DNA of 64,000 nt, taken from NCBI RefSeq assembly GCF_028369105.1, contig NZ_JAQNDO010000001.1, positions 8,836,501 to 8,900,500 on the forward strand, given 5' to 3'. A program made the position numbers and the translations under genes. Positions 1 to 64,000 of the stretch are shown in pieces. The notes beneath the pieces are model-generated. The model was given only the letters and a program-made list of their open reading frames with translations. It was not told the DNA's origin and did no database searches. Positions within the stretch are counted from its first letter, which is position 1; the number at the start of each line of letters is the position of its first letter. The stretch comes from Polyangium mundeleinium (GTDB lineage: Bacteria; Myxococcota_A; Polyangia; Polyangiales; Polyangiaceae).

Positions 1-136
1 GCTCGGGGATTCGGCGCTCGGCACGGTCGAGGTGCTCTCGGGCCTCGGCGAGGGTGAGGAGGTCGTCGTCGAGGGGGTCTTCACGCTGAAGAGCGCGGTC
101 CTCAAGGGCACGATCGACGAGGAGGGTCACCACTGA
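1..136 (+). CDS. C-terminal end of an RND efflux periplasmic adaptor (HlyD/CusB-like)
   Basis: Only the last 44 codons are present; the reading frame enters at base 2 and ends with the TGA at 134-136. The residues spell a short beta-rich tail (VEVLSGLGEGEEVVVEGVF, then LKSAVLKG) typical of the membrane-proximal end of CusB/CzcB membrane-fusion proteins. The stop overlaps the ATG of the next gene by one base (TGATG), as expected when adaptor and pump are made together. Such adaptors bridge the inner-membrane RND pump and the outer-membrane channel. The family call rests on the short tail plus the neighbour. Confidence 0.8.
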   Translation, partial: LGDSALGTVEVLSGLGEGEEVVVEGVFTLKSAVLKGTIDEEGHH

Positions 137-3100
137 TGGCCTTCCTCTCTGCGATCGTCGCGTGGTCGCTGCGGAATCGATTGGTCATCGTCGCGGCGAC
201 CGTCCTGTTTGCGCTCTTCGGCATTCGCGCGGCGACGACCCTCCCGATCGACGCCGTCCCCGACGTCACCAACGTGCAGGTGCAGGTCATCACGACGGCG
301 CCCGCGCTCTCGCCGGTCGAGGTCGAGCAATACGTGTCGGTCCCGGTCGAGCGGGCCATGGCCGGCATCCCGAACACGACCGAGATCCGTTCGATCTCCA
401 AGTATGGGTTGTCCGTCGTGACGGTCGTCTTCCGCGACGGCACGGACATCTACTTCGCGCGGCAGCTCGTGAACGAGCGCATGCGCGAGGCGCAGGAGGC
501 CGTCCCCGAGCAATACGGCATGCCCGAGATGGGGCCCATCAGCAGCGGCCTCGGCGAGATCTATCAATTCGCCGTTCGCAACGACAACCTCACGCTGATG
601 CAGCTCGAGGAGGTGCTCGACTGGCAGATCGCTCCCGCGCTCCGCACCGTCCCCGGGATCGTCGAGGTGAACAGCTTCGGCGGCGAGGACAAACAGTATC
701 AGATCGTCCTCGACCCGAAGCGGCTCCAGGCGGCCGGGATCTCGGTCGCGCAGGTGATCGATGCGCTCGAAAAGTCGAACGCCAACGCGGGCGGCGGGTA
801 CATCGAGCACAACCGCGAGCAGTTCGTCATCGGCTCCGATGGGCTCGTGAAAGACCTCGACGACCTGCGGCGTGTCGTCATCGGCGCGACGTCGGACGGC
901 GTGCCCGTCACGATGGACACGGTGGCCGACGTGCAATTCGGGCCACGCCTGCGCAGGGGCGCCGCGTCGAAGAACGGCGAGGGCGAGGTGGTCGTCGGCG
1001 TCGCGATGATGCTGATGGGCGAGAACTCCCGCACGGTCACGCAAGCCGTCAAGGAGCGGCTCGCCGCGATTCAGCCGTCGCTGCCCGAGGGCACGCGGAT
1101 CGAGCCGTTTTACGACCGCTCGGTGCTCGTGAATCGCACGATCAAGACCGTCGCGACGAACCTCATCGAGGGCGCGCTCCTCGTCATTGGCATCCTGTTT
1201 CTCCTGCTCGGCGATCTCCGCGCGGGCCTCGTCGTCGCCCTGGTCATCCCGCTGTCGATGCTCTTCGCGATCACGGTCATGAACGCGGCGGGGTTGTCCG
1301 GGAACCTGATGAGCCTCGGCGCCATCGATTTCGGGCTCATCGTGGATGGAGCCGTGATCATCGTCGAGAACGCCGTCCGGCGGCTCTCGCTCCGGCAACT
1401 GGAGATCGGGCGCGCGCTCACCGAAGGCGAGCGCGTGGAGACCGTGCGCGAGGCGACGCTCGAAGTGCGCTCGGCCAGCGTCTTCGGCGAGGCGATCATC
1501 GCCATCGTGTATCTGCCGATCCTGGCGCTCACGGGGATCGAGGGAAAGCTGTTCCACCCCATGGCGATCACCGTGCTGCTCGCCTTGCTCGGGGCATTCC
1601 TCCTCTCGCTCACGTTCGTCCCCGTCCTCGCGAGTTACTTGATTCGCCCTGGAAAGGGCGAACACGAGACGTGGCTCTTGCGGAAAGCGCACGCGCTTTA
1701 CATCCCGCTGCTCCGGCGTGCAATGCGGCGGCGGTGGGTCCCCTTGACGGCCGGCGTGCTCGCGCTCGCGGCGGCGGCCGTGGTGTTCACGCGGGTCGGC
1801 GCCGAGTTCGTGCCGCAGCTCGACGAGGGAGATCTCCTCGTCGAGGCGAGGCGGCTCCCCGGGATCGCGCTGAGCGAATCCGTCTCGACGGACCTTCGGT
1901 TGCAAAAAGCGATCAAAGAGGTCCCGGAGGTCGATTACGTCGTCAGCCGCACGGGGGCGCCGGAGCTCGCGACCGATCCGATGGGCGTCGAGCAATCCGA
2001 CGTGTACGTGGGTCTCAAGCCGCGGGACACGTGGAGGCCAGGCATCACCAAGGAGGACATCGCCAAGGAGATCGCCGAGGCCGTCGAGCACAAGGTGCCG
2101 GAGGTGGCAGGCGGCGTTTCGCAGCCGATTCAAATGCGCACGAACGAGCTCGTGGCGGGCGTACGCTCGGACGTCGCCGTGCTCCTCTATGGGCCCGACC
2201 TCGACCAGCTCCGCACCCACGGCGACCGCGTGGCCGAGATCGTTCGAAAGATCCCCGGCGCGGAGGACGTCCGGGTGGAGCAGGTCGCGGGGCTCTCGTA
2301 TCTGCGCGTCATTCCCGATCGCGGCAAGCTCGCGCGGTATGGCCTGACGGTGGCCGACGTCAACCAGATCGTCGAGACGATGGCCGTGGGGCATTCGACG
2401 GGCGAGGTGATGGAGGGCGAGCGCCGCTTCGGGATCGTCGTGAAGACAGGTCACGGCTTCAACGGGGAGCTCGACGCGCTGCGCGCCTTGCCCTTGCGAT
2501 CGGTGAGCGGGCAGATCGTGCCGCTCGGGGACGTCGCCGAGCTGAAGTTCCTCACGGGGCCTGCGCAGGTGAGCCGCGAGAATCAATCGCGCCGCCTGAC
2601 CGTGGAGTTCAACGTCCGCGGCCGGGATCTGCTCTCCGTCGTGGCGGAGGCCCAGGCCGCGGTGGAGCGCGGCGCGCGGCTGCCGACAGGGTATCGCGCC
2701 GTATGGGGTGGACAGTTCGAGCATTACGAGGAAGCCAAGGCGCGCCTTTCCATCGTCGTGCCGCTCGCGCTCGCGCTCATTCTGTTCCTGCTCTGGTTCG
2801 CGTTTCGCTCCACGCGCGCCGCGCTCTTGATCTTCCTCGGCGTGCCGTTCGCGACCATCGGCGGCATCTTCGCGCTCTGGCTCCGCGGCATCCCGTTCTC
2901 GATCTCGGCCGGCGTCGGCTTCATCGCGCTCTTCGGCGTGGCGGTGCTGAACGGCCTCGTGCTGGTTTCGTTCGCGCGGCACCTGGAAGAGCAGGGCATG
3001 GGCCACGCGGATGCCATCGAGCATGCCGCGGAGCTTCGTCTGCGCCCCGTGCTCATGACGGCCCTCGTCGCGTCGCTCGGCTTCGTCCCGATGGCGATCT

Positions 3101-3246
3101 CGACGGCGCCGGGCAGCGAGGTGCAGCGACCCCTCGCGACGGTGGTGATCGGCGGGCTCTTGACGGCGACGCTCCTCACGCTGTTCGTGTTGCCCGTCGT
3201 GTACACATGGCTCGGGAAGGAGCCGAGGGCGGCCCGGACCGACTGA
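136..3246 (+). CDS. Heavy-metal efflux RND pump, CzcA/CusA family
   Basis: This 1036-residue protein is full length for the HME-RND family of proton-driven inner-membrane exporters. A first membrane helix near residues 12-30 is followed by the typical LPIDAVPDVTNVQVQV stretch. In helix 4 the motif DFGLIVDGAVIIVEN (D398, D404, E411) matches DFG-x3-DGA-x3-VEN, the signature of CzcA/CnrA/NccA-type pumps for divalent cations (Zn, Co, Cd, Ni). CusA-type Cu/Ag pumps have a different helix-4 motif. Two large periplasmic loops and a second block of helices (about 870-1025) complete the duplicated RND fold. It starts on the overlapping TGATG of the adaptor gene. The outer-membrane partner is not in the window, and the exact metal cannot be read from sequence alone. 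Confidence 0.93.
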   Translation: MAFLSAIVAWSLRNRLVIVAATVLFALFGIRAATTLPIDAVPDVTNVQVQVITTAPALSPVEVEQYVSVPVERAMAGIPNTTEIRSISKYGLSVVTVVFRDGTDIYFARQLVNERMREAQEAVPEQYGMPEMGPISSGLGEIYQFAVRNDNLTLMQLEEVLDWQIAPALRTVPGIVEVNSFGGEDKQYQIVLDPKRLQAAGISVAQVIDALEKSNANAGGGYIEHNREQFVIGSDGLVKDLDDLRRVVIGATSDGVPVTMDTVADVQFGPRLRRGAASKNGEGEVVVGVAMMLMGENSRTVTQAVKERLAAIQPSLPEGTRIEPFYDRSVLVNRTIKTVATNLIEGALLVIGILFLLLGDLRAGLVVALVIPLSMLFAITVMNAAGLSGNLMSLGAIDFGLIVDGAVIIVENAVRRLSLRQLEIGRALTEGERVETVREATLEVRSASVFGEAIIAIVYLPILALTGIEGKLFHPMAITVLLALLGAFLLSLTFVPVLASYLIRPGKGEHETWLLRKAHALYIPLLRRAMRRRWVPLTAGVLALAAAAVVFTRVGAEFVPQLDEGDLLVEARRLPGIALSESVSTDLRLQKAIKEVPEVDYVVSRTGAPELATDPMGVEQSDVYVGLKPRDTWRPGITKEDIAKEIAEAVEHKVPEVAGGVSQPIQMRTNELVAGVRSDVAVLLYGPDLDQLRTHGDRVAEIVRKIPGAEDVRVEQVAGLSYLRVIPDRGKLARYGLTVADVNQIVETMAVGHSTGEVMEGERRFGIVVKTGHGFNGELDALRALPLRSVSGQIVPLGDVAELKFLTGPAQVSRENQSRRLTVEFNVRGRDLLSVVAEAQAAVERGARLPTGYRAVWGGQFEHYEEAKARLSIVVPLALALILFLLWFAFRSTRAALLIFLGVPFATIGGIFALWLRGIPFSISAGVGFIALFGVAVLNGLVLVSFARHLEEQGMGHADAIEHAAELRLRPVLMTALVASLGFVPMAISTAPGSEVQRPLATVVIGGLLTATLLTLFVLPVVYTWLGKEPRAARTD

Positions 3247-3319
3247 CGTCCCCGCGCCCCCGCGGAACAAGAACCCGCGCTCGCGGAAAATCACCCCGAA
3301 CATGCTAGGGTCGGGTCCC

Positions 3320-3838
3320 ATGGCGCAACCCTTCGACGCGGAGCTCGAAGAGCTCGTCAGCAAGTTTTCCCGCGACTTGGCAGACCAGATCCGCGCGCTC
3401 CTCCTCCGTCGGCTGGGGATCGAGCGCGCGCCGGCCACACGCGTCCCCACCCCGCGCACGGTGCAAGTGAGGTCCGCGCCGGCCTCCGCGCCCTCCGCGC
3501 CCACCTCCTCCCGCGGCAAACGCGCGCCGAACCGCGCCCCGGCCACCGTCCGCGCCCCCGTCTCCGAGCGCAGGAACGCCGCCCGCCCGACGCACGAGGA
3601 GCGCGCCGCGGCCATCGAGCGCATCGCTCGCATCGTCGGCAATGGAAGTGGCCTCAGCGTGGGCGAGATCGAGCGGCAGTCCGGCTTCACGCGCTCCGCC
3701 GTCGGCTCCGCGCTGAAGACGCTCAAGGATCAGGGGCGCATCTTCATGGGCGGCACGAAGCGCTTCGCCCGCTACGCGACGACCCAGGCCGCCGCCGACC
3801 AGGCCAGCCTCGAAGCCCGACGCGGCGCCGCAGCTTGA
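3320..3838 (+). CDS. Winged-helix DNA-binding-like protein with basic Pro/Ala linker
   Basis: I do not recognise a named family. The 172-residue product has an N-terminal helical part (about 1-35), a low-complexity Arg/Pro/Ala/Ser linker (about 36-95), and a C-terminal segment (about 96-155) that reads as a winged helix: helices around ERIARIVGN and VGEIERQSGF, then a recognition-helix-like RSAVGSALKTLKDQGRI and a short wing. The basic linker would suit DNA binding. I start at ATG 3320 because an AGGGT lies about 8 bases upstream; an in-frame ATG at 3302 would add six residues. It ends 7 bases before uppP, so the two are probably cotranscribed, but nothing links their functions. Confidence 0.6.
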   Translation: MAQPFDAELEELVSKFSRDLADQIRALLLRRLGIERAPATRVPTPRTVQVRSAPASAPSAPTSSRGKRAPNRAPATVRAPVSERRNAARPTHEERAAAIERIARIVGNGSGLSVGEIERQSGFTRSAVGSALKTLKDQGRIFMGGTKRFARYATTQAAADQASLEARRGAAA

Positions 3839-3845
3839 CCCTCGG

Positions 3846-4667
3846 ATGACCTGGCTCGACGCCCTTCTCCTCGGCGCGCTCGAGGGCCTCACCGAGTTCT
3901 TGCCCGTCTCGTCGACCGGTCACCTCATCCTGCTCGGCGCCTGGCTCGGCAAGCACGACGAGGTCGCGAAGACGCTGGACGTGGTGATCCAGCTCGGCGC
4001 CGTGGTCGCGGTCGTCGTGTACTACCGCGCCCGCCTCGCCGCGCTCGCCCGCGGCTGCCTGCGCAAAGACCCCGCGAGCCTGCGCCTGCTCGCAGCGCTC
4101 GCCGTCGCCTTCACCCCGGCCGCGTTCGTGGGCTTTCTGCTGCACGGCTTCATCAAGGAGCGCCTCTTCGGCCCCGGTCCCGTCGGCCTCGCGCTCATCG
4201 TCGGCGGCGTCGTGATGACCGGCGTCGACGCGTGGCGGCGCAGAAACGGCGCGGAGTCGGGCGCGGACGACGATCCGGAGCTCGCCTCCATCACGCTCGG
4301 CCGCGCCGCCGTGATCGGCCTCTTTCAGTGCTTCGCGCTCTGGCCCGGCGCGTCGCGCTCCATGACCACGATCGTGGGCGGCCAGCTCGCCGGCCTGCGC
4401 ACCAAGGCCGCGGCAGACTTCTCCTTTCTGCTCGCCATCCCCACGCTCGGCGCCGCGACCTTTTACGACCTCGTCAAGGGCGGCGCGGCGCTGCTCGCCT
4501 CTCCCTCCGGCCCGCTCTCGCTCGCCGTGGGCCTCGCGGCCTCGTTCGTCGTCGCGTGGCTCGTGATCGCCGCATTCCTGCGATACCTCACGCGCTTCGG
4601 GCTCGCGCCGTTCGGCCTCTACCGCATCGCCCTCGGCGCGCTCGTCCTCTGGATCGCGCAGGCCTGA
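3846..4667 (+). CDS. uppP: Undecaprenyl-diphosphatase (UppP/BacA family)
   Basis: The 273-residue polytopic membrane protein has the usual UppP length and both signature stretches: EGLTEFLPVSSTGHL near residues 15-29, with the catalytic Glu and the Ser/Thr-Gly-His part, and PGASRSMTTIVGG near residue 167, with the phosphate-binding Arg-Ser pair. UppP dephosphorylates undecaprenyl pyrophosphate to recycle the lipid carrier for peptidoglycan and surface polysaccharides; overproduction gives bacitracin resistance in other bacteria. It starts 7 bases after the winged-helix gene. No regulatory feature is visible. Confidence 0.95.
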   Translation: MTWLDALLLGALEGLTEFLPVSSTGHLILLGAWLGKHDEVAKTLDVVIQLGAVVAVVVYYRARLAALARGCLRKDPASLRLLAALAVAFTPAAFVGFLLHGFIKERLFGPGPVGLALIVGGVVMTGVDAWRRRNGAESGADDDPELASITLGRAAVIGLFQCFALWPGASRSMTTIVGGQLAGLRTKAAADFSFLLAIPTLGAATFYDLVKGGAALLASPSGPLSLAVGLAASFVVAWLVIAAFLRYLTRFGLAPFGLYRIALGALVLWIAQA

Positions 4668-4721
4668 GCCAACGAAAGAGCGCTTCATTTCGAGATCACG
4701 AGTCGATACAGTGCGCGCCTC

Positions 4722-7700
4722 ATGAAGAGGTCCCTGCTTCGCCGGACGAGCGCCGGCTCCTCCGTCGTCGCGCTCGCCGCGCTCGCGACCGCGGCAGCCA
4801 CCGCCTGCTCATCCACGCCGCCGCCCGCGCCCAAGCCCATCGCCAAGCCCGCGCCGCCGCCCGTGATGGTGGCCGCGCCCGCGCCCCTTCCGCCGTCGCA
4901 CTGGTCGTCCGCGGGCGGCGCGACCGAGGTGGGCCCGAAGCTCGACGCGGGCACACTCGTCCTCGTCGGCGGGCGCCGCGCGCTTGTGGGCAAAGACGGC
5001 TCCGTGAAGGCCGAGACCGCGCCCGCGCCCGAGCCGCTCGAAGAGGTGGTCGAGGTCCCGATGCCGAGCGGCGGCCGCCGCCTCGTGGCGCGAGGTCATC
5101 GCGGGATCTACAGGCTCGACGATCCGCTCGGCGCCCCGAAGCCGCTCGCCCAGGCCGAGTCCGACATCCGCTCGATGGGCGCGTACGCGGGCCTCGTCGC
5201 AGTGTGGACCTTCGGCGGCGACATGCCGCGCTTCGTCGACGTGGAGACGGGGCGCATCAAGCCCGTGACCACGCTGCCGCCCCTGCCTTTGCGCGCGGTC
5301 GCGTTCCGCGACAGCAAGGAAGGCGCGGGCGTCTTCGACGGCGTGGGGCTTGCGGTCACGGCCGACGGCGGCGCGACGTGGAAGCGCGTGACCGAGGACG
5401 TGAAGGGCGACGCGCTCCGCGTGTTCGAGATCGCGCTGCGAGACAACATGCTCCGCGCGTTCGTGTACGACGAGGGCCGCGACGCGCCGATCGACGTGGC
5501 GCAGGCGCGCCTCGGGCGGCTCGCGGATCACACGCCCAAGGAAGACGAGCCGGCGCTCGTGAAATGGATCCGCGCGACGCACCGCGATCCGCTTGCGGCC
5601 GCGGCCGCGGCGGGCGTGTTTTTGCCCGACGGCGGCGCGATCGTGGCGAGCCACGGCCTGCTCGCGCGCGTCGACACGAAAACCGGCATGGTCACGGCCG
5701 CCGCGGAGTTCGCGCGTGGCGACGGGCTCGGCGCGTGTGGCATGAGCCGCGCCGGCAAGAACGCGTGGATCGCTTGCTCGCTCAGCGAGGAGATGGGCGG
5801 CGATCGGTACGATCCCTTCGGCGTGATGCGCGTCTCGCTCGAAGGCGGCGCCTTGAAGCCGGAGCGCCCGGCGCTCATCCGCAGCGGCGAGGCCGAGCTC
5901 CGCACCTCGCCGAGCGGCGGCGTCCTCCTGCTCGGCCCCTGCAGCACGGACGACGACGGCGACATCTGCGCGCGCCAGCCCGACGGCCGCTGGCTCACGC
6001 TGCGCGGCGAGATCGACCTCTACCCGCGCGGCGCCGGTCCGCTCTCCGACGGCCGCATCGCGTTCGTGCGCAACATCTGGGAGGGCGACGTGCCCGAGTC
6101 GGAGCGCCGCGACGAGGAGGAATCCGGGCGCGATCGCGAGGAAGAAGAGGAGCCGCGCGAGGAGGGCGAAGGCGATCGCGAGGACAAACCCGTCCCCGAG
6201 CACAAGCGCGTCTACGTCGCCGCGCTCGGCGAGGGCGGCAAGGAGGAGCGCATCGCCACGATCGACTTCCAGCCGATCGGCGAGCTCCGCGTGATCAGCG
6301 CGATCGAGGAGGACGACGAGCACACGCTCTCCTTCGTGATGGCCGACGACGAGGGGGTCTACGCGGTCTCGCAGGCCACGGGTTCGGGCAAGGAGGCGCG
6401 CAAGCCGCACCGGCTCCAGGGCGCGTCGAACGCGCGCATCCGCGGCGGGCGTGGCATCGCGGTCGGCGAGGAGGGGATCAGCGCGTCGAGCGACGGCGGC
6501 CGGACGTGGCAGAGCGTGCCGCTGCCGGAGCCCGTGCGCGCGTCGCTCCCCGACCTCAGCGGCCTGCTCGACGATGCCACGGTGTTCAGCTCGTCCGAGG
6601 TCGGCATGATGCTCGATCGGCACGTGCGGATCGGCTGGGGCGCCGAGGAGCCGCGCGAGGACCGCGCCGATCCTCCGTTCGACGTGACGATCGCGCGCAA
6701 CGAGACGAACTACGGTCCGGGCGCGGATCGCGTGCTCGCGTGCACGAGCGAGGGCCCGCTCCAGGCCACGGCGCCGCTCTCGAGCTCGAGCCTCATCGCG
6801 CAGCTCCTCGGCAAGAAGGGCGCGGCGCCGAAGGGCACGCGAAGGGCGACGAGGACGGCGCCCACGGCGCGCAACGGGCTCATGGACGTGGTCGCGCTGC
6901 TCGAGGAGGAGGGACCGGACAAGCCCGGCTCGGAGCCGGCGAAGTGGACGCTCTCCTGGCACGACGCGGCCGAGGTGGGCGGCAAGGTGCGCACGTGGAG
7001 CGGCCCGCCGCCGAAGGGCACGGCGTGGGGCACGGAGCTCCGCGCGGCGGCAGGCAGCGGCGCCCGTGCGCTCTTCACGCTGCGCGTGGGCAGCTCGAAG
7101 AACCTGCTCGTGCGCACGAAGGCCGGCGGCGGCGTGGAGACGGCCGAGGTCGGCTACGATCTCCTTCCCACGAACGAAGTCGTGTTCGGCGTGGACAAGG
7201 GCGAGCCGATCGCGTGGATGCGCGACACGGCGCTCGTCGTGTGGGCCCTCGGCGAGGCGCCGCGGATCATCGGGCACGTGGCAGCGCGCAGCACGCGCAC
7301 GCTCGGCGAGCCGACGAAGGACGGGATCCCGGTCCTTTTGAGCTCGAACGACTGGAGCGCGATGCGGGTCTTCCCGATCCCGCCGCCCGAGAAGAAGGGC
7401 GCGCCCGCGCCTCTGCCGCTCGCGCCGACGCTCGAAGGCTGGACGACGGTGCCGAACGTCCGCAACCAGGTCGGCAAGCTCGCTTCGTGCGGGACGAAGC
7501 CCAAGGCGGGCGCACGGTTCTTCGTGACGCGCGGGTATGCCCGGGCCGCGATGGACGGAGCGAGCGGCTCGCTCGCCTCGGCGCTCTACGACGTGCGCCT
7601 TTCGGGAAACGACGCCTGCATCGCGCAGATGTCCACGCTCTACGCGCCGGACCGAGCCTCGGCGCGGCCGACGCCGCCGCCGCCGTCGACGGCGCCCGGC

Positions 7701-7847
7701 AAGGGAGCTCCGCCGCCCGCGAAGAAGGGCCCGATCACGTTCGTGCGGGCGGACTTCCTCGGCAAGAAGGCGGAGGGCGGCGATCGCGGTTTGCCGGCCA
7801 AGGATCAGGTCTTCAAGCTGTCCTGCACGCTCGAAGAGCGGAAGTGA
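4722..7847 (+). CDS. Large secreted lipoprotein with Asp-box (BNR) repeats
   Basis: The 1041-residue product begins with a lipoprotein signal (hydrophobic stretch, then ATACSS with the lipidated Cys near residue 29), followed by a Pro/Ala/Lys linker. At least two Asp-box motifs are visible: TADGGATW near residue 207 and SSDGGRTW near residue 589. These usually mark blades of a beta-propeller as in sialidases and BNR proteins. Between them is an acidic Glu/Arg/Asp-rich insert (about 450-495). A Pro-rich stretch lies near residue 985. No sialidase catalytic Arg/Asp set was recognised, so a binding or surface role is more likely than glycosidase activity. The role is unknown; no close named relative is recognised. 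Confidence 0.75.
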   Translation: MKRSLLRRTSAGSSVVALAALATAAATACSSTPPPAPKPIAKPAPPPVMVAAPAPLPPSHWSSAGGATEVGPKLDAGTLVLVGGRRALVGKDGSVKAETAPAPEPLEEVVEVPMPSGGRRLVARGHRGIYRLDDPLGAPKPLAQAESDIRSMGAYAGLVAVWTFGGDMPRFVDVETGRIKPVTTLPPLPLRAVAFRDSKEGAGVFDGVGLAVTADGGATWKRVTEDVKGDALRVFEIALRDNMLRAFVYDEGRDAPIDVAQARLGRLADHTPKEDEPALVKWIRATHRDPLAAAAAAGVFLPDGGAIVASHGLLARVDTKTGMVTAAAEFARGDGLGACGMSRAGKNAWIACSLSEEMGGDRYDPFGVMRVSLEGGALKPERPALIRSGEAELRTSPSGGVLLLGPCSTDDDGDICARQPDGRWLTLRGEIDLYPRGAGPLSDGRIAFVRNIWEGDVPESERRDEEESGRDREEEEEPREEGEGDREDKPVPEHKRVYVAALGEGGKEERIATIDFQPIGELRVISAIEEDDEHTLSFVMADDEGVYAVSQATGSGKEARKPHRLQGASNARIRGGRGIAVGEEGISASSDGGRTWQSVPLPEPVRASLPDLSGLLDDATVFSSSEVGMMLDRHVRIGWGAEEPREDRADPPFDVTIARNETNYGPGADRVLACTSEGPLQATAPLSSSSLIAQLLGKKGAAPKGTRRATRTAPTARNGLMDVVALLEEEGPDKPGSEPAKWTLSWHDAAEVGGKVRTWSGPPPKGTAWGTELRAAAGSGARALFTLRVGSSKNLLVRTKAGGGVETAEVGYDLLPTNEVVFGVDKGEPIAWMRDTALVVWALGEAPRIIGHVAARSTRTLGEPTKDGIPVLLSSNDWSAMRVFPIPPPEKKGAPAPLPLAPTLEGWTTVPNVRNQVGKLASCGTKPKAGARFFVTRGYARAAMDGASGSLASALYDVRLSGNDACIAQMSTLYAPDRASARPTPPPPSTAPGKGAPPPAKKGPITFVRADFLGKKAEGGDRGLPAKDQVFKLSCTLEERK

Positions 7848-7906
7848 TCGAAGTCGGCTCCCCCTGACTTGTACGGAAGGACCGAACAACCCAAAAGGTG
7901 TTCGTC

Positions 7907-9043
7907 ATGTCCGACCGACATCCCCACCCTCCCCACGAACCGCCGCGCGCCGTCCGGGACCTGAACGACGGCGTGGAGGACCAGCTCGTGCCGATCACGG
8001 CGCTGGATCCCCTGCAAATCAAGAGCTTCGACGATCTCGTCACGGCCATGGGCCGCACGGCCTTCAGCGGCCGCTCGCTCGGCGAGGCGTGCGACGTGCT
8101 GACGGAGATGACGCTCGATCCGGAGTGCCTGATCGTCGCGACGTTCTCCGGCGCGATGACGGTCGCGAAGATGGGCATGGTCATCGTCCGCATGATCGAA
8201 GCGGGGATGATCCACGCGATCATCTCGACGGGCGCGCTGATGGCGCACGGGCTCAGCGAGGCCGTGGGGCTTTTGCACTACAAGGCAAACCCGAACGTGC
8301 CGGACGAGGTGCTCTTCCAGAAGGGCTACAACCGCGTCTACGACACGCTCGAGATGGAGAAGAACCTGAACACGATCGACGAGTTCGTCCGCGCAGAGCT
8401 CGACAAGCTCGACCCGAACGTGCCGTGGTCGAGCGAGATGATCTGTCGCCAGCTCGGCAAGGCGCTCGCAGAGATGGGTGATTCTCCGGGCATCCTGCGC
8501 AGCGCCTACCTGCACAACGTGCCCGTCTACGTCCCCGCCTTCACGGACAGCGAGATAGGCCTCGACGTCGCCGTGTGGAAGCTCCGGCAGATCCACGCCC
8601 AGCACGGCAGCGATCCGCACTTCGATCCGTTCAAGCACGCGGCCCCGCCGGCGTTCAACCCGTTCCTCGATCTGCTGAGCTACGCGAAGCTCATCGCGAC
8701 GAAGAAGAAGCTCGGCATCTTCACGATCGGCGGCGGCGTGCCGCGCAACTGGGCGCAGCAGGTCGGGCCGTTCTACGACATCGTGGGCCACCGGCTCGGC
8801 GTGGAGGTGACGCACCCGCGCTTCCAGTACGGCGTGCGAATCTGCCCCGAGCCGGTGCACTGGGGCGGTCTCTCGGGCTGCACCTACTCGGAGGGCGTGA
8901 GCTGGGGCAAATTCGTCCCGCCAAATGAGGGCGGCCGCTACGCCGAGGTGTACGCAGACGCGACAGTCGCGTGGCCGCTCCTCGTACGCGCAGTGCTCGA
9001 GCGGCTGGAGAAGCGCCGTAACAAGGCCACGGAGGCCAAGTAG
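7907..9043 (+). CDS. Deoxyhypusine synthase family protein (homospermidine-synthase-like)
   Basis: The 378-residue protein is colinear with deoxyhypusine synthase: an NAD-binding Rossmann core with TFSGAMTVAKMGM and IISTGALMAHGL near the front, a GGGVPRNW loop, and the active-site SEGVSWGKF near the C-terminus, where K335 aligns with the lysine that forms the enzyme-imine intermediate. In eukaryotes and archaea the enzyme transfers the aminobutyl group of spermidine to eIF5A. Bacteria lack eIF5A, and bacterial homologues, including a cyanobacterial one, have been tied to homospermidine synthesis. I infer a polyamine role here. I start at ATG 7907, which has AAAAGGTG upstream, rather than the GTG at 7898. 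It stands alone, with a convergent neighbour downstream. Confidence 0.88.
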   Translation: MSDRHPHPPHEPPRAVRDLNDGVEDQLVPITALDPLQIKSFDDLVTAMGRTAFSGRSLGEACDVLTEMTLDPECLIVATFSGAMTVAKMGMVIVRMIEAGMIHAIISTGALMAHGLSEAVGLLHYKANPNVPDEVLFQKGYNRVYDTLEMEKNLNTIDEFVRAELDKLDPNVPWSSEMICRQLGKALAEMGDSPGILRSAYLHNVPVYVPAFTDSEIGLDVAVWKLRQIHAQHGSDPHFDPFKHAAPPAFNPFLDLLSYAKLIATKKKLGIFTIGGGVPRNWAQQVGPFYDIVGHRLGVEVTHPRFQYGVRICPEPVHWGGLSGCTYSEGVSWGKFVPPNEGGRYAEVYADATVAWPLLVRAVLERLEKRRNKATEAK

Positions 9044-9076
9044 GACGGCTCCCCCAGGAGACGGAGAGCGGAGGAG

Positions 9077-9598
9077 CTACGGCGGCGAGGGTTTTCCCCG
9101 CGGATCCCGCCGCCGCGCCCACTCGCACATCACCATGCCCGCGGCGATCGCCACCGGGTACGAGTGGTTGATCCCATACATCGGAATCGCCAGGATCTCG
9201 CTGCACGCCGCGAGCAACGTGTCCGAGAGCCCGTCGTTCTCGCTGCCGAACAGGAACACGAGGTCGTCCGGCATCTCTGCTTCCCATAACGTCGTGCGCG
9301 CGTGATCTCGCTCGACGCCGATCAACGGGCGGCCACGCACGGCTTCGAGGAAGGCCGCTTCGTCGGGGCACTCGACGATCGTCTCGTACTTCGCCATCCC
9401 CATCGCGGCGCGCTCGTACCAGGGCTCCGTGCCCACGAGGAAGATCTCCCGCACCAGGAACGAGTGCGCCGTGCGGATGATCGCGCCGATGTTGAAGGGG
9501 TTTTTCGCGCGGCAGACCGCGATCGAGAACGGGTGCCGGATCGGGGCGAGTTCCTCGCGGATCTCGTCGGTGGACAGGTTGAACGCGGGGACCTTCAC
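9077..9598 (-). CDS. SpoU/TrmH-family RNA 2'-O-methyltransferase
   Basis: The 173-residue protein is a compact SPOUT methyltransferase. Motif 1 is NIGAIIRTAHSF (near residues 36-47), motif 2 LVFLFGSENDGLS (about 112-124) and motif 3 AIPMYGINHSYPVAIAAG (about 136-153). These form the trefoil knot that binds S-adenosylmethionine in enzymes methylating ribose 2'-OH of tRNA or rRNA. The catalytic Arg of motif 1 is present. Motif 3 has SYPVAIA where most relatives have SLNVSVA, which may signal a divergent RNA target. Translation starts at GTG 9598, three bases after the stop of the upstream lipoprotein gene, so the two are likely cotranscribed. The RNA target cannot be assigned. Confidence 0.85.
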   Translation of the reverse strand: MKVPAFNLSTDEIREELAPIRHPFSIAVCRAKNPFNIGAIIRTAHSFLVREIFLVGTEPWYERAAMGMAKYETIVECPDEAAFLEAVRGRPLIGVERDHARTTLWEAEMPDDLVFLFGSENDGLSDTLLAACSEILAIPMYGINHSYPVAIAAGMVMCEWARRRDPRGKPSPP

Positions 9599-9601
9599 GG
9601 A

Positions 9602-10420
9602 TCAGTCGACTTGCCCGAACTCGGCGAACGTCGGGTAGATCGGCCCCTCGCGCAAGGTCACGCTCGCCGTCGTCCCGTCCGCGTGCCGCAGCACGACCGG
9701 CAGGCCGTCCGAGGGGATCGAGTTGAACGCGCTTCGCACCGCGTTGCTGCTCATCGTCTTCACGTCCTTGCCGCCGATCTGCATGACCTCGTCGCCCGGC
9801 TGCGCGCCCGCGCGCTCGGCGGGGCTGCCCCCGATCATGCGCGTCAGGAAGCACGTGTCCGTGCGCAGCTCGAACCAGAGCCCGAGGCCGAACATCGCGT
9901 GCGCGCGCTCGTAGGCGAGGACGACCTCGCCGGCGCCTGGCACGTCGATCCGGATGCGATCGCCGAGCACGAGATCCTCGGTCGCGCGGAAGTCCTTCAC
10001 GCCGATGGGCTTGTCCGTGACGGTGTTCGCGTCCCAGATCTCCACGCGCATCTTGTCCGCGGACGAGACCTGGAAGTTGCCACGCGGCGCGTCGTCCCAG
10101 CTCGGTTCGAGCGTCTCGTTCTTCGGGTTCGTGCGCAGCACCTCTTGATCGTTGATGTACAGCTTCGCGTAGGGATCCGGCAGCTTGCCGATGGCTTGCT
10201 TCCAGGTCCTGCCGTCCCGCATCGAATCCTTGACCGTCGCGGAGACGAGGCGGATCCAGCGCAGGTCTTCGGGCGGCGGCGGATCGAGCGCCTGCTCGGC
10301 GGTGATCTTGCGGATGTTGGTCCCGATCTCGGGATAAAGGGCGACGCATCCGGTCGAAAACGTCGCGGCGGCGAGGGTGCTCGCGAGCACGAGCGCGGAG
10401 GCGAGTCTTTTCGTGTTCAT
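9602..10420 (-). CDS. PDZ-domain lipoprotein
   Basis: Starting from ATG 10420, the 272-residue product has a lipoprotein signal ending at TFSTGC (lipidated Cys near residue 25). A middle part (about 90-175) is all-beta and resembles C2-like domains, with a motif around MRVEIWDANT. A PDZ domain follows (about 190-260; FLTRMIGGSPAERAGAQPGD and GGKDVKTM). PDZ domains bind C-terminal peptides or unfolded segments, often in envelope quality control, but no protease domain is attached. An upstream in-frame start would add 19 residues that do not fit a signal peptide. Bases 10421-10693 separate it from the divergent amidotransferase gene and must hold both promoters; I recognise no specific site there. 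Confidence 0.75.
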   Translation of the reverse strand: MNTKRLASALVLASTLAAATFSTGCVALYPEIGTNIRKITAEQALDPPPPEDLRWIRLVSATVKDSMRDGRTWKQAIGKLPDPYAKLYINDQEVLRTNPKNETLEPSWDDAPRGNFQVSSADKMRVEIWDANTVTDKPIGVKDFRATEDLVLGDRIRIDVPGAGEVVLAYERAHAMFGLGLWFELRTDTCFLTRMIGGSPAERAGAQPGDEVMQIGGKDVKTMSSNAVRSAFNSIPSDGLPVVLRHADGTTASVTLREGPIYPTFAEFGQVD

Positions 10421-10693
10421 CGCGGAGGGGGAAGTTCGAGACGGAGTCACAACACGCGTCCGGGGCACCCTGGCCAAGGACGAAGCTCCTGTCTATCAGA
10501 GATCGAGGGGCGCTGCGGGAGCCCCCGATGACGCCGCACTGCCTCTCCCCACGTCGTTCAGGCCCGCGGCCCGAATGCGGGCAGGCAAGCAAAGCAGTGA
10601 CTTGCCCGGACGCCTCCGTTTCATCACAAAGAAGGGGAGCAGGCTCCGTCCATCCCCCACGTCTCACCGCGCTCGCGGAGAGGGAAAAAAGCC

Positions 10694-11530
10694 ATGGCTC
10701 GTCTCGTCGGCTTCGTCGGCAACCGTCCGGACCTCGGGGCACGGGTTCTCGAGCTCGAAGCGCGCCACCTCGCGGTGCACAAGCAGCCCGATCGCATCCC
10801 GGGCTGGGGCGTCGGCTTCTACCAGGGTGGCGAGATCCTCTTGAAACGCCGCCCCATCGACGATCGTCCGCAGATCAACATCGCCGAGATGACCCACGGC
10901 CTGCGCGCCGACACGCTGATCGCGCACGTGCGGCTCGGCACCGTCGGCGGCTCGCGCACGGAGAACACGCACCCCTTCCGGTACCGTCAGTGGCTCTTCG
11001 CGCATACCGGCACGGTCGAGGCCTTCTCCACGCTGCGCGGCCGCCTCTCGGACTCGCTGCCGCAGTTCTTGCAGCGTGACGTTCGGGGCGAGACGGACAG
11101 CGAGCTGCTCTTCCACCTCTTCCTGTCGTTCCTCCACGACGCCGGGGCCCTCGAGCGTCAGGACGTACCGCCGGAGACGGCGCGCAGCGCGCTCCGTTCG
11201 AGCGTCGCACTCGTCGACGGGCTCTCGGCCGAGGAGGGCAAGGGACCGAGCCGCATGAACCTGCTCGTGGCGGCCCCCGATTACGTCATCGCCATGCACG
11301 GGAGCGGCCGCATGGTTTGCCGCGTTTTCCAGGGCGCCGCGGACCTCGAGCGGATCCTCGGCGACGGCGGCCTCGGGCGCATGCGCCTGCCCGACTTCGC
11401 CTCCTGCCGCCTCTCGATCCTCGCCTCCGACTTCGACGACGACCAGACGCCGCCCGGATGGACGGCCGTCCAGGACCGTGCGATCGTCACCCTCACCCGC
11501 ACGGATGACCCTCTCGTCGAGCCGATCTGA
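10694..11530 (+). CDS. Class II glutamine amidotransferase-like protein lacking the catalytic Cys
   Basis: The 278-residue protein follows the YafJ/EgtC-type N-terminal-nucleophile amidotransferase fold: an N-terminal strand (MARLVGFVGN), WGVGFYQGG, IAHVRLGTVGG, ENTHPF and FAHTGTVEAF. In the family, residue 2 is the nucleophilic Cys (MCR...), but codon 2 here is GCT (Ala). The oxyanion-forming HNG is HTG here. So the fold seems kept while glutaminase activity is probably lost. It may be a regulatory or binding version, and its ligand is unknown. A GAGAGGG lies about 7 bases before the ATG. The next gene starts inside its 3' end, which implies translational coupling. Confidence 0.85.
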   Translation: MARLVGFVGNRPDLGARVLELEARHLAVHKQPDRIPGWGVGFYQGGEILLKRRPIDDRPQINIAEMTHGLRADTLIAHVRLGTVGGSRTENTHPFRYRQWLFAHTGTVEAFSTLRGRLSDSLPQFLQRDVRGETDSELLFHLFLSFLHDAGALERQDVPPETARSALRSSVALVDGLSAEEGKGPSRMNLLVAAPDYVIAMHGSGRMVCRVFQGAADLERILGDGGLGRMRLPDFASCRLSILASDFDDDQTPPGWTAVQDRAIVTLTRTDDPLVEPI

Positions 11531-12194
11531 CCTGCCTCACCACACGCGCGTCTCCGTGGCGGCGTGCGTGCTCCTGTTCGTGAGCCTGCTTGGCTGCGGG
11601 GGCGCGGGGGCGCCTCTGTTTGCCACCACCTCGGAGCTGCCCGAAGGATCCCGGAGGCCGGACGGCGTCGCGGTGGACCCGGCGAGCGCGCCGCCACGCG
11701 CGAAGGACGTGGCGAACGCGGAGGCGGGGCTCGTCACGCTACGCACGCCGCTCGGTACGGAGGCCGTTCTCACCACGGTGAGCGGTTTTTTCCGGGCGAT
11801 CGTGGACGAGGACATGGAGGCGCTCGAAGCGCTCTTCACGCGCGACGCGCTGTCGATCAGCACGAGCTACGGCCCGAGCGGCAGCGCGCCCTCGGCGCCC
11901 CTCTTCTGGACGCAACGCATGCGCCGGCTCGACTACACGAAGCTCGCCGGCGAGGTCGTCTTCCGCGAGGTGGAGCTCGAGATCTACCGCGCGGAGGATG
12001 CGCTCACGTCCTCGCCGCACCCGGCGATTCGCGTCGAGGCGCTTTCGACGGGCGACGTCGTGGTGCGCGTGCCGATCGCGACGTCGCGCCTGGGGTCGGA
12101 TCGGCTGCTCGGCGAAGAGGTCGTGCTCTGGCTGCGCCGCGAGGGCGAGCGATACCGCATCTATCGCATCGTCGAAGATTTTCAGATGCCTTGA
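11505..12194 (+). CDS. Lipoprotein with SnoaL/NTF2-like domain
   Basis: From ATG 11505 the 229-residue product carries a lipoprotein signal (VLLFVSLLGCGG, lipidated Cys near residue 31). A region from about residue 85 on (TTVSGFFRAIVDEDMEALEALFTRDA) reads like an NTF2/SnoaL-type alpha+beta cone: a helix pair followed by curved strands. Such domains bind small ligands or act as dimer scaffolds; no catalytic residues are apparent. The start lies 26 bases inside the preceding amidotransferase-like gene. An earlier in-frame start at 11478 would overlap more and gives a worse signal peptide. Function unknown. Confidence 0.6.
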   Translation: MTLSSSRSDLPHHTRVSVAACVLLFVSLLGCGGAGAPLFATTSELPEGSRRPDGVAVDPASAPPRAKDVANAEAGLVTLRTPLGTEAVLTTVSGFFRAIVDEDMEALEALFTRDALSISTSYGPSGSAPSAPLFWTQRMRRLDYTKLAGEVVFREVELEIYRAEDALTSSPHPAIRVEALSTGDVVVRVPIATSRLGSDRLLGEEVVLWLRREGERYRIYRIVEDFQMP

Positions 12195-12237
12195 GAATCA
12201 GGTGCTTGGTTTGCCCGACCTCGCTCGGGTGACCACA

Positions 12238-13164
12238 ATGCCTACCATGAGTCGCCTCAAGGTCGCGTTCGTGGCGTCGGGCGGGGCCGTGCGAGGCCTC
12301 GCGCACCTCGGGGTCCTCAAGGCTTGCGAGGAGCTCGGCGTCTTGCCGGAGATCTTCGTGGGAACGAGCTCCGGCGCGCTCATCTCCGCGACCTATGGCC
12401 AGGACATCCCGCTCGACGTCCTGCTCGACGCGTATCGCCTGCCGTGGCGGCGCCGTCATCGCGGCCCTCGGCTCTTCCCATCCACGTTCCTCGGCCTGCC
12501 GAGGCCCGCGGAGCTGCTCGATCCGGGGCACCTCGTCTCGGGGATCTTCTCGGCCGACCGGCTGGAGACCTACCTCTCGAGCTTCTTGCCCATCAACGAT
12601 TTCCGCAAGCTCCCGAACCCCGTGTTCGTGACCGCCGTGGACATCGACACGGGCGAGCGCGTGGTGTTCGGACCAGGCTACGAGGAGACGACGCCCGTGA
12701 GCCGAGCAGTCGCAGCGAGCTGCTGCGTGCCCGGGATTTTCCGCCCGTTCCGCATCGGGAGCAGGTACTACGTGAACGGCGAGGTGGCGCGCACGCTCTC
12801 GGCGGACATCGCGATCGCGGCGGGGGCCGACGTGGTGATCGTCTCGAACGTGTACAGGCCCGAGCGCGTGCGCGAAGGGCGGCGCAGCCTGGCGCGACGC
12901 GGCCCCTTCCCCGTCTTGCGGCAGTCGCTGAGCGTGCTGCTCACAGAGAAGGAGCGGCAGGGCGTGGAGCTTTACGGAAAACTCCACCCGCACGTCACGT
13001 TCCTCGACATCGCGCCGGAGATCGGGGCCTTCAGCTACCTGAACCGCTTCGCGGTGCGATCGCTCGTGCTGCGAGGATATCGGCAAGCGCTGCGGGTGCT
13101 GGCCGAGGCGAAGGAGAAGGGCCTGTTCGAGCGGACGAACAAGCAGACGAGTCCGCTCAACTGA
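12238..13164 (+). CDS. Patatin-like phospholipase-fold protein with altered catalytic dyad
   Basis: The 308-residue protein shows the patatin oxyanion-hole loop (SGGAVRGLAHLGVLKA) and the nucleophile elbow GTSSG (Ser44). The second dyad element, normally Asp-Gly-Gly/Ala, reads YYVNGEVARTLSADIAI, so N180 sits where the catalytic Asp is expected (codon AAC). Patatins hydrolyse acyl esters of lipids through a Ser-Asp dyad; this change should weaken or abolish that unless another acid substitutes. There is no signal peptide, so it is probably cytoplasmic or membrane-associated. ATG 12238 has a GGGTGA about 6 bases upstream; ATG 12247 is an alternative. Downstream is the repeat-filled gap at 13165-13528. 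Confidence 0.82.
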   Translation: MPTMSRLKVAFVASGGAVRGLAHLGVLKACEELGVLPEIFVGTSSGALISATYGQDIPLDVLLDAYRLPWRRRHRGPRLFPSTFLGLPRPAELLDPGHLVSGIFSADRLETYLSSFLPINDFRKLPNPVFVTAVDIDTGERVVFGPGYEETTPVSRAVAASCCVPGIFRPFRIGSRYYVNGEVARTLSADIAIAAGADVVIVSNVYRPERVREGRRSLARRGPFPVLRQSLSVLLTEKERQGVELYGKLHPHVTFLDIAPEIGAFSYLNRFAVRSLVLRGYRQALRVLAEAKEKGLFERTNKQTSPLN

Positions 13165-13180
13165 CCTGGGGCCGCCCGCG

Positions 13181-13330
13181 CCGGGGCGCTGCCCCGGACC
13201 CCGCGGGGGCTATCCGCCCCTCGACCCGGACCAGGCACGGCCTGGACCGAGGATGGAAGAACTGCGCGATGCGCAGTTCTTCCATCGGGCCGGTGGCAAG
13301 ACCAGGGAGGTGGGTCTCAACCTGGCGACG
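13181..13330. repeat. Modular palindromic intergenic repeat, left copy
   Basis: Left arm of a long imperfect inverted repeat filling the gap after the patatin gene. In order it contains a GGGGC-loop-GCCCC hairpin (13181-13197), a C-rich/G-rich pair, the string GACCCGGACCA followed by a small CCAGGCACGGCCTGG hairpin, and a perfect 16-bp stem with a 3-base loop at 13252-13286 (stem ends GATGGAAG/CTTCCATC). After that comes GGTGGCAAGACC. The same modules occur in the same order, inverted, in the right copy. No ORF is supported. It could be a REP-like or non-autonomous mobile repeat. Confidence 0.75.
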
Positions 13331-13364
13331 CGAACGTTGCCGACTGAACCTGCAGCGCTGCAGC

Positions 13365-13510
13365 CTTGGTTGGCAGGATCGTCGCCGGTCTTGTCAGCGG
13401 CTGTTCGATGAACTGCGCTCCGCGCAGTTCATCGACCCCGAGTCCAGCGCTTGCGCTGGTCCGGGTCCAGGGGTGGACAACCCCTGGTGGGGCCTGGGGC
13501 GAAGCCCCAG
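13365..13510. repeat. Modular palindromic intergenic repeat, right (inverted) copy
   Basis: Read on the minus strand this copy repeats the left one: GGGGC-loop-GCCCC (around 13497-13508), a C/G-rich pair, CCCCTGGACCCGGACCA, a small CCAGCGCAAGCGCTGG hairpin, then a perfect 14-bp stem with a 3-base loop at 13405-13435 (TCGATGAACTGCGC and its complement), then GCTGACAAGACC. Stem sequences differ from the left copy by paired changes that keep base pairing (GATGGAAG... against TCGATG...), which suggests selection on structure. The centre (13331-13364) has a CTGCAGCGCTGCAG palindrome at its edge. The rest of 13165-13528 contains nothing else I can name. Confidence 0.75.
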
Positions 13511-13528
13511 CGCAGCGCAGCGGCCAGC

Positions 13529-14005
13529 TCACATCCCAGCGACGATGCGGTACTCGTTGTTGTAGGGCACGATTTCGAGGCGGTTGTCCTCGACCTTGCG
13601 GCGCCACTCTTCGCCGCGTGTGCCGGGGATGCGGTAGCTCGCGCTGTACGTGTAGTCGACGAAGATCAGGTCGTCTTCGCGCGAGATGCGGCGGTAGCGG
13701 ATCTCGTAGCGGATTGCGCGCGCGTCCTGAAATGCGCCGCTCAGGTAGGCCTTCAAGCCGGCGTAATCGATGTCGTCGCCTGGATCGACGTTGCCGCCGT
13801 CCTCGTAATAGTCGGGCGACGCGAAGCCGTAGAGGACGGAGAGATCCTTGTCTTCGACGGCGTGCCGGTACTTCTCGCAAAATGCGATGATCTTGCGGTT
13901 TTCGTCGGAGTCCTCCACGTCGGTGTTGGGGATGTAGCGCGTGGCGCATCCCGTGAGCGTGGAGAGGGCGAGCGCGAAGGCGGCAAGGGTTCGGGTCGAA
14001 GGCAT
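13529..14005 (-). CDS. Small lipoprotein with NTF2-like domain
   Basis: The 158-residue product has a lipoprotein signal (TLAAFALALSTLTGCA, lipidated Cys at about residue 19). The mature part opens with helices (RKIIAFCEKYRHAVEDKDLSV) and continues with strands containing IRYEIRYRRIS and IFVDYTYSAS. This order, with a YGFASPDYY loop, is like SnoaL/NTF2 domains and like the lipoprotein at 11505-12194. No catalytic residues are evident. It is preceded by a 31-base gap from the ketosynthase gene end on the same strand and has no obvious operon partner. Envelope-located by its lipobox; function unknown. Confidence 0.65.
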   Translation of the reverse strand: MPSTRTLAAFALALSTLTGCATRYIPNTDVEDSDENRKIIAFCEKYRHAVEDKDLSVLYGFASPDYYEDGGNVDPGDDIDYAGLKAYLSGAFQDARAIRYEIRYRRISREDDLIFVDYTYSASYRIPGTRGEEWRRKVEDNRLEIVPYNNEYRIVAGM

Positions 14006-14036
14006 CGAGGTCCACGCGCAACTTGCCAGACGACCC

Positions 14037-15959
14037 CTACCTCCGGCAAGCCGACCGCCATTTTGTCACGAAATCGAGGACGTTTGCCTGCAAGGCAAGG
14101 TGCCCGAGAGGGCCCGCGTCGTGGTCGCTCGTGATGTCAGGGTCGATCAAAGCAAGCGCATTTTCGGCGGAAACGCCGAGCAACACGGCCACCGCGCCCT
14201 CGGCGTAGGCGCGGTCCGAGGCGGACGTGCATGACAGAAGATCACGCGCGACAGGGCCGGCATCGTCGACCGCGAGCACGACGACACGATCCGCGTCGCC
14301 CATCGCGACGAGCTCCGCGCCGACGGAGAGCGCCTCGGTCCCGCCGTCGAGGCCTGCGTTGACGGCGAAGCTCGGGCCGCGGAGCTGGTAGACGATCGCG
14401 CACTCGCCCGCGACGGCGTTTGGCGAGGTGGCCGGGAAGAGGCGTGGATCGACGGCGCCGGGGCCTCGCGCGCGGCGGCGCGCGTCGAAGCGATCGTTCG
14501 TGTCGAGCGTGGCGAGCGCGTGTCCCGCGACGATGCCGGCGCCTGCGAGGGCCTCGCGCCCCACGACACGCGCAAGCTCGGCGACGGCGCGCATTCCGAG
14601 CCGACAGAGCGGATCGAGCCGCGCGAGGCGATCCCGCGCGACCCCCGTCAGTGCGGAGAGCTCGACGAGATCGACGCTCGTGATCGCGGCGTGCGCGTGC
14701 AGGTACACGGGGCGCGCTTGCCTCGGCACGCGACCGCTCGGCGCGCGCGTGAGGACGAGCGCCGCGTTCGCGCCGCCAAACGCAGCCGAGAGCTTGAGCG
14801 CAGCGTCGAGTGGGCGCGCTTCGGCGCGATCGAGCAGGGAGACGGCAGCGTCCGGATCGAGCTCGCCTTCCCCGGCCGCGGCGGGCGCGATCCCGCGGCG
14901 AAGCGCATCCGCGGCGGCGAGCGATTCGAGCACGCCGGCCGCGCCGAGCGTGTGGCCGATCTGGGCCTTGAAGGGGTGCACGACGGGTGCGGGGGAGTTT
15001 TCGAAGAGCCGGGCGATCGCGCGGGATTCCATCGCGTCGTTGAAGGGAGTGGCGGTCGCGTGGGCGCTGACGAGGCCCATCGACGCGGGCGCGAGGCCGC
15101 TGTCCGCGATCGCGGCGGCGCCCGCGCGCGCGAGGCCGTCGCCGGTGCGATCGGGCGCGGTGATGTGCACGGCGTCCGTGGAGGCGCCGAAGCCGGCGAC
15201 ACGGACGAACACCGAAGCGCCGCGGGTGTGCTCCTCGCGGACGAGCGCGACGAGGCCGGCGCCTTCACCGAGGCTCATGCCGTCGCGGCCGATACGGAAA
15301 GGTCGGGGGCGCGAGGCCGTGGTCGCGCGCAGGGCCTCGAAGCCGGTGGCGACGAAGCCCGAGACCGCGTCGTAGCCGCCGGCGATCACGAGGTCACAGG
15401 CGCCCCGGTCGAGCCATCGCAGGCCGAGGCCAATCGCCAGGGTCGAAGCGGCGCACGCGGCGACGAGGTGCACGCGACGACAAACGTTGGGGCCCGAAAG
15501 ATCCGCCGCGGCGAACGCTTCGTCGAAGGGCGCGAAGTAGGTGGCGCGTCGGGCGAGCGCGGCGCGTTCGTCCTCGCGAACCTCCTCGCCGCGGGCCCAG
15601 GCTTCGCGGGCCGCGAACCACCGCGTCGCCCCGAGCATCCCGCCGCTCGACGTGCCGACGGCGATCCCGAGGCGCTCGTCACGCCAACCCGGGCGCATTT
15701 CGTCGAGGGAAGGAACGATCTGTCCGAGCGCGCAGGCGAGCAGCGTCGCCGCTTGGTCCTCGAAGGACGTGCCCGCGGGGAGCGGGAGCGAGCCGGGCGC
15801 GCGCGCGGCGAAAGGACGGGCGAGGCCTGCGCGGGCGAGCTCTTCGTCCCGCGTAAGGACCACACGCGCCGGCGCGCCGACGTCCCCCGCGTGGTACGCG
15901 CTCGGCCCCACGCCGAGCGCCGAGACGGCGCCCACCGCGATCACGCATGCATCACTCAC
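14037..15959 (-). CDS. Beta-ketoacyl synthase with extra degenerate C-terminal ketosynthase half
   Basis: The first ~400 of 640 residues form a complete KAS I/II-type condensing enzyme: nucleophile C169 in AACAAST, H300 in SAHATATPFND, K331 and H336 in FKAQIGHTLGAAG. It would elongate an acyl chain on an acyl carrier protein. The rest (about 410-640) looks like a second ketosynthase N-terminal half (SPNAVAGECAIVYQLRGPSF, then AGLDGGTEALSVGAELVAMGDA) with the nucleophile position lost. The second start is GTG 15959, which overlaps the upstream lipoprotein stop (GTGA) and has GGAGGAGG about 6 bases upstream. Last gene of the ACP-KS-lipoprotein-KS operon. Product unknown. Confidence 0.85.
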   Translation of the reverse strand: MSDACVIAVGAVSALGVGPSAYHAGDVGAPARVVLTRDEELARAGLARPFAARAPGSLPLPAGTSFEDQAATLLACALGQIVPSLDEMRPGWRDERLGIAVGTSSGGMLGATRWFAAREAWARGEEVREDERAALARRATYFAPFDEAFAAADLSGPNVCRRVHLVAACAASTLAIGLGLRWLDRGACDLVIAGGYDAVSGFVATGFEALRATTASRPRPFRIGRDGMSLGEGAGLVALVREEHTRGASVFVRVAGFGASTDAVHITAPDRTGDGLARAGAAAIADSGLAPASMGLVSAHATATPFNDAMESRAIARLFENSPAPVVHPFKAQIGHTLGAAGVLESLAAADALRRGIAPAAAGEGELDPDAAVSLLDRAEARPLDAALKLSAAFGGANAALVLTRAPSGRVPRQARPVYLHAHAAITSVDLVELSALTGVARDRLARLDPLCRLGMRAVAELARVVGREALAGAGIVAGHALATLDTNDRFDARRRARGPGAVDPRLFPATSPNAVAGECAIVYQLRGPSFAVNAGLDGGTEALSVGAELVAMGDADRVVVLAVDDAGPVARDLLSCTSASDRAYAEGAVAVLLGVSAENALALIDPDITSDHDAGPLGHLALQANVLDFVTKWRSACRR

Positions 15960-16744
15960 GACGCGCCTCCTCCCGAGGAGACGTCCTCCGCGGGCGCATC
16001 CGGATCGGCAAAGGCGCGCGGGTTCGGCGCGCGTCCTTTCTCCTCGCCCTCGCACGTGACGGTCACGGTGAGCCCCGTCGAGGCCTGGCGGTAGCGCACG
16101 GTGCCGCACCCGATCCGATCGGCCTCCACGCTCTCCTCGTCGAGCTTTTTCGCGCGCACCCCTTCGCTCGACCACGTCGTTCGCCGCGCCGAAAGCGCCC
16201 CCGAGCTCGCCGCGAAAAGCTCGATCACGGCCGCGCCGTCGCGCAGCGTGAACCGATCCCCTGAAGGCTCGGCCTCGTGCCAGAGCAGCCGCCCCGACGC
16301 GGGCCGGAGCAGCCACCAGCGGAGGAAATCCACAGGCAGCCCGCGTTTTTCGGCGCGGGGCGTCGACGCGTCGCCGCGCTTCAGCAGGTCGATCGCGGGG
16401 ACCGCAAACCGAAAGCGCTCCGCGCGCATCCAGAGGTCGAGCGCCGTGGTGCCGCCGGGCCCGAGCAGGATCATGCGCAGCGCGTCCGGCGGCGCGATCG
16501 CCACGGCGCCACGCGCCTCCAGCGTGCGGCCCGTCAAAGGCTCCCGCAACGCGAGCGCGAGCCGGAGCGTCCGCGCGCCCTCGCCCTCGGCCGCCTTCGA
16601 GATCGCCGCGAGCTTCCGTCGCGCCTCACGCCAGCGCGCGAGCGTCGGGGCCTCGGCCGCGCGCGGGGCGAGCGCGTCCGGCGCCGCGCACGAGGTCGCG
16701 CCGAGGAGCAACCCAAAGGCCCCGAGCAAGCCCGCGCGGCGCAT
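15956..16744 (-). CDS. LolB/DUF4292-like envelope lipoprotein in ketosynthase operon
   Basis: The 262-residue product has a lipoprotein signal (LLGAFGLLLGATSCAA). The mature part alternates strands in the way of LolA/LolB-like half-barrels, including RTLRLALALREPL and LRMILLGPGGTTALDLWMR; these domains hold acyl chains of lipoproteins or lipids. I recognise no exact family. It sits between two ketosynthase genes: its start ATG 16744 overlaps the upstream stop (TGATG; a GTG at 16747 is the alternative) and its stop overlaps the next start (GTGA). Aryl-polyene gene clusters also pair ketosynthases with LolA-like and other lipoproteins, so a role in delivering the product to the outer membrane is a reasonable inference. 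Confidence 0.65.
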   Translation of the reverse strand: MRRAGLLGAFGLLLGATSCAAPDALAPRAAEAPTLARWREARRKLAAISKAAEGEGARTLRLALALREPLTGRTLEARGAVAIAPPDALRMILLGPGGTTALDLWMRAERFRFAVPAIDLLKRGDASTPRAEKRGLPVDFLRWWLLRPASGRLLWHEAEPSGDRFTLRDGAAVIELFAASSGALSARRTTWSSEGVRAKKLDEESVEADRIGCGTVRYRQASTGLTVTVTCEGEEKGRAPNPRAFADPDAPAEDVSSGGGAS

Positions 16745-18969
16745 CACGACGAACCAGGTTCGTCCGGCGATCGTTCGGCCGTGAGCAGCAAGGCGTACCC
16801 CCGCTCGGGCGCGTGCCCCACGACGAGCGCGGCGTCGAGCTCACCCCGCGCAATCGCGGCGAGGGCCGCGGCCATGGCGAACCCGCCCGCGCCCTCGTGC
16901 ACGCCCGACCGCGGCGCGACGGCGCGATGCGGGACACGCGCCCAGGCCTCGGGCAAACGCAGGCCAGGCGGGAGATCCTCCTGCCCAGTGAGGACCGCAG
17001 CGCGGTGGGGCGGTGCCGGGACGGCGTCGAGTGCACCCTCGCCCGCGCCGCGCCACGACGTCCACCAGGGCAGGCGCGCGAGCGGCCGGATCCCCCGCGC
17101 CTTCGCGTGCTCCTCGGCTTCGAGCAGGATCGCGCTCGCGCCCTCGCTGCGGACCCCGCGTGTTTCGCCCGAACAGATCGGGCCGAGGCAACGCTCGATC
17201 ATCGGGCTCGCCTCCTCCACGCTGCCGGCCGCGAGCACCTCCCCCTCGCCCACCGCGATCAGATCCGCCGCCGTCACGACCGCGCACTCGGCCGTCACCC
17301 CGAGGTCGGCCACGGCGAACACAGGCCCGCGCAGCCCGAGGTAGATCGACGCGTGCCCCACGGGCGACGAGGGCACGAGGTTCGGGAAATCCGCCGGGCT
17401 CGCGAACTTCACGCCCTTCTCGTAGATGCGCCGCATGAACGCGGTCGAGCCATCCACGCTGCCGAACGCCGCGCCGAGGATCGCGCCAACCTCCACGCCG
17501 ATCGAGGGATCGAGCGGATCGAGGCCCGCGTCCCGCAGCGCCCGCTGAATCGCCACCGCCGACAGCCGGCCCGCCCGATCGAGCCTGCGCGCGCGGCCCA
17601 CGTCGAGGTGATCGGCCGCGTTGAAGTGGATCGGCCCCGGCGCGGGCGGAGGACCAGGCTCCAGGTACACGTCGTTCTCCCGCGCGCCGAGCACCCCGAG
17701 CGGGCCGATGGTCGCCGCGGAGACCACCACCACCGCGCGCCGCGGCGGCGCCTGCGGGGCGGGGAACACGCCCGGCGCGGCGAACACGAGCGATGTGTCC
17801 GTTCCTCCGAAGCCGAACGAATTCGACATCACCGCACGCACGTCCGCCTTCGTCGCGCGCGTCGCGTGCATGAGCGGGCACGCGGGATCGACCTCTTCGA
17901 GCCCCTGCGTCGGCGGGATCTCGCCCCGCGCGATCGTCATGACCGACACGGCCGCCTCGATCGCGCCCGCGGCCCCGAGCGTGTGCCCGATCTGGCCCTT
18001 CACCGAGGAGACGAGGACGCGCTCGGCGTCGGGCCCGAAACAAGCGCGGATCGCGGCCGCCTCCATCGAGTCGTTCAGCGGCGTCGCCGTCCCGTGCGCG
18101 TTCACGTGGTCGATGTCCGCGGGCGAGAGGCTCGCTTTCGAAAGCGCCGCCTGCATCACGCGCGCCGCCGTCCGCCCCTCGCGCTCGGGGTTCGTGATGT
18201 GGTGCGCCTCGGCGCCCACGCCCCAGCCGACGAGCTCCGCGATCGGTCGCGTCACGCCCCGCGCGCGGCTCGCGTCTTCGGGTTCGAGCACGAGGAACGC
18301 CGCGCCCTCGCCGAGGTTCAGGCCCGCGCGGCGTTTGTCGAACGGGCGGCACGGGTTCGGGTCCACGGCCGAGAGCGCGCCGAACCCCGTGTACGTGAGC
18401 CGGCAGAGCCCGTCGGCGCCGCCCGCGACCACGCACGGAGAGACGCCCGCGCGGATCCAGGCCGCCGCGAGCAGGAGCGCGTTCGCCCCGCTCGAACACG
18501 CGCTGCACAAGCTGCGCACGCGCCGAAACGGCCCCACCGCGGCGCGCACGTGATCGGCCGTCGACGAGAGCGGGTGCGTGAGCATCGCCCGGAGCGGCTT
18601 GATCGCATCCGCGTCCCGCGACAGCTCCGCGAGCAAATCTTCAGTCTCGTACATGCCGGCGGTCGTGCCGCCGACGATCAGATCGATGGGCCCGGCCGCG
18701 GGCGCGACGCCGGCCTGCGCGAGCGCCTCGCGCACCGCGAGCACGCTCATCGCGTCCGTGCGCGACCACGCCTCGGCATCACCCTCGGGCGCGACCTCGG
18801 CCGCCGAGATCCCGGGGACCTCCGCGGCGAGCCGCGTGCGCATGTCGGGCAGGTGGAAAATCGAGAGCTCGCCGAAGGCGCGATCGCCCGCGAGCAGCCT
18901 GTCCATGGTGACGCCGGCCCCGCGCCCGAGGGGCGAGACGACGCCAATGCCGGTCACCCAGATGCGCAT
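16744..18969 (-). CDS. Beta-ketoacyl synthase (FabF-like) with extra degenerate C-terminal ketosynthase half
   Basis: Residues 1-410 of 741 are a complete FabF-type condensing enzyme: MRIWVTGIGVVSPLG at the start, nucleophile C158 in SACSSGANAL, H292 in VNAHGTATPLND, K324 and H329 in SVKGQIGHTLGAAG, and the SNSFGFGGTD loop near 390. Residues ~420-741 resemble a second ketosynthase (VGAILGAAFGSVDGSTAFM, SSPVGHASIYLGLRGPVF) but the nucleophile region reads DLGVTAECAV and no His/Lys/His set follows. The gene lies 66 bases downstream of the ACP gene and overlaps the next lipoprotein gene by one base. Fused degenerate halves could act like chain-length factors. Substrate and product are unknown. 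Confidence 0.87.
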   Translation of the reverse strand: MRIWVTGIGVVSPLGRGAGVTMDRLLAGDRAFGELSIFHLPDMRTRLAAEVPGISAAEVAPEGDAEAWSRTDAMSVLAVREALAQAGVAPAAGPIDLIVGGTTAGMYETEDLLAELSRDADAIKPLRAMLTHPLSSTADHVRAAVGPFRRVRSLCSACSSGANALLLAAAWIRAGVSPCVVAGGADGLCRLTYTGFGALSAVDPNPCRPFDKRRAGLNLGEGAAFLVLEPEDASRARGVTRPIAELVGWGVGAEAHHITNPEREGRTAARVMQAALSKASLSPADIDHVNAHGTATPLNDSMEAAAIRACFGPDAERVLVSSVKGQIGHTLGAAGAIEAAVSVMTIARGEIPPTQGLEEVDPACPLMHATRATKADVRAVMSNSFGFGGTDTSLVFAAPGVFPAPQAPPRRAVVVVSAATIGPLGVLGARENDVYLEPGPPPAPGPIHFNAADHLDVGRARRLDRAGRLSAVAIQRALRDAGLDPLDPSIGVEVGAILGAAFGSVDGSTAFMRRIYEKGVKFASPADFPNLVPSSPVGHASIYLGLRGPVFAVADLGVTAECAVVTAADLIAVGEGEVLAAGSVEEASPMIERCLGPICSGETRGVRSEGASAILLEAEEHAKARGIRPLARLPWWTSWRGAGEGALDAVPAPPHRAAVLTGQEDLPPGLRLPEAWARVPHRAVAPRSGVHEGAGGFAMAAALAAIARGELDAALVVGHAPERGYALLLTAERSPDEPGSS

Positions 18970-19035
18970 GCGCCCCTCGGCCTCGTCACGGCGCCGCCCG
19001 GCGCGTTCGGCCGGGCGACAAAGGAAAGTTCCTCG

Positions 19036-19308
19036 TCAGGCCGCGGCCTTCGCGCGCACGATGTGATCGGTGAGCGCGTCGACCGAGGCGAAGATGCTGC
19101 GGGCCTCGTCTCCCTCCGGGACACGCACGCCGAACTTTTCTTCCACGGACATGGCGAGCTGCAGCGCGTCGAGCGAGTCGAGCCCGAGCCCGCGCCCCTC
19201 GCCGAAGAGCGGCGCCGCGTCGTCGATGTCCGCCGGCGTCTTCCCTTCGAGGTTGAGCTCGGTGACCATGAGTTCCTTGAGCTTCTGCCGCACGTCCGCA
19301 GGATCCAT
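19036..19308 (-). CDS. Acyl carrier protein
   Basis: The 90-residue acidic protein has the four-helix ACP pattern and the phosphopantetheine attachment motif GLGLDSLDALQL, with the modified Ser in DSL. ATG 19308 gives MDPADVRQKLKEL; a longer frame upstream would add 33 basic residues unlike an ACP. It is the first gene of the minus-strand operon and presumably carries chains between the two ketosynthases downstream. The 174 bases between it and the divergent crotonase gene should hold promoters for both directions. It differs from housekeeping AcpP in lacking the usual fabD/fabG/fabF context, so it likely serves a dedicated pathway. Confidence 0.9.
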   Translation of the reverse strand: MDPADVRQKLKELMVTELNLEGKTPADIDDAAPLFGEGRGLGLDSLDALQLAMSVEEKFGVRVPEGDEARSIFASVDALTDHIVRAKAAA

Positions 19309-19482
19309 GGGTATCAACGCGTCCCAGGTAGCACGAAACCGTGCCCCGTTTGAAGGTGGTTCGCGCCGCCGCGCCCGAGGCCGGCGTCGCGGAAGGAAGG
19401 AGAACACGCGCGCATCGCGAGCGAGCCCGCCGTGGCAGCGACGGTGGATCCCGTCGCGCCGTCACGGTAAATGGGGCGCGCC

Positions 19483-20274
19483 ATGGCTCTTGTCGAGTGC
19501 GAAACAAGATCTCGCGTCGCCGTCCTCACGCTGAACGACCCGCCGGTGAACGGCTACACGCACGAGATGATGAAGGAGCTCGACGCGGCGATCCTCGCTT
19601 GCCGCTTCGATGACGCGGTGCAGGCGATCGTCGTGACGGGTCACGGCGAGAAGTTCTTCTGCGCCGGCGCCAACATCAACATGCTGAAGGCCGCGACGCC
19701 GAGCTTCAAATACCAGTTCTGCTTGCACGCGAACGAGACGCTCCTGCGCCTCGAGCACACGCCGAAGCTCGTCATCGCCGCGCTGAACGGCCACACCGTG
19801 GGCGGCGGCCTGGAGGTCGCGCTCGCCTGTGATCTGCGCGTGGCGCGGCGCGGCGCCGGGAAGGTGGGCCTGCCCGAGGTCGCGCTCGGCGTCCTGCCGG
19901 GCACGGGCGGCACGCAACGCCTCGCGCGGCTCGTCGGAAAACCGCGCGCCATCAAGCTCATGTGCGAGGGCACGACGTTCGACTTCGACACGGCGCTCGC
20001 CTACGGCCTCGTCGACGAGGTCTGGGACACGGAGACCCACGCCGCGTTCCTCGACCGCGCGATCGCGTACGCCCAGGGCTTCACGACCCCAGGCCGCGCG
20101 GCCCTGGCCGTCGGGCGTATCAAGCGCGCGGTGCAGACCGGCCTGGAGATGGGCCTCGAGCAAGGCCTCGCCTTCGAGCGGGAGCTCCAGGCCGAGCTCT
20201 TCGCCTCCGAGGACGCCCGCGAGGGCATCGCGGCCTACGTCGAGAAACGCAAGGCGTCGTTCCAGGGCAAGTGA
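19483..20274 (+). CDS. Enoyl-CoA hydratase/isomerase (crotonase) family protein
   Basis: The 263-residue protein has the crotonase oxyanion-hole stretches FFCAGANINML and GHTVGGGLEVALACD. Both acid/base glutamates expected for hydratase activity are present: E111 in GGGLE and E132 in GLPEVALGVLPGTGG. It probably hydrates trans-2-enoyl-CoA or isomerises enoyl-CoA. ATG 19483 has GGGG seven bases upstream; ATG 19471 is an alternative. It is divergent from the ACP-ketosynthase operon, so it may belong to the same lipid pathway, but CoA and ACP substrates differ and this is only inference. Confidence 0.85.
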   Translation: MALVECETRSRVAVLTLNDPPVNGYTHEMMKELDAAILACRFDDAVQAIVVTGHGEKFFCAGANINMLKAATPSFKYQFCLHANETLLRLEHTPKLVIAALNGHTVGGGLEVALACDLRVARRGAGKVGLPEVALGVLPGTGGTQRLARLVGKPRAIKLMCEGTTFDFDTALAYGLVDEVWDTETHAAFLDRAIAYAQGFTTPGRAALAVGRIKRAVQTGLEMGLEQGLAFERELQAELFASEDAREGIAAYVEKRKASFQGK

Positions 20275-20304
20275 ACCGCGGCCCGGCGTGGTAGAAGTTC
20301 GAAC

Positions 20305-20712
20305 ATGTCGACGAAGGACATCGAGAGCTTCGAGGAATTCTGGCCGTTTTACGTGCGCGAGCACAGCCTCAAGGCGACGCGCACCTTCCACTTCGCCGGG
20401 ACGACCGTGGCGGGACTCACGGCCCTCGCGGCGATCGCCCTCCGCCGCCCGGCGCTCGTCCCGATCGCGCTCGTGGCCGGCTACGGGCCCGCGTGGTTCT
20501 CGCACTTCTTCATCGAGAAGAACAAGCCCGCGAGCTTCAAGTACCCGCTCTGGTCCTTCGCGGCCGACTGGGTGATGTGGAGCAAGATCCTCACGGGCAA
20601 GATGGACGCCGAGGTCGAGCGCGTGATGTCGAGCAACGGCAAGGGCCACGACGAGGACGAGGCCACGGCCGGCTACACGCACTACCAGGCCGGGACGAAC
20701 GGCGTGAACTGA
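20305..20712 (+). CDS. DUF962/Mpo1-like membrane protein
   Basis: The 135-residue protein matches the DUF962 (YGL010w/Mpo1-like) layout. An N-terminal FWPFYVREHSLKATRTFHF precedes a hydrophobic pair of membrane helices (about 30-70), and SHFFIEKNKPASFKYPLW precedes WSFAADWVMW. Yeast Mpo1 is an iron-dependent dioxygenase acting on 2-hydroxy fatty acids in the ER, and several of its conserved His residues are present here (H19, H28, H71). A lipid hydroxy-acid role is a tentative inference. It follows the crotonase gene by 30 bases and is probably in the same transcript. Confidence 0.8.
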   Translation: MSTKDIESFEEFWPFYVREHSLKATRTFHFAGTTVAGLTALAAIALRRPALVPIALVAGYGPAWFSHFFIEKNKPASFKYPLWSFAADWVMWSKILTGKMDAEVERVMSSNGKGHDEDEATAGYTHYQAGTNGVN

Positions 20713-20773
20713 TCCGAGGGGAGGGAGACGGGGGCGGTGGGCGCGGACTGTCCTCGCCTACCGCTCGTTCCCG

Positions 20774-21559
20774 TCAGCGACCGCCATCCCGCAGCTCACC
20801 GGTCTCGCGGTCGCACTCCCAGTACCGGCCCTTGGCCGTCCCATTCTCGTAAAAGATATCGATGTTCCGAGGCGGGCAGCGCACGGCGAATACGTCCGGG
20901 TGGACCAGCCGGCGCGGCGTCTCGGGGCTGCCGAGCCCGAGCCGCACCCCTGCCTCCGCGGCCCTCGCCTCGTGGACGAAAAGCAGCAGGTTCTGCTTGT
21001 ACCACCAATCGACGTCGCTGCGCTCCCACAGAAGCGGGCGCAGCACGTCGTAGCACCCGAATCCGTGCTCCGCGAATCGTGTTGCCCAATAGGCGGGCCA
21101 TTGCTCGTTCACGTGCGAAATGCCTCCCTGCCCTGGAATCGCCGCCGAGAAAAGGACGACGGGGGCGTGCTTCGCGAGCGAGGCCACGAGCACCGGGGCC
21201 GCTTCTGCGGGGAGATGCTCCCCCACCTCGACGGAAATCGCCAAATCGAACGACCGGCCGAGGGACAGCGGCTTTTCGAGGTCCGCCACCTGGAAGCGGG
21301 CGCGGTCGATTCGAAGCAAATCGAGGTTCGTCCAGGGCCCGTCCACGCCGAGCACCTCCGCGCCGAGCTCGTCCCGCGCGGCGGCCAGCCACGATCCCAG
21401 GCCGCAGCCGACATCGAGCACGCTGCGGATCTGCATGCCCTGGGCACGCAAAAGGCCGAAGACCTGCGCCGCGCACGGGCCGCTGCGGTCCTCGGCCGCC
21501 GCCATGATGTGGTGCAGGCGCTCGTAGCTGGTGCTCTTCGCTCCGTCGGACGTCGGCAT
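20774..21559 (-). CDS. Class I SAM-dependent methyltransferase
   Basis: The 261-residue protein has methyltransferase motif I, VLDVGCGLGSWLAAA (about residues 47-61), the acidic end of strand 2 in VLGVDGPW, and a post-motif FDLAISVEVGEHLP. It resembles the Methyltransf_23-like proteins that often sit with glycan or natural-product genes. The substrate cannot be told. It converges on the DUF962 gene and is separated from the TetR gene by 105 bases, which contain no gene. Confidence 0.8.
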   Translation of the reverse strand: MPTSDGAKSTSYERLHHIMAAAEDRSGPCAAQVFGLLRAQGMQIRSVLDVGCGLGSWLAAARDELGAEVLGVDGPWTNLDLLRIDRARFQVADLEKPLSLGRSFDLAISVEVGEHLPAEAAPVLVASLAKHAPVVLFSAAIPGQGGISHVNEQWPAYWATRFAEHGFGCYDVLRPLLWERSDVDWWYKQNLLLFVHEARAAEAGVRLGLGSPETPRRLVHPDVFAVRCPPRNIDIFYENGTAKGRYWECDRETGELRDGGR

Positions 21560-21664
21560 CGACAGAGCATGCCCGGCAACCCTCGATGCCTCAAGGGCCG
21601 TCGCGTCCGTCCCGCCTCCTCGCGCGGCCCTCGGGCGCCGAGGAAAATTAGCTTGACAAACACG

Positions 21665-22324
21665 TCATGAGCCCTCGCCGGTGGCGGGAGGCGTCGCGGG
21701 CTGCGAAGGGCGGAGCATGCGCATCACGAGCACCGTCAGGTCGTCGAGCATGCACGCGCGAGACAGGCCGGCTGGTGGTTCGAGGAGCATCGCGAGGTAG
21801 GCGCCGCGGAGCATGTTTGCCATCAGGAAGAAGACCGAAGGGAGCCCGTCGAGCGTGATCTCCTCGCGCCGATGGCTCCCCCCGGCGGCCGCGATGCCAA
21901 CGAGGCGCGCCGGAAACTCCGTCGCGATCGGCAAGAGGCCCACGAACGGAACACCCGTCAGGAGCGCGGCCACGAGCGCCCGGCGCGATTCGAGCTCCGC
22001 GAACATCGCTTCGAGCCAGATCCGCATCGCCGCTTCGAGCGGAAGGCCATGGAGGGAGGCCATGCTCGCCTCCAGCGCCGCGAGCACCCGGCGCGCTTCA
22101 CGCTCGACGAGGAGCGCGACCAGCGTTTCGCGGTCGGGGAAGTACTCGTAGAGCGTCCCGATGCTCGCGCCGGCGCGCTCCGCGACCCCGTTCGTCGTCA
22201 GCCCCTCGTAGCCGCGCTCTTCAAGAATCCGAGCCGTCGCATCCAGGAGCGCGTCGAAGGTGGCCCGGGACCGCCCCTGCCGGGGCCACTTGCGCGGCTT
22301 CGGATCAAAGACTTTTGCGATCAT
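21665..22324 (-). CDS. TetR/AcrR-family transcriptional regulator
   Basis: Starting at ATG 22324, the 219-residue protein has the TetR N-terminal helix-turn-helix: ARILEERGYEGLTTNGVAE, then RAGASIGTLYEYFPDRETL near residue 52. The C-terminal ligand-binding half (about 75-210) is mostly helical. It is transcribed divergently from the oxygenase gene at 22421, the usual arrangement for a TetR repressor controlling its neighbour. A palindrome in the shared region is annotated as a candidate operator. The inducer is unknown. Confidence 0.9.
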   Translation of the reverse strand: MIAKVFDPKPRKWPRQGRSRATFDALLDATARILEERGYEGLTTNGVAERAGASIGTLYEYFPDRETLVALLVEREARRVLAALEASMASLHGLPLEAAMRIWLEAMFAELESRRALVAALLTGVPFVGLLPIATEFPARLVGIAAAGGSHRREEITLDGLPSVFFLMANMLRGAYLAMLLEPPAGLSRACMLDDLTVLVMRMLRPSQPATPPATGEGS

Positions 22325-22353
22325 GCGCGTGCTCCACCGATGCGGGGCGTAGA

Positions 22354-22383
22354 ATCCGAGCTGATCGGCGTTATTGCTCGGAT
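22354..22383. promoter_or_regulatory. Candidate TetR operator in divergent promoter
   Basis: An 8-bp perfect inverted repeat, ATCCGAGC and GCTCGGAT with a 14-base spacer, lies in the 96-bp region between the TetR gene and the oxygenase gene. Its 30-bp span and location fit a TetR dimer site. A second small palindrome (GATCATGATC, 22381-22390) abuts it. Assignment is inferred from position and symmetry only. Confidence 0.4.
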
Positions 22384-22420
22384 CATGATCCTGGGCAACC
22401 AGGAGATGCAGGAGACCCGC

Positions 22421-23644
22421 ATGGCCGCCCACGCAAGCGCCCGCGCCGTTCCGACCCGGTACCAGGACCCTCTCGTGAAGGAGAGCGCGCGCAACGCGCT
22501 CTTCCGGAAGGCGTACCGACTTCCGCCGCCGCGCGAGGAGCACATCGCGCGCTTCCGCGACACCCTCTTCGACGGCGATCCGCTCGCGGACGAGGTCGTT
22601 CGAATGTTCGCCGAGCTGCCGCGCGGCGAGGGGTATCGCCTCCTGGCGCGCGCCGTCGACGAGGGCATCGCCAGCATTCCGGAGGCGCCCGCGCCGCTCG
22701 TCGCCCTTTTCGCCGAGCTCGACGCCCGGCCGGAATGGGTCGATAACGACCAACTCGAGCTCGCGGCGCGCACGGCGGATCGCGTGGGGATGAGCGGCGA
22801 GCGGGTCCTGAGCTGCATCTGCCTCACCGGCGGCTACCGCTCGTCGGCCGCGAACAAGCCGATCGCATTCACGGGCGCTCTCGAATCCATGGCGTATCGG
22901 CGGCTCGCGGAGACCTCGAAATTCGTCTTCGACCTGTACGAGTCGCGGACGGTGGCGCGCGGCTCGGCGGGGTTTCGCGGCGCCGTCATGGTCCGTCTCA
23001 TGCACGCCATGGTCCGCGTCCGGCTCACGGACGATCCGCGCTGGCGCATGGAGGCGTGGGGCCTGCCGGTGAACCAGGCCGACCTGCTCGCGACGAACCT
23101 CCTCTTTTCGTCGGTGTTCGTGATTGGCCTCCGCACCCTCGGCCATCTCATCACGCGGCGCGAGGCCGACGCGCTCGTGCATTTCTGGCGTTACGTCGGG
23201 TATCTCATGGGCGTCCGCCTCGACCTGCTCCCGCACGACTTCAAGGAGGCGTGCGCGCTCGTCTACCTGTCGGCCGCGACGCAGCCCGGAGGGGACGAGG
23301 ACAGCCGCAAGCTCGCCGCCGCGCTGCTCGCCGTGCCGGTGGAGCCGGATCGACCCCGTCCGCTGGTCTACATCGACGCGCAGTGGCGTGCGGGCTTTTC
23401 GCGCCTCGTGCTGGGCGACGACGCGGGGGACGAGCTCGGCTTGCCGAACAACGCGTGGAAATGGCTGGTCCTCGGCAGCACAGCGTGGAACTTCGCGACC
23501 GAGCTCGTGAGGCTCCTGCTCCCCGGCGGCAACGCGCTCTTCACGCGGATCCGCCGGGCCCGGGTCCGGCGCAACGTCGAGCGCGCGCTCGACGGCAAGC
23601 CCCCCGCGTACCGACCGTACCCGCCTCGAAGCGAGAGCCGCTAG
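22421..23644 (+). CDS. DUF2236 oxygenase (MpaB / latex-clearing-protein-like)
   Basis: The 407-residue protein matches the DUF2236 family, which includes rubber oxygenase Lcp and fungal MpaB, haem-b enzymes that cleave polyisoprenoid double bonds. The family motif is clear: VRLMHAMVRVR, in which H195 aligns with the proximal haem ligand, and an upstream SSAANKPIAFTG segment with the conserved Lys. There is no signal peptide, unlike secreted Lcp, so it probably acts inside the cell, perhaps on an isoprenoid lipid. I start at ATG 22421 because AGGAG lies 6 bases upstream; ATG 22385 is an alternative. Likely controlled by the divergent TetR gene. Confidence 0.82.
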   Translation: MAAHASARAVPTRYQDPLVKESARNALFRKAYRLPPPREEHIARFRDTLFDGDPLADEVVRMFAELPRGEGYRLLARAVDEGIASIPEAPAPLVALFAELDARPEWVDNDQLELAARTADRVGMSGERVLSCICLTGGYRSSAANKPIAFTGALESMAYRRLAETSKFVFDLYESRTVARGSAGFRGAVMVRLMHAMVRVRLTDDPRWRMEAWGLPVNQADLLATNLLFSSVFVIGLRTLGHLITRREADALVHFWRYVGYLMGVRLDLLPHDFKEACALVYLSAATQPGGDEDSRKLAAALLAVPVEPDRPRPLVYIDAQWRAGFSRLVLGDDAGDELGLPNNAWKWLVLGSTAWNFATELVRLLLPGGNALFTRIRRARVRRNVERALDGKPPAYRPYPPRSESR

Positions 23645-24041
23645 AATCACGAAATACGCTTCCCCGGAAGAACTCGGCAATCGCCACGCCCCATCGCTTG
23701 GCAGGACACACGTAGGCGCGATTGCGAGCTCGTCGCGCTCCATCGTTTTGCACCCCACCGCTGCATGCCGCGTTCGGTCGGCTGGTAGGAAGAAAGGGCG
23801 CCCCCCGGCGCTACCGCGTCGGCCCGAAATTCCGAGGAAACTGAACGCAAGACGTGAGCGTCAATCGGCTGTCGCATTGCCTTCCTCACATCGCCCCGAC
23901 AAGACACGGAATCCCGCCTCGCGCCGCACGGATTCGCTTCCTCGCGGGTCTTGCTCTTGGATACGATACGCGGGTGAATCCCGGCTGTTTGCTGTTCCAA
24001 CCCATGCGTGCTGGCGGTACGGCCCCGGAAGGAGGAGAGGC
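23645..24041. other. Intergenic region upstream of PAS-STAS gene
   Basis: This 397-base stretch separates the oxygenase gene from the PAS-STAS gene. It is less GC-rich than the flanking genes and carries stop codons in all frames. It ends in a strong ribosome binding site (GGAAGGAGGAG) for the GTG start at 24042. It should contain that operon's promoter, but I recognise no consensus sigma site, riboswitch or terminator. Confidence 0.5.
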
Positions 24042-25031
24042 GTGAACGACGAGCCGACCTACGAAGCCTTGCGAGCCGATAACGCAGCCCTGCGCGCGCG
24101 GGTGGACGAGCTCGAGCGTGCGCTCGCCGAGCGCGAGGTGCTGGAGAGCACCCTCACGGAGCATGAGCGCCGCGTCCCCTATCGCAAGATCTTCGATTCC
24201 ATCCCCGTGGGCCTGGGCGTCTACCGGCGGGATGGCCTATCGGTCGCGATGAACCGCAATTCCCTCGACGTCATCGGGGGTGTGCGAGAAGACATCATCG
24301 GGAAATTCAACATCCTGACCGATCCGGCATCGATATCGATGGGGTTCGTCGCCAATTTCGAGCGGGCGGCTGCAGAGCACACGAACATCACGATGCCGCC
24401 GACCTCTTACGATACCGCGGGGTCCACCCTGGCGACCGTCGACGAGCGCGTGGTGTGGACCGAGACCACCTACATCCCCGTCGAGGGCGACGACGGGACC
24501 GAGTACGTGGTCGAATTCAACATCGACGTCACCTCGCAGCAGCGGGCGCAGCGGGCCATCGAGCAGACGCAGCGTGCCGAGGCCGAAAACGTACGCCTCC
24601 AGGAGGAGATCATTCGTATGCAGGCCGAGGCCCTGCGCGCCCTGTCGACGCCGCTCATCCCCATCGCCGAGGGCGTGGTGGTCATGCCGCTCATCGGCAC
24701 CGTGAACGCCGCGCGCGCGCAGCAGGTCATCGAGACGCTGCTCGAAGGGGTGATGGCGCATCGGGCGGCGGTCGCCATCCTCGACGTGACGGGCGTCCCG
24801 GTGGTGGACGCGGATGTCGCCAATGGGCTGATCCAGGCCGCGCAGGCCGTGGCGCTCCTCGGGGCGGAGGTCGTCCTCACAGGGATCCGGGCGGAAATCG
24901 CGCGCACGCTCGTCGAACTCGGGACCGATTTGCGCGGGCTCGTCACCCGTAGCACATTGCAGAGTGGCGTCGAGCACGCTCTCCGGCGCAACGCCGGGAT
25001 CCGCCCCGCGACGCTTGCAAGGAAAAGGTGA
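24042..25031 (+). CDS. PAS-STAS stressosome-like protein (RsbR type)
   Basis: The 329-residue protein starts at GTG 24042, preceded by GGAAGGAGGAGAGG. Domains in order: a coiled coil (about 5-45), a PAS domain (about 48-170; [20 protein letters not shown]), a linking helix, and a C-terminal STAS domain (about 205-320) with [19 protein letters not shown] and [18 protein letters not shown]. This is the RsbR/RsbS-type STAS used in stressosomes and anti-anti-sigma switches. In Bacillus RsbR a phosphorylatable Thr follows VVD; here it is Ala, while the Thr in the LTGIR segment is kept. The stop overlaps the next gene's ATG (TGATG), tying it to a cytochrome gene. Confidence 0.85.
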
Positions 25032-27784
25032 TGACCAGATCTGGATTGCTGCGCAAAGCCCTCGCGGTTATCGGGCTCGCCGTCCCTCTCGCCGCCCCCA
25101 CCCTCGCTCACGCTGCCTCGTCGTACACACTCTTTGAAAGTGGTCAAGTGCGCCCCCTCGCACTCTCGACCGATGGCAAACATCTCTTCGCGGTCAATAC
25201 CCCCGATGGTCGCCTGGAGATCTTCCGCGTCAAAACGAACGGCCTATCACACGTCGGCTCGGTGCCCGTGGGGCTCGAGCCCGTCGCCGTCGCGGCGAGG
25301 AACGATGACGAGGTATGGGTCGTCAATCATCTCTCGGACAGCATCAGCGTCGTCGACGTGAGCAATCCGGCGCACGGGCGGGTGGTGCGCACGCTGCTCG
25401 TGGGGGACGAACCGCGTGATATCGTTTTTGGTGGGCCAAACCGCCGGCGCGCATTCATCACGACGGCCCACCGCGGCCAGAATCGCCCGAGCGACCCGCA
25501 GTTCACCACGCCCGGCGTCGGCCGCGCCGACGTATGGGTCTTCGACGCCAATGCGCTGGGCGCGCCCCTGGGCGGGACGCCGCTCACCATCGTGACCCTC
25601 TTCAGCGACACGCCGCGCGCGCTCGCCGTCTCCCCCGACGGCTCCAAGGTGTATGCGGCCGCCTTCCATTCCGGCAACCGCACCACGGTCGTCAGCGATC
25701 TGCTGGTCCCCGACGGCGGGGAAGCGGCCGGCGGTGTCGCCGCGCCCAACACGAATTTCGAGGGCGTCCCGCAGCCCGAGAGCAGCATCATCGTCAAGTA
25801 CAACGGCGCCCACTGGGTCGATTCCATCGGCCGCACCTGGGACGACGAGATGCGCTTCTCGTTGCCCGACGAGGACGTGTTCGTCATCGACGCCACGACC
25901 AATCCGCCGGCGCAAAAGGCGGGCGTGTCAGGGTTTTACACCGGCGTCGGCACCATTCTGTACAACATGATCGTCAACCCGGTGAACGGGAAGGTCTACG
26001 TCACCAACACCGACGCGCAGAATGACAAGCGGTTCGAGGGCCCGGGGATCTTCGCGGGCGAGACGCTGCGGGGACACCTGCACGAGAGCCGAATCACGGT
26101 GCTGGGCCCGGGCAGCGTGGCCCCGCGGCACATCAACAAGCACATCGATTACGCGACCTGCTGCGCGCCCCTGCCCAATACGGAAAACGAGCGGAGCCTC
26201 GCGCTCCCGCAGGGCATGGCCATCACCAGCAACGGCGCGACGCTCTACGTGGCCGCCCTGGGCTCCGACAAGATCGGCATTTTCAACACCGCAGCCCTGG
26301 AGAACGACACGTTCGCGCCCTCGGCGGCGAACCATATCCCCGTCTCGGGCGGGGGGCCCACGGGGATCGTCCTCGATCAAGCGCGCGGCCGCCTCTATGC
26401 GCTGACGAGCTTCGACAACGCTATCTCCATCATCGACACCGCGGCGCGCGTCGAGACGGCCCACGTCCCGATGCACAACCCCGAGCCGCCCAGCATCACG
26501 CATGGCCGGAAGTTCCTCTACGACGCGAAATTCTCCTCCAGCCACGGCGACTCGTCCTGCGCGAGTTGCCACGTGTTCGGCGATTTCGACAGCCTGGCCT
26601 GGGATCTCGGCAACCCCGACGCGGTCACGATCACCAATCCGGGGCCCTTCCTGGTCGAGGATCCCGGCACCCCCGACTATCGTCCGTTGAAGGGCCCCAT
26701 GACCACCCAAAGCCTGCGCGGCATGGCAAACCACGGCCCGATGCACTGGCGCGGCGACCGCACCGGCGGCAACGACGCGCCGTCCGTCCAGCCGGACAGC
26801 GGGATCTTCGACGAGGTCGCGGCCTTCAAGAAATTCAACCCCGCCTTCGTGGAGCTCTTGGGGCGCCACACCGAGCTCTCCGAGGCGGACATGGACGCAT
26901 TCACCGATTTCGTCCTGCGTATCACCTATCCGCCGAATCCGATCCGCAACCTCGACAACTCCCTCACGCCGGACCAGCAAGCAGGAAAAGCGTTCTTCAC
27001 CGGCCCCCTGTCCGACGTCACGCATAGCTGCGAGGGATGCCACACCCTCGATACCACCGGCAACCCGGAGAGCGAGGCGCCAGGTTTCTTCGGCACGATG
27101 GGGCTGAGCACCTTCGAGGGGACGCCGCAAACGATGAAGGTCCCCCATTTCCGCAACCTCTACCAGAAGGTCGGGATGTTCGGCATGGCCGAGGCGCCGG
27201 GGATCGAGCCGGGCGACAATGGCTTCATGGGCGATCAGGTGCGCGGCTTCGGCTATCTGCACGACGGCATGATCGACACGATCTTCCGATTCATGCATTT
27301 CGGCTTCGGAGAAAGCGAATTCAACCCCGAGGGGTTCCCGGTCGGCCCGAGCGGCCAGCTCTTGCGCCGGCAGGTCGAGTCATTCCTGCTCGCGTTCGAC
27401 ACCAACATGGCGCCGATCGTCGGGCAGCAGGCGACCTTGACCCAAACGAGCAACGCGGCCGTCCACGCACGCCTCAATCTGCTGCGCAGCCGCGCCGAGG
27501 CCGGGGAATGTGATCTCGTCGTGAAGGGGCGCCTGCTCGGCAGCGAGCTCGGCTATCTGTACGCCGGCGGCGGTCTGTTCACGAGCAATCGCGCGGGCTC
27601 TCCCCCGATCGCGGACACCACGCTCCGCCTCGTGTCCCTCCTGCTCAACTTGCCACTGACCTATACCTGCACGCCGCCCGGCTCAGGCGAGCGCCTGGGG
27701 CTCGACCGCGACGAGGACGGGTTCCGCGACGGCGACGAGCACGACGCCGGGAGTGATCCGGCGGATCCCAACAGCACGCCTTAA
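25031..27784 (+). CDS. Secreted YVTN beta-propeller / dihaem cytochrome c protein
   Basis: The 917-residue product has a Sec signal peptide ([20 protein letters not shown], cut after residue ~28). The first ~490 residues are a YVTN-type beta-propeller with repeated [16 protein letters not shown]-like units. Two haem c sites follow, CASCH (C510-H514) and CEGCH (C667-H671), resembling the dihaem cytochrome c peroxidase/MauG arrangement. The C-terminus ends in an EF-hand-like [14 protein letters not shown]. It would act in the periplasm or at the cell surface in electron transfer or oxidation. It is translationally coupled to the PAS-STAS gene. Substrate unknown; a methanol-dehydrogenase-like or MauG-like role is possible. 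Confidence 0.82.
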
Positions 27785-27796
27785 ATCGCTTGACAA

Positions 27797-27828
27797 GCGC
27801 CGAGCGATCGACCCGCATCGCTCGGCGC
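27797..27828. terminator. Terminator-like hairpin between convergent genes
   Basis: A perfect 12-bp stem (GCGCCGAGCGAT and its complement) with an 8-base loop lies in the 73-bp gap between the cytochrome gene and the convergent TPR gene. No long T run follows on either strand, so it may be a weak or bidirectional terminator. Confidence 0.55.
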
Positions 27829-27857
27829 CTGCGTCGTATGCGACCGGTACGCGTCCG

Positions 27858-28711
27858 CTAGAACGACCCGCCCGCCACGACCCCGCCGCCGCCCGGCAAG
27901 AACCACGGCGCGACGACGGCCTGCTTCTCCTCCGCGCCCTTCTTCCCGCCGCTCTGCGTCACCACGAGCACGACGCCCACCGCCGCGGCCACGCCGCCGC
28001 CGATCAGCATGATGTCGCCCACGGTCGCGAACGTGTTCGACGTCTCGATGTCGTCCTTCGCCGACGACCGGCAAAGCTGCCGGCCATCCGCCGCCGTTCC
28101 GCAGACCGACGCAGCGTCCGGCCGGCGGGTCGCGGCCAGGATGTCGAGCACGCCGCCGCCGATCGCCACGGCCCCGCCCGCCGCCGCGAGGATCACGCCC
28201 GGCATGAAGAGCTTGCCGCCCTCGCGCTTCGCTCGCTCGTCGGCGTCGCGCTTGTCCTTGGCGTCCTTCTCGGCCTTCTCCTTCGCGGCCTGCTCGGTCT
28301 TCTCCTTCGCGATGCGCTCGTCGAGCTTCGCGAGCCGCGCGTCGAGATCCGCGTGCTCCTCCGGCGGCGCCGCTTCCCGCCAGCGCCCGAGGTACTCGCG
28401 CGCCTTCTCGGCCTTCCCGAGCCGCTCGTAAGCGTTCGCGATGCTCTCGAGGATCAGCTCTCGTTGCGAGAGCTCGTAGGACATCTCCCACACCTCGATC
28501 GCCTTCTCGTAGTCGCCCTTCGTGTAGAGATCCTCGCCCTGCTGGAACAGGCGCTTGGCCTCGACGAGCTTCGGATCGTTCTTGTTCGGCGGCTTCTTCT
28601 TCGTCGTCGGAGCGGACGTGGGCTTCTTCGCCTGGGCCGAGGCCAGGGGGCTCGCGACGAGGAAGGACAAACCGAGGAGCGACGCCGCGACGAGCGGCAT
28701 GGAGCGACGGA

Positions 28712-28715
<4 letters not shown>
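27858..28715 (-). CDS. TPR-containing exported membrane protein
   Basis: The 285-residue product has a signal peptide (VAASLLGLSFLVASPLASAQA), a basic linker and tetratricopeptide-like helices (about 52-115; AKRLFQQGEDLYTKGDYEKAIEVWE in part). These lead into a charged Glu/Lys/Ala coiled coil (about 125-170). Two hydrophobic segments, around LFMPGVILAAAGGAVAIGGGV and IMLIGGGVAAAVGVVLVV, could cross the membrane. It begins with an ATGA overlap with the kinase gene upstream and is probably made with it, which suggests it is a partner or target of that kinase. This kinase/TPR pairing is common in myxobacteria; the precise role is unknown. Confidence 0.78.
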
Positions 28716-30256
<1,541 letters not shown>

Positions 30257-30411
30257 GGCGACGATGATGCCACCGGGGCGGACGGGAGCGGAAGGGGAAA
30301 GGGAGGAAGGGCGGGCGGAGGCGGAGAGGACGGCGGACGCGCCGCCGGGACGGAAGCGGCCGCGGCGCCGCCGGGGGTGGGCGCGGAATCGAGACAACGA
30401 TGAAATGAAAC

Positions 30412-30448
30412 GGGCCCGGTCGGCCTCCGGAGGAGACCCACCGGGCCC
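30412..30448 (-). terminator. Terminator hairpin of the first Tyr-rich lipoprotein gene
   Basis: GGGCCCGGT and ACCGGGCCC form a perfect 9-bp stem around a CCTCCGGAGG inner palindrome. Read on the minus strand, it follows the stop at 30480 and is followed by a T-rich CGTTTCATTTCAT. A very similar hairpin follows the paralogous gene at 31686. Confidence 0.6.
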
Positions 30449-30479
30449 ATGGGTTCACGTCACGAAGCGGTTCCGCCGA

Positions 30480-31373
30480 TCACCACCAGTAACGGCGATG
30501 ATGCCGGAAGTACGGGTAGCCGCCGTAGTACGGGTAGTAGCCGCCGTAATACGGGTAGTTGTAGTACGGGTAGCCACCGTAGTACGGGTAGTAGTACGGG
30601 CGATAACCGCCGTAATACGGGTAGCGGTATCCATACCGACCGTACCCGCCGTAATAACCTCGTCCGTACCAGCCGCGGCGCCACGGCTGCGCCGTGAGCC
30701 CTTCCTGCGATTCCGCCGTCGCTTCCTCGCCCTGGCTGGCCTGGTCGGCATCTTCCTCACCCGCGACCGCCGAGCCCTCGCTCTGCCCCTCGTGGCCGGC
30801 CACCTGGCCCTCGATCCTCTCCGCGCCCGCGACCTGGCCGCCGCTCTCCTCGGCGAGCTGACCGCTCTCGCCGGCGATCCGGCCGCTTTCCTCCGCGACC
30901 TGACCACTTTCCTCTTGCTGGCCGAGCGCCGGCTGCTCCCCAGCCCTCTCCCCTGCCGCGATCGGCGCGCTCTTGCTGAAGTGCTTGCCGAGCGCCTGCG
31001 CGAAGCCCTCGCCGAGCCCCTTCTCCGTGCTCTTGCCGAGGCCCTTCCCCATGGCGCCCTTGCCGAGCCCCTGCTCGAATCCCTTCCCCTTCCCCATGCC
31101 CTTGCCGAGGCCCTTGCCGAGCATGCCTCCCGCGATCTCGCCCGCGACCTGGCCGCCCAGGGGCTGGTTCTCGCCGAGCTGGCTGTCCTGGCCCACCGAG
31201 ACATCCGTCGCGGCGCCGATGCGCCCCTTGGTCAAGCCAGCGCCCTTGTGCACGTTGTCGAGAGCGCTATCCGTCTCCTCGTCGATATCCCCCACCTCCG
31301 CGGCGCAACCCGCGAGCCAGACGCCCGCGGACGCGGAAAGGATCAACGCCACGATTTTCGACACGTTCTTCAT
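30480..31373 (-). CDS. Tyr/Gly-rich repeat lipoprotein, paralog 1
   Basis: From ATG 31373 (GGGGGAGG six bases upstream) the 297-residue product has a lipoprotein signal (ILSASAGVWLAGCAA). The middle (about 75-120) is a Gly/Lys repeat (GKGLGKGMGKGKG and relatives) and a Gln/Glu/Gly/Ala region, like structural or amyloid-forming surface proteins. The C-terminus (about 235-297) is built of YPYYGGY-type repeats. Such tails can bind or crosslink at the surface, but no function is known. Paralogue of the 210-residue lipoprotein at 31686-32318: the two share the leader (MKN-SK--ALILSASAGVWL-GCAAE), promoter boxes and terminators. Confidence 0.75.
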   Translation of the reverse strand: MKNVSKIVALILSASAGVWLAGCAAEVGDIDEETDSALDNVHKGAGLTKGRIGAATDVSVGQDSQLGENQPLGGQVAGEIAGGMLGKGLGKGMGKGKGFEQGLGKGAMGKGLGKSTEKGLGEGFAQALGKHFSKSAPIAAGERAGEQPALGQQEESGQVAEESGRIAGESGQLAEESGGQVAGAERIEGQVAGHEGQSEGSAVAGEEDADQASQGEEATAESQEGLTAQPWRRGWYGRGYYGGYGRYGYRYPYYGGYRPYYYPYYGGYPYYNYPYYGGYYPYYGGYPYFRHHRRYWW

Positions 31374-31449
31374 ACGAACCTCCCCCTGTTCCCACTTCGC
31401 TGCGGCCATTCCCTGCGTGAAAAGAGCGCGCTGTTCGCTCCGCCATGAG

Positions 31450-31500
31450 GGTCCGACCACAAGCGAATTCATTTGGCCGGGGCGGCCCAACGTCGAGCGG
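31450..31500 (-). promoter_or_regulatory. Duplicated upstream box of the Tyr-rich lipoprotein genes, copy 1
   Basis: This 51-bp block lies 77 bp before the start of the gene at 31373. Its two ends, GGTCCGACCAC and AACGTCGAGCGG, are nearly identical to those of the block upstream of the paralogous gene at 32318, with exactly the same end-to-end spacing and an ATTCATTTGGCC between them. Conservation at fixed spacing where the flanks have diverged suggests a promoter or regulator site. I cannot match it to a known sigma factor. Confidence 0.5.
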
Positions 31501-31606
31501 TAGGGGCAGTGAAACGCCCGCAGGGACGATCACCCCGCGGGCTCCCCAAAACCGATGTCCGGCGCAGGTTCGATTGTTTGGGAAATCGTGGAGCATGGAA
31601 TGAACC

Positions 31607-31642
31607 GGGCCCGATCGAACTCCAAGAAGTCCAACCGGGCCC
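31607..31642 (-). terminator. Terminator hairpin of the second Tyr/Gly-rich lipoprotein gene
   Basis: GGGCCCG and CGGGCCC (7-bp stem) enclose a partly paired loop. On the minus strand it is followed by GTTCATTCCAT. It lies 43 bases downstream of the stop at 31686 and resembles the hairpin at 30412-30448 in stem, loop pattern and tail. Confidence 0.5.
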
Positions 31643-31685
31643 ACAAGCTCGATTCACGGAGCGATTCGGGCGATAGGCCCAGCTC

Positions 31686-32318
31686 TCACCAATAACCGCC
31701 CGGCAAGCCGAGATCGCACCCGCCGCCGAAGTAGGCGAAGCCGCCGCAGGGGCGGTAGCAGCCCGCGCCGATGCCGCCGTAGAAGAGCCGACCGGGATAA
31801 TATCCTCGCCAGCCGTACCCGAACCCGGCGTACCCAATGCCAGCCCCGCACCAGCTCGAGAGCGCTTCCTGAGATTCCGACGTATCACCCTCCTCGACCT
31901 GGCCGGCGACGTCCTGCCCCGCCGACTCCTCGTTCACGAGGGCCGTCTCCGAGAGCTGCCCCTCGAGACCGGCGCGCTGCCCCTCTTCGACCTTCTCCTC
32001 GCGCGCAGCCTGGCCGCCTTCCAGACTTCCGCCGAACGCCGGCTGCTCGATTTGCGTCCCGCCTGCCACGACCCGCGCGGCCTTGCCCAGCCCGCCCTCG
32101 AATTGGCTGCCCTGCCCGATCATGCCCCGTCCCTTCGAGATCGCGGGGAACTCCGCCTGACCGCCGAGATGCCCCTTCGTGATGCCGCCCTTCTCCAGGT
32201 TGGCCGCCGCGTCGTCTGTATCCTCGCTGAGATCCCCGTACTCGGCCGCGCAACCCGTCAGCCATACGCCAGCCGACGCGGACAGGATCAACGCAAAGAC
32301 CTTCGACGTGTTCTTCAT
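31686..32318 (-). CDS. Gly/Tyr-rich lipoprotein, paralog 2
   Basis: The 210-residue product has a lipoprotein signal almost identical to its neighbour's (LILSASAGVWLTGCAAE). The middle is Gly/Glu/Gln-rich (about 40-150). The C-terminal ~55 residues are Gly/Tyr/Cys-rich, with repeated GYG and YGG units and four cysteines that its paralogue lacks, perhaps forming disulfides. GGGGGAGG precedes the ATG. Function unknown; surface structural role inferred from composition. Confidence 0.75.
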   Translation of the reverse strand: MKNTSKVFALILSASAGVWLTGCAAEYGDLSEDTDDAAANLEKGGITKGHLGGQAEFPAISKGRGMIGQGSQFEGGLGKAARVVAGGTQIEQPAFGGSLEGGQAAREEKVEEGQRAGLEGQLSETALVNEESAGQDVAGQVEEGDTSESQEALSSWCGAGIGYAGFGYGWRGYYPGRLFYGGIGAGCYRPCGGFAYFGGGCDLGLPGGYW

Positions 32319-32404
32319 ACGAAACCTCCCCCTGTTTCCTCTTCGCTTCGGTGAGGTCTTTCCTCCGTGGGCCGAAAAGCAGCGATGTGCTCGGTTGCCG
32401 CGAA

Positions 32405-32455
32405 GGTCTGACCACGACCCATTTCATTCGGCCCGGGCGTCGAAACGTCGAGCGG
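32405..32455 (-). promoter_or_regulatory. Duplicated upstream box of the Tyr-rich lipoprotein genes, copy 2
   Basis: This 51-bp block lies 87 bp before the start at 32318. It has GGTCTGACCAC at one end and AACGTCGAGCGG at the other, with ATTTCATTCGGCC between, matching copy 1 at the same internal spacing. It is probably the shared promoter or regulator site of the two paralogues. Confidence 0.5.
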
Positions 32456-32544
32456 TCCGGCGATGGAACATGCCCCGAGCATGCGTCGACTTGCAGGAGA
32501 AATCCTAGGGGCGGGCCCCCTACGGGCCGTGCCGAGGCCCATGC

Positions 32545-32581
32545 GCGCCGCGCGGGTCCCGTTTTCAGGGCCGCGCGGCGC
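32545..32581 (-). terminator. Terminator-like hairpin after the Gly-rich lipoprotein gene
   Basis: A perfect 11-bp stem (GCGCCGCGCGG and its complement) lies just beyond the minus-strand stop at 32597. The loop carries the T-rich run; no U tract follows. Intrinsic terminator or structured 3' end. Confidence 0.45.
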
Positions 32582-32596
32582 AACGCGGAGAGAAGC

Positions 32597-33325
32597 TCAA
32601 AATACCTGATTCGAGAAGCGGAAGAGCAGCATCTTCGGCGCGGCGCCCTCCGGATCGAGCACGATGACCCCATCCTCGGCCGCGCTGTTGCGGTGCACCT
32701 TGTGCGCGCTCGCCCCGCCCGAGCTGTGGGCATAAACGCTGATCTTCTCGCCGAGCGGGATCACGTCCGCGATCATGTCCGATAACGTGGGCATGTCGTA
32801 CGGCGCGAATGCCTCCGCCTGCACCCCGAGGTCGTTCACATAATCGAGGGAGAGGTCGGGGTGCCAGCCTTCTGCCCACGCCGGGCCGGGCAACGCGTGC
32901 GACGTCTCCAGGTACCGCACATTCGGATCCCCGAAGCTCGATAGCACGTTCACCACCATCCGATACGCCTTGCCGTCCATGACCACCTGCACGACCACGT
33001 GATCGTCGTTCGGCATCGCGCATTGCGTATCGGTCGGCTTCACGATGGCGAGCACCGTTCCATCGGCGCGCCCGAAGGCGCTCGTGAGCGCGTCGCCGAA
33101 CGTGTCGGCGCAATCTTTCGCCTTGTCCACGGTCCCGCCGCCGGAGCCGCCGGCGCCGCCCATCCCGCCGCCGCCGTCACCCCCGCTGCCGCCGGCGCCG
33201 CCCGTGCCCGTGCTCGACGCGCTCGCCCCGGCCGTGCCGCCCGTCCCGCCGCTTTCTCCACACCCGCCGAGCGCGACGCTGAGAAGCGCCACGCTCACCC
33301 CATACCGCATCGTCCGCGATCCCAT
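32597..33325 (-). CDS. Secreted lipoprotein with Gly/Ser-rich linker
   Basis: The 242-residue product has a lipoprotein signal (VALLSVALGGCGES) followed by a Gly/Ser/Thr/Ala linker to about residue 65, a design frequent in myxobacterial surface lipoproteins. The mature domain (about 68-242) contains CADTFGDAL, a paired TQCAMP, and strands such as VVVQVVMDGKAYRMVVNV; no catalytic motif is recognised. ATG 33325 has AGGACAGG upstream. It faces no operon partner. Function unknown. Confidence 0.65.
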   Translation of the reverse strand: MGSRTMRYGVSVALLSVALGGCGESGGTGGTAGASASSTGTGGAGGSGGDGGGGMGGAGGSGGGTVDKAKDCADTFGDALTSAFGRADGTVLAIVKPTDTQCAMPNDDHVVVQVVMDGKAYRMVVNVLSSFGDPNVRYLETSHALPGPAWAEGWHPDLSLDYVNDLGVQAEAFAPYDMPTLSDMIADVIPLGEKISVYAHSSGGASAHKVHRNSAAEDGVIVLDPEGAAPKMLLFRFSNQVF

Positions 33326-33377
33326 GACCTGTCCTTTTTTATTGACAGGGCCGCGGCTTTATGCGGTGCGCTCTTTG

Positions 33378-34958
33378 CTAGAGCGCCATCACCTTGCTGT
33401 AGTGCTCGGCGATCGCCGTGGCCCCGAGCCGTGAGAAGAAGGACGAGTAACACATCCAGATCGCGAGCCCGTTCATGTCGTCGAAGAGCGGCGGCAGGTA
33501 CGGCGGAGGCTTCACGATCCCGTCGGTGACGTGGGCGTAGAGCACCGGCACGTCCTCGTGCGCCACTTTCCCCACGAACAAGAACGGGATCAGCGCGGCC
33601 TTGTCCTGCTGGATCGCGGCCCGCATGAACGCGTAGTTCAAAACGATCCCCTTGCAGTAACAGGCGTCCTTCGTGAACGGCCCGCCGCCTTCGAGCAGCC
33701 CGCCGCGGAAGACCCGGCGCGCGTTCTGGAAGCACTCGTCTTCCTCGTAGCCCTCGGTCCGGTACCACTCGAACACGTCGAGGAAGCTCGCGCCGTCCTC
33801 GGCCTTGTCCACCGCGAGGATCCGATCGTTCAGCTTCTTCGCGCGCCGCGGCGAGGATCGGAACGTGAAGATCTCGACGAGCGCCGCGAGCCCCTCCTGC
33901 ACCGCCGTCGTGCGCGGCGGCCCCTTGCCGAGCCAGCGCGCCACGGGCTGCGCCTGACCGTTCAGGTTCGTCGCCACGTGCACCCAGCCCTCGTGCGCCT
34001 CGAGGATGTCGATGTCCCGCGTCGAGAACGTCGCCCCGCTCCGGATCTTCACGTAGTCGCTGCCCGCCGCCGCGTCCGCGAGGATCGAGTCGTCCACCTG
34101 CACGCGGATCGCCGCGCTCCCGAAGAACCGATCGAAGCGCGCGTTCAGCTCCATCGCCGCCATCTCGGCCGTGATCTCCCGCCGCTCCGGCGGACCGAGC
34201 TTCTCGCCGCCGATCGCCGTGAGCACGTCGTAGAGCACGATCCCCATGTCGCGCACGCTCGTCTGACCGTCGGGCAGCTTGTCCTTCGGCGACCCGTAGA
34301 GCACCCGCGACATCTTGTAGAAATCGCGCTTCCCGCGCGCCTTGAGCATCCGCACGACGTCGCGGTACTCCGCCGCCGTTTGCCGCAGGATGTTCCCGAG
34401 CCGATCGTTCTTCCCGAGCTCGCGCTCCGCGTCGCGCAGGATCTCCTCGAGCTCGGCGATCTTCGCGTCCGCGTCGAAGCCCAGGTCCGACGCGTATGTC
34501 ACCTTCGGCAGATCCCGCTGCTTACCGCGGAGGAACTGCTCCTCCACCACCGACTCCCAGCGCAGCGCCTGCAGGATCCGGATCGGCCGCTGCGCCTCCA
34601 GCACGCGCTGCGAGAGCTTCGCCAGGATCTCCTTGTACGAGCGCCAGGGCCCTGCCGCGGGCGGCGGCGGCACCGATGGGATCGGGTCGTCGCGCAGGCT
34701 CAGCGACTCGAGCGGCGCCGTCGCCGCGTGGTCCGCGACCTGCGCCTTCGCCGAGCCGTTCCCGTTCCCGTTCCCGTTCCGTTTCCCCGGGCTCGACGTC
34801 CGCTCCGGCGGACGCTCGCGCTCTTTCGAGGGCTCCTCGGCTGCGTCCCTGGCCTCCCGCGCCTCGTCCGCCTCCGCGGGGACGAGGGGCGGCGGCGGCA
34901 CGGCGAACGCGGCGACCTCCCGCGTGTCTTTTTCGCGAGGCTCCTGCTTCGGGGGCAT
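33378..34958 (-). CDS. DUF1704 / QEGLA-motif metalloprotease-like protein
   Basis: The 526-residue protein has a disordered, Pro/Glu/Arg-rich N-terminus (about 1-110, including a GNGNGNG run) and then the DUF1704 domain. It carries a zinc-site-like HEGWVH (residues 322-327) and QEGLA (354-358). The family is annotated as 'flavohemoglobin expression-modulating QEGLA motif protein', and its animal relatives (MATCAP) are tubulin tyrosine carboxypeptidases that use a similar His/His/Glu set. So this is probably a zinc carboxypeptidase-like enzyme with unknown bacterial substrate. It is divergent from the MoxR gene at 35106, across 147 bp. I start at ATG 34958; upstream codons read through to 35573 but overlap the divergent gene. 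Confidence 0.8.
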
Positions 34959-35105
34959 CGATGTGATTGTCACACAGTTGGGCCCGGACGGATCATGGGA
35001 AGTTCCGGAAGCCTTGCTCGGGCACGACGCCCGCGGTACGAGGCCAGCCGCGTACACCGCTTCGGGGGCTCCACTCCGCGAGCGGAGCTGCGCCCCCGAA
35101 CCCCC

Positions 35106-36119
35106 ATGTCCACCGATACGACGACCGACACCGGCGAGGCCGAACTCTCCGACGCCGAGCTGCTCGAAAAGACCGAGGCCGCCGCCAAGCGCCTCCGCAC
35201 CGCCGTGGCCCAGGCCGTCGTTGGCCAGGACGCGGTCGTCGAATCCATGCTCGTCACCCTGGCGGCGCGGGGCCATGCCCTGCTTGTCGGCGTCCCGGGC
35301 CTCGCCAAGACCCTGCTCGTGGCCTCCTTGGCCCGCGCCCTCGACCTCTCGTTCGGCCGCGTCCAGTTCACGCCGGACCTCCTGCCGGCCGACATCACCG
35401 GCACCGACGTCCTCCACGAGCAACACGGCAGCCGCACGCTGCGCTTCATGCCCGGCCCGATCTTCCACAACCTGATCCTGGCCGACGAAATCAACCGCAC
35501 GCCCCCGAAGACCCAGGCAGCGCTCCTCGAAGCGATGCAGGAGCGCAAGGTCACGGTCGGCGCCGCGACGCACCCGCTCCCGGATCCCTTCCAGGTGTTC
35601 GCGACCCGCAATCCGATCGAGCAGGAGGGCACCTACCCTCTACCCGAGGCCCAGCTCGACCGCTTCCTCCTGGAAATCCACGTCGATTACCCGAGCGAGG
35701 AAGAGGAGCGCGAGGTCGCGCGCCGCACCACGAGCGGCAAGGCCCCGCAGATCGAGCCCGTCCTCCATGCCGCCGACGTGCGCGCGATCGGCAAGCTCGT
35801 GCCGCGCATCCCCGTCACGGACGAGGCCGTCTCCCTGGCCGTCTCGCTCTGCCGGGCCACGCGCCCCACGGCGGGCAAGGTCGCCCGCGAGGTCAAGGAG
35901 TACGTGCGTTACGGCGCCGGCCCGCGCGGCAGCCAGGCCCTCGTCCTCGCCGCCAAGGCCCGCGCCGCCCTCCGCGGCGAGGCCGCCGCCGACGTCGACG
36001 ACGTCCGCGCCATGCTCGTGCCCGCGCTCCGCCACCGCATCGTCCTCTCCTACCGCGCCGAGGCCGACGGCGTGCGCGACGTCGACGTCCTCGAAGCGGC
36101 GGCGAAGAGCTTGCGTTAG
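35106..36119 (+). CDS. MoxR-family AAA+ ATPase
   Basis: The 337-residue protein has the MoxR AAA+ core: Walker A GVPGLAKT (about residues 62-69), Walker [10 protein letters not shown] (about 123-131), and the [16 protein letters not shown] loop typical of the family. The lid domain is at about 215-335. MoxR ATPases usually work with vWA-domain partners to remodel or load targets such as metalloenzymes, but no vWA gene is adjacent here; one lies 15 kb away in the ternary system, which has its own MoxR. Its last four bases overlap the end of the convergent SixA gene. Confidence 0.9.
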
Positions 36120-36670
36120 GCCGACGCCTGCTGCGGCGGCGCCGCGTCTTCCAGCGAGCTCACGTCGAGCGAGCGCACGATCTCCATCCCCTTCGGCTGG
36201 AGCAAAAACCGGAAGCTCACCTCCCGCCGTCCCCCGTCGCCCTCGGCAGGCATGAGACGGATCGCCGCGACCCCGCTCTTCTTGATCCCGGGCCAGGTCA
36301 CGTCGCCGAGCAGGTTCCGGGCGAGCATCGACAACCCCGGCTCGTGGCCCACGAGCGCGAGCGGCCCGCGCCCGCGATGGGCTTCGATGAGCCGCACGAG
36401 ATCCGCGAGATCCCCGCTCGGCGCGAGCTCCGGCCGCACGAGGATTTCCTCTTCCAGCCCGAGCTCGGCCGCGAGGATCTCCGCCGTTTGCACCGAGCGC
36501 ACCAGGCTCGAGGTCCAGATCGCCGTGGGCCTGCGCGACGACCGTTCGTCGAGCCAGCGCGCGACCTTTCGCGACACCCGACGGCCTTTCGCCGTAAGCC
36601 ACCTGCCTGCGTCGCCGAGCCCGGGAGCGTTCTCCACGGCCTCGCCGTGTCGGAATAGAAGGAGATCCAT
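36116..36670 (-). CDS. Phosphohistidine phosphatase SixA-like protein
   Basis: The 184-residue protein belongs to the histidine phosphatase superfamily, with the RHG motif at residues 7-9 (LLLFRHGEA), a [11 protein letters not shown] segment with the second Arg, and the second catalytic His in LVGHEPGL. It is the SixA type, a short form known to dephosphorylate the HPt domain of a histidine kinase in E. coli. It converges with the MoxR gene by four bases. No kinase is adjacent, so the target is unknown. Confidence 0.82.
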
Positions 36671-36899
36671 GGTGTGTGATCTCTACCCCGCGCCGTGAAC
36701 CGCTGCACGTTCGCCGTTGACCGAGGGAGGCTCGGGAAACGCCGTCGGGGCCTCCGGGGCGCTGCGCGGGATCATGTCCAGAGCGACGCGACTTCCGCGA
36801 AACGAGCGAAAGGAACGTGCTTTCGGGGAAAACGCGCTATTCTCCCCCCTGCGGCCGGCCGCCGCGGGTCACGAAGGCACTCGAGCCGGGGAGGACACG

Positions 36900-37505
36900 A
36901 TGTTCTTGAGCTCGTCCGAGGAAAGGGTCGCGATGGGGTTTCGTGCCGTGCGAGGGGTGCTCCTCGTCGGCGCGCTTTCTGCCCTCGGGTGTGGGGGCGG
37001 CCCGCACTACGTCCGCGCCGCGGCGCCGCTGCCTCCCGATCCGGCGGAGTTCGCTGCGCCCGAGCCCACGGCCATCTACATCATCGTCAACCAGCCCGAG
37101 GGTGCCCCGGCGCCCGAGATCGTCCAACAAGACGAAGGCTGGGTCCCGAGCGAGTTCCCCGCGGAAAACCCGTTCCAGCGCGCGCGCACCTGGGTCGGCG
37201 ACTACGACTGCACGCAAGGCAACACGGGCCTCGCGCTCCGCATCGTCGACGTCCGCGGCCGCGTCGTGCGTGCGGTCTTCGACTTCCAGCACGCCCCCTC
37301 GGGCGTGACCGGCTCGTACCTCATCTCCGGCACGTACGAGCCCGAGACCCGCCGCGTGCGCTTCGATCCGAGCCGCTGGATCGTGCAGCCCGAGCACTAC
37401 ATCATGGTCAGCATGGAGGGCGAAATCGCCACCGACAACTCCCTCTTCGCCGGCAAGATCACATACCCGGGCTGCGGGGCATTCCACCTCAAGCCCACGC
37501 GATAA
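36900..37505 (+). CDS. Lipoprotein of unknown function
   Basis: From ATG 36900 (GGGGAGG seven bases upstream) the 201-residue product has a somewhat long lipoprotein leader (GVLLVGALSALGCGGG). The mature part is beta-rich: YDCTQGNTGLALRIVD and VRAVFDFQHAP, then a GTYEPETRRVRFDP strand pair. It could be a small lipocalin-like barrel, but no family is recognised. A shorter start at 36933 is possible. It stands alone in its 229-bp upstream region, in which I see no other gene. Confidence 0.6.
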   Translation: MFLSSSEERVAMGFRAVRGVLLVGALSALGCGGGPHYVRAAAPLPPDPAEFAAPEPTAIYIIVNQPEGAPAPEIVQQDEGWVPSEFPAENPFQRARTWVGDYDCTQGNTGLALRIVDVRGRVVRAVFDFQHAPSGVTGSYLISGTYEPETRRVRFDPSRWIVQPEHYIMVSMEGEIATDNSLFAGKITYPGCGAFHLKPTR

Positions 37506-37521
37506 CGAAGCAAAGAAAAGC

Positions 37522-37565
37522 GAGCGCGTCGGGCCCACCCTGCCCAAAGCGAGCCCGACGCGCTC
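37522..37565 (-). terminator. Strong terminator hairpin between convergent genes
   Basis: A perfect 13-bp stem (GAGCGCGTCGGGC and its complement) with an 18-base loop. Read on the minus strand it lies 9 bases after the stop of the lipoprotein gene at 37575 and is followed by GCTTTTCTTTGC, so it terminates that gene; it may also act on the convergent plus-strand gene. Confidence 0.75.
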
Positions 37566-37574
37566 CGTTGGTCC

Positions 37575-38975
37575 TTACCGCAGGAACGCGATGAACGCGT
37601 CCGGCCCCTTGCCGCTCGTCAGGTCGCCGGCGCCGAGGTTCATCGTCCCCTCGAACATCCCGGTCAGCACGACGTGCCCGTCGGGCGTCATCGCGATATC
37701 GCCGAGCCGCTCGTGCTCCTTGCCGCCGAGCCGCTCACGACGCTCGATGCGCCCTTGTGGGTTCATCCAGGCCACGAACATGTCCTCCTCGCCGGCGCTC
37801 GTGAGCTTCTGCCCTCCGAGATCGACCGTGCCCTGGAAATGGCCCCCCAGGACGAGACCGCCGCCCTTCACCGGCGTCGCGAAGACCTGCCCGAGCCGCT
37901 CCACCGGGAACACGTCCGCGCGCAGCACCTTGCCTGCGCTGTCGATCAGCACGACCCCGAGGCCCTCGCCCGAGCCACCTTGCGCGGCGAGCGTCTTGCC
38001 GAGGAAATCGATCGACCCTGCCACGCTGCCGACGAGGAACGTCCCGTTCTCGCCCGCCTGCATGCTGAACCCGAAGAAGCCGGTCTTGTTCGGCGCGCCT
38101 TGCGACCACAGCACCTTGCCCGACGAATCGAGGGCGACGAGCATTTCGCCGTCCGTCGCGCCGGTGTCCGGGAGCGCGCCTGCGCCCAGGTTCGGCGCGC
38201 CCTCGTAATATCCGGACACGAGGATCTGGCCCTTCGCGTCGATCGCGAGCGAGCCGTCGGCCTCGGTCCCTGCCCCGCCGAGCGATTTCGCCCAGGTGAC
38301 CTTGCCAGCGGGATCGATCCGCGCGACGAACACGTCCGAGTTTCCGGCGCTCGTCAGGGTTTGTCCGCCGATATCGATCGTCCCGTCGAACGAGCCGGAC
38401 CAGTACACGCTCCCGTCGGAGGCGAGCACGACCTCGCCGCCGTTTTGCATCATCGCGTCGCCGACGCGCAGCGCATACCGGAGCTCGCCGTTTGGACCGA
38501 GCGAGGCCACGAAGGCGTCACCGCCGCCGAGATCGGCGAGCGGACCGCCGCCGAAATCGATGTTCCCGTCGGCGAGGCCCGAAATCACGACGCCGCCCTG
38601 CGGATCGACGGCCACCCCCACGGGCACGTGCCGGCCCGAATCACCGAAGCGCCGCGCGCGCTTGATTTTCCCGTCTTGCCCGAGCCATGCCACGAAGATG
38701 TCGCTCTTCGTCTTGGCTTGCAGGGCCCCTGCGTCGCCGAATTGCACGGACCCTTCCATCGTCCCGACCAGAACGATCTCGCCCGTCTTGGACGCGCCGA
38801 CGAACCATCCTGCTTGCCTGCCGTCGGCGCCGAGCGCGTTCGACCACATCGCGGGACCCGAGGCCGCTGGCCCCGGCGAGGACTCGACCCGGGAATCGTC
38901 GTTCTTGCTACAAGCCCCGAGACCGAGCAGAAGCCCCACGCCGAGCGTCACGCCCGCCATCCGTCGTCGTTGCAT
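37575..38975 (-). CDS. Beta-propeller repeat lipoprotein
   Basis: Starting at ATG 38975, which has GGGAGGA directly upstream, the 466-residue product has a lipoprotein signal (GVGLLLGLGACSK). The mature part is built of repeats of about 50 residues, each with a GxxxFGG or LTSAGxxDxFVAxxxxxGK pattern and an IxVSGxxEG turn, as in SBBP-type beta-propellers common in large-genome myxobacteria. Such propellers bind proteins or glycans; no enzyme motif is seen. Longer upstream frames would bypass the clear ribosome site. Confidence 0.78.
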   Translation of the reverse strand: MQRRRMAGVTLGVGLLLGLGACSKNDDSRVESSPGPAASGPAMWSNALGADGRQAGWFVGASKTGEIVLVGTMEGSVQFGDAGALQAKTKSDIFVAWLGQDGKIKRARRFGDSGRHVPVGVAVDPQGGVVISGLADGNIDFGGGPLADLGGGDAFVASLGPNGELRYALRVGDAMMQNGGEVVLASDGSVYWSGSFDGTIDIGGQTLTSAGNSDVFVARIDPAGKVTWAKSLGGAGTEADGSLAIDAKGQILVSGYYEGAPNLGAGALPDTGATDGEMLVALDSSGKVLWSQGAPNKTGFFGFSMQAGENGTFLVGSVAGSIDFLGKTLAAQGGSGEGLGVVLIDSAGKVLRADVFPVERLGQVFATPVKGGGLVLGGHFQGTVDLGGQKLTSAGEEDMFVAWMNPQGRIERRERLGGKEHERLGDIAMTPDGHVVLTGMFEGTMNLGAGDLTSGKGPDAFIAFLR

Positions 38976-39146
38976 GCATCCTCCCTCTTTCATTCGCCGA
39001 ACACGCATGCGTCACGCGTTCGGCGCCCCACGAAAGTAACGCAGACTACAACGATCGGCAGGAAGGAGCACGCGGGAAGGCGCTCGAAACACACGACTGC
39101 CCGAGGCGAAACGCCTTCACGTCGGCGACGCGCCGATTCCGTCGAT

Positions 39147-40943
39147 CTATTCGCCGCGCGCGGCGCGTTCGTAGAGCTGGGCGGCCGCGCGGAGATCACC
39201 GATGCGCTCGTAGAGCTGCGCCGCGCGGGCGAGGTTCCCCGCGGCGAGCGCGCGCGTGGCCTGCTCGCGCATCCGCGCCGCGTCGATCTCGCCGTCCTGC
39301 ACATCGAATTCGATCGGCAGCCTCCGGGCCGCGGCGCGCGCCTCGTCCGCACGCGCCCGCCGCTCGATCTCCGCGAGTTTTCGTGTCGCTTCGCCAAACG
39401 GCTCGGGGTGCATGGGCGGCGGCTCCGCGATCCACGCCGCCCAGGCCGGCGCGAGCGAATCGATCCGGAACACGAAGGAGCCGCCGCGCGTCACGACCAC
39501 GAGCTCCCCCTCCTTTGGCCCGAACGCCCGGCGCCGCGCCTCGGGCGGCATGGCCGGGAAAAACCCGAGCCCCTGCTCCATATAAATCGCCCCCGGTCCG
39601 ATCCGCGAGAGCGATAAGCCAAACGGCACGCGTGACGCCGTCTCGTCGGCCGCGAGGAGCAGGTGCCGCTCGTCTCCGAACGCGAGAACCACCGAATCCC
39701 TCGCCGGCAGCCGCAAAAGCCATTGCCGCGCCCATTCGAGCTCATCGGCGTCGAGCAGCACGGCGTCGCCCCGCGTCGCGCGCCCGTCGTGCACGAGCTC
39801 CACCTGGATCGGCGCCGGCAACCGCGCCGCCGTCGCTCCCATTTCGATCGGCGCCGCCGCGCGATCCGGCAAGGTCACGAGCGAGCCGCCGGAGACCATT
39901 TCGCCGAGCAGACGCAGGCGCGCGTGCCCCACGTCCACGGCGCCGAGCACCCATACCTCGTCCCGCCCCAAAAACGCCGCGAAAAACGGCGCCCACGCCG
40001 GCGCGTCGCACCGCGCATCCACGAAGAGCCGCGCATCTCCGCCGGCCGCATAGGCGACCACCACGCCCGGCAGATCCGCGAGCCGCGCGATCCACGACGC
40101 CGGCACCACGCCTTTCGGCGCGTGCACGCGCATCCATACAACGCCCGCGCCTTCCTCGGTCTCGACGAGCCCCCGCCGCTCCGCCGGCGCGAGCGAGACC
40201 ACGAGCCCAAGCGCGAGACAACGCCCCACGACCCAGCGCGCGAGCTCCGGCGGCACCACGGCCACGACCTCGCTGCGCGCCCGCGCCCGCTCGGCGCGCA
40301 GCGACGTCGATTCGAGGAGCGAAGGCAATGGCGCCTTGCTCCACAACGTCCGCTCCAGCCGCTCCACGTCGCGCCCCGTGACCAGCACCGTACGCGATGG
40401 CCCTTGCGGCAAAAGGATCCGCGGCGGCATGGGTTTTCCATCGGGCAACATGGCGACCCACGCCCGCGGCTCGCCCAGGGTCGGCTCCTCGCCTGCGCCC
40501 GCGACGAGCCCCGTGAATGCTCGCCCACCGGCCAGACGCGCGAGCATCGCTGCTTTCTCGGGCGGCGCGGCCGCCTCGACCCATACTCTTCCTTGTGGAC
40601 CTCTCCGACAAACCGCCCGCGCCGCGAGCCGCGCCCCGCCGAGCGCTCCGAGAAAGGCGAGGGCCTCGCCCGCGCCGGAAAACATGGCCCCGCAGAGGTT
40701 TGCCTCGAGCAGCGCCATGGCCTGCCCTGCCGGCGCCTGGACAAACTCCGCAACGGCCTCGGTTTGCGGAGGCGGAACCGCAGCCGGAGGCGGAATCGCA
40801 GCCGGAGGCGGTGGCGGCGGCAGCGGTGGCGGTGGCGGCGGTGGCGGCGGATCTTCCTTCGCCGCCGCCTCATCCGATCGCGCCACGTCACCTGCGCGCC
40901 CGAAGAGCTTCTGCCAGAACGTCGGGGGTTTGCCGTCGCTCAT
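39147..40943 (-). CDS. Accessory protein of ternary ATPase system: Pro-linker, unknown core, C-terminal helical repeat
   Basis: I do not recognise a named family. The 598-residue protein has a short helical N-terminus (about 1-28), a poly-Pro/Ala linker (about 31-60), and a long globular core (about 65-530) with many strands, in which WMRVHAPKGVVPASW and LVHDGRATRGDAVLLD stand out. A C-terminal pair of TPR-like helices (about 560-597; AAQLYERIGDLRAAAQLYERAAR) follows. No catalytic motif is visible. It overlaps the upstream TPR gene (ATGA) and ends the minus-strand operon; the next region downstream (38976-39146) holds the promoter of another gene. Probably a scaffold or target-binding component. 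Confidence 0.6.
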   Translation of the reverse strand: MSDGKPPTFWQKLFGRAGDVARSDEAAAKEDPPPPPPPPPLPPPPPPAAIPPPAAVPPPQTEAVAEFVQAPAGQAMALLEANLCGAMFSGAGEALAFLGALGGARLAARAVCRRGPQGRVWVEAAAPPEKAAMLARLAGGRAFTGLVAGAGEEPTLGEPRAWVAMLPDGKPMPPRILLPQGPSRTVLVTGRDVERLERTLWSKAPLPSLLESTSLRAERARARSEVVAVVPPELARWVVGRCLALGLVVSLAPAERRGLVETEEGAGVVWMRVHAPKGVVPASWIARLADLPGVVVAYAAGGDARLFVDARCDAPAWAPFFAAFLGRDEVWVLGAVDVGHARLRLLGEMVSGGSLVTLPDRAAAPIEMGATAARLPAPIQVELVHDGRATRGDAVLLDADELEWARQWLLRLPARDSVVLAFGDERHLLLAADETASRVPFGLSLSRIGPGAIYMEQGLGFFPAMPPEARRRAFGPKEGELVVVTRGGSFVFRIDSLAPAWAAWIAEPPPMHPEPFGEATRKLAEIERRARADEARAAARRLPIEFDVQDGEIDAARMREQATRALAAGNLARAAQLYERIGDLRAAAQLYERAARGE

Positions 40944-41611
40944 CCGGCGCCCGCCTCCTCATCCCGCGCGTGCAGCGAGAATGGCGGCGGCACCACCTCT
41001 CCGAACACCCGGGACGACCAGCGCTCCCATAACTCGTCCGCCTCGACCCCGCGCGGTGCAGCGGCGAGCGCGAGTGCCGACAGATCCGGCCGCCGCATCG
41101 ATTCCCCGACCAGCACGGCCCATTCCGTGACGCACCGATACCCCGACGCCGGGGATACCTTCGCGAGATCCGGAAACACCTCGCGCAGCTTCTTCGCCGC
41201 CGCCGCGTGATCCCCGCGCGCCACGTCACAACGCGCACGCACGAGCGTCATCGACACCGTCTCGGCCACGTCGCGCATCGGCGCCGCGTCGATTACCTTT
41301 TCCGCATCGGCCAGGAGCCCCATCTCGTGCACGAGCGTCCAGGCCCGCCGCATCGGCAGCTCCGCCCGCGCCAGGCAACGCGCGGCCGGCTCCCATTTCC
41401 CCGCCGCGTGAAAACAGCGCGCCGCGTCCACCCATTGCTCCGCGCGCTGATAGGCCGTTGCCGCCTCAACAAACCGTCCCTTTCGCTCGAGCAGGACCCC
41501 GAGGCTCCCCCACGCCGCGGCCGCCTCGAAACACCGGAGCGCCTCGTCCTCGTCCCCGTTCGAGAGCCAGCACCGCCCGGCCGACGCCCATAATTCCCGC
41601 GGCGACGTCAT
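40940..41611 (-). CDS. Accessory protein of ternary ATPase system: TPR-like helical repeats
   Basis: The 223-residue protein is all helical, with TPR/Sel1-like repeats (about 5-150: ALRCFEAAAAWGSLGVLLERKG, then EAATAYQRAEQWVDAARCFHAAG, in part) ending in helices near residues 150-210. TPR arrays usually bind peptides or hold complexes. It overlaps the 84-residue gene upstream and the 598-residue gene downstream by four bases each (ATGA), so the three are made together. No family name is recognised. Confidence 0.65.
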   Translation of the reverse strand: MTSPRELWASAGRCWLSNGDEDEALRCFEAAAAWGSLGVLLERKGRFVEAATAYQRAEQWVDAARCFHAAGKWEPAARCLARAELPMRRAWTLVHEMGLLADAEKVIDAAPMRDVAETVSMTLVRARCDVARGDHAAAAKKLREVFPDLAKVSPASGYRCVTEWAVLVGESMRRPDLSALALAAAPRGVEADELWERWSSRVFGEVVPPPFSLHARDEEAGAG

Positions 41612-41862
41612 TCGACCTCCGGCACCAGCGGCCCGCCCTCCGCCTCCTCGGCGGGTTCCTCGCGCGCGCCCCCGGCCTCACGCAGATCGGCGCCCTCCGG
41701 CCCCACCTCCCGCAGCCGCGGGAAAGCCGCGACGAACCGCCCCACCTCGGCGGCGATGCGATCGTGCTCGGCCTCGGGCAGGTGGCGATCCTGATCGTCC
41801 ACCAGAAACTCCTCGACCTCCCCCGTCACCTTGTTGAAACGAAATCGCACGAGCGTCGGCAT
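41608..41862 (-). CDS. Small accessory protein of ternary ATPase system (84 aa)
   Basis: The 84-residue protein begins with a beta-hairpin-like stretch (LVRFRFNKVTGEVEEFLVDD), then a helix (EAEHDRIAAEVGRFVAAFPRL), and ends in an acidic, probably disordered tail rich in Glu, Ala and Pro. It has no C-terminal Gly-Gly, so it is not an obvious free ubiquitin. TAGGAGG precedes the ATG. Only ten bases separate it from the upstream gene, and it overlaps the next by four. Size and place suggest an adaptor or substrate of the ATPase; function unknown. Confidence 0.6.
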   Translation of the reverse strand: MPTLVRFRFNKVTGEVEEFLVDDQDRHLPEAEHDRIAAEVGRFVAAFPRLREVGPEGADLREAGGAREEPAEEAEGGPLVPEVE

Positions 41863-41872
41863 GGCGCGCCTC

Positions 41873-42649
41873 CTACCTCGGCAGCTCGAACTCGATTTCG
41901 AGCACGTCACCGTCCTCGTGCACCGAAATGCCCTGCGCTCCACGGTGCCGCGCCATGGCGAGCAGCGCGTCCCGGTATGCTCGCGCGAGCAGCGCGTGAA
42001 AGGCCCGCCGCGCCTCCGCGAAGACCCGATCCGCGCGCCCCTCCACCTGCCGCTGGAGCTCTGCTTGCCGCTCCGCCGCGCGCGCCTCGAAATCGGCCTC
42101 CGCCGCGCGCGCCGCCTGCGCCTCGACTTCCGCGCGCACGGACAGCTCCGCGTCGCTCGCCGCCTGCGCGACCCGCGCCCGCGCCGCCGCGTCGAGCGCG
42201 ACCTGCGCCGCGGCCCGCGCATCCACGTCCGCCGCAGCCCGTGTCCTCCCGTTGTATCCGTCGTCGTAATAGGCCCCTGTCCCGCGCGCCGAGATCTCCT
42301 CCTCCACGCGCCCCGACAAACGCCTCTCCGCCTCGCCCCGCCCGACCACCTCCGCGCTTTGCGTCGCCACAATCGTCAAGCTCCGATCGTCCGGCGAATA
42401 CAGCGCATATCCTCCCTCGATGGCGTACCGGTATCCCTCCGGCACCTCCCGCCACGCGAGATCCCCCGCGTCGAGCGCGCGCTCCAATGCGGCCAGGGCC
42501 GGCGCGCCGAGCGACGCCGCGAGCGATTGACGGATCCGCACCTCGCCGCGCACCGTCCCCGTCCGCGACGCCACGCGGCGCACCTCACGCTCCCATGCCT
42601 CCACGATTGCGCGTGTCGCCGTCACCTCCACCCGACGCGGATTGCACAT
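41873..42649 (-). CDS. Accessory coiled-coil protein of ternary ATPase system
   Basis: The 258-residue protein has a globular N-terminus (about 1-90; ATRAIVEAWEREVRRVASR and a YALYSPDDRSLTIVAT strand pair). A long Ala/Glu/Arg helix or coiled coil (about 120-215) follows, and a final strand set (ISVHEDGDVLEIEFELP). I do not recognise a family; from memory, Pfam carries several 'FtsH ternary system' domains that this could match. ATG 42649 overlaps the MoxR stop (TGATG) with GAGGAGG upstream; GTG 42652 is the alternative. Confidence 0.6.
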   Translation of the reverse strand: MCNPRRVEVTATRAIVEAWEREVRRVASRTGTVRGEVRIRQSLAASLGAPALAALERALDAGDLAWREVPEGYRYAIEGGYALYSPDDRSLTIVATQSAEVVGRGEAERRLSGRVEEEISARGTGAYYDDGYNGRTRAAADVDARAAAQVALDAAARARVAQAASDAELSVRAEVEAQAARAAEADFEARAAERQAELQRQVEGRADRVFAEARRAFHALLARAYRDALLAMARHRGAQGISVHEDGDVLEIEFELPR

Positions 42650-43815
42650 CACGCCTCCTCGAGCCGCGCGAGCACGCGGCGCACGACGACCTCGATTCGT
42701 TCCCGGAGCTCCCGCCCGTCCGGGTGATCCAGAATCACCTCGCGCCGCAGGCGATTGAGCGCCATCAAATGCGCGGAGATCGCCGTCTCCCCGCGCAAGC
42801 TCCCCTCGCGCTCCTCCAGCGTCTCCAGGTCCGCGAGAATGTACTTTTGCCCTCGCGCCCGCGGCGCCTTCGCGCCCCCGGCCTCGGTGATCTGCGCTTC
42901 CACCACGCGTCGCAGGATCGGAGCGTCCGACGGCCGCGACCACACGTGCTTGATCGGCCACAGATCCTCGACCGCCGCCTGCTCCCGCCCCGCGACGAGC
43001 GCCGCGCCCGCGACGAGCCGGAGCCCCTTCACGATCCGCCGATCCGAAAGCTCCAGCCCCTCGGCCCGTGTATCTCGCAGGATCTGCTCGTACAGCGGCC
43101 GCACCTCCGAGAGCTTCACCTCCGCGAGATGATATTGCAGCCCCCGCACCGCCGATTCCTTCAACATCGGCACCACGGCCGTCCCCTCCCCGCGCTCGCT
43201 CCTCTTCGCCGCGTCGAGCCGCTCCACTTCCAGGTCCCAGCCTCGATCGAGCAATTCTCCGAGCCCCTCGTCCGGCGCCGGCGGGGCCAGCACCCGCAGC
43301 GCGAACCGATCGGCGAACGCCTTCAGCGTCGGATCGTCCGGCAGCTCGTTCGAGGCCCCGACGAGCGACATCAGCGGCACCCGCTGCCGGACGGGGCCAT
43401 TATGAAACACCCTCTCGTTCACCAGCGTGAGCAGCGTATTCAGGATCGCGCTCCCGCCCTGGAACACCTCGTCGAGGAATGCGATCGTCGCCGAAGGCAA
43501 CATCCCCTCCGTGCGCACGTGGTACCGCCCTTCTTGAAATGCAGGCAGATCCAGCGGCCCGAAAATCTCGGCCGGCTCCGTGAACCGCGTGAGCAGGTAA
43601 TGAAACCGCGGCGCGTCGATCTGCTCGGCGAAACGCGTCAAGAGATCACTCTTCGCCGTGCCCGGCGGCCCGAGCAAGAGCACGTGCTCCTGACAAACCG
43701 CGCCGAGCACGAGGATGTCGACCGCCTCGTCCCGCAGAAAAAACTGCCGCTTCAGCTCCTTCGCGAGCCGCGACAGCCGCTCCACCGTCCGAAGGGTCGC
43801 CTCCGGATAACTCAC
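42649..43815 (-). CDS. MoxR-type AAA+ ATPase of ternary system
   Basis: Starting at GTG 43815 (GGAGGAGG six bases upstream), the 388-residue protein has an intact AAA+ core. Walker A is GPPGTAKS (49-56), Walker B is IAFLDE (D115, E116), and sensor-1 is GASNE in VGASNELPDDPTLKAFADRF. It is RavA/MoxR-like in its helix-2 insert (EIFGPLDLPAF). MoxR ATPases work with vWA proteins. It overlaps the AAA+ gene upstream (GTGA) and the accessory gene downstream (TGATG), and its vWA partner is probably the divergent gene at 50432. The MoxR + FtsH-like + vWA trio defines the ternary system. Confidence 0.88.
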   Translation of the reverse strand: MSYPEATLRTVERLSRLAKELKRQFFLRDEAVDILVLGAVCQEHVLLLGPPGTAKSDLLTRFAEQIDAPRFHYLLTRFTEPAEIFGPLDLPAFQEGRYHVRTEGMLPSATIAFLDEVFQGGSAILNTLLTLVNERVFHNGPVRQRVPLMSLVGASNELPDDPTLKAFADRFALRVLAPPAPDEGLGELLDRGWDLEVERLDAAKRSERGEGTAVVPMLKESAVRGLQYHLAEVKLSEVRPLYEQILRDTRAEGLELSDRRIVKGLRLVAGAALVAGREQAAVEDLWPIKHVWSRPSDAPILRRVVEAQITEAGGAKAPRARGQKYILADLETLEEREGSLRGETAISAHLMALNRLRREVILDHPDGRELRERIEVVVRRVLARLEEA

Positions 43816-45806
43816 GTCGATCCTCCTCCAGACGTCCCATTCCCGCCGGGGCCATTCCCCGACGCAAGCGTGAACAAGGCCCCCGACGGCCGCCGCGGCC
43901 CGGGCCCCGACGCCGCCCGCGCGGCGACAGCCACGATCGGCGCAGCCCCTTCGAGCCTTTGCTCGTCGGCCGCCGCGCGAATCCTCCCGACCAGAAACCC
44001 GAGCCGCTCCGCTGTCGGCTCGACCGGCGGCGTCTCGCAAAACAGCCCCACACACGCGTCGCGGAAAATCGAGCGGATCTGATCCCCGTTCATCCCGTGC
44101 GTCGCCTCCGCGATCACATCGAGCAACGCGGGGCTCGCCTCGATCCGAAAATGCTTCGCGTGCACCTCGGCGATGCGCCGCCGCGCCGCCTCGTCCGGCA
44201 ATCCGATCGCGATCGGCTGAAACCGGCTCGGCCGGAGCAACGCCTCGTCGATGAGGTTCAGCCGGTTCGTCGTGCCAATCACCAGCATCGGCACGTCCGG
44301 CCGAAACCCGTCCATCTCCGTCAAAATCTGCGCGACGAGCGCATTTCCCGCGCGGCTCCCGCCATCGTCGCGCCCGCTGCGCTTGGCCGCGATCGAATCG
44401 AACTCGTCGAACACCACCACGCTCGGCGCGTTCCGGCGCGCCTCGGCGAAAATCGCGCGGAGCTTTCGCTCACTCTCGCCCACGTACATGTCCGTGACCT
44501 CCGGCCCCGACACGACGCGGATCGTCGCGTTCATCTGGTTCGCGATCGCCTTCGCGAACAGCGTCTTGCCCGTCCCCGGCGGCCCGTGGAACAAAAATCC
44601 CCGCGGGATGAGCTCACGCCGGAGCTTGTCGTCCGGGAGCTGGAACACCCCGGCGAGCAGCTTGATCGCCCGCGCGAGCAGGGCTTTTTCGTCTTCATAT
44701 CCCCCGATGTCGTCCATCGTGACCTCGGGAATGACGAAATCCTCGGACGTCTGCGCCTTGAACACCCGGATCGACTCGTAGAGCCGGGCGACCCGCGAGG
44801 GGTTGTCCGGGCCATGCCCGCGCCGCGCCTCGATCTGCACGGCATAGGCCATCGCGTCACGCAGGCGGATCGGATTGAGCCCCGCGACCTGCTTGAAGAG
44901 CTCCGCCGCCTTGTAATCGGCGAACATCGCCCTTTCTTTTTGGGTCACGAGCGCCACGCCCACCGGGGCCCGCCGCCCCTCCAAAGGCACCTCCCGCGGC
45001 AAACCCGAGAGCGAGATCCGCACGGAAAACCGCGCCGCCACGACCTCCGGCACCACGAGCGACCGATCCACGAACGCGAGCAGCGGCCGATCCGGCGCCT
45101 CGTACAATAGCTCCGTGATCTCCCGCGCCTCGCTCGACATCCCGCGCTCGGTCGCCGCCACCAGCAGATCGAGGTGCGGCAGCACCAGCACCTGCCCCTC
45201 CTTCAGCCCGAAGATCAGCTCCCGCAGCCGCGCGATCTGCATCTGCCGCAGGCCCCGCGGCACGATCCCCGCCTCCGCGTCCTCGGGCGGCAACTCCAGC
45301 ACCACCCGATCGAGCCGCGCCGCCGCCACGATCCGCGGCCAGAGGTGCCGCACGACGAGTTTGTCGCAAATGACCATGGCCGACAAACCGGCGTGCAGGA
45401 ACGACGCGACCTGCTCGATCTCGTCGCCATAAGCGATCTCCACGGCCTGCGCCTCCGAGATCGCCTGCGGATGCCCCTCCGCCGCGGGCGCGGGCGGCGG
45501 CTTTGCCGCGGCTGCGGGCGCCCGCGGCGCGACGACCGGCGCGGATGCCTTCGGCGCGGCGTGTGCCGTCGCTGTCGGCAGCCGAAGCCCCGGCGGCCAA
45601 AACACCGGCGTCCGCTCGGAGATCGTCACCACCTTGATTCGCAGATCCGACACGCGCCGATCGAGCACCTCGGCGAGCGGCTCCAGCGACACGGCAGGCC
45701 ACGCTTCGAGCAATCCGCGCAGCGTTTGATCCTGCGCATGAAAAAGCGCGTCCAGAAATGCCTCGGCATCCCCGAGCGGCGCGAGCGAGACGAGCGGCCG
45801 GCTCAT
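43812..45806 (-). CDS. FtsH/CDC48-like AAA+ ATPase of ternary system, no protease domain
   Basis: The 664-residue protein has a full classical AAA+ domain (about 360-570): Walker A GPPGTGKT (408-415), Walker B VVFDEFDS (D467, E468), and a second-region-of-homology with TNRLNLIDEALLRPSRF and two arginine fingers (R525, R528). The N-terminal part (about 1-110) has a helical head and a Pro/Ala linker. A middle part (about 140-270) looks like a degenerate AAA+ domain with a LVLPHLDLL strand but no Walker A. No membrane helix or HEXXH zinc-protease motif follows, unlike FtsH. It should be a hexameric unfoldase or remodeller. Overlaps both neighbours by four bases. Confidence 0.88.
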   Translation of the reverse strand: MSRPLVSLAPLGDAEAFLDALFHAQDQTLRGLLEAWPAVSLEPLAEVLDRRVSDLRIKVVTISERTPVFWPPGLRLPTATAHAAPKASAPVVAPRAPAAAAKPPPAPAAEGHPQAISEAQAVEIAYGDEIEQVASFLHAGLSAMVICDKLVVRHLWPRIVAAARLDRVVLELPPEDAEAGIVPRGLRQMQIARLRELIFGLKEGQVLVLPHLDLLVAATERGMSSEAREITELLYEAPDRPLLAFVDRSLVVPEVVAARFSVRISLSGLPREVPLEGRRAPVGVALVTQKERAMFADYKAAELFKQVAGLNPIRLRDAMAYAVQIEARRGHGPDNPSRVARLYESIRVFKAQTSEDFVIPEVTMDDIGGYEDEKALLARAIKLLAGVFQLPDDKLRRELIPRGFLFHGPPGTGKTLFAKAIANQMNATIRVVSGPEVTDMYVGESERKLRAIFAEARRNAPSVVVFDEFDSIAAKRSGRDDGGSRAGNALVAQILTEMDGFRPDVPMLVIGTTNRLNLIDEALLRPSRFQPIAIGLPDEAARRRIAEVHAKHFRIEASPALLDVIAEATHGMNGDQIRSIFRDACVGLFCETPPVEPTAERLGFLVGRIRAAADEQRLEGAAPIVAVAARAASGPGPRRPSGALFTLASGNGPGGNGTSGGGST

Positions 45807-46726
45807 GCATCCTCTCCGGCGAGGCGCGCGCCGAGCTGGAACAGCCGTGTCCCCTCGAGCATCCCTTCGAGATCGAGCCCGTGCCGCGTTCGCAAGAGCT
45901 CCGCGTGCGCCCGCCGGATCCGCCAGAGCGGCCCGTAAAACGCAGCCACTGCGAGCGCGTCCTCGATCTTCGCCTCCGGGTCCCCCCGCCCGAGGATCAC
46001 CGCCCGCGCCGCCGAGATCTCCTCGATCACGCGCTCGCGATGAAACACGAGCCCCGCCTCGTACACCTCGATCACCAGATCGAGCAAGCTCGTTTCCCCC
46101 GTGCGCAGCCGCTCCATCGCCGCCGCGCGGAACCGCCGCACCTCGCGCGGAGCGCCCGGCCGCGCGAACGTTTGGACCACCAACCTTTTCCCGTCCGCGT
46201 GCCGGGCGAGCGCGGCGATCGTCGTGATCGTCTCGTCCTCCCCGCCGGGCGCGGGCCTGCCGAGCGCGGCCGTGAGCGGCGAACGCGCGCGCAGCATGTC
46301 TGCGAGGTCCGCGTCGATCGACGTCGCGAGCGCGCGCGCGCAGATCGCGTCCCGCAGCACGAGATCCCATGCCCCCGAGAGCTCCGGACAGGCCTCCGCG
46401 AGCGCCTCCGCCACGCCCTTCGTCTCCGCGAGCCCCACGGCCGCGGCGAGCACCACGCCCCCGGGCCCGAGCGGCCTTCCATCACCGAGCGGCGGCGCGC
46501 GCAGGCCGAGCTTCGCCGCGTGGATCGAGGCGAGCGCCGCCGCCGCATCTCGCAAGGGCTCGGGCGGCGTGAGCAGCGAGGGATACCCCATCTCCCCTCC
46601 AGGCGTTTTTCGCGGCCGCGCCCCGCCGGGCGCGCTTGCCCACGAAATCACCTCCGCCGCGATCGCCGCGGCCGCTGAGGTCCGGCCCGCCGTTCGTCCC
46701 GACGCACCCCGTTCGAGCTCGGTCAC
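45803..46726 (-). CDS. Unknown helical protein between JAMM peptidase and AAA+ ATPase
   Basis: I recognise no family. The 307-residue protein (GTG 46726, GGAGG upstream) has an N-terminal Ala/Gly-rich part (about 1-45) and then a mostly helical domain (about 50-300) containing AALASIHAAKLGLRAPPL, AICARALATSIDADLADM and VIEVYEAGLVFHRERVIEE. A conserved-looking FYGPLWRIRRAHAELLRTR near residue 265 is the most distinctive segment. It sits between the JAMM and AAA+ genes with GTGA and ATGA overlaps, so it probably bridges the conjugation and ATPase parts. Confidence 0.65.
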   Translation of the reverse strand: MTELERGASGRTAGRTSAAAAIAAEVISWASAPGGARPRKTPGGEMGYPSLLTPPEPLRDAAAALASIHAAKLGLRAPPLGDGRPLGPGGVVLAAAVGLAETKGVAEALAEACPELSGAWDLVLRDAICARALATSIDADLADMLRARSPLTAALGRPAPGGEDETITTIAALARHADGKRLVVQTFARPGAPREVRRFRAAAMERLRTGETSLLDLVIEVYEAGLVFHRERVIEEISAARAVILGRGDPEAKIEDALAVAAFYGPLWRIRRAHAELLRTRHGLDLEGMLEGTRLFQLGARLAGEDA

Positions 46727-47322
46727 GCGAGCACCTCCACGGCGCAAGGCACCAAGAAATCGCCTTGCCGCGCGAAAAACGAAACCTCACGCCCCTCGGG
46801 ATCCCGCGCCGGATCCACGCAGACGAGCGCCGCGACCTGCCAGGGCCGCCGGAACGTGGAGAAGTGCAGATCCCGGTCGACGACGGAGAGCCCTCGATCC
46901 TCCGGCCCCGCGACGAGGTGCGTGTGAAACCAGCCGAGGATCGAGGCCCCGTCCCGCTTCGCCTCGGCATGCCGCCGCATCGAGGCGAACGACTCCGGCG
47001 AAAACACGAGCGCGTCCGGCGCCTCCTCCGTGTGCTCGGCCCGGATCACCTCCGTCACCACGACGAGCCACCGCGAAGGCGCATCCGCGTCCCGGTGCAC
47101 CTCGCCGAACAGAAACCCGCCTTCCTCCACCTCGCGCGAAAATCCCCACGAAACGCCGAGCGAATCGCGCACGTGGTCCCGGACGAACACGTCGACGGGC
47201 CCGCCTTCACGCGCCACCCCGGGCCACGCGCGTCCGCGCGGACCGAGCGCGCTCTTCGTTCGGAGGGGCGCCGGCGGCTCCTCGATCGGGGACACGCCGA
47301 ACGCCTTTTTCGCCCGCATCAT
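46723..47322 (-). CDS. JAMM/MPN-domain isopeptidase (JAB) of ubiquitin-like system
   Basis: The 199-residue protein has a complete JAMM zinc site: the upstream Glu in EEGGFLFGEV (E67), then H133 and H135 in WFHTH, ten residues, S146, two residues and D149. This matches E...HxH-x10-S-x2-D of active deubiquitinase-like peptidases (AMSH, RPN11, CBASS Cap3). It would cut a ubiquitin-like tag off targets or process it. It follows the E2-like gene with an ATGA overlap (ATG 47322; 47319 is an alternative) and precedes the unknown helical gene (GTGA). Confidence 0.9.
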   Translation of the reverse strand: MMRAKKAFGVSPIEEPPAPLRTKSALGPRGRAWPGVAREGGPVDVFVRDHVRDSLGVSWGFSREVEEGGFLFGEVHRDADAPSRWLVVVTEVIRAEHTEEAPDALVFSPESFASMRRHAEAKRDGASILGWFHTHLVAGPEDRGLSVVDRDLHFSTFRRPWQVAALVCVDPARDPEGREVSFFARQGDFLVPCAVEVLA

Positions 47323-48716
47323 GCCGAGAGCCGCTCGATCCTCACGCTGCGCGCGCGCCGCGCCGCCCCGCCTTCGAGCTCGCTCCGCGAGCGCCCGCCG
47401 ATCGCCATGATCGCGGCCTGCCCCTCGGACGAGGCGGCCCAGGCGTGGGCCTCGGGGTTGTAGAACTCGCGCAGCTCGTAGTTCCGGTACGACGCCATGT
47501 CGACGAGCATCTGACAAACCGTACCGAAATGCAGCCCCGGCCGGTAGCTCTCCGCGAGCACGCCCAGACAAACGAGCCCCGTCTTCGCGTCCACGTTCGG
47601 GTGAAACACCTCCCGCTGAAAATACGCCTCCGGCGCCTTCACCGGGAAATCGGGCGGCATCACCAGAAGCACCTCGTGCTCCTCGACCCGCCGCGGCGGC
47701 GATCCCGGGGCAAACCCCGGTGCGCGAAAGCGCACGAGATACTCCGTCGGCACGTCGAGCGCGTTCGCCTGCACCTCGAAGCCCGGGTGCGTTCCGGCAA
47801 ACTCGAGGATCTGGTTCTTCACCATCGCGAGGCTCTCGGTCAGCAGAAACGGGTTCACGCTGCCCGCGCGGCGCTCCGGGTGAATTTCCAGGAGATCGAA
47901 GGGGCGCACGCCCGCGTCGTGCAGCGTCTGCTGCGAGAAGAGCCGCCTCGCCCCGCGCTCGCCGGGCCGCCGCAGATCCACGACGGGCAGCGCCTTTTCG
48001 CCCTTGCCCATGGGCCAGAACGCCTCCTCGTAGGCCCCGAGGATCGCCTGCGCCACGTCCACGAGCCGCGTCGAAGCCCGCACGTGATCGAGCACGAACC
48101 GCTGCCCGTCCGGCCCCTCGGCTTGCAGCGGATCGAGGAAATAATCGCGGAACGCGTGGCTCTCGCGCGCGACCTCCACGCGCATCGAGGGCTCGATCGA
48201 GGCGCGAAGCGACCGCACGATCGTCTCCGCCTCCTCCTCGCTCGCGCCTTCGAACGACACGCAGAGGCCTCCTTCCTCGCGGCTCACGAGATCGAGCGCC
48301 GCCCTTCGCCCGAGCGAGGCCGCGACGCCGCGCGACGCCTTCACGATCGCGAGGATCTGCTCGTCGCCGAGATCCTCCTCGGGCACGATTGAAATGGGCA
48401 ACGCACGCGCGCCCGATTCCCGCGCAAAGGCCGCCTCACGCCCCTTGCCGCTCTTGCCGGGAAAGAGCCGCGACGCTTCGGCGAGCAGCGCCGAGACCCC
48501 CGCGCGCCCGCCGCCTTGCTCGACGATCTCGGCGACCTTCTGGAAATAGTCGTGCGCCGGCCCCTCGAACCGCGGCAAGCGCGCGCCATCGAGACCTGGC
48601 ACGCCTGCGAGGATCGCGCCTCCGAGCAGCGTGAGCGCGTCCTCGCGTGTCGCTGCCACGCGCCCGAGCTCGCCTACGACCTCCGCCCTCTCCAGAAGAA
48701 GTCCCGCGTTCGACAT
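47319..48716 (-). CDS. E2-like ubiquitin-conjugating enzyme with built-in ubiquitin-like domain
   Basis: The C-terminal ~140 residues (about 290-430) of this 465-residue protein form a UBC fold with HPN (372-374) and the catalytic C383 in GLVCLG, in the same spacing as eukaryotic E2s, so it should form a thioester. Residues ~241-282 (LPVVDLRRPGERGARRLF, then TLHDAGVRPFDLLEI) look like a ubiquitin-like/YukD beta-grasp fold. The N-terminal ~90 residues (RLPRFEGPAHDYFQKVAEIV) recall the effector-associated adaptor domains described in bacterial conflict systems; this is inference. Overlaps E1 (TGATG) and JAMM (ATGA) genes. Confidence 0.88.
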   Translation of the reverse strand: MSNAGLLLERAEVVGELGRVAATREDALTLLGGAILAGVPGLDGARLPRFEGPAHDYFQKVAEIVEQGGGRAGVSALLAEASRLFPGKSGKGREAAFARESGARALPISIVPEEDLGDEQILAIVKASRGVAASLGRRAALDLVSREEGGLCVSFEGASEEEAETIVRSLRASIEPSMRVEVARESHAFRDYFLDPLQAEGPDGQRFVLDHVRASTRLVDVAQAILGAYEEAFWPMGKGEKALPVVDLRRPGERGARRLFSQQTLHDAGVRPFDLLEIHPERRAGSVNPFLLTESLAMVKNQILEFAGTHPGFEVQANALDVPTEYLVRFRAPGFAPGSPPRRVEEHEVLLVMPPDFPVKAPEAYFQREVFHPNVDAKTGLVCLGVLAESYRPGLHFGTVCQMLVDMASYRNYELREFYNPEAHAWAASSEGQAAIMAIGGRSRSELEGGAARRARSVRIERLSA

Positions 48717-49786
48717 CAGGAAAGCTCCACGTACGTGATTCCGACTCGACCGAGCACCGCGAGGATCTCGCGCGGCGCCACCCCCAGATCCGACAACACC
48801 GCCCCCTTGGGCGCGCTCTCGAAGAGGAGCGTCGTCCGCGCTCGCATCAACGTACCACAACGCGGACAGCCTCGGGTGGACGGCATGCCCCACGCCTCCT
48901 CGGCGTGATCCCCGCGCGGACATTCGAGCCTTTGCAAAAGCGGGCTCCACGCGAGCGGCCGCGCCCCCGGCCCGAGCGCCGCGCGAAGCGCGCCCACGGT
49001 CGCATCACGCCCGAGCGAAATCCGCGTCGCCTCTCCGATCGGCGCGTGCAGCGGGCAATCCGGCGCGCGCTGGATCCTGAGCGGCTCGGCCGCGCCGCGC
49101 AGCACGTCGATCACGACCGCGTCCGTCGCCGCCGCCTCGCCCATGATCACCCGCGCCGCGAGCGCGCTCGCCCACGCGCCCACGAGGCCCGCGACGGGCG
49201 CGCTCGACCCGAGCTCCGCAGGCCTGCGCGGATCCATGCAGCTCCACGGCACATCGCTCTTCGCGCGCTCCTCGGGCGAGAGCGCGCACGCGTAACACGG
49301 CCCGTCCGGATCCAGAAACGGCCGCACCTCCCCGCCCCACGCCGACGTCGCCGCGTCGATCCACCGCGCGCGCACGAGCCCCGCGCGCCCCGCGAGCGAC
49401 ATCCGCGCCGCGCGGCTATCGAGACACCCCACAACGAGCGACGCATCCCGCATCTCCGCGAGCCCCACACCCGAGACGAGCGCCGCTTGCCGCGCCTCCA
49501 CGACCGTCTCCGGCGCGAGCGCGGCGAGCGTATCCTTCGCCGCCAGCACCTTCGGCCGCCCCACGTCCGCGGGCCGAAACAGCGGCGCACGGCTCAGGTT
49601 CGAGGCCGCGACAACATCGTGATCACAAAGCACGAGCTTTCCCACGCCCGCGAGCGCGAGCGCCTGCGCGACTACGTTCCCGAGCGCGCCCACGCCTGCG
49701 ATCACCACCGTCGCCGCGGCGAGCCGATCCTGCCGAAACCCCGGCACGAGCGCGTGCCGCGCGAACCGCTCGGACAAACCACTCAC
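48716..49786 (-). CDS. E1-like (ThiF/MoeB/UBA family) activating enzyme
   Basis: The 356-residue protein (GTG 49786) has the ThiF Rossmann core: GVGALG (31-36), LCDHDVV with D55/D57, NLSR with Arg66, and CLDSR with D123. It keeps the zinc-type CYAC (C164, C167). C183 in WSCMDPR lies where ThiF has its catalytic Cys. It should adenylate the C-terminus of a ubiquitin-like protein. A C-terminal extra domain (about 255-356) carries another Cys set (ECPRGDH, CPRCG) that may bind zinc and recruit the E2. It overlaps the RING gene (GTGA) and the E2 gene (TGATG). Confidence 0.9.
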   Translation of the reverse strand: MSGLSERFARHALVPGFRQDRLAAATVVIAGVGALGNVVAQALALAGVGKLVLCDHDVVAASNLSRAPLFRPADVGRPKVLAAKDTLAALAPETVVEARQAALVSGVGLAEMRDASLVVGCLDSRAARMSLAGRAGLVRARWIDAATSAWGGEVRPFLDPDGPCYACALSPEERAKSDVPWSCMDPRRPAELGSSAPVAGLVGAWASALAARVIMGEAAATDAVVIDVLRGAAEPLRIQRAPDCPLHAPIGEATRISLGRDATVGALRAALGPGARPLAWSPLLQRLECPRGDHAEEAWGMPSTRGCPRCGTLMRARTTLLFESAPKGAVLSDLGVAPREILAVLGRVGITYVELS

Positions 49787-50367
49787 GTGAGCTTCCGCGA
49801 GGTCACGGGGCAATGCTGCCCGATCTTGCTCTTCTGCCACTCGTCGAAGCAATACATCGTCCGGATCGCGTCGCGGTGCACGGCCCCGCGGCAGAGCGGC
49901 GCCTCGGGGCTGCACGGACAAACCACGACCTCGTCGAACGGCCGGAGCGTGTGCCCGCAGATCACGCACGAAGGCCGCCGCCCCGCCGGTCCAGGCGCCG
50001 CGAGCCGCGGATCCCCCGGCAAAAGCCGCACGAGCAGAAGCCCCTGCGGCGGCGGATGCGCGGACGCGACCCCCGCGTAAAACGCCTCGCGCTCCCGTGA
50101 CGACACCGACGTCGAGGCCGTCTCCTCGTCCGGACAAACCCCGCCGTGACGCACCTCGTCCGTCGCCGCCGCCTCGGGCTCCACGGCGTCGCCGCGCCGA
50201 AACGTGTGCCCGCAGCGCGCGCAGGGTTTTCCCAGCCATGGCGAGCGGATCGTGGTCCGCGTGCTCCCCCCTGCCCCGGGTTCTTTGCGTGTCGGATCCC
50301 GCCCCTTTCCGAGGCCTCGATCGAACGCCTCGCAGAGGGCCACTTCCCCGGTGTCCCGCTTCGCCAT
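49783..50367 (-). CDS. Zinc-ribbon/RING-like protein (candidate E3) of ubiquitin-like system
   Basis: The 194-residue protein has two Cys-rich parts. The first is a zinc ribbon (CARCG at 49-53, partner C78). The second (134-186) reads C-x2-C-x12-C-x-C-x6-C-x4-H-x8-C-x12-C with C134, C137, C150, C152, C159, H164, C173 and C186, a RING/prokaryotic-RING-like order. RING domains position an E2 for transfer, so this could be the E3. ATG 50367 is the first gene of the minus-strand operon; a TTG at 50373 is possible. The stop overlaps the E1 start. Confidence 0.75.
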   Translation of the reverse strand: MAKRDTGEVALCEAFDRGLGKGRDPTRKEPGAGGSTRTTIRSPWLGKPCARCGHTFRRGDAVEPEAAATDEVRHGGVCPDEETASTSVSSREREAFYAGVASAHPPPQGLLLVRLLPGDPRLAAPGPAGRRPSCVICGHTLRPFDEVVVCPCSPEAPLCRGAVHRDAIRTMYCFDEWQKSKIGQHCPVTSRKLT

Positions 50368-50407
50368 CTGCAAAGAACCTTAGCAAATCCCCTCGGATTC
50401 GGATACA

Positions 50408-50430
50408 CCCGGGAGTCGGGAACTCCCGGG
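50408..50430. promoter_or_regulatory. Palindrome in divergent promoter of the ternary system
   Basis: CCCGGGAGT and ACTCCCGGG form a perfect 9-bp inverted repeat with a 5-base loop, ending one base before the ATG at 50432. It lies within the 64-bp gap shared by the two operons of the system. As DNA it could be an operator; as RNA it would be a hairpin covering the ribosome binding site of the vWA gene. Either would give joint control. Confidence 0.5.
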
Positions 50431-50431
50431 C

Positions 50432-52699
50432 ATGAGCGAGGCGCAGCACGCACGCAAGGCCACGCTCGACGCGTACGTGGCGCGCCAGGCCGCCACGGTC
50501 GGCCGCGCGCCCGTGGCCGAGGACGTCGCGACGATCGGCCCCGTCGGCCCCTTCAAAGGCGCCACCGGCGCGGCCTCGCTCGGCATCATCGACGATTTCT
50601 CCGAGAGTTACCTCGGCAAGGGCCCGGGCTCCGTCACCTTCGCCCGCGACGGCCGCTCGCTCTACTTCGGCCGCGACGACGGCAAGCTCCGGCGCCTCGC
50701 CCTGCCCGCGGGCACGCTCGTATGGGAGCAAAGCGAATCCGAATACGGACGTGGCATTCTGTGCGTCGCGGTGTCGCCCGACGGAAAACGAATCGCCTAT
50801 GCCCGCAAGAGCGGCGACGTCCGTATCGCCGACGCCGAGACTGGTAAGACCCTCCGCGAAATCAAGGGCGGCAGTGCCGTCTTCGAGCTTTCCTTCTCGA
50901 AGGACGGCCAGTTCCTCGCCATGGGCGGCCAGGGCGGGACGCGCCTCCTTCACCTCACCACGATGGCCGAGACCGCGCTCGCCGCGAGCCATTGGACCAT
51001 GTCCTATTCCGTCGCGTTCGCCCCCGAGGCGCCGATCCTCGCCGAGGGCGCGACGGGCGGAAAGCTCCGCCTCTGGAACATGCCGAGCGGGCTCCGCGCC
51101 GAGCACCAGCACCATCGAGGCGACATTCACGGCGTCGCCTGGTCGCCCGACGGCAACCGTCTCGTCACCGCGTCCGAGGACAAAGACGTCATCATCTGCG
51201 GCCTCGAGCCGAAAGATCCGATCCTCCGCCTCACGGGCCACACGAGCCTCGTCTTTTGCGTCGCCTGGTCCCCCGAGGGCCGCCGCATCGCCTCCGGCTC
51301 GGCCGATCGCACCATTCGAATCTGGGATGCGCACACCGGCCTCCCGCTCGCCCGGTACGAGTTCCCCGAGGAATTCGCCTACCGCCTCGCCTTTTCGCCC
51401 GACGGCGTCCTGCTCGCGTCGACGCACCCCTGCACGGCGCGCGTCTGGAACACGCGGGCCACCGTGAAAGCCGTGGCGCCCGCGCCGCGCCTCCTCAGCG
51501 CGGGCCCGCTCGCCGCCGATCTCGACCCTCTGCCCGGCGCGCTCGTCGCTTTGCTCCGCGTGAATCGCTCGGCCCCGCTCTCGCTCCTCCGCGAATTGCT
51601 CGCCCTCACCGCCGGACAAACCTCGTCGCCCGAAGCCCAGCGCCTCGCGCGCCACCCCGGTGCGAGCGCCCTCGCCGCGCTCCGCTGGCCTCCGCAGGCT
51701 CGCGTCGCGCTCATCTTGCTCCTGCTCCGCGAATACGAGGACACCTCGTTTTCCCCGCCAAATGACACCTCCGCCGCCGAGATTCGCTTTGCCCTCATCG
51801 ACGCCCTCGCCGGCGGCGCCTCCGAGCCCGACGCGCCGCCCTTGCCCCTCGCGTACCTCGAACACGCCCTCGACGCCGTCGACGATCGCCTGCTCGCTTT
51901 GCTCGGCTCCCTCGGCCCCGAGGCGTGCGCCGACGATCCCACCCTGCCCCTCGTGATGCTCAGGCGCCTCGCCCAGCTCGCCCCTCGGATCGCCCTCGAT
52001 CGCCGGCTCCTCGCCTTGCGTGTCCCCGCGCAAAGCCTCGGCGCCGCGGAGGCGCGGGGCCCCTGGCTCGAACCTTCGGGTTTTTCCTCGTCGGGCCATC
52101 CCCTCCAGCTCGTCTCCTCGCAATGGGCCTTGCCCGACGATCTCCGGCATTACCGTGCCCTCGCCGGTGGCCTGCTCTACCGCGCCCGCTTCGGTCGCGA
52201 GCCGCCGCGCCTGCGCCCCCTCGTGCTCGTCCTCGACGTCTCGCCCACCGCCTTCGGCCCGGTCGAGGCCATGCTCCGGCAAGCCGCACACGCCCTCGCC
52301 GCGTCCCTGCTCGACATCGGCCTGCCCGCCTATTTCATTGCGGCCGGCGGCAACAACGAAGCGCGGGCAATCGCCCACCGCACAGACCTCTTCGAAGTGC
52401 TCACAGCCCGCGCGCGAGAGCCCGTGCATACCGGAAAAACCCTGGCCCTCGCCGCCGAGCTTTGCGCCTCCTTGCCCATGCACGGTCCGCTCGAGCCCAC
52501 GATCGTCCTCCTCTCGCATCCGTCGTTCGGCGAGGAGGACCTCGACGTCCCTGCGCCCAAGGACCTCGCCGGCTTTTTCGTCCATTACCCGGGCCACCCC
52601 CGGGAGCCTGCGTGGCAAAGGCGATGCAAACGCGCCGTCTGCCTCGGCCCCGACGACGAAGGTCTGCTCGCGGCGGCCCTCGGGCAGGTGCTCGCGTGA
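50432..52699 (+). CDS. WD40 beta-propeller / vWA-domain protein of ternary system
   Basis: The 755-residue protein has WD40-like repeats over about 65-360, e.g. DIHGVAWSPDGNRLVTASED and VFCVAWSPEGRRIASGSADR, forming a propeller. A helical region (about 375-560) follows, then a C-terminal vWA domain (about 597-755) with a partial MIDAS, DVSPT (D602, S604, T606), and a VLLSHPSFGEED turn in place of the usual Asp. vWA proteins partner MoxR ATPases. There is a four-base overlap (GTGA) with the radical SAM gene. Its location opposite the RING-E1-E2 operon makes it the likely sensor or scaffold of the system. Confidence 0.85.
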   Translation: MSEAQHARKATLDAYVARQAATVGRAPVAEDVATIGPVGPFKGATGAASLGIIDDFSESYLGKGPGSVTFARDGRSLYFGRDDGKLRRLALPAGTLVWEQSESEYGRGILCVAVSPDGKRIAYARKSGDVRIADAETGKTLREIKGGSAVFELSFSKDGQFLAMGGQGGTRLLHLTTMAETALAASHWTMSYSVAFAPEAPILAEGATGGKLRLWNMPSGLRAEHQHHRGDIHGVAWSPDGNRLVTASEDKDVIICGLEPKDPILRLTGHTSLVFCVAWSPEGRRIASGSADRTIRIWDAHTGLPLARYEFPEEFAYRLAFSPDGVLLASTHPCTARVWNTRATVKAVAPAPRLLSAGPLAADLDPLPGALVALLRVNRSAPLSLLRELLALTAGQTSSPEAQRLARHPGASALAALRWPPQARVALILLLLREYEDTSFSPPNDTSAAEIRFALIDALAGGASEPDAPPLPLAYLEHALDAVDDRLLALLGSLGPEACADDPTLPLVMLRRLAQLAPRIALDRRLLALRVPAQSLGAAEARGPWLEPSGFSSSGHPLQLVSSQWALPDDLRHYRALAGGLLYRARFGREPPRLRPLVLVLDVSPTAFGPVEAMLRQAAHALAASLLDIGLPAYFIAAGGNNEARAIAHRTDLFEVLTARAREPVHTGKTLALAAELCASLPMHGPLEPTIVLLSHPSFGEEDLDVPAPKDLAGFFVHYPGHPREPAWQRRCKRAVCLGPDDEGLLAAALGQVLA

Positions 52700-53730
52700 C
52701 CTCGTCTCCGGAATGGCGCCCCGCGCGGTTTTACCGGACCGACGGCGCGCGCCTCACCTGCACCCTTTGCCCCTTCGCGTGCGCGCTCGCGGACGGCGAT
52801 CGCGGCCGCTGCCACGTCCGGCAGAGGCGCGGCGACATGATGGAAACGGCGACCTACGCGACGTCCGTCCTCCACGCCCAGCCCATCGAGCGCAAGCCGC
52901 TGTATCACGTTCATCCCGGAAAAACCGTCCTCACCGTGGCCGCGCCGGGCTGCACGTTCGCCTGCACGTATTGCCAGAACTTCCCCCTCTCGCAGCACGG
53001 CCGTATCCCCGAGGCGCCGTGGACCGCGCGGCCCATCACGGCGCGGGAGCTCGCCCGCGCGTGCGCGGAGAAAGACGCGCTCCTCGCCTTCTCGTACACC
53101 GAGCCCCTCCTCGCCGCCGAGCTCGCGCTCGACGTCGCCGAGCTGCGGGGCGACACCGGCCCCGCCATCGTTTGGAAGACCAACGGGTTTGTCACCCCGA
53201 ACGCTGCCCGCCTCCTCGCGCCGACCCTGCTCGCCGCCAACGTCGATCTGAAGACGCCAACCGAGGTGACCCACCGCAGGCTCACGGCCGCGCCGCTCGC
53301 GCCCGTCCTGGAGGCCCTTTCCATCTGGAAAGAATGTGGCGTCTGGCTCGAAATCTCAACGCCGCTCATTCCGGGCCTGAACACGGACGACGCCTCGCTC
53401 CGCGCCCTCGCCGCGCTCGTTTATTCCTTCGGCGCCGAGACCCCGTGGCACCTCGTCCGTTTCCACCCCGATTACCGCCTCCAGGAAGCCCCCCCGACAC
53501 ACCCCGACCTCCTCCGCCGCGCCGTCGCCCTCGCGAAGGACGTCGGGCTCGTGCACGTGTACGTCGAGCGTGCGCTTGGCGAGGAGGGGCGCAATACATA
53601 TTGCGCGGGCTGTGGCCAGACCGTGATTCGAAGGGACGTGTGGGCGCTCGCGGAGAACACCCTCCTTCACGGAACATGCCCCCATTGCTCACGGAAGGTC
53701 CCCGGGCGATGGGACGAGGTGTCGACATGA
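52696..53730 (+). CDS. Radical SAM enzyme (AmrS/PflA-like) in ternary system
   Basis: From GTG 52696 the 344-residue protein has the radical SAM cluster motif C86-x3-C90-x2-C93 in PGCTFACTYCQN, and an N-terminal CTLCPFACAL (C22, C25, C29) with GRCHVR (C39). These are the marks of the AmmeMemoRadiSam/pyruvate-formate-lyase-activase-like family. A C-terminal CAGCGQ...CPHCS pair (about 307-337) adds a likely zinc knuckle. It would use S-adenosylmethionine to start a radical reaction, perhaps on the 69-residue protein whose gene overlaps its stop (ATGA). No AMMECR1/Memo genes are adjacent. Confidence 0.85.
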   Translation: MTSSPEWRPARFYRTDGARLTCTLCPFACALADGDRGRCHVRQRRGDMMETATYATSVLHAQPIERKPLYHVHPGKTVLTVAAPGCTFACTYCQNFPLSQHGRIPEAPWTARPITARELARACAEKDALLAFSYTEPLLAAELALDVAELRGDTGPAIVWKTNGFVTPNAARLLAPTLLAANVDLKTPTEVTHRRLTAAPLAPVLEALSIWKECGVWLEISTPLIPGLNTDDASLRALAALVYSFGAETPWHLVRFHPDYRLQEAPPTHPDLLRRAVALAKDVGLVHVYVERALGEEGRNTYCAGCGQTVIRRDVWALAENTLLHGTCPHCSRKVPGRWDEVST

Positions 53731-53936
53731 CGAAACGCGAATTCGTCGAATCCCTGCCCGACCTCATCACGCCCGAGGAGTACGCGGCCGATCCCGAGGG
53801 CCGAAAGGTCAAGCTGCGCATCCGGCCGACGGCGGACGGCGTGGAGGTGATCGGCGATGCCGTCCGGCCCAAGGAGCTCGAAGAGATTCTGCTCGCCCTC
53901 GACCCGGCCGTCCTGCAGCAAATGCTCTGCGGCTAG
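53727..53936 (+). CDS. Small protein downstream of radical SAM gene (69 aa)
   Basis: The 69-residue protein starts in the ATGA overlap of the radical SAM gene. It has a helical, acidic start (EFVESLPDLITPEEYA), a beta pair (VKLRIRPTADGVEVIG) and a C-terminal helix ending in LQQMLCG, with a single Cys next to a terminal Gly. The size and place suggest a modified peptide, a chaperone or a substrate of the radical SAM enzyme; the CG tail could also be a tag end. No family recognised. It closes the plus-strand part of the ternary system. Confidence 0.65.
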   Translation: MTKREFVESLPDLITPEEYAADPEGRKVKLRIRPTADGVEVIGDAVRPKELEEILLALDPAVLQQMLCG

Positions 53937-53977
53937 CCTGCAAGTCCGGGCGTTCGTGGTAGGTTTGTACTCAAACC

Positions 53978-56430
53978 ATGCCGTACCCGGGATCGCGTCC
54001 CCTCCGCGCGCACGAAACGATCCTCTCCCGCGCCCTGGTCGTCGGCGCAGCGGCGCTCGCCCTCGGCCTCGTCACAACCCCGTCCCACGCCGAGCCCGCG
54101 AGCGAGCCGCCAGCCGAGACGACCATGCCTTCGCCGCGCGGGCCGACGATCCCGCCCTATCCCGAGGGCGCGACGGGCGACGCCGACGTCATGCTCGCCA
54201 TTCTCGTGCGCTCCGACGGCAAGGTCACCGAGGCCCGCGTGATCGAAGGCCCCGAGCCGTTCGCCACCGCCGCGGCGGCCGCCGCCTCGTCGTGGGAATT
54301 CGAGCCCGCGCGCCGCAATGGAAAACCCATCAGCGCCCGCATCCGCTTCCTCGTCTCGTTCCGCGCGCCCGCCCCCGTCCCCGAGGCGCCCGCGCCGCCC
54401 GCAGAAACCTCCCCCACGCCCGCGGCAAACCCTGCCGCGCCCACCCCGACCGCGCCTCCGGCCAAACCCCCGGCGCCCGAGGCCATCGAGGTCCGCGTCC
54501 AGGGCGAACACCAGGCGCCGACGACGCGCACGATGTCGCGTGTCGAGGTCCGCCAGCTCCCCGGCGCGTTCGGCGATCCTTTCCGCGCCATCGAGGCCAT
54601 GCCCGGCGTCACGCCCATCGCCTCGGGCGTCCCTTATTTTTTCGTGCGCGGCGCGCCGCCCGGCAACGTGGGGTATTTCCTCGACGGCATCCGCGTCCCG
54701 CTCCTCTTCCACGTGGCCGCGGGGCCGAGCGTCATTCACCCCGGCCTCGTCGATCGTGTGGATCTTTATCCCGGCGGCTTCCCTTCGCGGTATGGCCGGT
54801 TCACGGGCGGCATCGTCGCCGGCACCGTCCGCGAGCCCGAAAATCGCCTGCACGGCGAGGGCAACATCCGCTTGTTCGACGCAGGCGCGATGGTCGAGGC
54901 GCCTTTCGCGAACGGCCGCGGCGCCGCGCTCGTCGCCGGCCGATATGCGTATCCCGAGCTGGTCCTGAAGCTCGCTTCCCCGGCATCGAGCTCGGTTACT
55001 GGGACTATCAGGCGCGGATCCATTACGACCTCACGCCCTCGGACCGCATCAGCGTCTTCGCCTTCGGCTCGCACGACTACCTCGCGCAGATCGACGACGA
55101 CGACGGCGAGAAGGAGGTCGTCGTCGCCGGCCAGTTCCACCGCATCGATTTTCGTTACGATCGGAAGCTCGGCAACCGCGGAAAATTGCGTCACGCGATC
55201 ACGCTCGGTTACGACGAGAGCCAGGCCCGCGGCGGCGAGAACGCAGGCAAAACGTGGCTGCTCGGCTCGCGCACTGAGCTCACCTTGCGCCCTTCGGAAA
55301 GCGTGACCGTGCGCGCGGGCGCCGATGCGTACGTCGAGCGCTTCAAGATCGACATCGAGGAGGAGGACGACGACGCGCCGAGCCCGAACGACCTCGCGCT
55401 CATGCGGCAGCTCACGAGCCGCGACGATTTCACCGCCGCCCTATGGGCCGACGCCGTGATCCGCCCCCTGCCCGCGCTCGAACTCGTCCCCGGTGTACGC
55501 TCCGACATTTTCACGTCCGACGGCGTCGCCAAGGCGACCTTCGATCCGCGGCTCGCGAGCCGGCTCGAGGCCGGAAAACGCTTCACGATCGTCGGCGCGT
55601 TTGGCGTGTCGCACCAGCCCCCGAGCTTCCTCGGCGCGGCCCCGGGCCTCCAAATCGGAGGATTGCAGGGCGGCGTGCAAACGGGGCTCCTGTCGAGCGC
55701 GGGCGTCGAGATGGCCCTGCCCCTCGACATCACCGCGACCGTGACGGGCTTTCGTGGCGCGTTCTTCAACTTGAGCGATCCGATCGGCAATCGCCCGCCC
55801 GCGACCGAGCTCGGGTATGCCCGGCAGGCGGAGCTCCGCGGAACCGGCAGCACGTACGGCATGGAGCTTTATCTCCGGCGCAGCCTCTCAAAGCGCCTCG
55901 GGGGGTTCCTCTCGTATACGCTCTCGCGTTCGCTCCGCCATATCGGCAACCAGACATTCGAGTCGGCCTACGACCGGCGGCACGTCATGAACCTCGCGGC
56001 CTCCTACGACCTCGGCAGGAACTGGAAGATCGGCGGCCGCATCGTCTTTTACACGGGCTCGCCGATGATCCTCGATTACCGGGTCCGCCGCCGTGACCTC
56101 GGCCTGCCGGACGACCCCGACGAGGGCCCGGATCTCCCCGACACACCCGAGGACCACGCGCAACGCGAGGAGCTTCGAAAGCTGCTCGCGAACTACGTGC
56201 AGAGCCTCAATTTGCCCGATCGCCTGCCCGCGTTTTTCCGCCTCGACGTGCGTCTGGAAAAACGATGGACATTCCCGAACGGCCGCTGGATCTCGTTCAC
56301 CGTGGAGGTGCTGAACGCGACCGCCGGCAAGGAGGTGACGCAATACGAATGTTCGTTCCAGGACGGATGCGCGCCCGAGGAGATCGGGCCGCTCGTGATC
56401 CCGAGTATCGGGGTCGAGGGTGGTTTCTAG
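53978..56430 (+). pseudogene. TonB-domain-fused TonB-dependent receptor, apparent frameshift
   Basis: The front reads as one protein from ATG 53978: signal peptide (VVGAAALALGLVTTPSHA), a TonB C-terminal domain (about 60-130; AILVRSDGKVTEARVIEG), a Pro/Ala linker, then a receptor plug (VEVRQLPGAFGDPFRAIE, YFFVRGAPPGNVGYFLDG). The barrel continues only in another frame from about 54978: IELGYWDYQARIHYDLT and many strands to 56430. The join lies at a CCCC run (54978-54981); one more C would restore one ORF of about 817 residues. It is either a sequencing error or a real inactivation. Substrate unknown; ends four bases from the convergent lipoprotein gene. Confidence 0.8.
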
Positions 56431-56434
56431 CGAA

Positions 56435-57721
56435 TCAAGGGCCCAGGACGAGATATCGGATGCCGATGTCGCTCGTCGTGTTGAACTCGTAAAGCGCGAC
56501 GTGGATCCGGCCGACCCCGTCGCGGTCGAACGTGGCGCCGAGCGGGGAAAACCCCTCCGTCACGACGGCCTGCTTGGGCCCGCCGGGAACGGGCGCGGCG
56601 ACGACGAGCTGTCCCGCGGTCGGCGAGGCGAACTTGACCCGCGAATAAAAGAGGCGCACGGCGCCTGCCTCGTTGGTCACGATTCCCAGCGGATACACCG
56701 TGCTGTCCTGTGGCACCTTTTCGAGGGGCATGACGGTCCACGTGTCCTTCCCTTCCCGCGTCACGTACACGAGCTCGAACGTGAAATCCGCGAGCTGGCG
56801 TAATGTGAGGATGTGGGGTTTGCCCTGGGGGTTCACGACGTCCGCCGCGGTGGTGCCCAGCACGAGGCGATACGCGTCCGCTTGCAGGGTCCCCGAGCCG
56901 AACGGCATGACGACCTCGTGCGCGAGCGGCGGCGCATGCCAGTGGATCTCCCACGCGCCATTCACGGCCTCCCACGCGATGAGGTGCGGCGCGCCCTCGG
57001 GCGAGACCACGACCGGGAACGGAAAGGGGGTCCCGCCCAGCGTTTCGACGGACCAGGACGAACCATATCGCCCCAAAAGGAGCTCGTCGCCGGGACCCCG
57101 GAACCCAGCGAAGAGCTCACCCGTGGGTCCGAGCGCGAATCCCCGGGCCAGGTGCGTGCCCTCCTCGGGGACGTCCTCGACGAGGCTCCATCCCTCCGCG
57201 GAAAACGACCACAACGAAGCCCCGAAGGCGCCGTCGTTCATGAGTGCGACCGGCAAATCCGGCGCAATGGACACGAGTCCGGCCGTGGCCGAATCGAACG
57301 GCGTCGGGGTCACCTGCCAGTCGCCCACGGCCTTGCGCACGGCGTAAAAACCCTTGTATTCGCCCGTGGCCGACGAAAAGAGGATCCGGGGGTGGCAGGA
57401 CGCATCGAGCGAAAGCGCGGGGGCGTCGTTCCGATATGCGGGCGGGACGACGAGCAGCTCCTCTTCGAGGACCTGGCAAGGCGCTTCCAAGCCGCAAAGC
57501 GGCTGCGCGGGGCCCGATGGCTTCGTGAGCGGCTTGCACAGCGCAGACGGACCCGCGCCCAAACCCCCCACGCCGGACGAGCCGCCGGCGCCTCCGGAGC
57601 CGCCAGCGCCCGAGGCCCCGGCGCCGCCGCTCCCGGACGTGGAGGTGTCGATCGTATCCACCACGGGCCCGCAGCCCGCGAGCCCAGCCGAGAACCCAAG
57701 AAAGGCAAGCAGGTACTTCAT
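56435..57721 (-). CDS. Secreted lipoprotein with Gly/Ser linker and beta-propeller-like body
   Basis: The 428-residue product has a lipoprotein signal (LLAFLGFSAGLAGCGP), a Gly/Ser/Ala linker (about 25-58) and a beta-rich mature domain (about 60-428) with repeating aromatic strands: YKGFYAVRKAVGDWQVTP, LIAWEAVNGAWEIHWHAP, and TRFELVYVTREGKDTW-like units. This is a propeller-like arrangement without catalytic motifs. It converges with the TonB receptor gene by four bases and precedes the large surface protein gene. Function unknown. Confidence 0.65.
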   Translation of the reverse strand: MKYLLAFLGFSAGLAGCGPVVDTIDTSTSGSGGAGASGAGGSGGAGGSSGVGGLGAGPSALCKPLTKPSGPAQPLCGLEAPCQVLEEELLVVPPAYRNDAPALSLDASCHPRILFSSATGEYKGFYAVRKAVGDWQVTPTPFDSATAGLVSIAPDLPVALMNDGAFGASLWSFSAEGWSLVEDVPEEGTHLARGFALGPTGELFAGFRGPGDELLLGRYGSSWSVETLGGTPFPFPVVVSPEGAPHLIAWEAVNGAWEIHWHAPPLAHEVVMPFGSGTLQADAYRLVLGTTAADVVNPQGKPHILTLRQLADFTFELVYVTREGKDTWTVMPLEKVPQDSTVYPLGIVTNEAGAVRLFYSRVKFASPTAGQLVVAAPVPGGPKQAVVTEGFSPLGATFDRDGVGRIHVALYEFNTTSDIGIRYLVLGP

Positions 57722-57775
57722 GGGCGCATCGTACCAGGAGCCCGCCCGGTCCGCGAGGCGCAGGAAGAGCGACCT

Positions 57776-60718
57776 TCAGGGGCTCGACAAGATGGCGCCG
57801 ACGTACCTGGACGCGTAACTCGACACGAGGAGATCCGGCAACGTGTCCCCGTTCAGCCGCCCGACGGCGAGCGAATACCCGGACCAGACGTACGGGAACG
57901 TCACCTCGGCGTTGAATTGCCCCGCCGCGTCCTGGAAGTGCAGCGGGATCTTTTGATCGAACGAGGCGACGCTCGCGATGTCGAGCCTGCCGTCGAGGTT
58001 CAGATCGACGAGGAAGACCTTCCGGAGCTGCTTGCCCGCGGGCACGAGCGTCGGCTCCGCGAGCTCGCCGGCCGGCATTCCCTTGAAGAGGCGCAGGTCC
58101 GCGAGATCCGTGAAGATGCTCGGCGCGACCACGAGATCGGTTTGTCCGTCCTGGTCGACGTCGCCGGCCGCGAGCGCGCCCACCTCGAAATCGCATTGCG
58201 TCGTGGCGAGCTTCGTGAAGGCTCCGTTGCCCTCGTTCTCGAATGTATCGACGCGCGTGCTTATCCCGAGGACGAGCTCGGGCAAACCATCCCCCGTGCG
58301 ATCTACGAGCGTGGCGGAATCGACGTCGAACCCGAGGGCGATCGTGAACTTGGTCTTCGGCGAGAGTCCTCCCATGCCGTCATTGAGGAGAGCCTGGGCG
58401 TCGTAGGAGCCGACGAGGAGGACGTCGGCGTCGCCGTCGGCGTCGAGATCCTCGACGAAAAGCTCATGCGTCGCGTCGAGGACACCCGGCACCGGCACCG
58501 GCGCGCCGAAATGGCCTGCGCCGTCATTCGGGAGAACGTGCACCGCCTGCGTGCCGAGCGAAAAGGAGAGGACGAGGTCGAGCGAGCCGTCGCCGTTCAT
58601 GTCCCCGAGCGCGACCCGTGACGTTGACTGTGTATTCGGCACCTGCACCGGCGGGAGGAGGTGCCCCGTTCCGTCGTTTTGCGCGATCCAAACGCCGCCG
58701 CCTGCGAGCACGGCGTCGTCGTCGCCATCGCCGTCCACATCGCCGAGCTGGATCGATTTGGCAGAACCGCTCGCCACCACGACCTGGCGCGGGACAAACC
58801 CTTGGGGTCCGTTGGACACGAGCGCATTCAGGCCGTACAGCGTGTTGAGGACGACGTCCTCGTCGCCGTCCTGCTCCAGATCGAGCGTCACCATGGGTCC
58901 GGTCCATACGCCTTCGGGGACCCATTGATCCGCGCCGAGCGCGAACGTGCCCGTGCCATCATTCGTCAACACGCTGAGCCCCTGCGGATCGCCGGCCTGG
59001 ACATCCGCCGAGAGGAAAATGTCCTTGTCGCCGTCGGCATCGGCGTCGATCACGAGGGCCGGGGACGCGTCCTTGCCGACGGGCACTTCCTGCAGGGCAA
59101 ACGTGAACCCGCCCGTGTTCCGGGCGATCACGATCTCGTCCTGCAATCCATCCGTCGTGAGCGCATCGAGCAGGCCATCGCCGTCGATGTCGTCGAGCAG
59201 CACGTTCGCGCTGAACGATCCGGCGCCCGTCGGAATCGGGACGTCGATCGGTTCGGCAAACGTAAAATTCCCCTGGTTCTGGTAGAATCGCAGCGAGCTG
59301 GTCGTCGGCGCGAACGTGGCGAGATCCGGATCGAGATCCCCGTCGAGATCCCCGGCCACGATGACATACCCCTCCGGGTTCGTGGAGATCGTCTTCGGCG
59401 GCCCGAAGGTGCCGCCCATGTTCTCGAGCACGACGAGGCCGCCGAGGACGTCGAGCATCATGGCGAGATCCGGATCCCCGTCGCCGTCGAGATCGGCGAG
59501 CGTGAAGGCGCCGATCGGCGGATTGGGCGTCTGTGTCTTGGTGAAATGGCCCGCGCCGTCATTTGTCCAGACAACGAGCGCGCTCGCCATGTCCTGACCG
59601 AACGTCATCACGACGTCCGTGTCTCCATCGGCATCCACGTCCCCGATTGCCACCGCGCGGATCGGGGACCCCGAGAAGATCGGTCGCGCGCCGAAGCTCC
59701 CGTCGCCGAGGTTCCGGAACCACACGAGGTTCTCGCTGTTCCAGGCGACAAGATCGACCCGCCCATCACCGTCGAGATCCCCCTTGCCCACAATCGTCAA
59801 GCCCGAGGACCCCGGGAACGCGGAAAAGCTCGTATAGCAGCGCTCGTCGGGGTTCGTCACGCCATCGCGGCATCCATCCGACTTGCAATCGTTCCCGCAG
59901 CCGTCGTTATCGACCGTGTTGCCGTCGTCGCAAGCCTCGGTCGGATCCAGGACGCCGTCCCCGCAGACCTCCAGGGTGCAGTTCGACCGGCAGCCGTCGC
60001 CGCCGAGGGTATTGCCGTCGTCGCACGCCTCGCCGATCCCGGTTTGCAGGATACCGTCGCCGCACGTCTCGAGCACGCAGAGGGCGTTGCATCCGTCGTC
60101 ATCCTCGTTGTTGCCGTCGTCGCATTGCTCCTGCCCGCTGTCGTTGGCGAAGCCGTCCCCGCAAAACTCGAGCTTGCAGGCGGAATTGCAGCCGTCGCCG
60201 CCGAAGAAATTGCCGTCGTCGCACTGCTCGTCGCCTTCGAGCTCGCCGTCGCCGCAGAACGGGAGCCCCTGGCACTGGCTGTCACAAACGGCCGTATCCG
60301 GCGGATCGCAGGTCTCGTACGGCGCCTCGATCACGCCGTTGCCGCATTTCGCGAGCGTGCAGTCGTTGGGACACCCGTCGAGGTTGATGCCGTTCCCGTC
60401 GTCGCAATCCTCCCCCGGATCGACCACGCCATTGCCGCAGCTCTCCAGGTCGCAGGTCGCGCTGCACCCGTCGCCGTTCGCCTTGTTGCCGTCATCGCAA
60501 TGTTCGAGCGGATCCACGACGCCGTTGCCGCACGCCTCGCCGCCCTGCTCGGGCACGCAGTCGGCGCTGCATCCGTCGCCGTTCTCGGTGTTGCCGTCGT
60601 CGCAGATCTCGGCCTCGCTCAGCTCGCCGTCGCCACACGCGGGGGGCTTCGTGGGGCCTTCGTCTCCACAGGCAATCGCGAGCAGAAAAAGCGGGGTGAT
60701 GAGCAACGTCCTTCGCAT
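57776..60718 (-). CDS. Giant surface lipoprotein: DUF4215 Cys-rich repeats plus FG-GAP/VCBS propellers
   Basis: From ATG 60718 (GGGAGG upstream) the 980-residue product has a lipoprotein signal (LLITPLFLLAIACGDEG). About nine Cys-rich repeats (about 25-300) follow, most of the form CGNGVVDPGEDCDDGN...GDGC...C. Then come about 14 FG-GAP/VCBS-type repeats with Ca-binding loops such as DLDGDGRVDL and DVDADGDTDV (about 315-980). Such DUF4215 repeats are abundant in myxobacterial surface proteins, and FG-GAP arrays make integrin-like propellers that bind ligands with calcium. The fourth repeat (CDPPDTAVCDSQC) is shorter than the others. Probably surface or matrix binding; not an enzyme by sequence. 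Confidence 0.85.
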   Translation of the reverse strand: MRRTLLITPLFLLAIACGDEGPTKPPACGDGELSEAEICDDGNTENGDGCSADCVPEQGGEACGNGVVDPLEHCDDGNKANGDGCSATCDLESCGNGVVDPGEDCDDGNGINLDGCPNDCTLAKCGNGVIEAPYETCDPPDTAVCDSQCQGLPFCGDGELEGDEQCDDGNFFGGDGCNSACKLEFCGDGFANDSGQEQCDDGNNEDDDGCNALCVLETCGDGILQTGIGEACDDGNTLGGDGCRSNCTLEVCGDGVLDPTEACDDGNTVDNDGCGNDCKSDGCRDGVTNPDERCYTSFSAFPGSSGLTIVGKGDLDGDGRVDLVAWNSENLVWFRNLGDGSFGARPIFSGSPIRAVAIGDVDADGDTDVVMTFGQDMASALVVWTNDGAGHFTKTQTPNPPIGAFTLADLDGDGDPDLAMMLDVLGGLVVLENMGGTFGPPKTISTNPEGYVIVAGDLDGDLDPDLATFAPTTSSLRFYQNQGNFTFAEPIDVPIPTGAGSFSANVLLDDIDGDGLLDALTTDGLQDEIVIARNTGGFTFALQEVPVGKDASPALVIDADADGDKDIFLSADVQAGDPQGLSVLTNDGTGTFALGADQWVPEGVWTGPMVTLDLEQDGDEDVVLNTLYGLNALVSNGPQGFVPRQVVVASGSAKSIQLGDVDGDGDDDAVLAGGGVWIAQNDGTGHLLPPVQVPNTQSTSRVALGDMNGDGSLDLVLSFSLGTQAVHVLPNDGAGHFGAPVPVPGVLDATHELFVEDLDADGDADVLLVGSYDAQALLNDGMGGLSPKTKFTIALGFDVDSATLVDRTGDGLPELVLGISTRVDTFENEGNGAFTKLATTQCDFEVGALAAGDVDQDGQTDLVVAPSIFTDLADLRLFKGMPAGELAEPTLVPAGKQLRKVFLVDLNLDGRLDIASVASFDQKIPLHFQDAAGQFNAEVTFPYVWSGYSLAVGRLNGDTLPDLLVSSYASRYVGAILSSP

Positions 60719-60840
60719 GAGGCCTCCCGGAAATGAGGGAAAGGAAGTCCGCGCGAACGACGATTCCACAAGCCAAAGGCTCCGTCACGGGAATCCCGCG
60801 CCGAGCACGAATCGTGCGCCGATTCGGAGCGCCCCCTCGG

Positions 60841-61701
60841 TTACCCCGCGCGCCGCTCCAGGATCGCGAGGCGCTCCCATTCAAAAATGCCCTCGTATTC
60901 GGTCGACCAGTACCGCGGGGCCCAGGCATCCGCGCCCTCGTCGCGGAAGACGTCGAGCCCCGCGTCCCGTCCGAGCGCGGCGAGTTCTGCAGGCGCAACG
61001 AATCCACGAACGGGCTCGCCAATCACCCGCGCGGCCACGCGCCCGCCCACGAGCAAGATCCGCTCGATCCGGGGCTCGCGCGGGGGCACGTACGTGAGCG
61101 CGAGCCGGCTGCCCGGCGCGCTCGCCGCGCCGACAGCGTGGAGCGTGCCCGCAATGGCCGCGCGCGTGAGATACACGGTGACGCCCTCCCATATCCAGAA
61201 CGAGGGCTCGTCCGCGGAAAAACCCTCCCGCGCGAGGGAGGCGCCGAGGTCGTCACGCTCGAAATCGACGGGCACGAGCCGCACTTCGCGCGCCTTGGGC
61301 TCGATCCGCGCCGCCCGCAAGCGCGCCCGTTTGTCGCGCTGCGTGCTCGGGTGATCCACCTCGAAGACGGCCGCGTCTCCGAGCTCGTCCATCCGATAGG
61401 CGCGCCCGTCGAGGCCCGCGCCGAGCACGACGAGCTGCCGCACGCCCGCGGCGAGGCTCTCGCGGAGCGCGTCGTCGATCGCCCGCGTCCGCAGCGCGAC
61501 GTGGTACGTCATGCCGAGCGACGCGAGGCCGAGTGCGTGGTGGACGAGCCCGGTCGCGCGATCCGAGACCGCCGCGCGGGCCGCGAGGCGCGCCGCGAGC
61601 GAAAGCGGCCGCGGGACGAGCGCACCCGCGATGGGATCGTGCGCGCCGGCGAACGGAGCCGGAAGATCGGTGTAAAGCGCCCGGATCGTGGCCACGGCCA
61701 T
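60841..61701 (-). CDS. SAM-dependent methyltransferase, TIGR00027-like
   Basis: The 286-residue protein resembles the leucine-carboxymethyltransferase-like family: an N-terminal RALYTDLPAPF and RLAARAAVSDRATG, motif LVVLGAGLDGRAYRM (about 92-106), the strand-2 acid in FEVDHPSTQRDK, and WIWEGVTVYLTR. Members methylate small-molecule hydroxyls or carboxyls; the substrate is unknown. ATG 61701 was chosen; a TTG at 61710 would add three residues. It is divergent from the membrane-protein pair, with the promoters within 61702-61823. Confidence 0.8.
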   Translation of the reverse strand: MAVATIRALYTDLPAPFAGAHDPIAGALVPRPLSLAARLAARAAVSDRATGLVHHALGLASLGMTYHVALRTRAIDDALRESLAAGVRQLVVLGAGLDGRAYRMDELGDAAVFEVDHPSTQRDKRARLRAARIEPKAREVRLVPVDFERDDLGASLAREGFSADEPSFWIWEGVTVYLTRAAIAGTLHAVGAASAPGSRLALTYVPPREPRIERILLVGGRVAARVIGEPVRGFVAPAELAALGRDAGLDVFRDEGADAWAPRYWSTEYEGIFEWERLAILERRAG

Positions 61702-61823
61702 GGATGTCAAGCTGGGACGACCGTCGTGCACGAACCCTTGATACCACGAACGTGAGCCTTGCGCGTGGCCTCCGCGCGGGTGCATGATGGGCTCGATCGA
61801 AGGGCGCGCGTAGAGGCACCGAG

Positions 61824-62555
61824 ATGGACGTCGTCCTGTCGAAATCGTGGCTCCGGCCGCTCCTTTTCGTGCCCATGGGCCTCGTGGTCCTCGCGGGCGT
61901 GCTCGTGGAGGTGCTGAAGCCCCTCTACGAGCTGCCGAGCCGTAGCGGGATCGTGCCTTTCCTGTCGATGAGTTACGAGGGCAACGTGCCGACGTTCTAC
62001 ACGGCGTCGCTCCTCGGGCTCACGTCGCTCCTGCTCGCGCTCGCCGCCGCAGCGACGCGGCGGGCGGGCGAGCGTTTCGTCGCGCACTGGTGGGGGCTCT
62101 CCGCGGGCTTCGCGTACATCGCGGTGGACGAGGTCTTCGAGTTTCACGAAATGGCCGGCACGTTCGTGGAGCTCTCGGGCGTCCTCTACTTCAGCTGGGT
62201 GATTCCAGCCGTGGTCGTGGTGCTCCTCGTGGGCCTCGTGTACGTCCCATTCCTGCGGCATTTGCCGCTGCGGACGAGGATCCGGTTCCTCGTCGCGGGC
62301 GCCATTTACGTGGGCGGCGCCGTCGGGATGGAGCTGCCGCTCGGATACTGGACCGAGCAGAATGGCACGCACAACCTCGGATACGGGCTCCTCGACGCGG
62401 TCGAAGAGTCGCTCGAAATGCTCGGGATCAACCTGTTCGTGCTCTGGCTCGTCGATCACCTCGCGGAGAAGGGCGTCACCCTGCGCTTCGCGAACCCGGC
62501 GCCCGAAGCGCCAGCCGAGCCCGCGCCCGAGGCCGAGGCCGCAGACGCACCATGA
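61824..62555 (+). CDS. Multipass membrane protein with intramembrane Glu/His residues
   Basis: The 243-residue protein has about five membrane helices (starting around residues 11, 56, 92, 123 and 151) and a Pro/Ala/Glu tail. Acidic and His residues lie in or by the helices: DEVFEFHE (about 108-115), GMELPLGYW (about 172) and VEESLEML (about 194). Such a set could bind metal, as in membrane di-iron enzymes, or carry protons, but no known family motif matches. It overlaps the next membrane gene by four bases (ATGA), so the pair should act together. Confidence 0.65.
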   Translation: MDVVLSKSWLRPLLFVPMGLVVLAGVLVEVLKPLYELPSRSGIVPFLSMSYEGNVPTFYTASLLGLTSLLLALAAAATRRAGERFVAHWWGLSAGFAYIAVDEVFEFHEMAGTFVELSGVLYFSWVIPAVVVVLLVGLVYVPFLRHLPLRTRIRFLVAGAIYVGGAVGMELPLGYWTEQNGTHNLGYGLLDAVEESLEMLGINLFVLWLVDHLAEKGVTLRFANPAPEAPAEPAPEAEAADAP

Positions 62556-63616
62556 CCACGCTCGAAGCGACGAGGCCCGCCGAGAGCGCCAAGAAGGCCC
62601 GATCCGTCTACATCGCGGGCCCCGTCTACGATTGGGTGTTTTTCCTGCTGCCGCCGATCGTCTCCGTGCTCGTCGGCGCGCTCGTCTCGGGCACGTGGAT
62701 CGCCACGGACCGATTCTGGCTCGCGGGCAAGCGGGTCACCTGGAGCACGCTCCTGCTCGGCGTCGTCGTCAACGCGCACCTCGTCGCGGTGTTCGTCCGC
62801 AGCCACCTCAATCCGGACGTGTTCCCGCGCCACAAGGTCCGGTTCCTCGTCGTCCCGATCGCCGCGTTCGCCGCGATGATGACCTCGATGTGGGCCGTGG
62901 TGATCGCCACGGTGCTCGTCACGTTCTGGGACGTCTATCATTCGGCGCTCCAGACCTTCGGCCTCGGACGCATTTACGAGCGGAACCAGGGCAACGATCC
63001 CACCACGCTCCGCGGGCTCGATCTAGGCCTGAACCTCTTGCTCTACGCCGGCCCCATCGTCTCAGGCGCCACGATGCTGGCGCATTTCCAGAAGTTCGAG
63101 CTCTTCGAGGACGTCGGCGCCCTCTTCCTCACCGAGATCCCGACCGCGATGTCGTCCCACCAGCGCTCCATCGCCTGGGCCGTGATCGTCGGGGGAGGCC
63201 TCTTCCTCGTGTATTACGTGATCACCTACGTTCGCCTCGCGCGGCGCGGCCACGTGGTGAGCTTTCCCAAAGTGTTTTTGCTCGCCACGACGGGCCTCTG
63301 CTCGATCTGGGCGTGGGGCTGGAACCCGTTCGGGCAAGCCTTTCTCATCATGAACCTCTTTCACGCGGTGCAGTACTTCGGCCTCGTCTGGTGGTCCGAA
63401 CGGCGCGTGCTCGTCCAAAGGTTGCGCCTCCAACAATTCCGGCTCGGCGCGCCCCTCGCCGCCGCCGTGTTCGCCTGCGTGACCCTCGCGTACGGCGCCG
63501 TCGCCGAAATCACCGCCGACGGGAGCCGCGCGCTCTGGAGCCTCGTCCAGACCGTGGCCCTGATGCATTTCTTCTACGACGGCTTCGTTTGGTCCGTCCG
63601 CAAACGACAAATATGA
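62552..63616 (+). CDS. Multipass membrane protein, partner of preceding gene
   Basis: The 354-residue protein has about eight membrane segments and His/aromatic residues in them: VTFWDVYHSALQTFGLGRIYE, MNLFHAVQYFGLVWW, and a C-terminal MHFFYDGFVWSVRK. The HxxFYDGF-W end is distinctive and appears in uncharacterised membrane proteins. ATG 62552 overlaps the upstream stop. Role unknown; several His residues could bind haem or metal. Confidence 0.65.
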   Translation: MTTLEATRPAESAKKARSVYIAGPVYDWVFFLLPPIVSVLVGALVSGTWIATDRFWLAGKRVTWSTLLLGVVVNAHLVAVFVRSHLNPDVFPRHKVRFLVVPIAAFAAMMTSMWAVVIATVLVTFWDVYHSALQTFGLGRIYERNQGNDPTTLRGLDLGLNLLLYAGPIVSGATMLAHFQKFELFEDVGALFLTEIPTAMSSHQRSIAWAVIVGGGLFLVYYVITYVRLARRGHVVSFPKVFLLATTGLCSIWAWGWNPFGQAFLIMNLFHAVQYFGLVWWSERRVLVQRLRLQQFRLGAPLAAAVFACVTLAYGAVAEITADGSRALWSLVQTVALMHFFYDGFVWSVRKRQI

Positions 63617-63750
63617 CGCGTCCACACGTCGAAAGGCCACTGCCCATTCCAGTGACCAGGGGGCATTCCCACCCCGCACGCGCTCCGGAGGCCTAAAAAG
63701 GCAAGGATTCGTCGGGATGGATATCGCGGAGCGGAGCGATTCTGGGTAAG

Positions 63751-64000
63751 ATGTTCGGGATGCGACTCGAAAAGCTCCTGCACTCCACGCTCGTCGCGCT
63801 CTCGCTCGCCGCGGTCGCGGCGCTGCCCGCGTGCTCGAAGACAGACGCCAAGGCCGAGGCCGAGGTGACGGCCGAGAACATCGCGGCCGAAGACGCGATC
63901 ACGGAGCAACACGAAGCTGCCACCGTGACGTGGGCCGTCGCGCCGGAAGGCAAGGTGAAGGCCCGCTTCAAGGCGCCCGACGGGACGCCGCTCGACAACG
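63751..64000 (+). CDS. Start of a secreted lipoprotein, cut by the window end
   Basis: The frame from ATG 63751 (or ATG 63760) reads a lipoprotein signal (STLVALSLAAVAALPACSK). An Ala/Glu/Lys stretch and VTWAVAPEGKVKARFKAP follow, running off the window at 64000 without a stop. The lipobox makes it envelope-bound; the rest cannot be assigned. The gap 63617-63750 before it shows no gene. Confidence 0.65.
   Translation, partial: MFGMRLEKLLHSTLVALSLAAVAALPACSKTDAKAEAEVTAENIAAEDAITEQHEAATVTWAVAPEGKVKARFKAPDGTPLDN

Follow-up and report, generated by a model that had tools for sequence, protein, structure and literature searches.

What does a bacterium build with two ketosynthases that each carry a second, ketosynthase-like region, when their genes share an operon with an ACP and an envelope lipoprotein? 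The question arises in a 64,000-nucleotide stretch of the 13.25 Mb genome of Polyangium mundeleinium, here called the window, where four genes on the minus strand read from position 19308 to 14037 in the order ACP, KS1 (741 aa), lipoprotein and KS2 (640 aa). Re-derivation of the frames confirmed the coordinates of all four (ACP 19036-19308, KS1 16744-18969, lipoprotein 15956-16744, KS2 14037-15959). KS1 and the lipoprotein gene overlap by 1 nt (TGATG) and the lipoprotein gene and KS2 by 4 nt (GTGA), and these overlaps suggest that translation is coupled from KS1 through the lipoprotein to KS2. The operon and its neighbours comprise the following features, in which KS denotes a ketosynthase and CLF a chain length factor.

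12238-13164, plus strand: patatin-like phospholipase (PF01734), a convergent neighbour found in 17/45 related loci and kept in Polyangium and Sorangium.
13529-14005, minus strand: small NTF2/SnoaL-like lipoprotein with an LTGC lipobox and a weak SnoaL_2 match, found in 32/45 related loci.
14037-14735, minus strand: predicted KS2 C-terminal half-CLF, ~232 aa (AF2 model, FabF profile match, tree).
14736-15959, minus strand: KS2 catalytic KS domain with Cys169, His300 and His336 (Pfam, NCBIfam, invariant catalytic residues, model against 6kxd_A).
15956-16744, minus strand: predicted LolA/LolB-fold lipoprotein, 262 aa (AF2 model, Foldseek/VIA matches to LolA/LolB, profile matches in loci L119 and L123).
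16744-17760, minus strand: predicted KS1 C-terminal CLF domain, ~338 aa (FabF profile match, 16 invariant columns, grouping with stand-alone CLFs).
17761-18969, minus strand: KS1 catalytic KS domain with Cys158, His292 and His329 (PF00109/PF02801, invariant catalytic residues, tree).
19036-19308, minus strand: ApeE-like ACP, 90 aa from ATG, with a DSL motif (PF00550, PRK09184).
19471-20274, plus strand: enoyl-CoA hydratase (crotonase) gene, divergent from the ACP gene (PF00378), found in 29/45 loci.

The NTF2-like lipoprotein gene is probably the last gene of the operon, and most orthologs of its product have a lipobox. A longer ACP would be possible from a GTG start at 19407. A scan for sigma-70 promoters and terminators returned no more matches than chance would give, and an Rfam search returned none. 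The hydratase gene is adjoined by an Mpo1-like gene (20305-20712; 2-hydroxy fatty acid dioxygenase family, PF06127), and some relatives also have Mpo1-related genes in the vicinity of the operon. A conserved protein of 238 aa, counted from the first start codon and lacking a Pfam match (11478-12194), accompanies the operon and the patatin gene in 18/45 loci.

Both N-terminal domains are FabF-type KS according to Pfam and NCBIfam, and the intact Cys/His/His set that an earlier note on this DNA had read in each is invariant in every ortholog compared (33/33 for KS1 and 30/30 for KS2). The KS2 model superimposes on 6kxd_A with a VIA Z of 51.5 and on 1tqy_A with 51.1, in an alignment confined to residues 1-408. 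The position aligned with the catalytic Cys is Leu in the C-terminal domains of both window proteins (KS1-C and KS2-C) and is never Cys in the orthologs compared. Profiles built from 15 sequences each match FabF structures in the PDB, at E 5e-26 for KS1-C and E 2e-12 for KS2-C, and by this measure both second domains are genuinely homologous to ketosynthases. In the AF2 model of KS2 (pLDDT 94.8, pTM 0.95) one thiolase fold follows the KS; secondary structure and sequence profiles were used to assess it, and the chain past the KS has five strands ordered as in the first thiolase half, with the second half absent. The best whole-chain PDB match of this model is the PfaC KS-CLF didomain 6riw (Foldseek; TMq 0.76, E 1e-34, 775 columns). 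The C-terminal half of KS2 thus adopts a thiolase-like fold in the model, and that of KS1 is assigned by profile. The earlier note had described a second ketosynthase-like half without a nucleophile in each protein; the missing nucleophile stands for both, and the word "half" fits KS2-C (~230 aa), whereas KS1-C (~340 aa) is by its length nearer to a whole CLF.

The origin of these domains is indicated by maximum-likelihood trees, in which the catalytic KS form one clade and the CLF domains another (100/100). KS2-N groups with the KS of acyltransferase (LPLAT) loci and of L119/L120 (100/99), and KS2-C correspondingly with the half-CLFs of the acyltransferase loci and the CLFa of L119/L120 (98/95). 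KS1-N is sister to the KS of RND/MMPL transporter clusters (98/93); KS1-C stands beside the CLFs of RND clusters in a first tree (96/86) and has no firm placement in a second. Internal duplication was considered as the source of KS1-C and rejected, since the AU test rejects trees that unite KS1-N with KS1-C (p 1.7e-5). The trees thereby bear out the proposal of the earlier note that CLF-like domains are fused in cis, since stand-alone CLFs are what both C-terminal domains cluster with.

A domain without a nucleophile, which in KS2-C also lacks the second thiolase half, is what would be expected if both were functionless remnants of tandemly duplicated KS genes. We consider decay of this kind very improbable. 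Comparisons within Polyangium give dN/dS values of 0.16-0.33 (KS1-C) and 0.14-0.27 (KS2-C), close to the 0.13-0.17 of the catalytic halves, and the C-terminal domains are therefore maintained by purifying selection. In addition, 16 columns of KS1-C are invariant across orthologs and KS2-C has invariant residues as well, the fold of KS2 is predicted with confidence, and the rejection of a KS1-N/KS1-C clade speaks against remnants of duplication.

The KS1-C profile, scanned over 84,980 genomes, identified 45 loci, several on contigs that end early, and all of them belong to Myxococcota or to bins labelled deltaproteobacterial or proteobacterial. The hosts are Polyangium, Sorangium, Minicystis, Labilithrix and uncultured relatives, and the nearest named relatives are Polyangium species with a KS1 C-terminal domain 92-94% identical to that of the window. 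Across the 45 loci gene order is kept, and the ACP is present in 43, fused KS1 in 42, fused KS2 in 35, the NTF2-like gene in 32, the LolB-like gene in 30 and the hydratase gene in 29. Among 282 Myxococcota genomes drawn, KS1-C scores above 200 bits were confined to the family of the window and one related family. The KS-CLF fusion in cis is found in all Polyangiaceae orthologs compared.

Elsewhere in Myxococcota the corresponding parts are separate. Two loci from two other families (L119 and L120) have separate genes in the order KS-CLF-ACP-FabZ-like-KS-CLF, preceded in L119 by an MMPL-type transporter and a polysaccharide deacetylase, and a further locus (L124) combines MMPL, ACP, FabZ-like, KS and CLF genes. 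Three others (L057, L058 and L060) pair a lipid-A-type acyltransferase (LPLAT; PF03279 in L057) with a KS and a CLF of ~280-290 aa. Directly after the CLF gene, L119 (12091-13800) and L123 (4404-6080) have a frame with a glycosyltransferase family 2 domain, the C-terminal segment of which matches the profile of the window's lipoprotein (E 2e-8); the glycosyltransferase domain is apparently fused to a LolB-like C-terminal segment in both. Given these separate parts and the tree groupings, the operon of Polyangiaceae appears to be a double KS-CLF cassette that two parallel fusions have condensed. In the simplest reading, two ancestral KS-CLF pairs underwent parallel fusions, and the dehydratase, transporter and glycosyltransferase were lost or relocated.

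The lipoprotein between the two KS genes has no match in Pfam or NCBIfam. Its AF2 model (pLDDT 88.6) is LolA/LolB-like, with VIA Z scores of 15.7 to P. gingivalis LolB (9tpm), 14.1 to 2w7q and 12.4 to E. coli LolB (1iwm), in agreement with the LolB-like protein that had been proposed for this position from the sequence. A predicted LolA/LolB fold alone does not establish a LolB role in lipoprotein insertion. A clean lipobox is present in about half of the orthologs, and the gene is absent from part of the operons (loci L047-L053, L099, L104, L106-L108, L110 and L111), hence it is not indispensable.

Our preferred reading, which we hold with somewhat better than even confidence, takes the operon for a condensed type II cassette that builds chains for the envelope. 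It builds on the domain make-up, the state of the catalytic residues, the folds predicted for KS2 and for the lipoprotein, the conservation of the operon, the selection on its domains and the ancestry from separate KS and CLF genes. In the mechanism we propose, KS1 (KSb-CLFb) and KS2 (KSa-CLFa) would each be a single polypeptide forming its own KS-CLF pseudo-heterodimer in solution, and both would probably be served by the dedicated ApeE-like ACP. The catalytic half would condense malonyl-ACP units, and the inactive half would line the tunnel and limit chain length. Points against this reading are that some operons do without the lipoprotein gene, that KS1-C has no firm place in the second tree, and that genes for a ketoreductase, a hot-dog dehydratase, an acyl-AMP ligase, an acyltransferase and an exporter are all missing from the operon; because it encodes neither reductase nor dehydratase these activities must come from elsewhere, and keto reduction and dehydration would probably fall to the housekeeping FabG/FabZ or to other enzymes encoded outside the operon. 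Four matches to the FabA/FabZ family occur in the genome, one of them a FabZ-like gene at 9.57 Mb. The acyl chain, which may be long, branched or a polyene, would be delivered to an outer-membrane lipid, which the co-translated LolB-like lipoprotein may shield or insert. The most likely function of the operon is thus to supply such a lipid with a specialised acyl chain, a destination suggested by the LolB-like partner and by the genes found around the homologues in relatives.

The suggestion in the earlier note of an envelope lipid or polyene is thus favoured by context, namely the LolB-like lipoprotein here and the MMPL, glycosyltransferase and LPLAT genes beside homologues in other Myxococcota; taken as a whole, the earlier interpretation is supported in its architecture by the trees and the KS2 fold, and its function is plausible. 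Homologues of an MMPL exporter and of an LPLAT are present elsewhere in the genome, the former distant (28-32% identity), which also speaks against the cassette; three of five such neighbourhoods were inspected (L138, L139 and L140) and gave no clear link to the operon. A more specific proposal, which we advance tentatively and with more reserve than the cassette itself, is a distinct class of envelope-lipid chain synthase in which two KS-CLF pairs are arranged around one ACP, as separate genes in Myxococcota and fused in cis twice in Polyangiaceae. The pairs would act in sequence (e.g., starter loading or short chains, followed by elongation), with the LolB-like carrier receiving the lipid.

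Further KS-CLF sets were observed outside the operon. The same genome encodes a free-standing KS-CLF fusion of 686 aa (C1:12,466,112-12,468,172; L010:8112-10172) that is not close to KS1 or KS2 on the tree and adjoins genes for a GcvT-like protein, an SDR reductase, a malonyl-transferase-like protein and a hot-dog dehydratase, which together make up a compact reducing set. Near 3.26 Mb it also has a type II-like locus (L009:6176-12829) with two KS, a FabA/FabZ-like dehydratase, an SDR reductase and a nitroreductase-like gene. In a locus of another Myxococcota family (L122:4653-11947), a B12-radical SAM gene is followed by two more KS-CLF fusions, of 800 and 779 aa, together with an ACP and with a KS and a CLF that are separate, so that three KS-CLF pairs lie consecutively.

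Control of chain length by KS-CLF enzymes is hard to study because two subunits must assemble, and the two proteins, which are fused by nature, stand alone and in one case have a CLF of half size, offer a ready object for such tests. No mention of the operon was found among the conserved clusters in the part of the 2025 Myxococcota survey considered here (PMC12766979), and it may on that account mark an unrecognised outer-membrane lipid of the predatory genera Polyangium, Sorangium, Minicystis and Labilithrix.

The fabD/fabG/fabF/acpP context of primary type II FAS is absent among the operon neighbours, here and in the relatives, and a separate FabF-like gene of the same genome lies at 7.68 Mb. 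The earlier view that the layout is not a standard FAS or type II PKS layout agrees with this context and with the fused KS-CLF; the novelty it implied does not extend to the parts, since a KS with a half-CLF in trans (ApeO-ApeC) and a KS-CLF fusion in cis (PfaC) are already known. A search of the open-licence literature, to be given limited weight, found no description of a cis fusion combined with a half-CLF or of a free-standing fused KS-CLF.

The closest parallels are with aryl polyene clusters, in which ApeO pairs with ApeC, a half-size CLF consisting of one thiolase fold (PMC8358021; PDB 6QSP), and the LolB-like gene apeN immediately precedes apeO (PMC8253772), an order we also found on inspecting the E. 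coli CFT073 ape cluster. In architecture KS2 resembles ApeO-ApeC, being a KS with a half-size, one-thiolase-fold CLF, with a second KS in the cluster. The ACP is of ApeE type: its family profile scores E. coli ApeE at 82 bits and ApeF at 27, and it reaches 68.6 bits against NCBIfam PRK09184, which is 1.4 under the cut-off of 70. The top NCBIfam match of KS2 is PRK09185 (226 bits, against 213 for fabF), and here too a LolB-like gene directly precedes a KS. These likenesses would fit fused KS-CLFs that, like ApeO-ApeC, make a conjugated, aryl-polyene-like pigment for anchoring in the outer membrane, a reading that we judge improbable. The families of ApeC (PF13723), ApeN (DUF3261; PF11659) and ApeI (PF22818) are absent genome-wide, KS2-C has no detectable kinship to E. 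coli ApeC (hhalign probability 0.1), and the window's lipoprotein has no sequence match to ApeN. The operon itself lacks AMP ligase, KR and DH, and the neighbours searched include none of the AMP ligase, KR, DH, RND exporter, LPLAT and glycosyltransferase of APE clusters. Since these families are absent and the starter, tailoring and export genes are missing, we do not file the operon as an APE cluster. Moreover, ApeO and ApeC are encoded by separate genes, whereas KS and CLF are fused here, and neither the CLF nor the LolB-like protein is of the same sequence family as its aryl polyene counterpart; the second KS of the aryl polyene system (ApeR) is a homodimer without a CLF, whereas KS1 and KS2 both carry a CLF domain.

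With PfaC of PUFA synthases (PDB 6RIW) the operon proteins share the fusion of KS and CLF in cis. PfaC belongs to a megasynthase of many domains, among them tandem ACPs, KR and DH, whereas the operon proteins end after the CLF domain, stand alone beside a single separate ACP, and in KS2 have a CLF of half size. As in a type II minimal PKS, a KS, a nucleophile-free CLF and an ACP are encoded together, but KS and CLF are not separate subunits. The KS fold, matched by 6kxd_A and 1tqy_A, and the CLF principle are those of ishigamide Iga11-Iga12 and the actinorhodin KS-CLF, which are separate full-length subunits; cyclase and tailoring genes are absent from the operon.

One special form of the envelope-directed cassette would supply a glycolipid, lipid-A-like or other, with a fatty acid that is very long or otherwise modified, which we regard as unlikely, if less so than a pigment. 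The genome encodes LpxC and four PF03279 proteins, and in L057, L058 and L060 a lipid-A-type acyltransferase adjoins the homologous KS and half-CLF pairs, but the operon has no acyltransferase or FabZ, and KS-CLF fusions are not known to us among rhizobial KS. The rhizobial cluster acpXL-fabZXL-fabF2XL-fabF1XL-adhlA2XL-lpxXL contains a fabZ, a dehydrogenase and an acyltransferase and is not described as having KS-CLF fusions; what it shares with the operon is a special, dedicated ACP together with two neighbouring KS, which in rhizobia serve an envelope lipid chain (PMC11901934).
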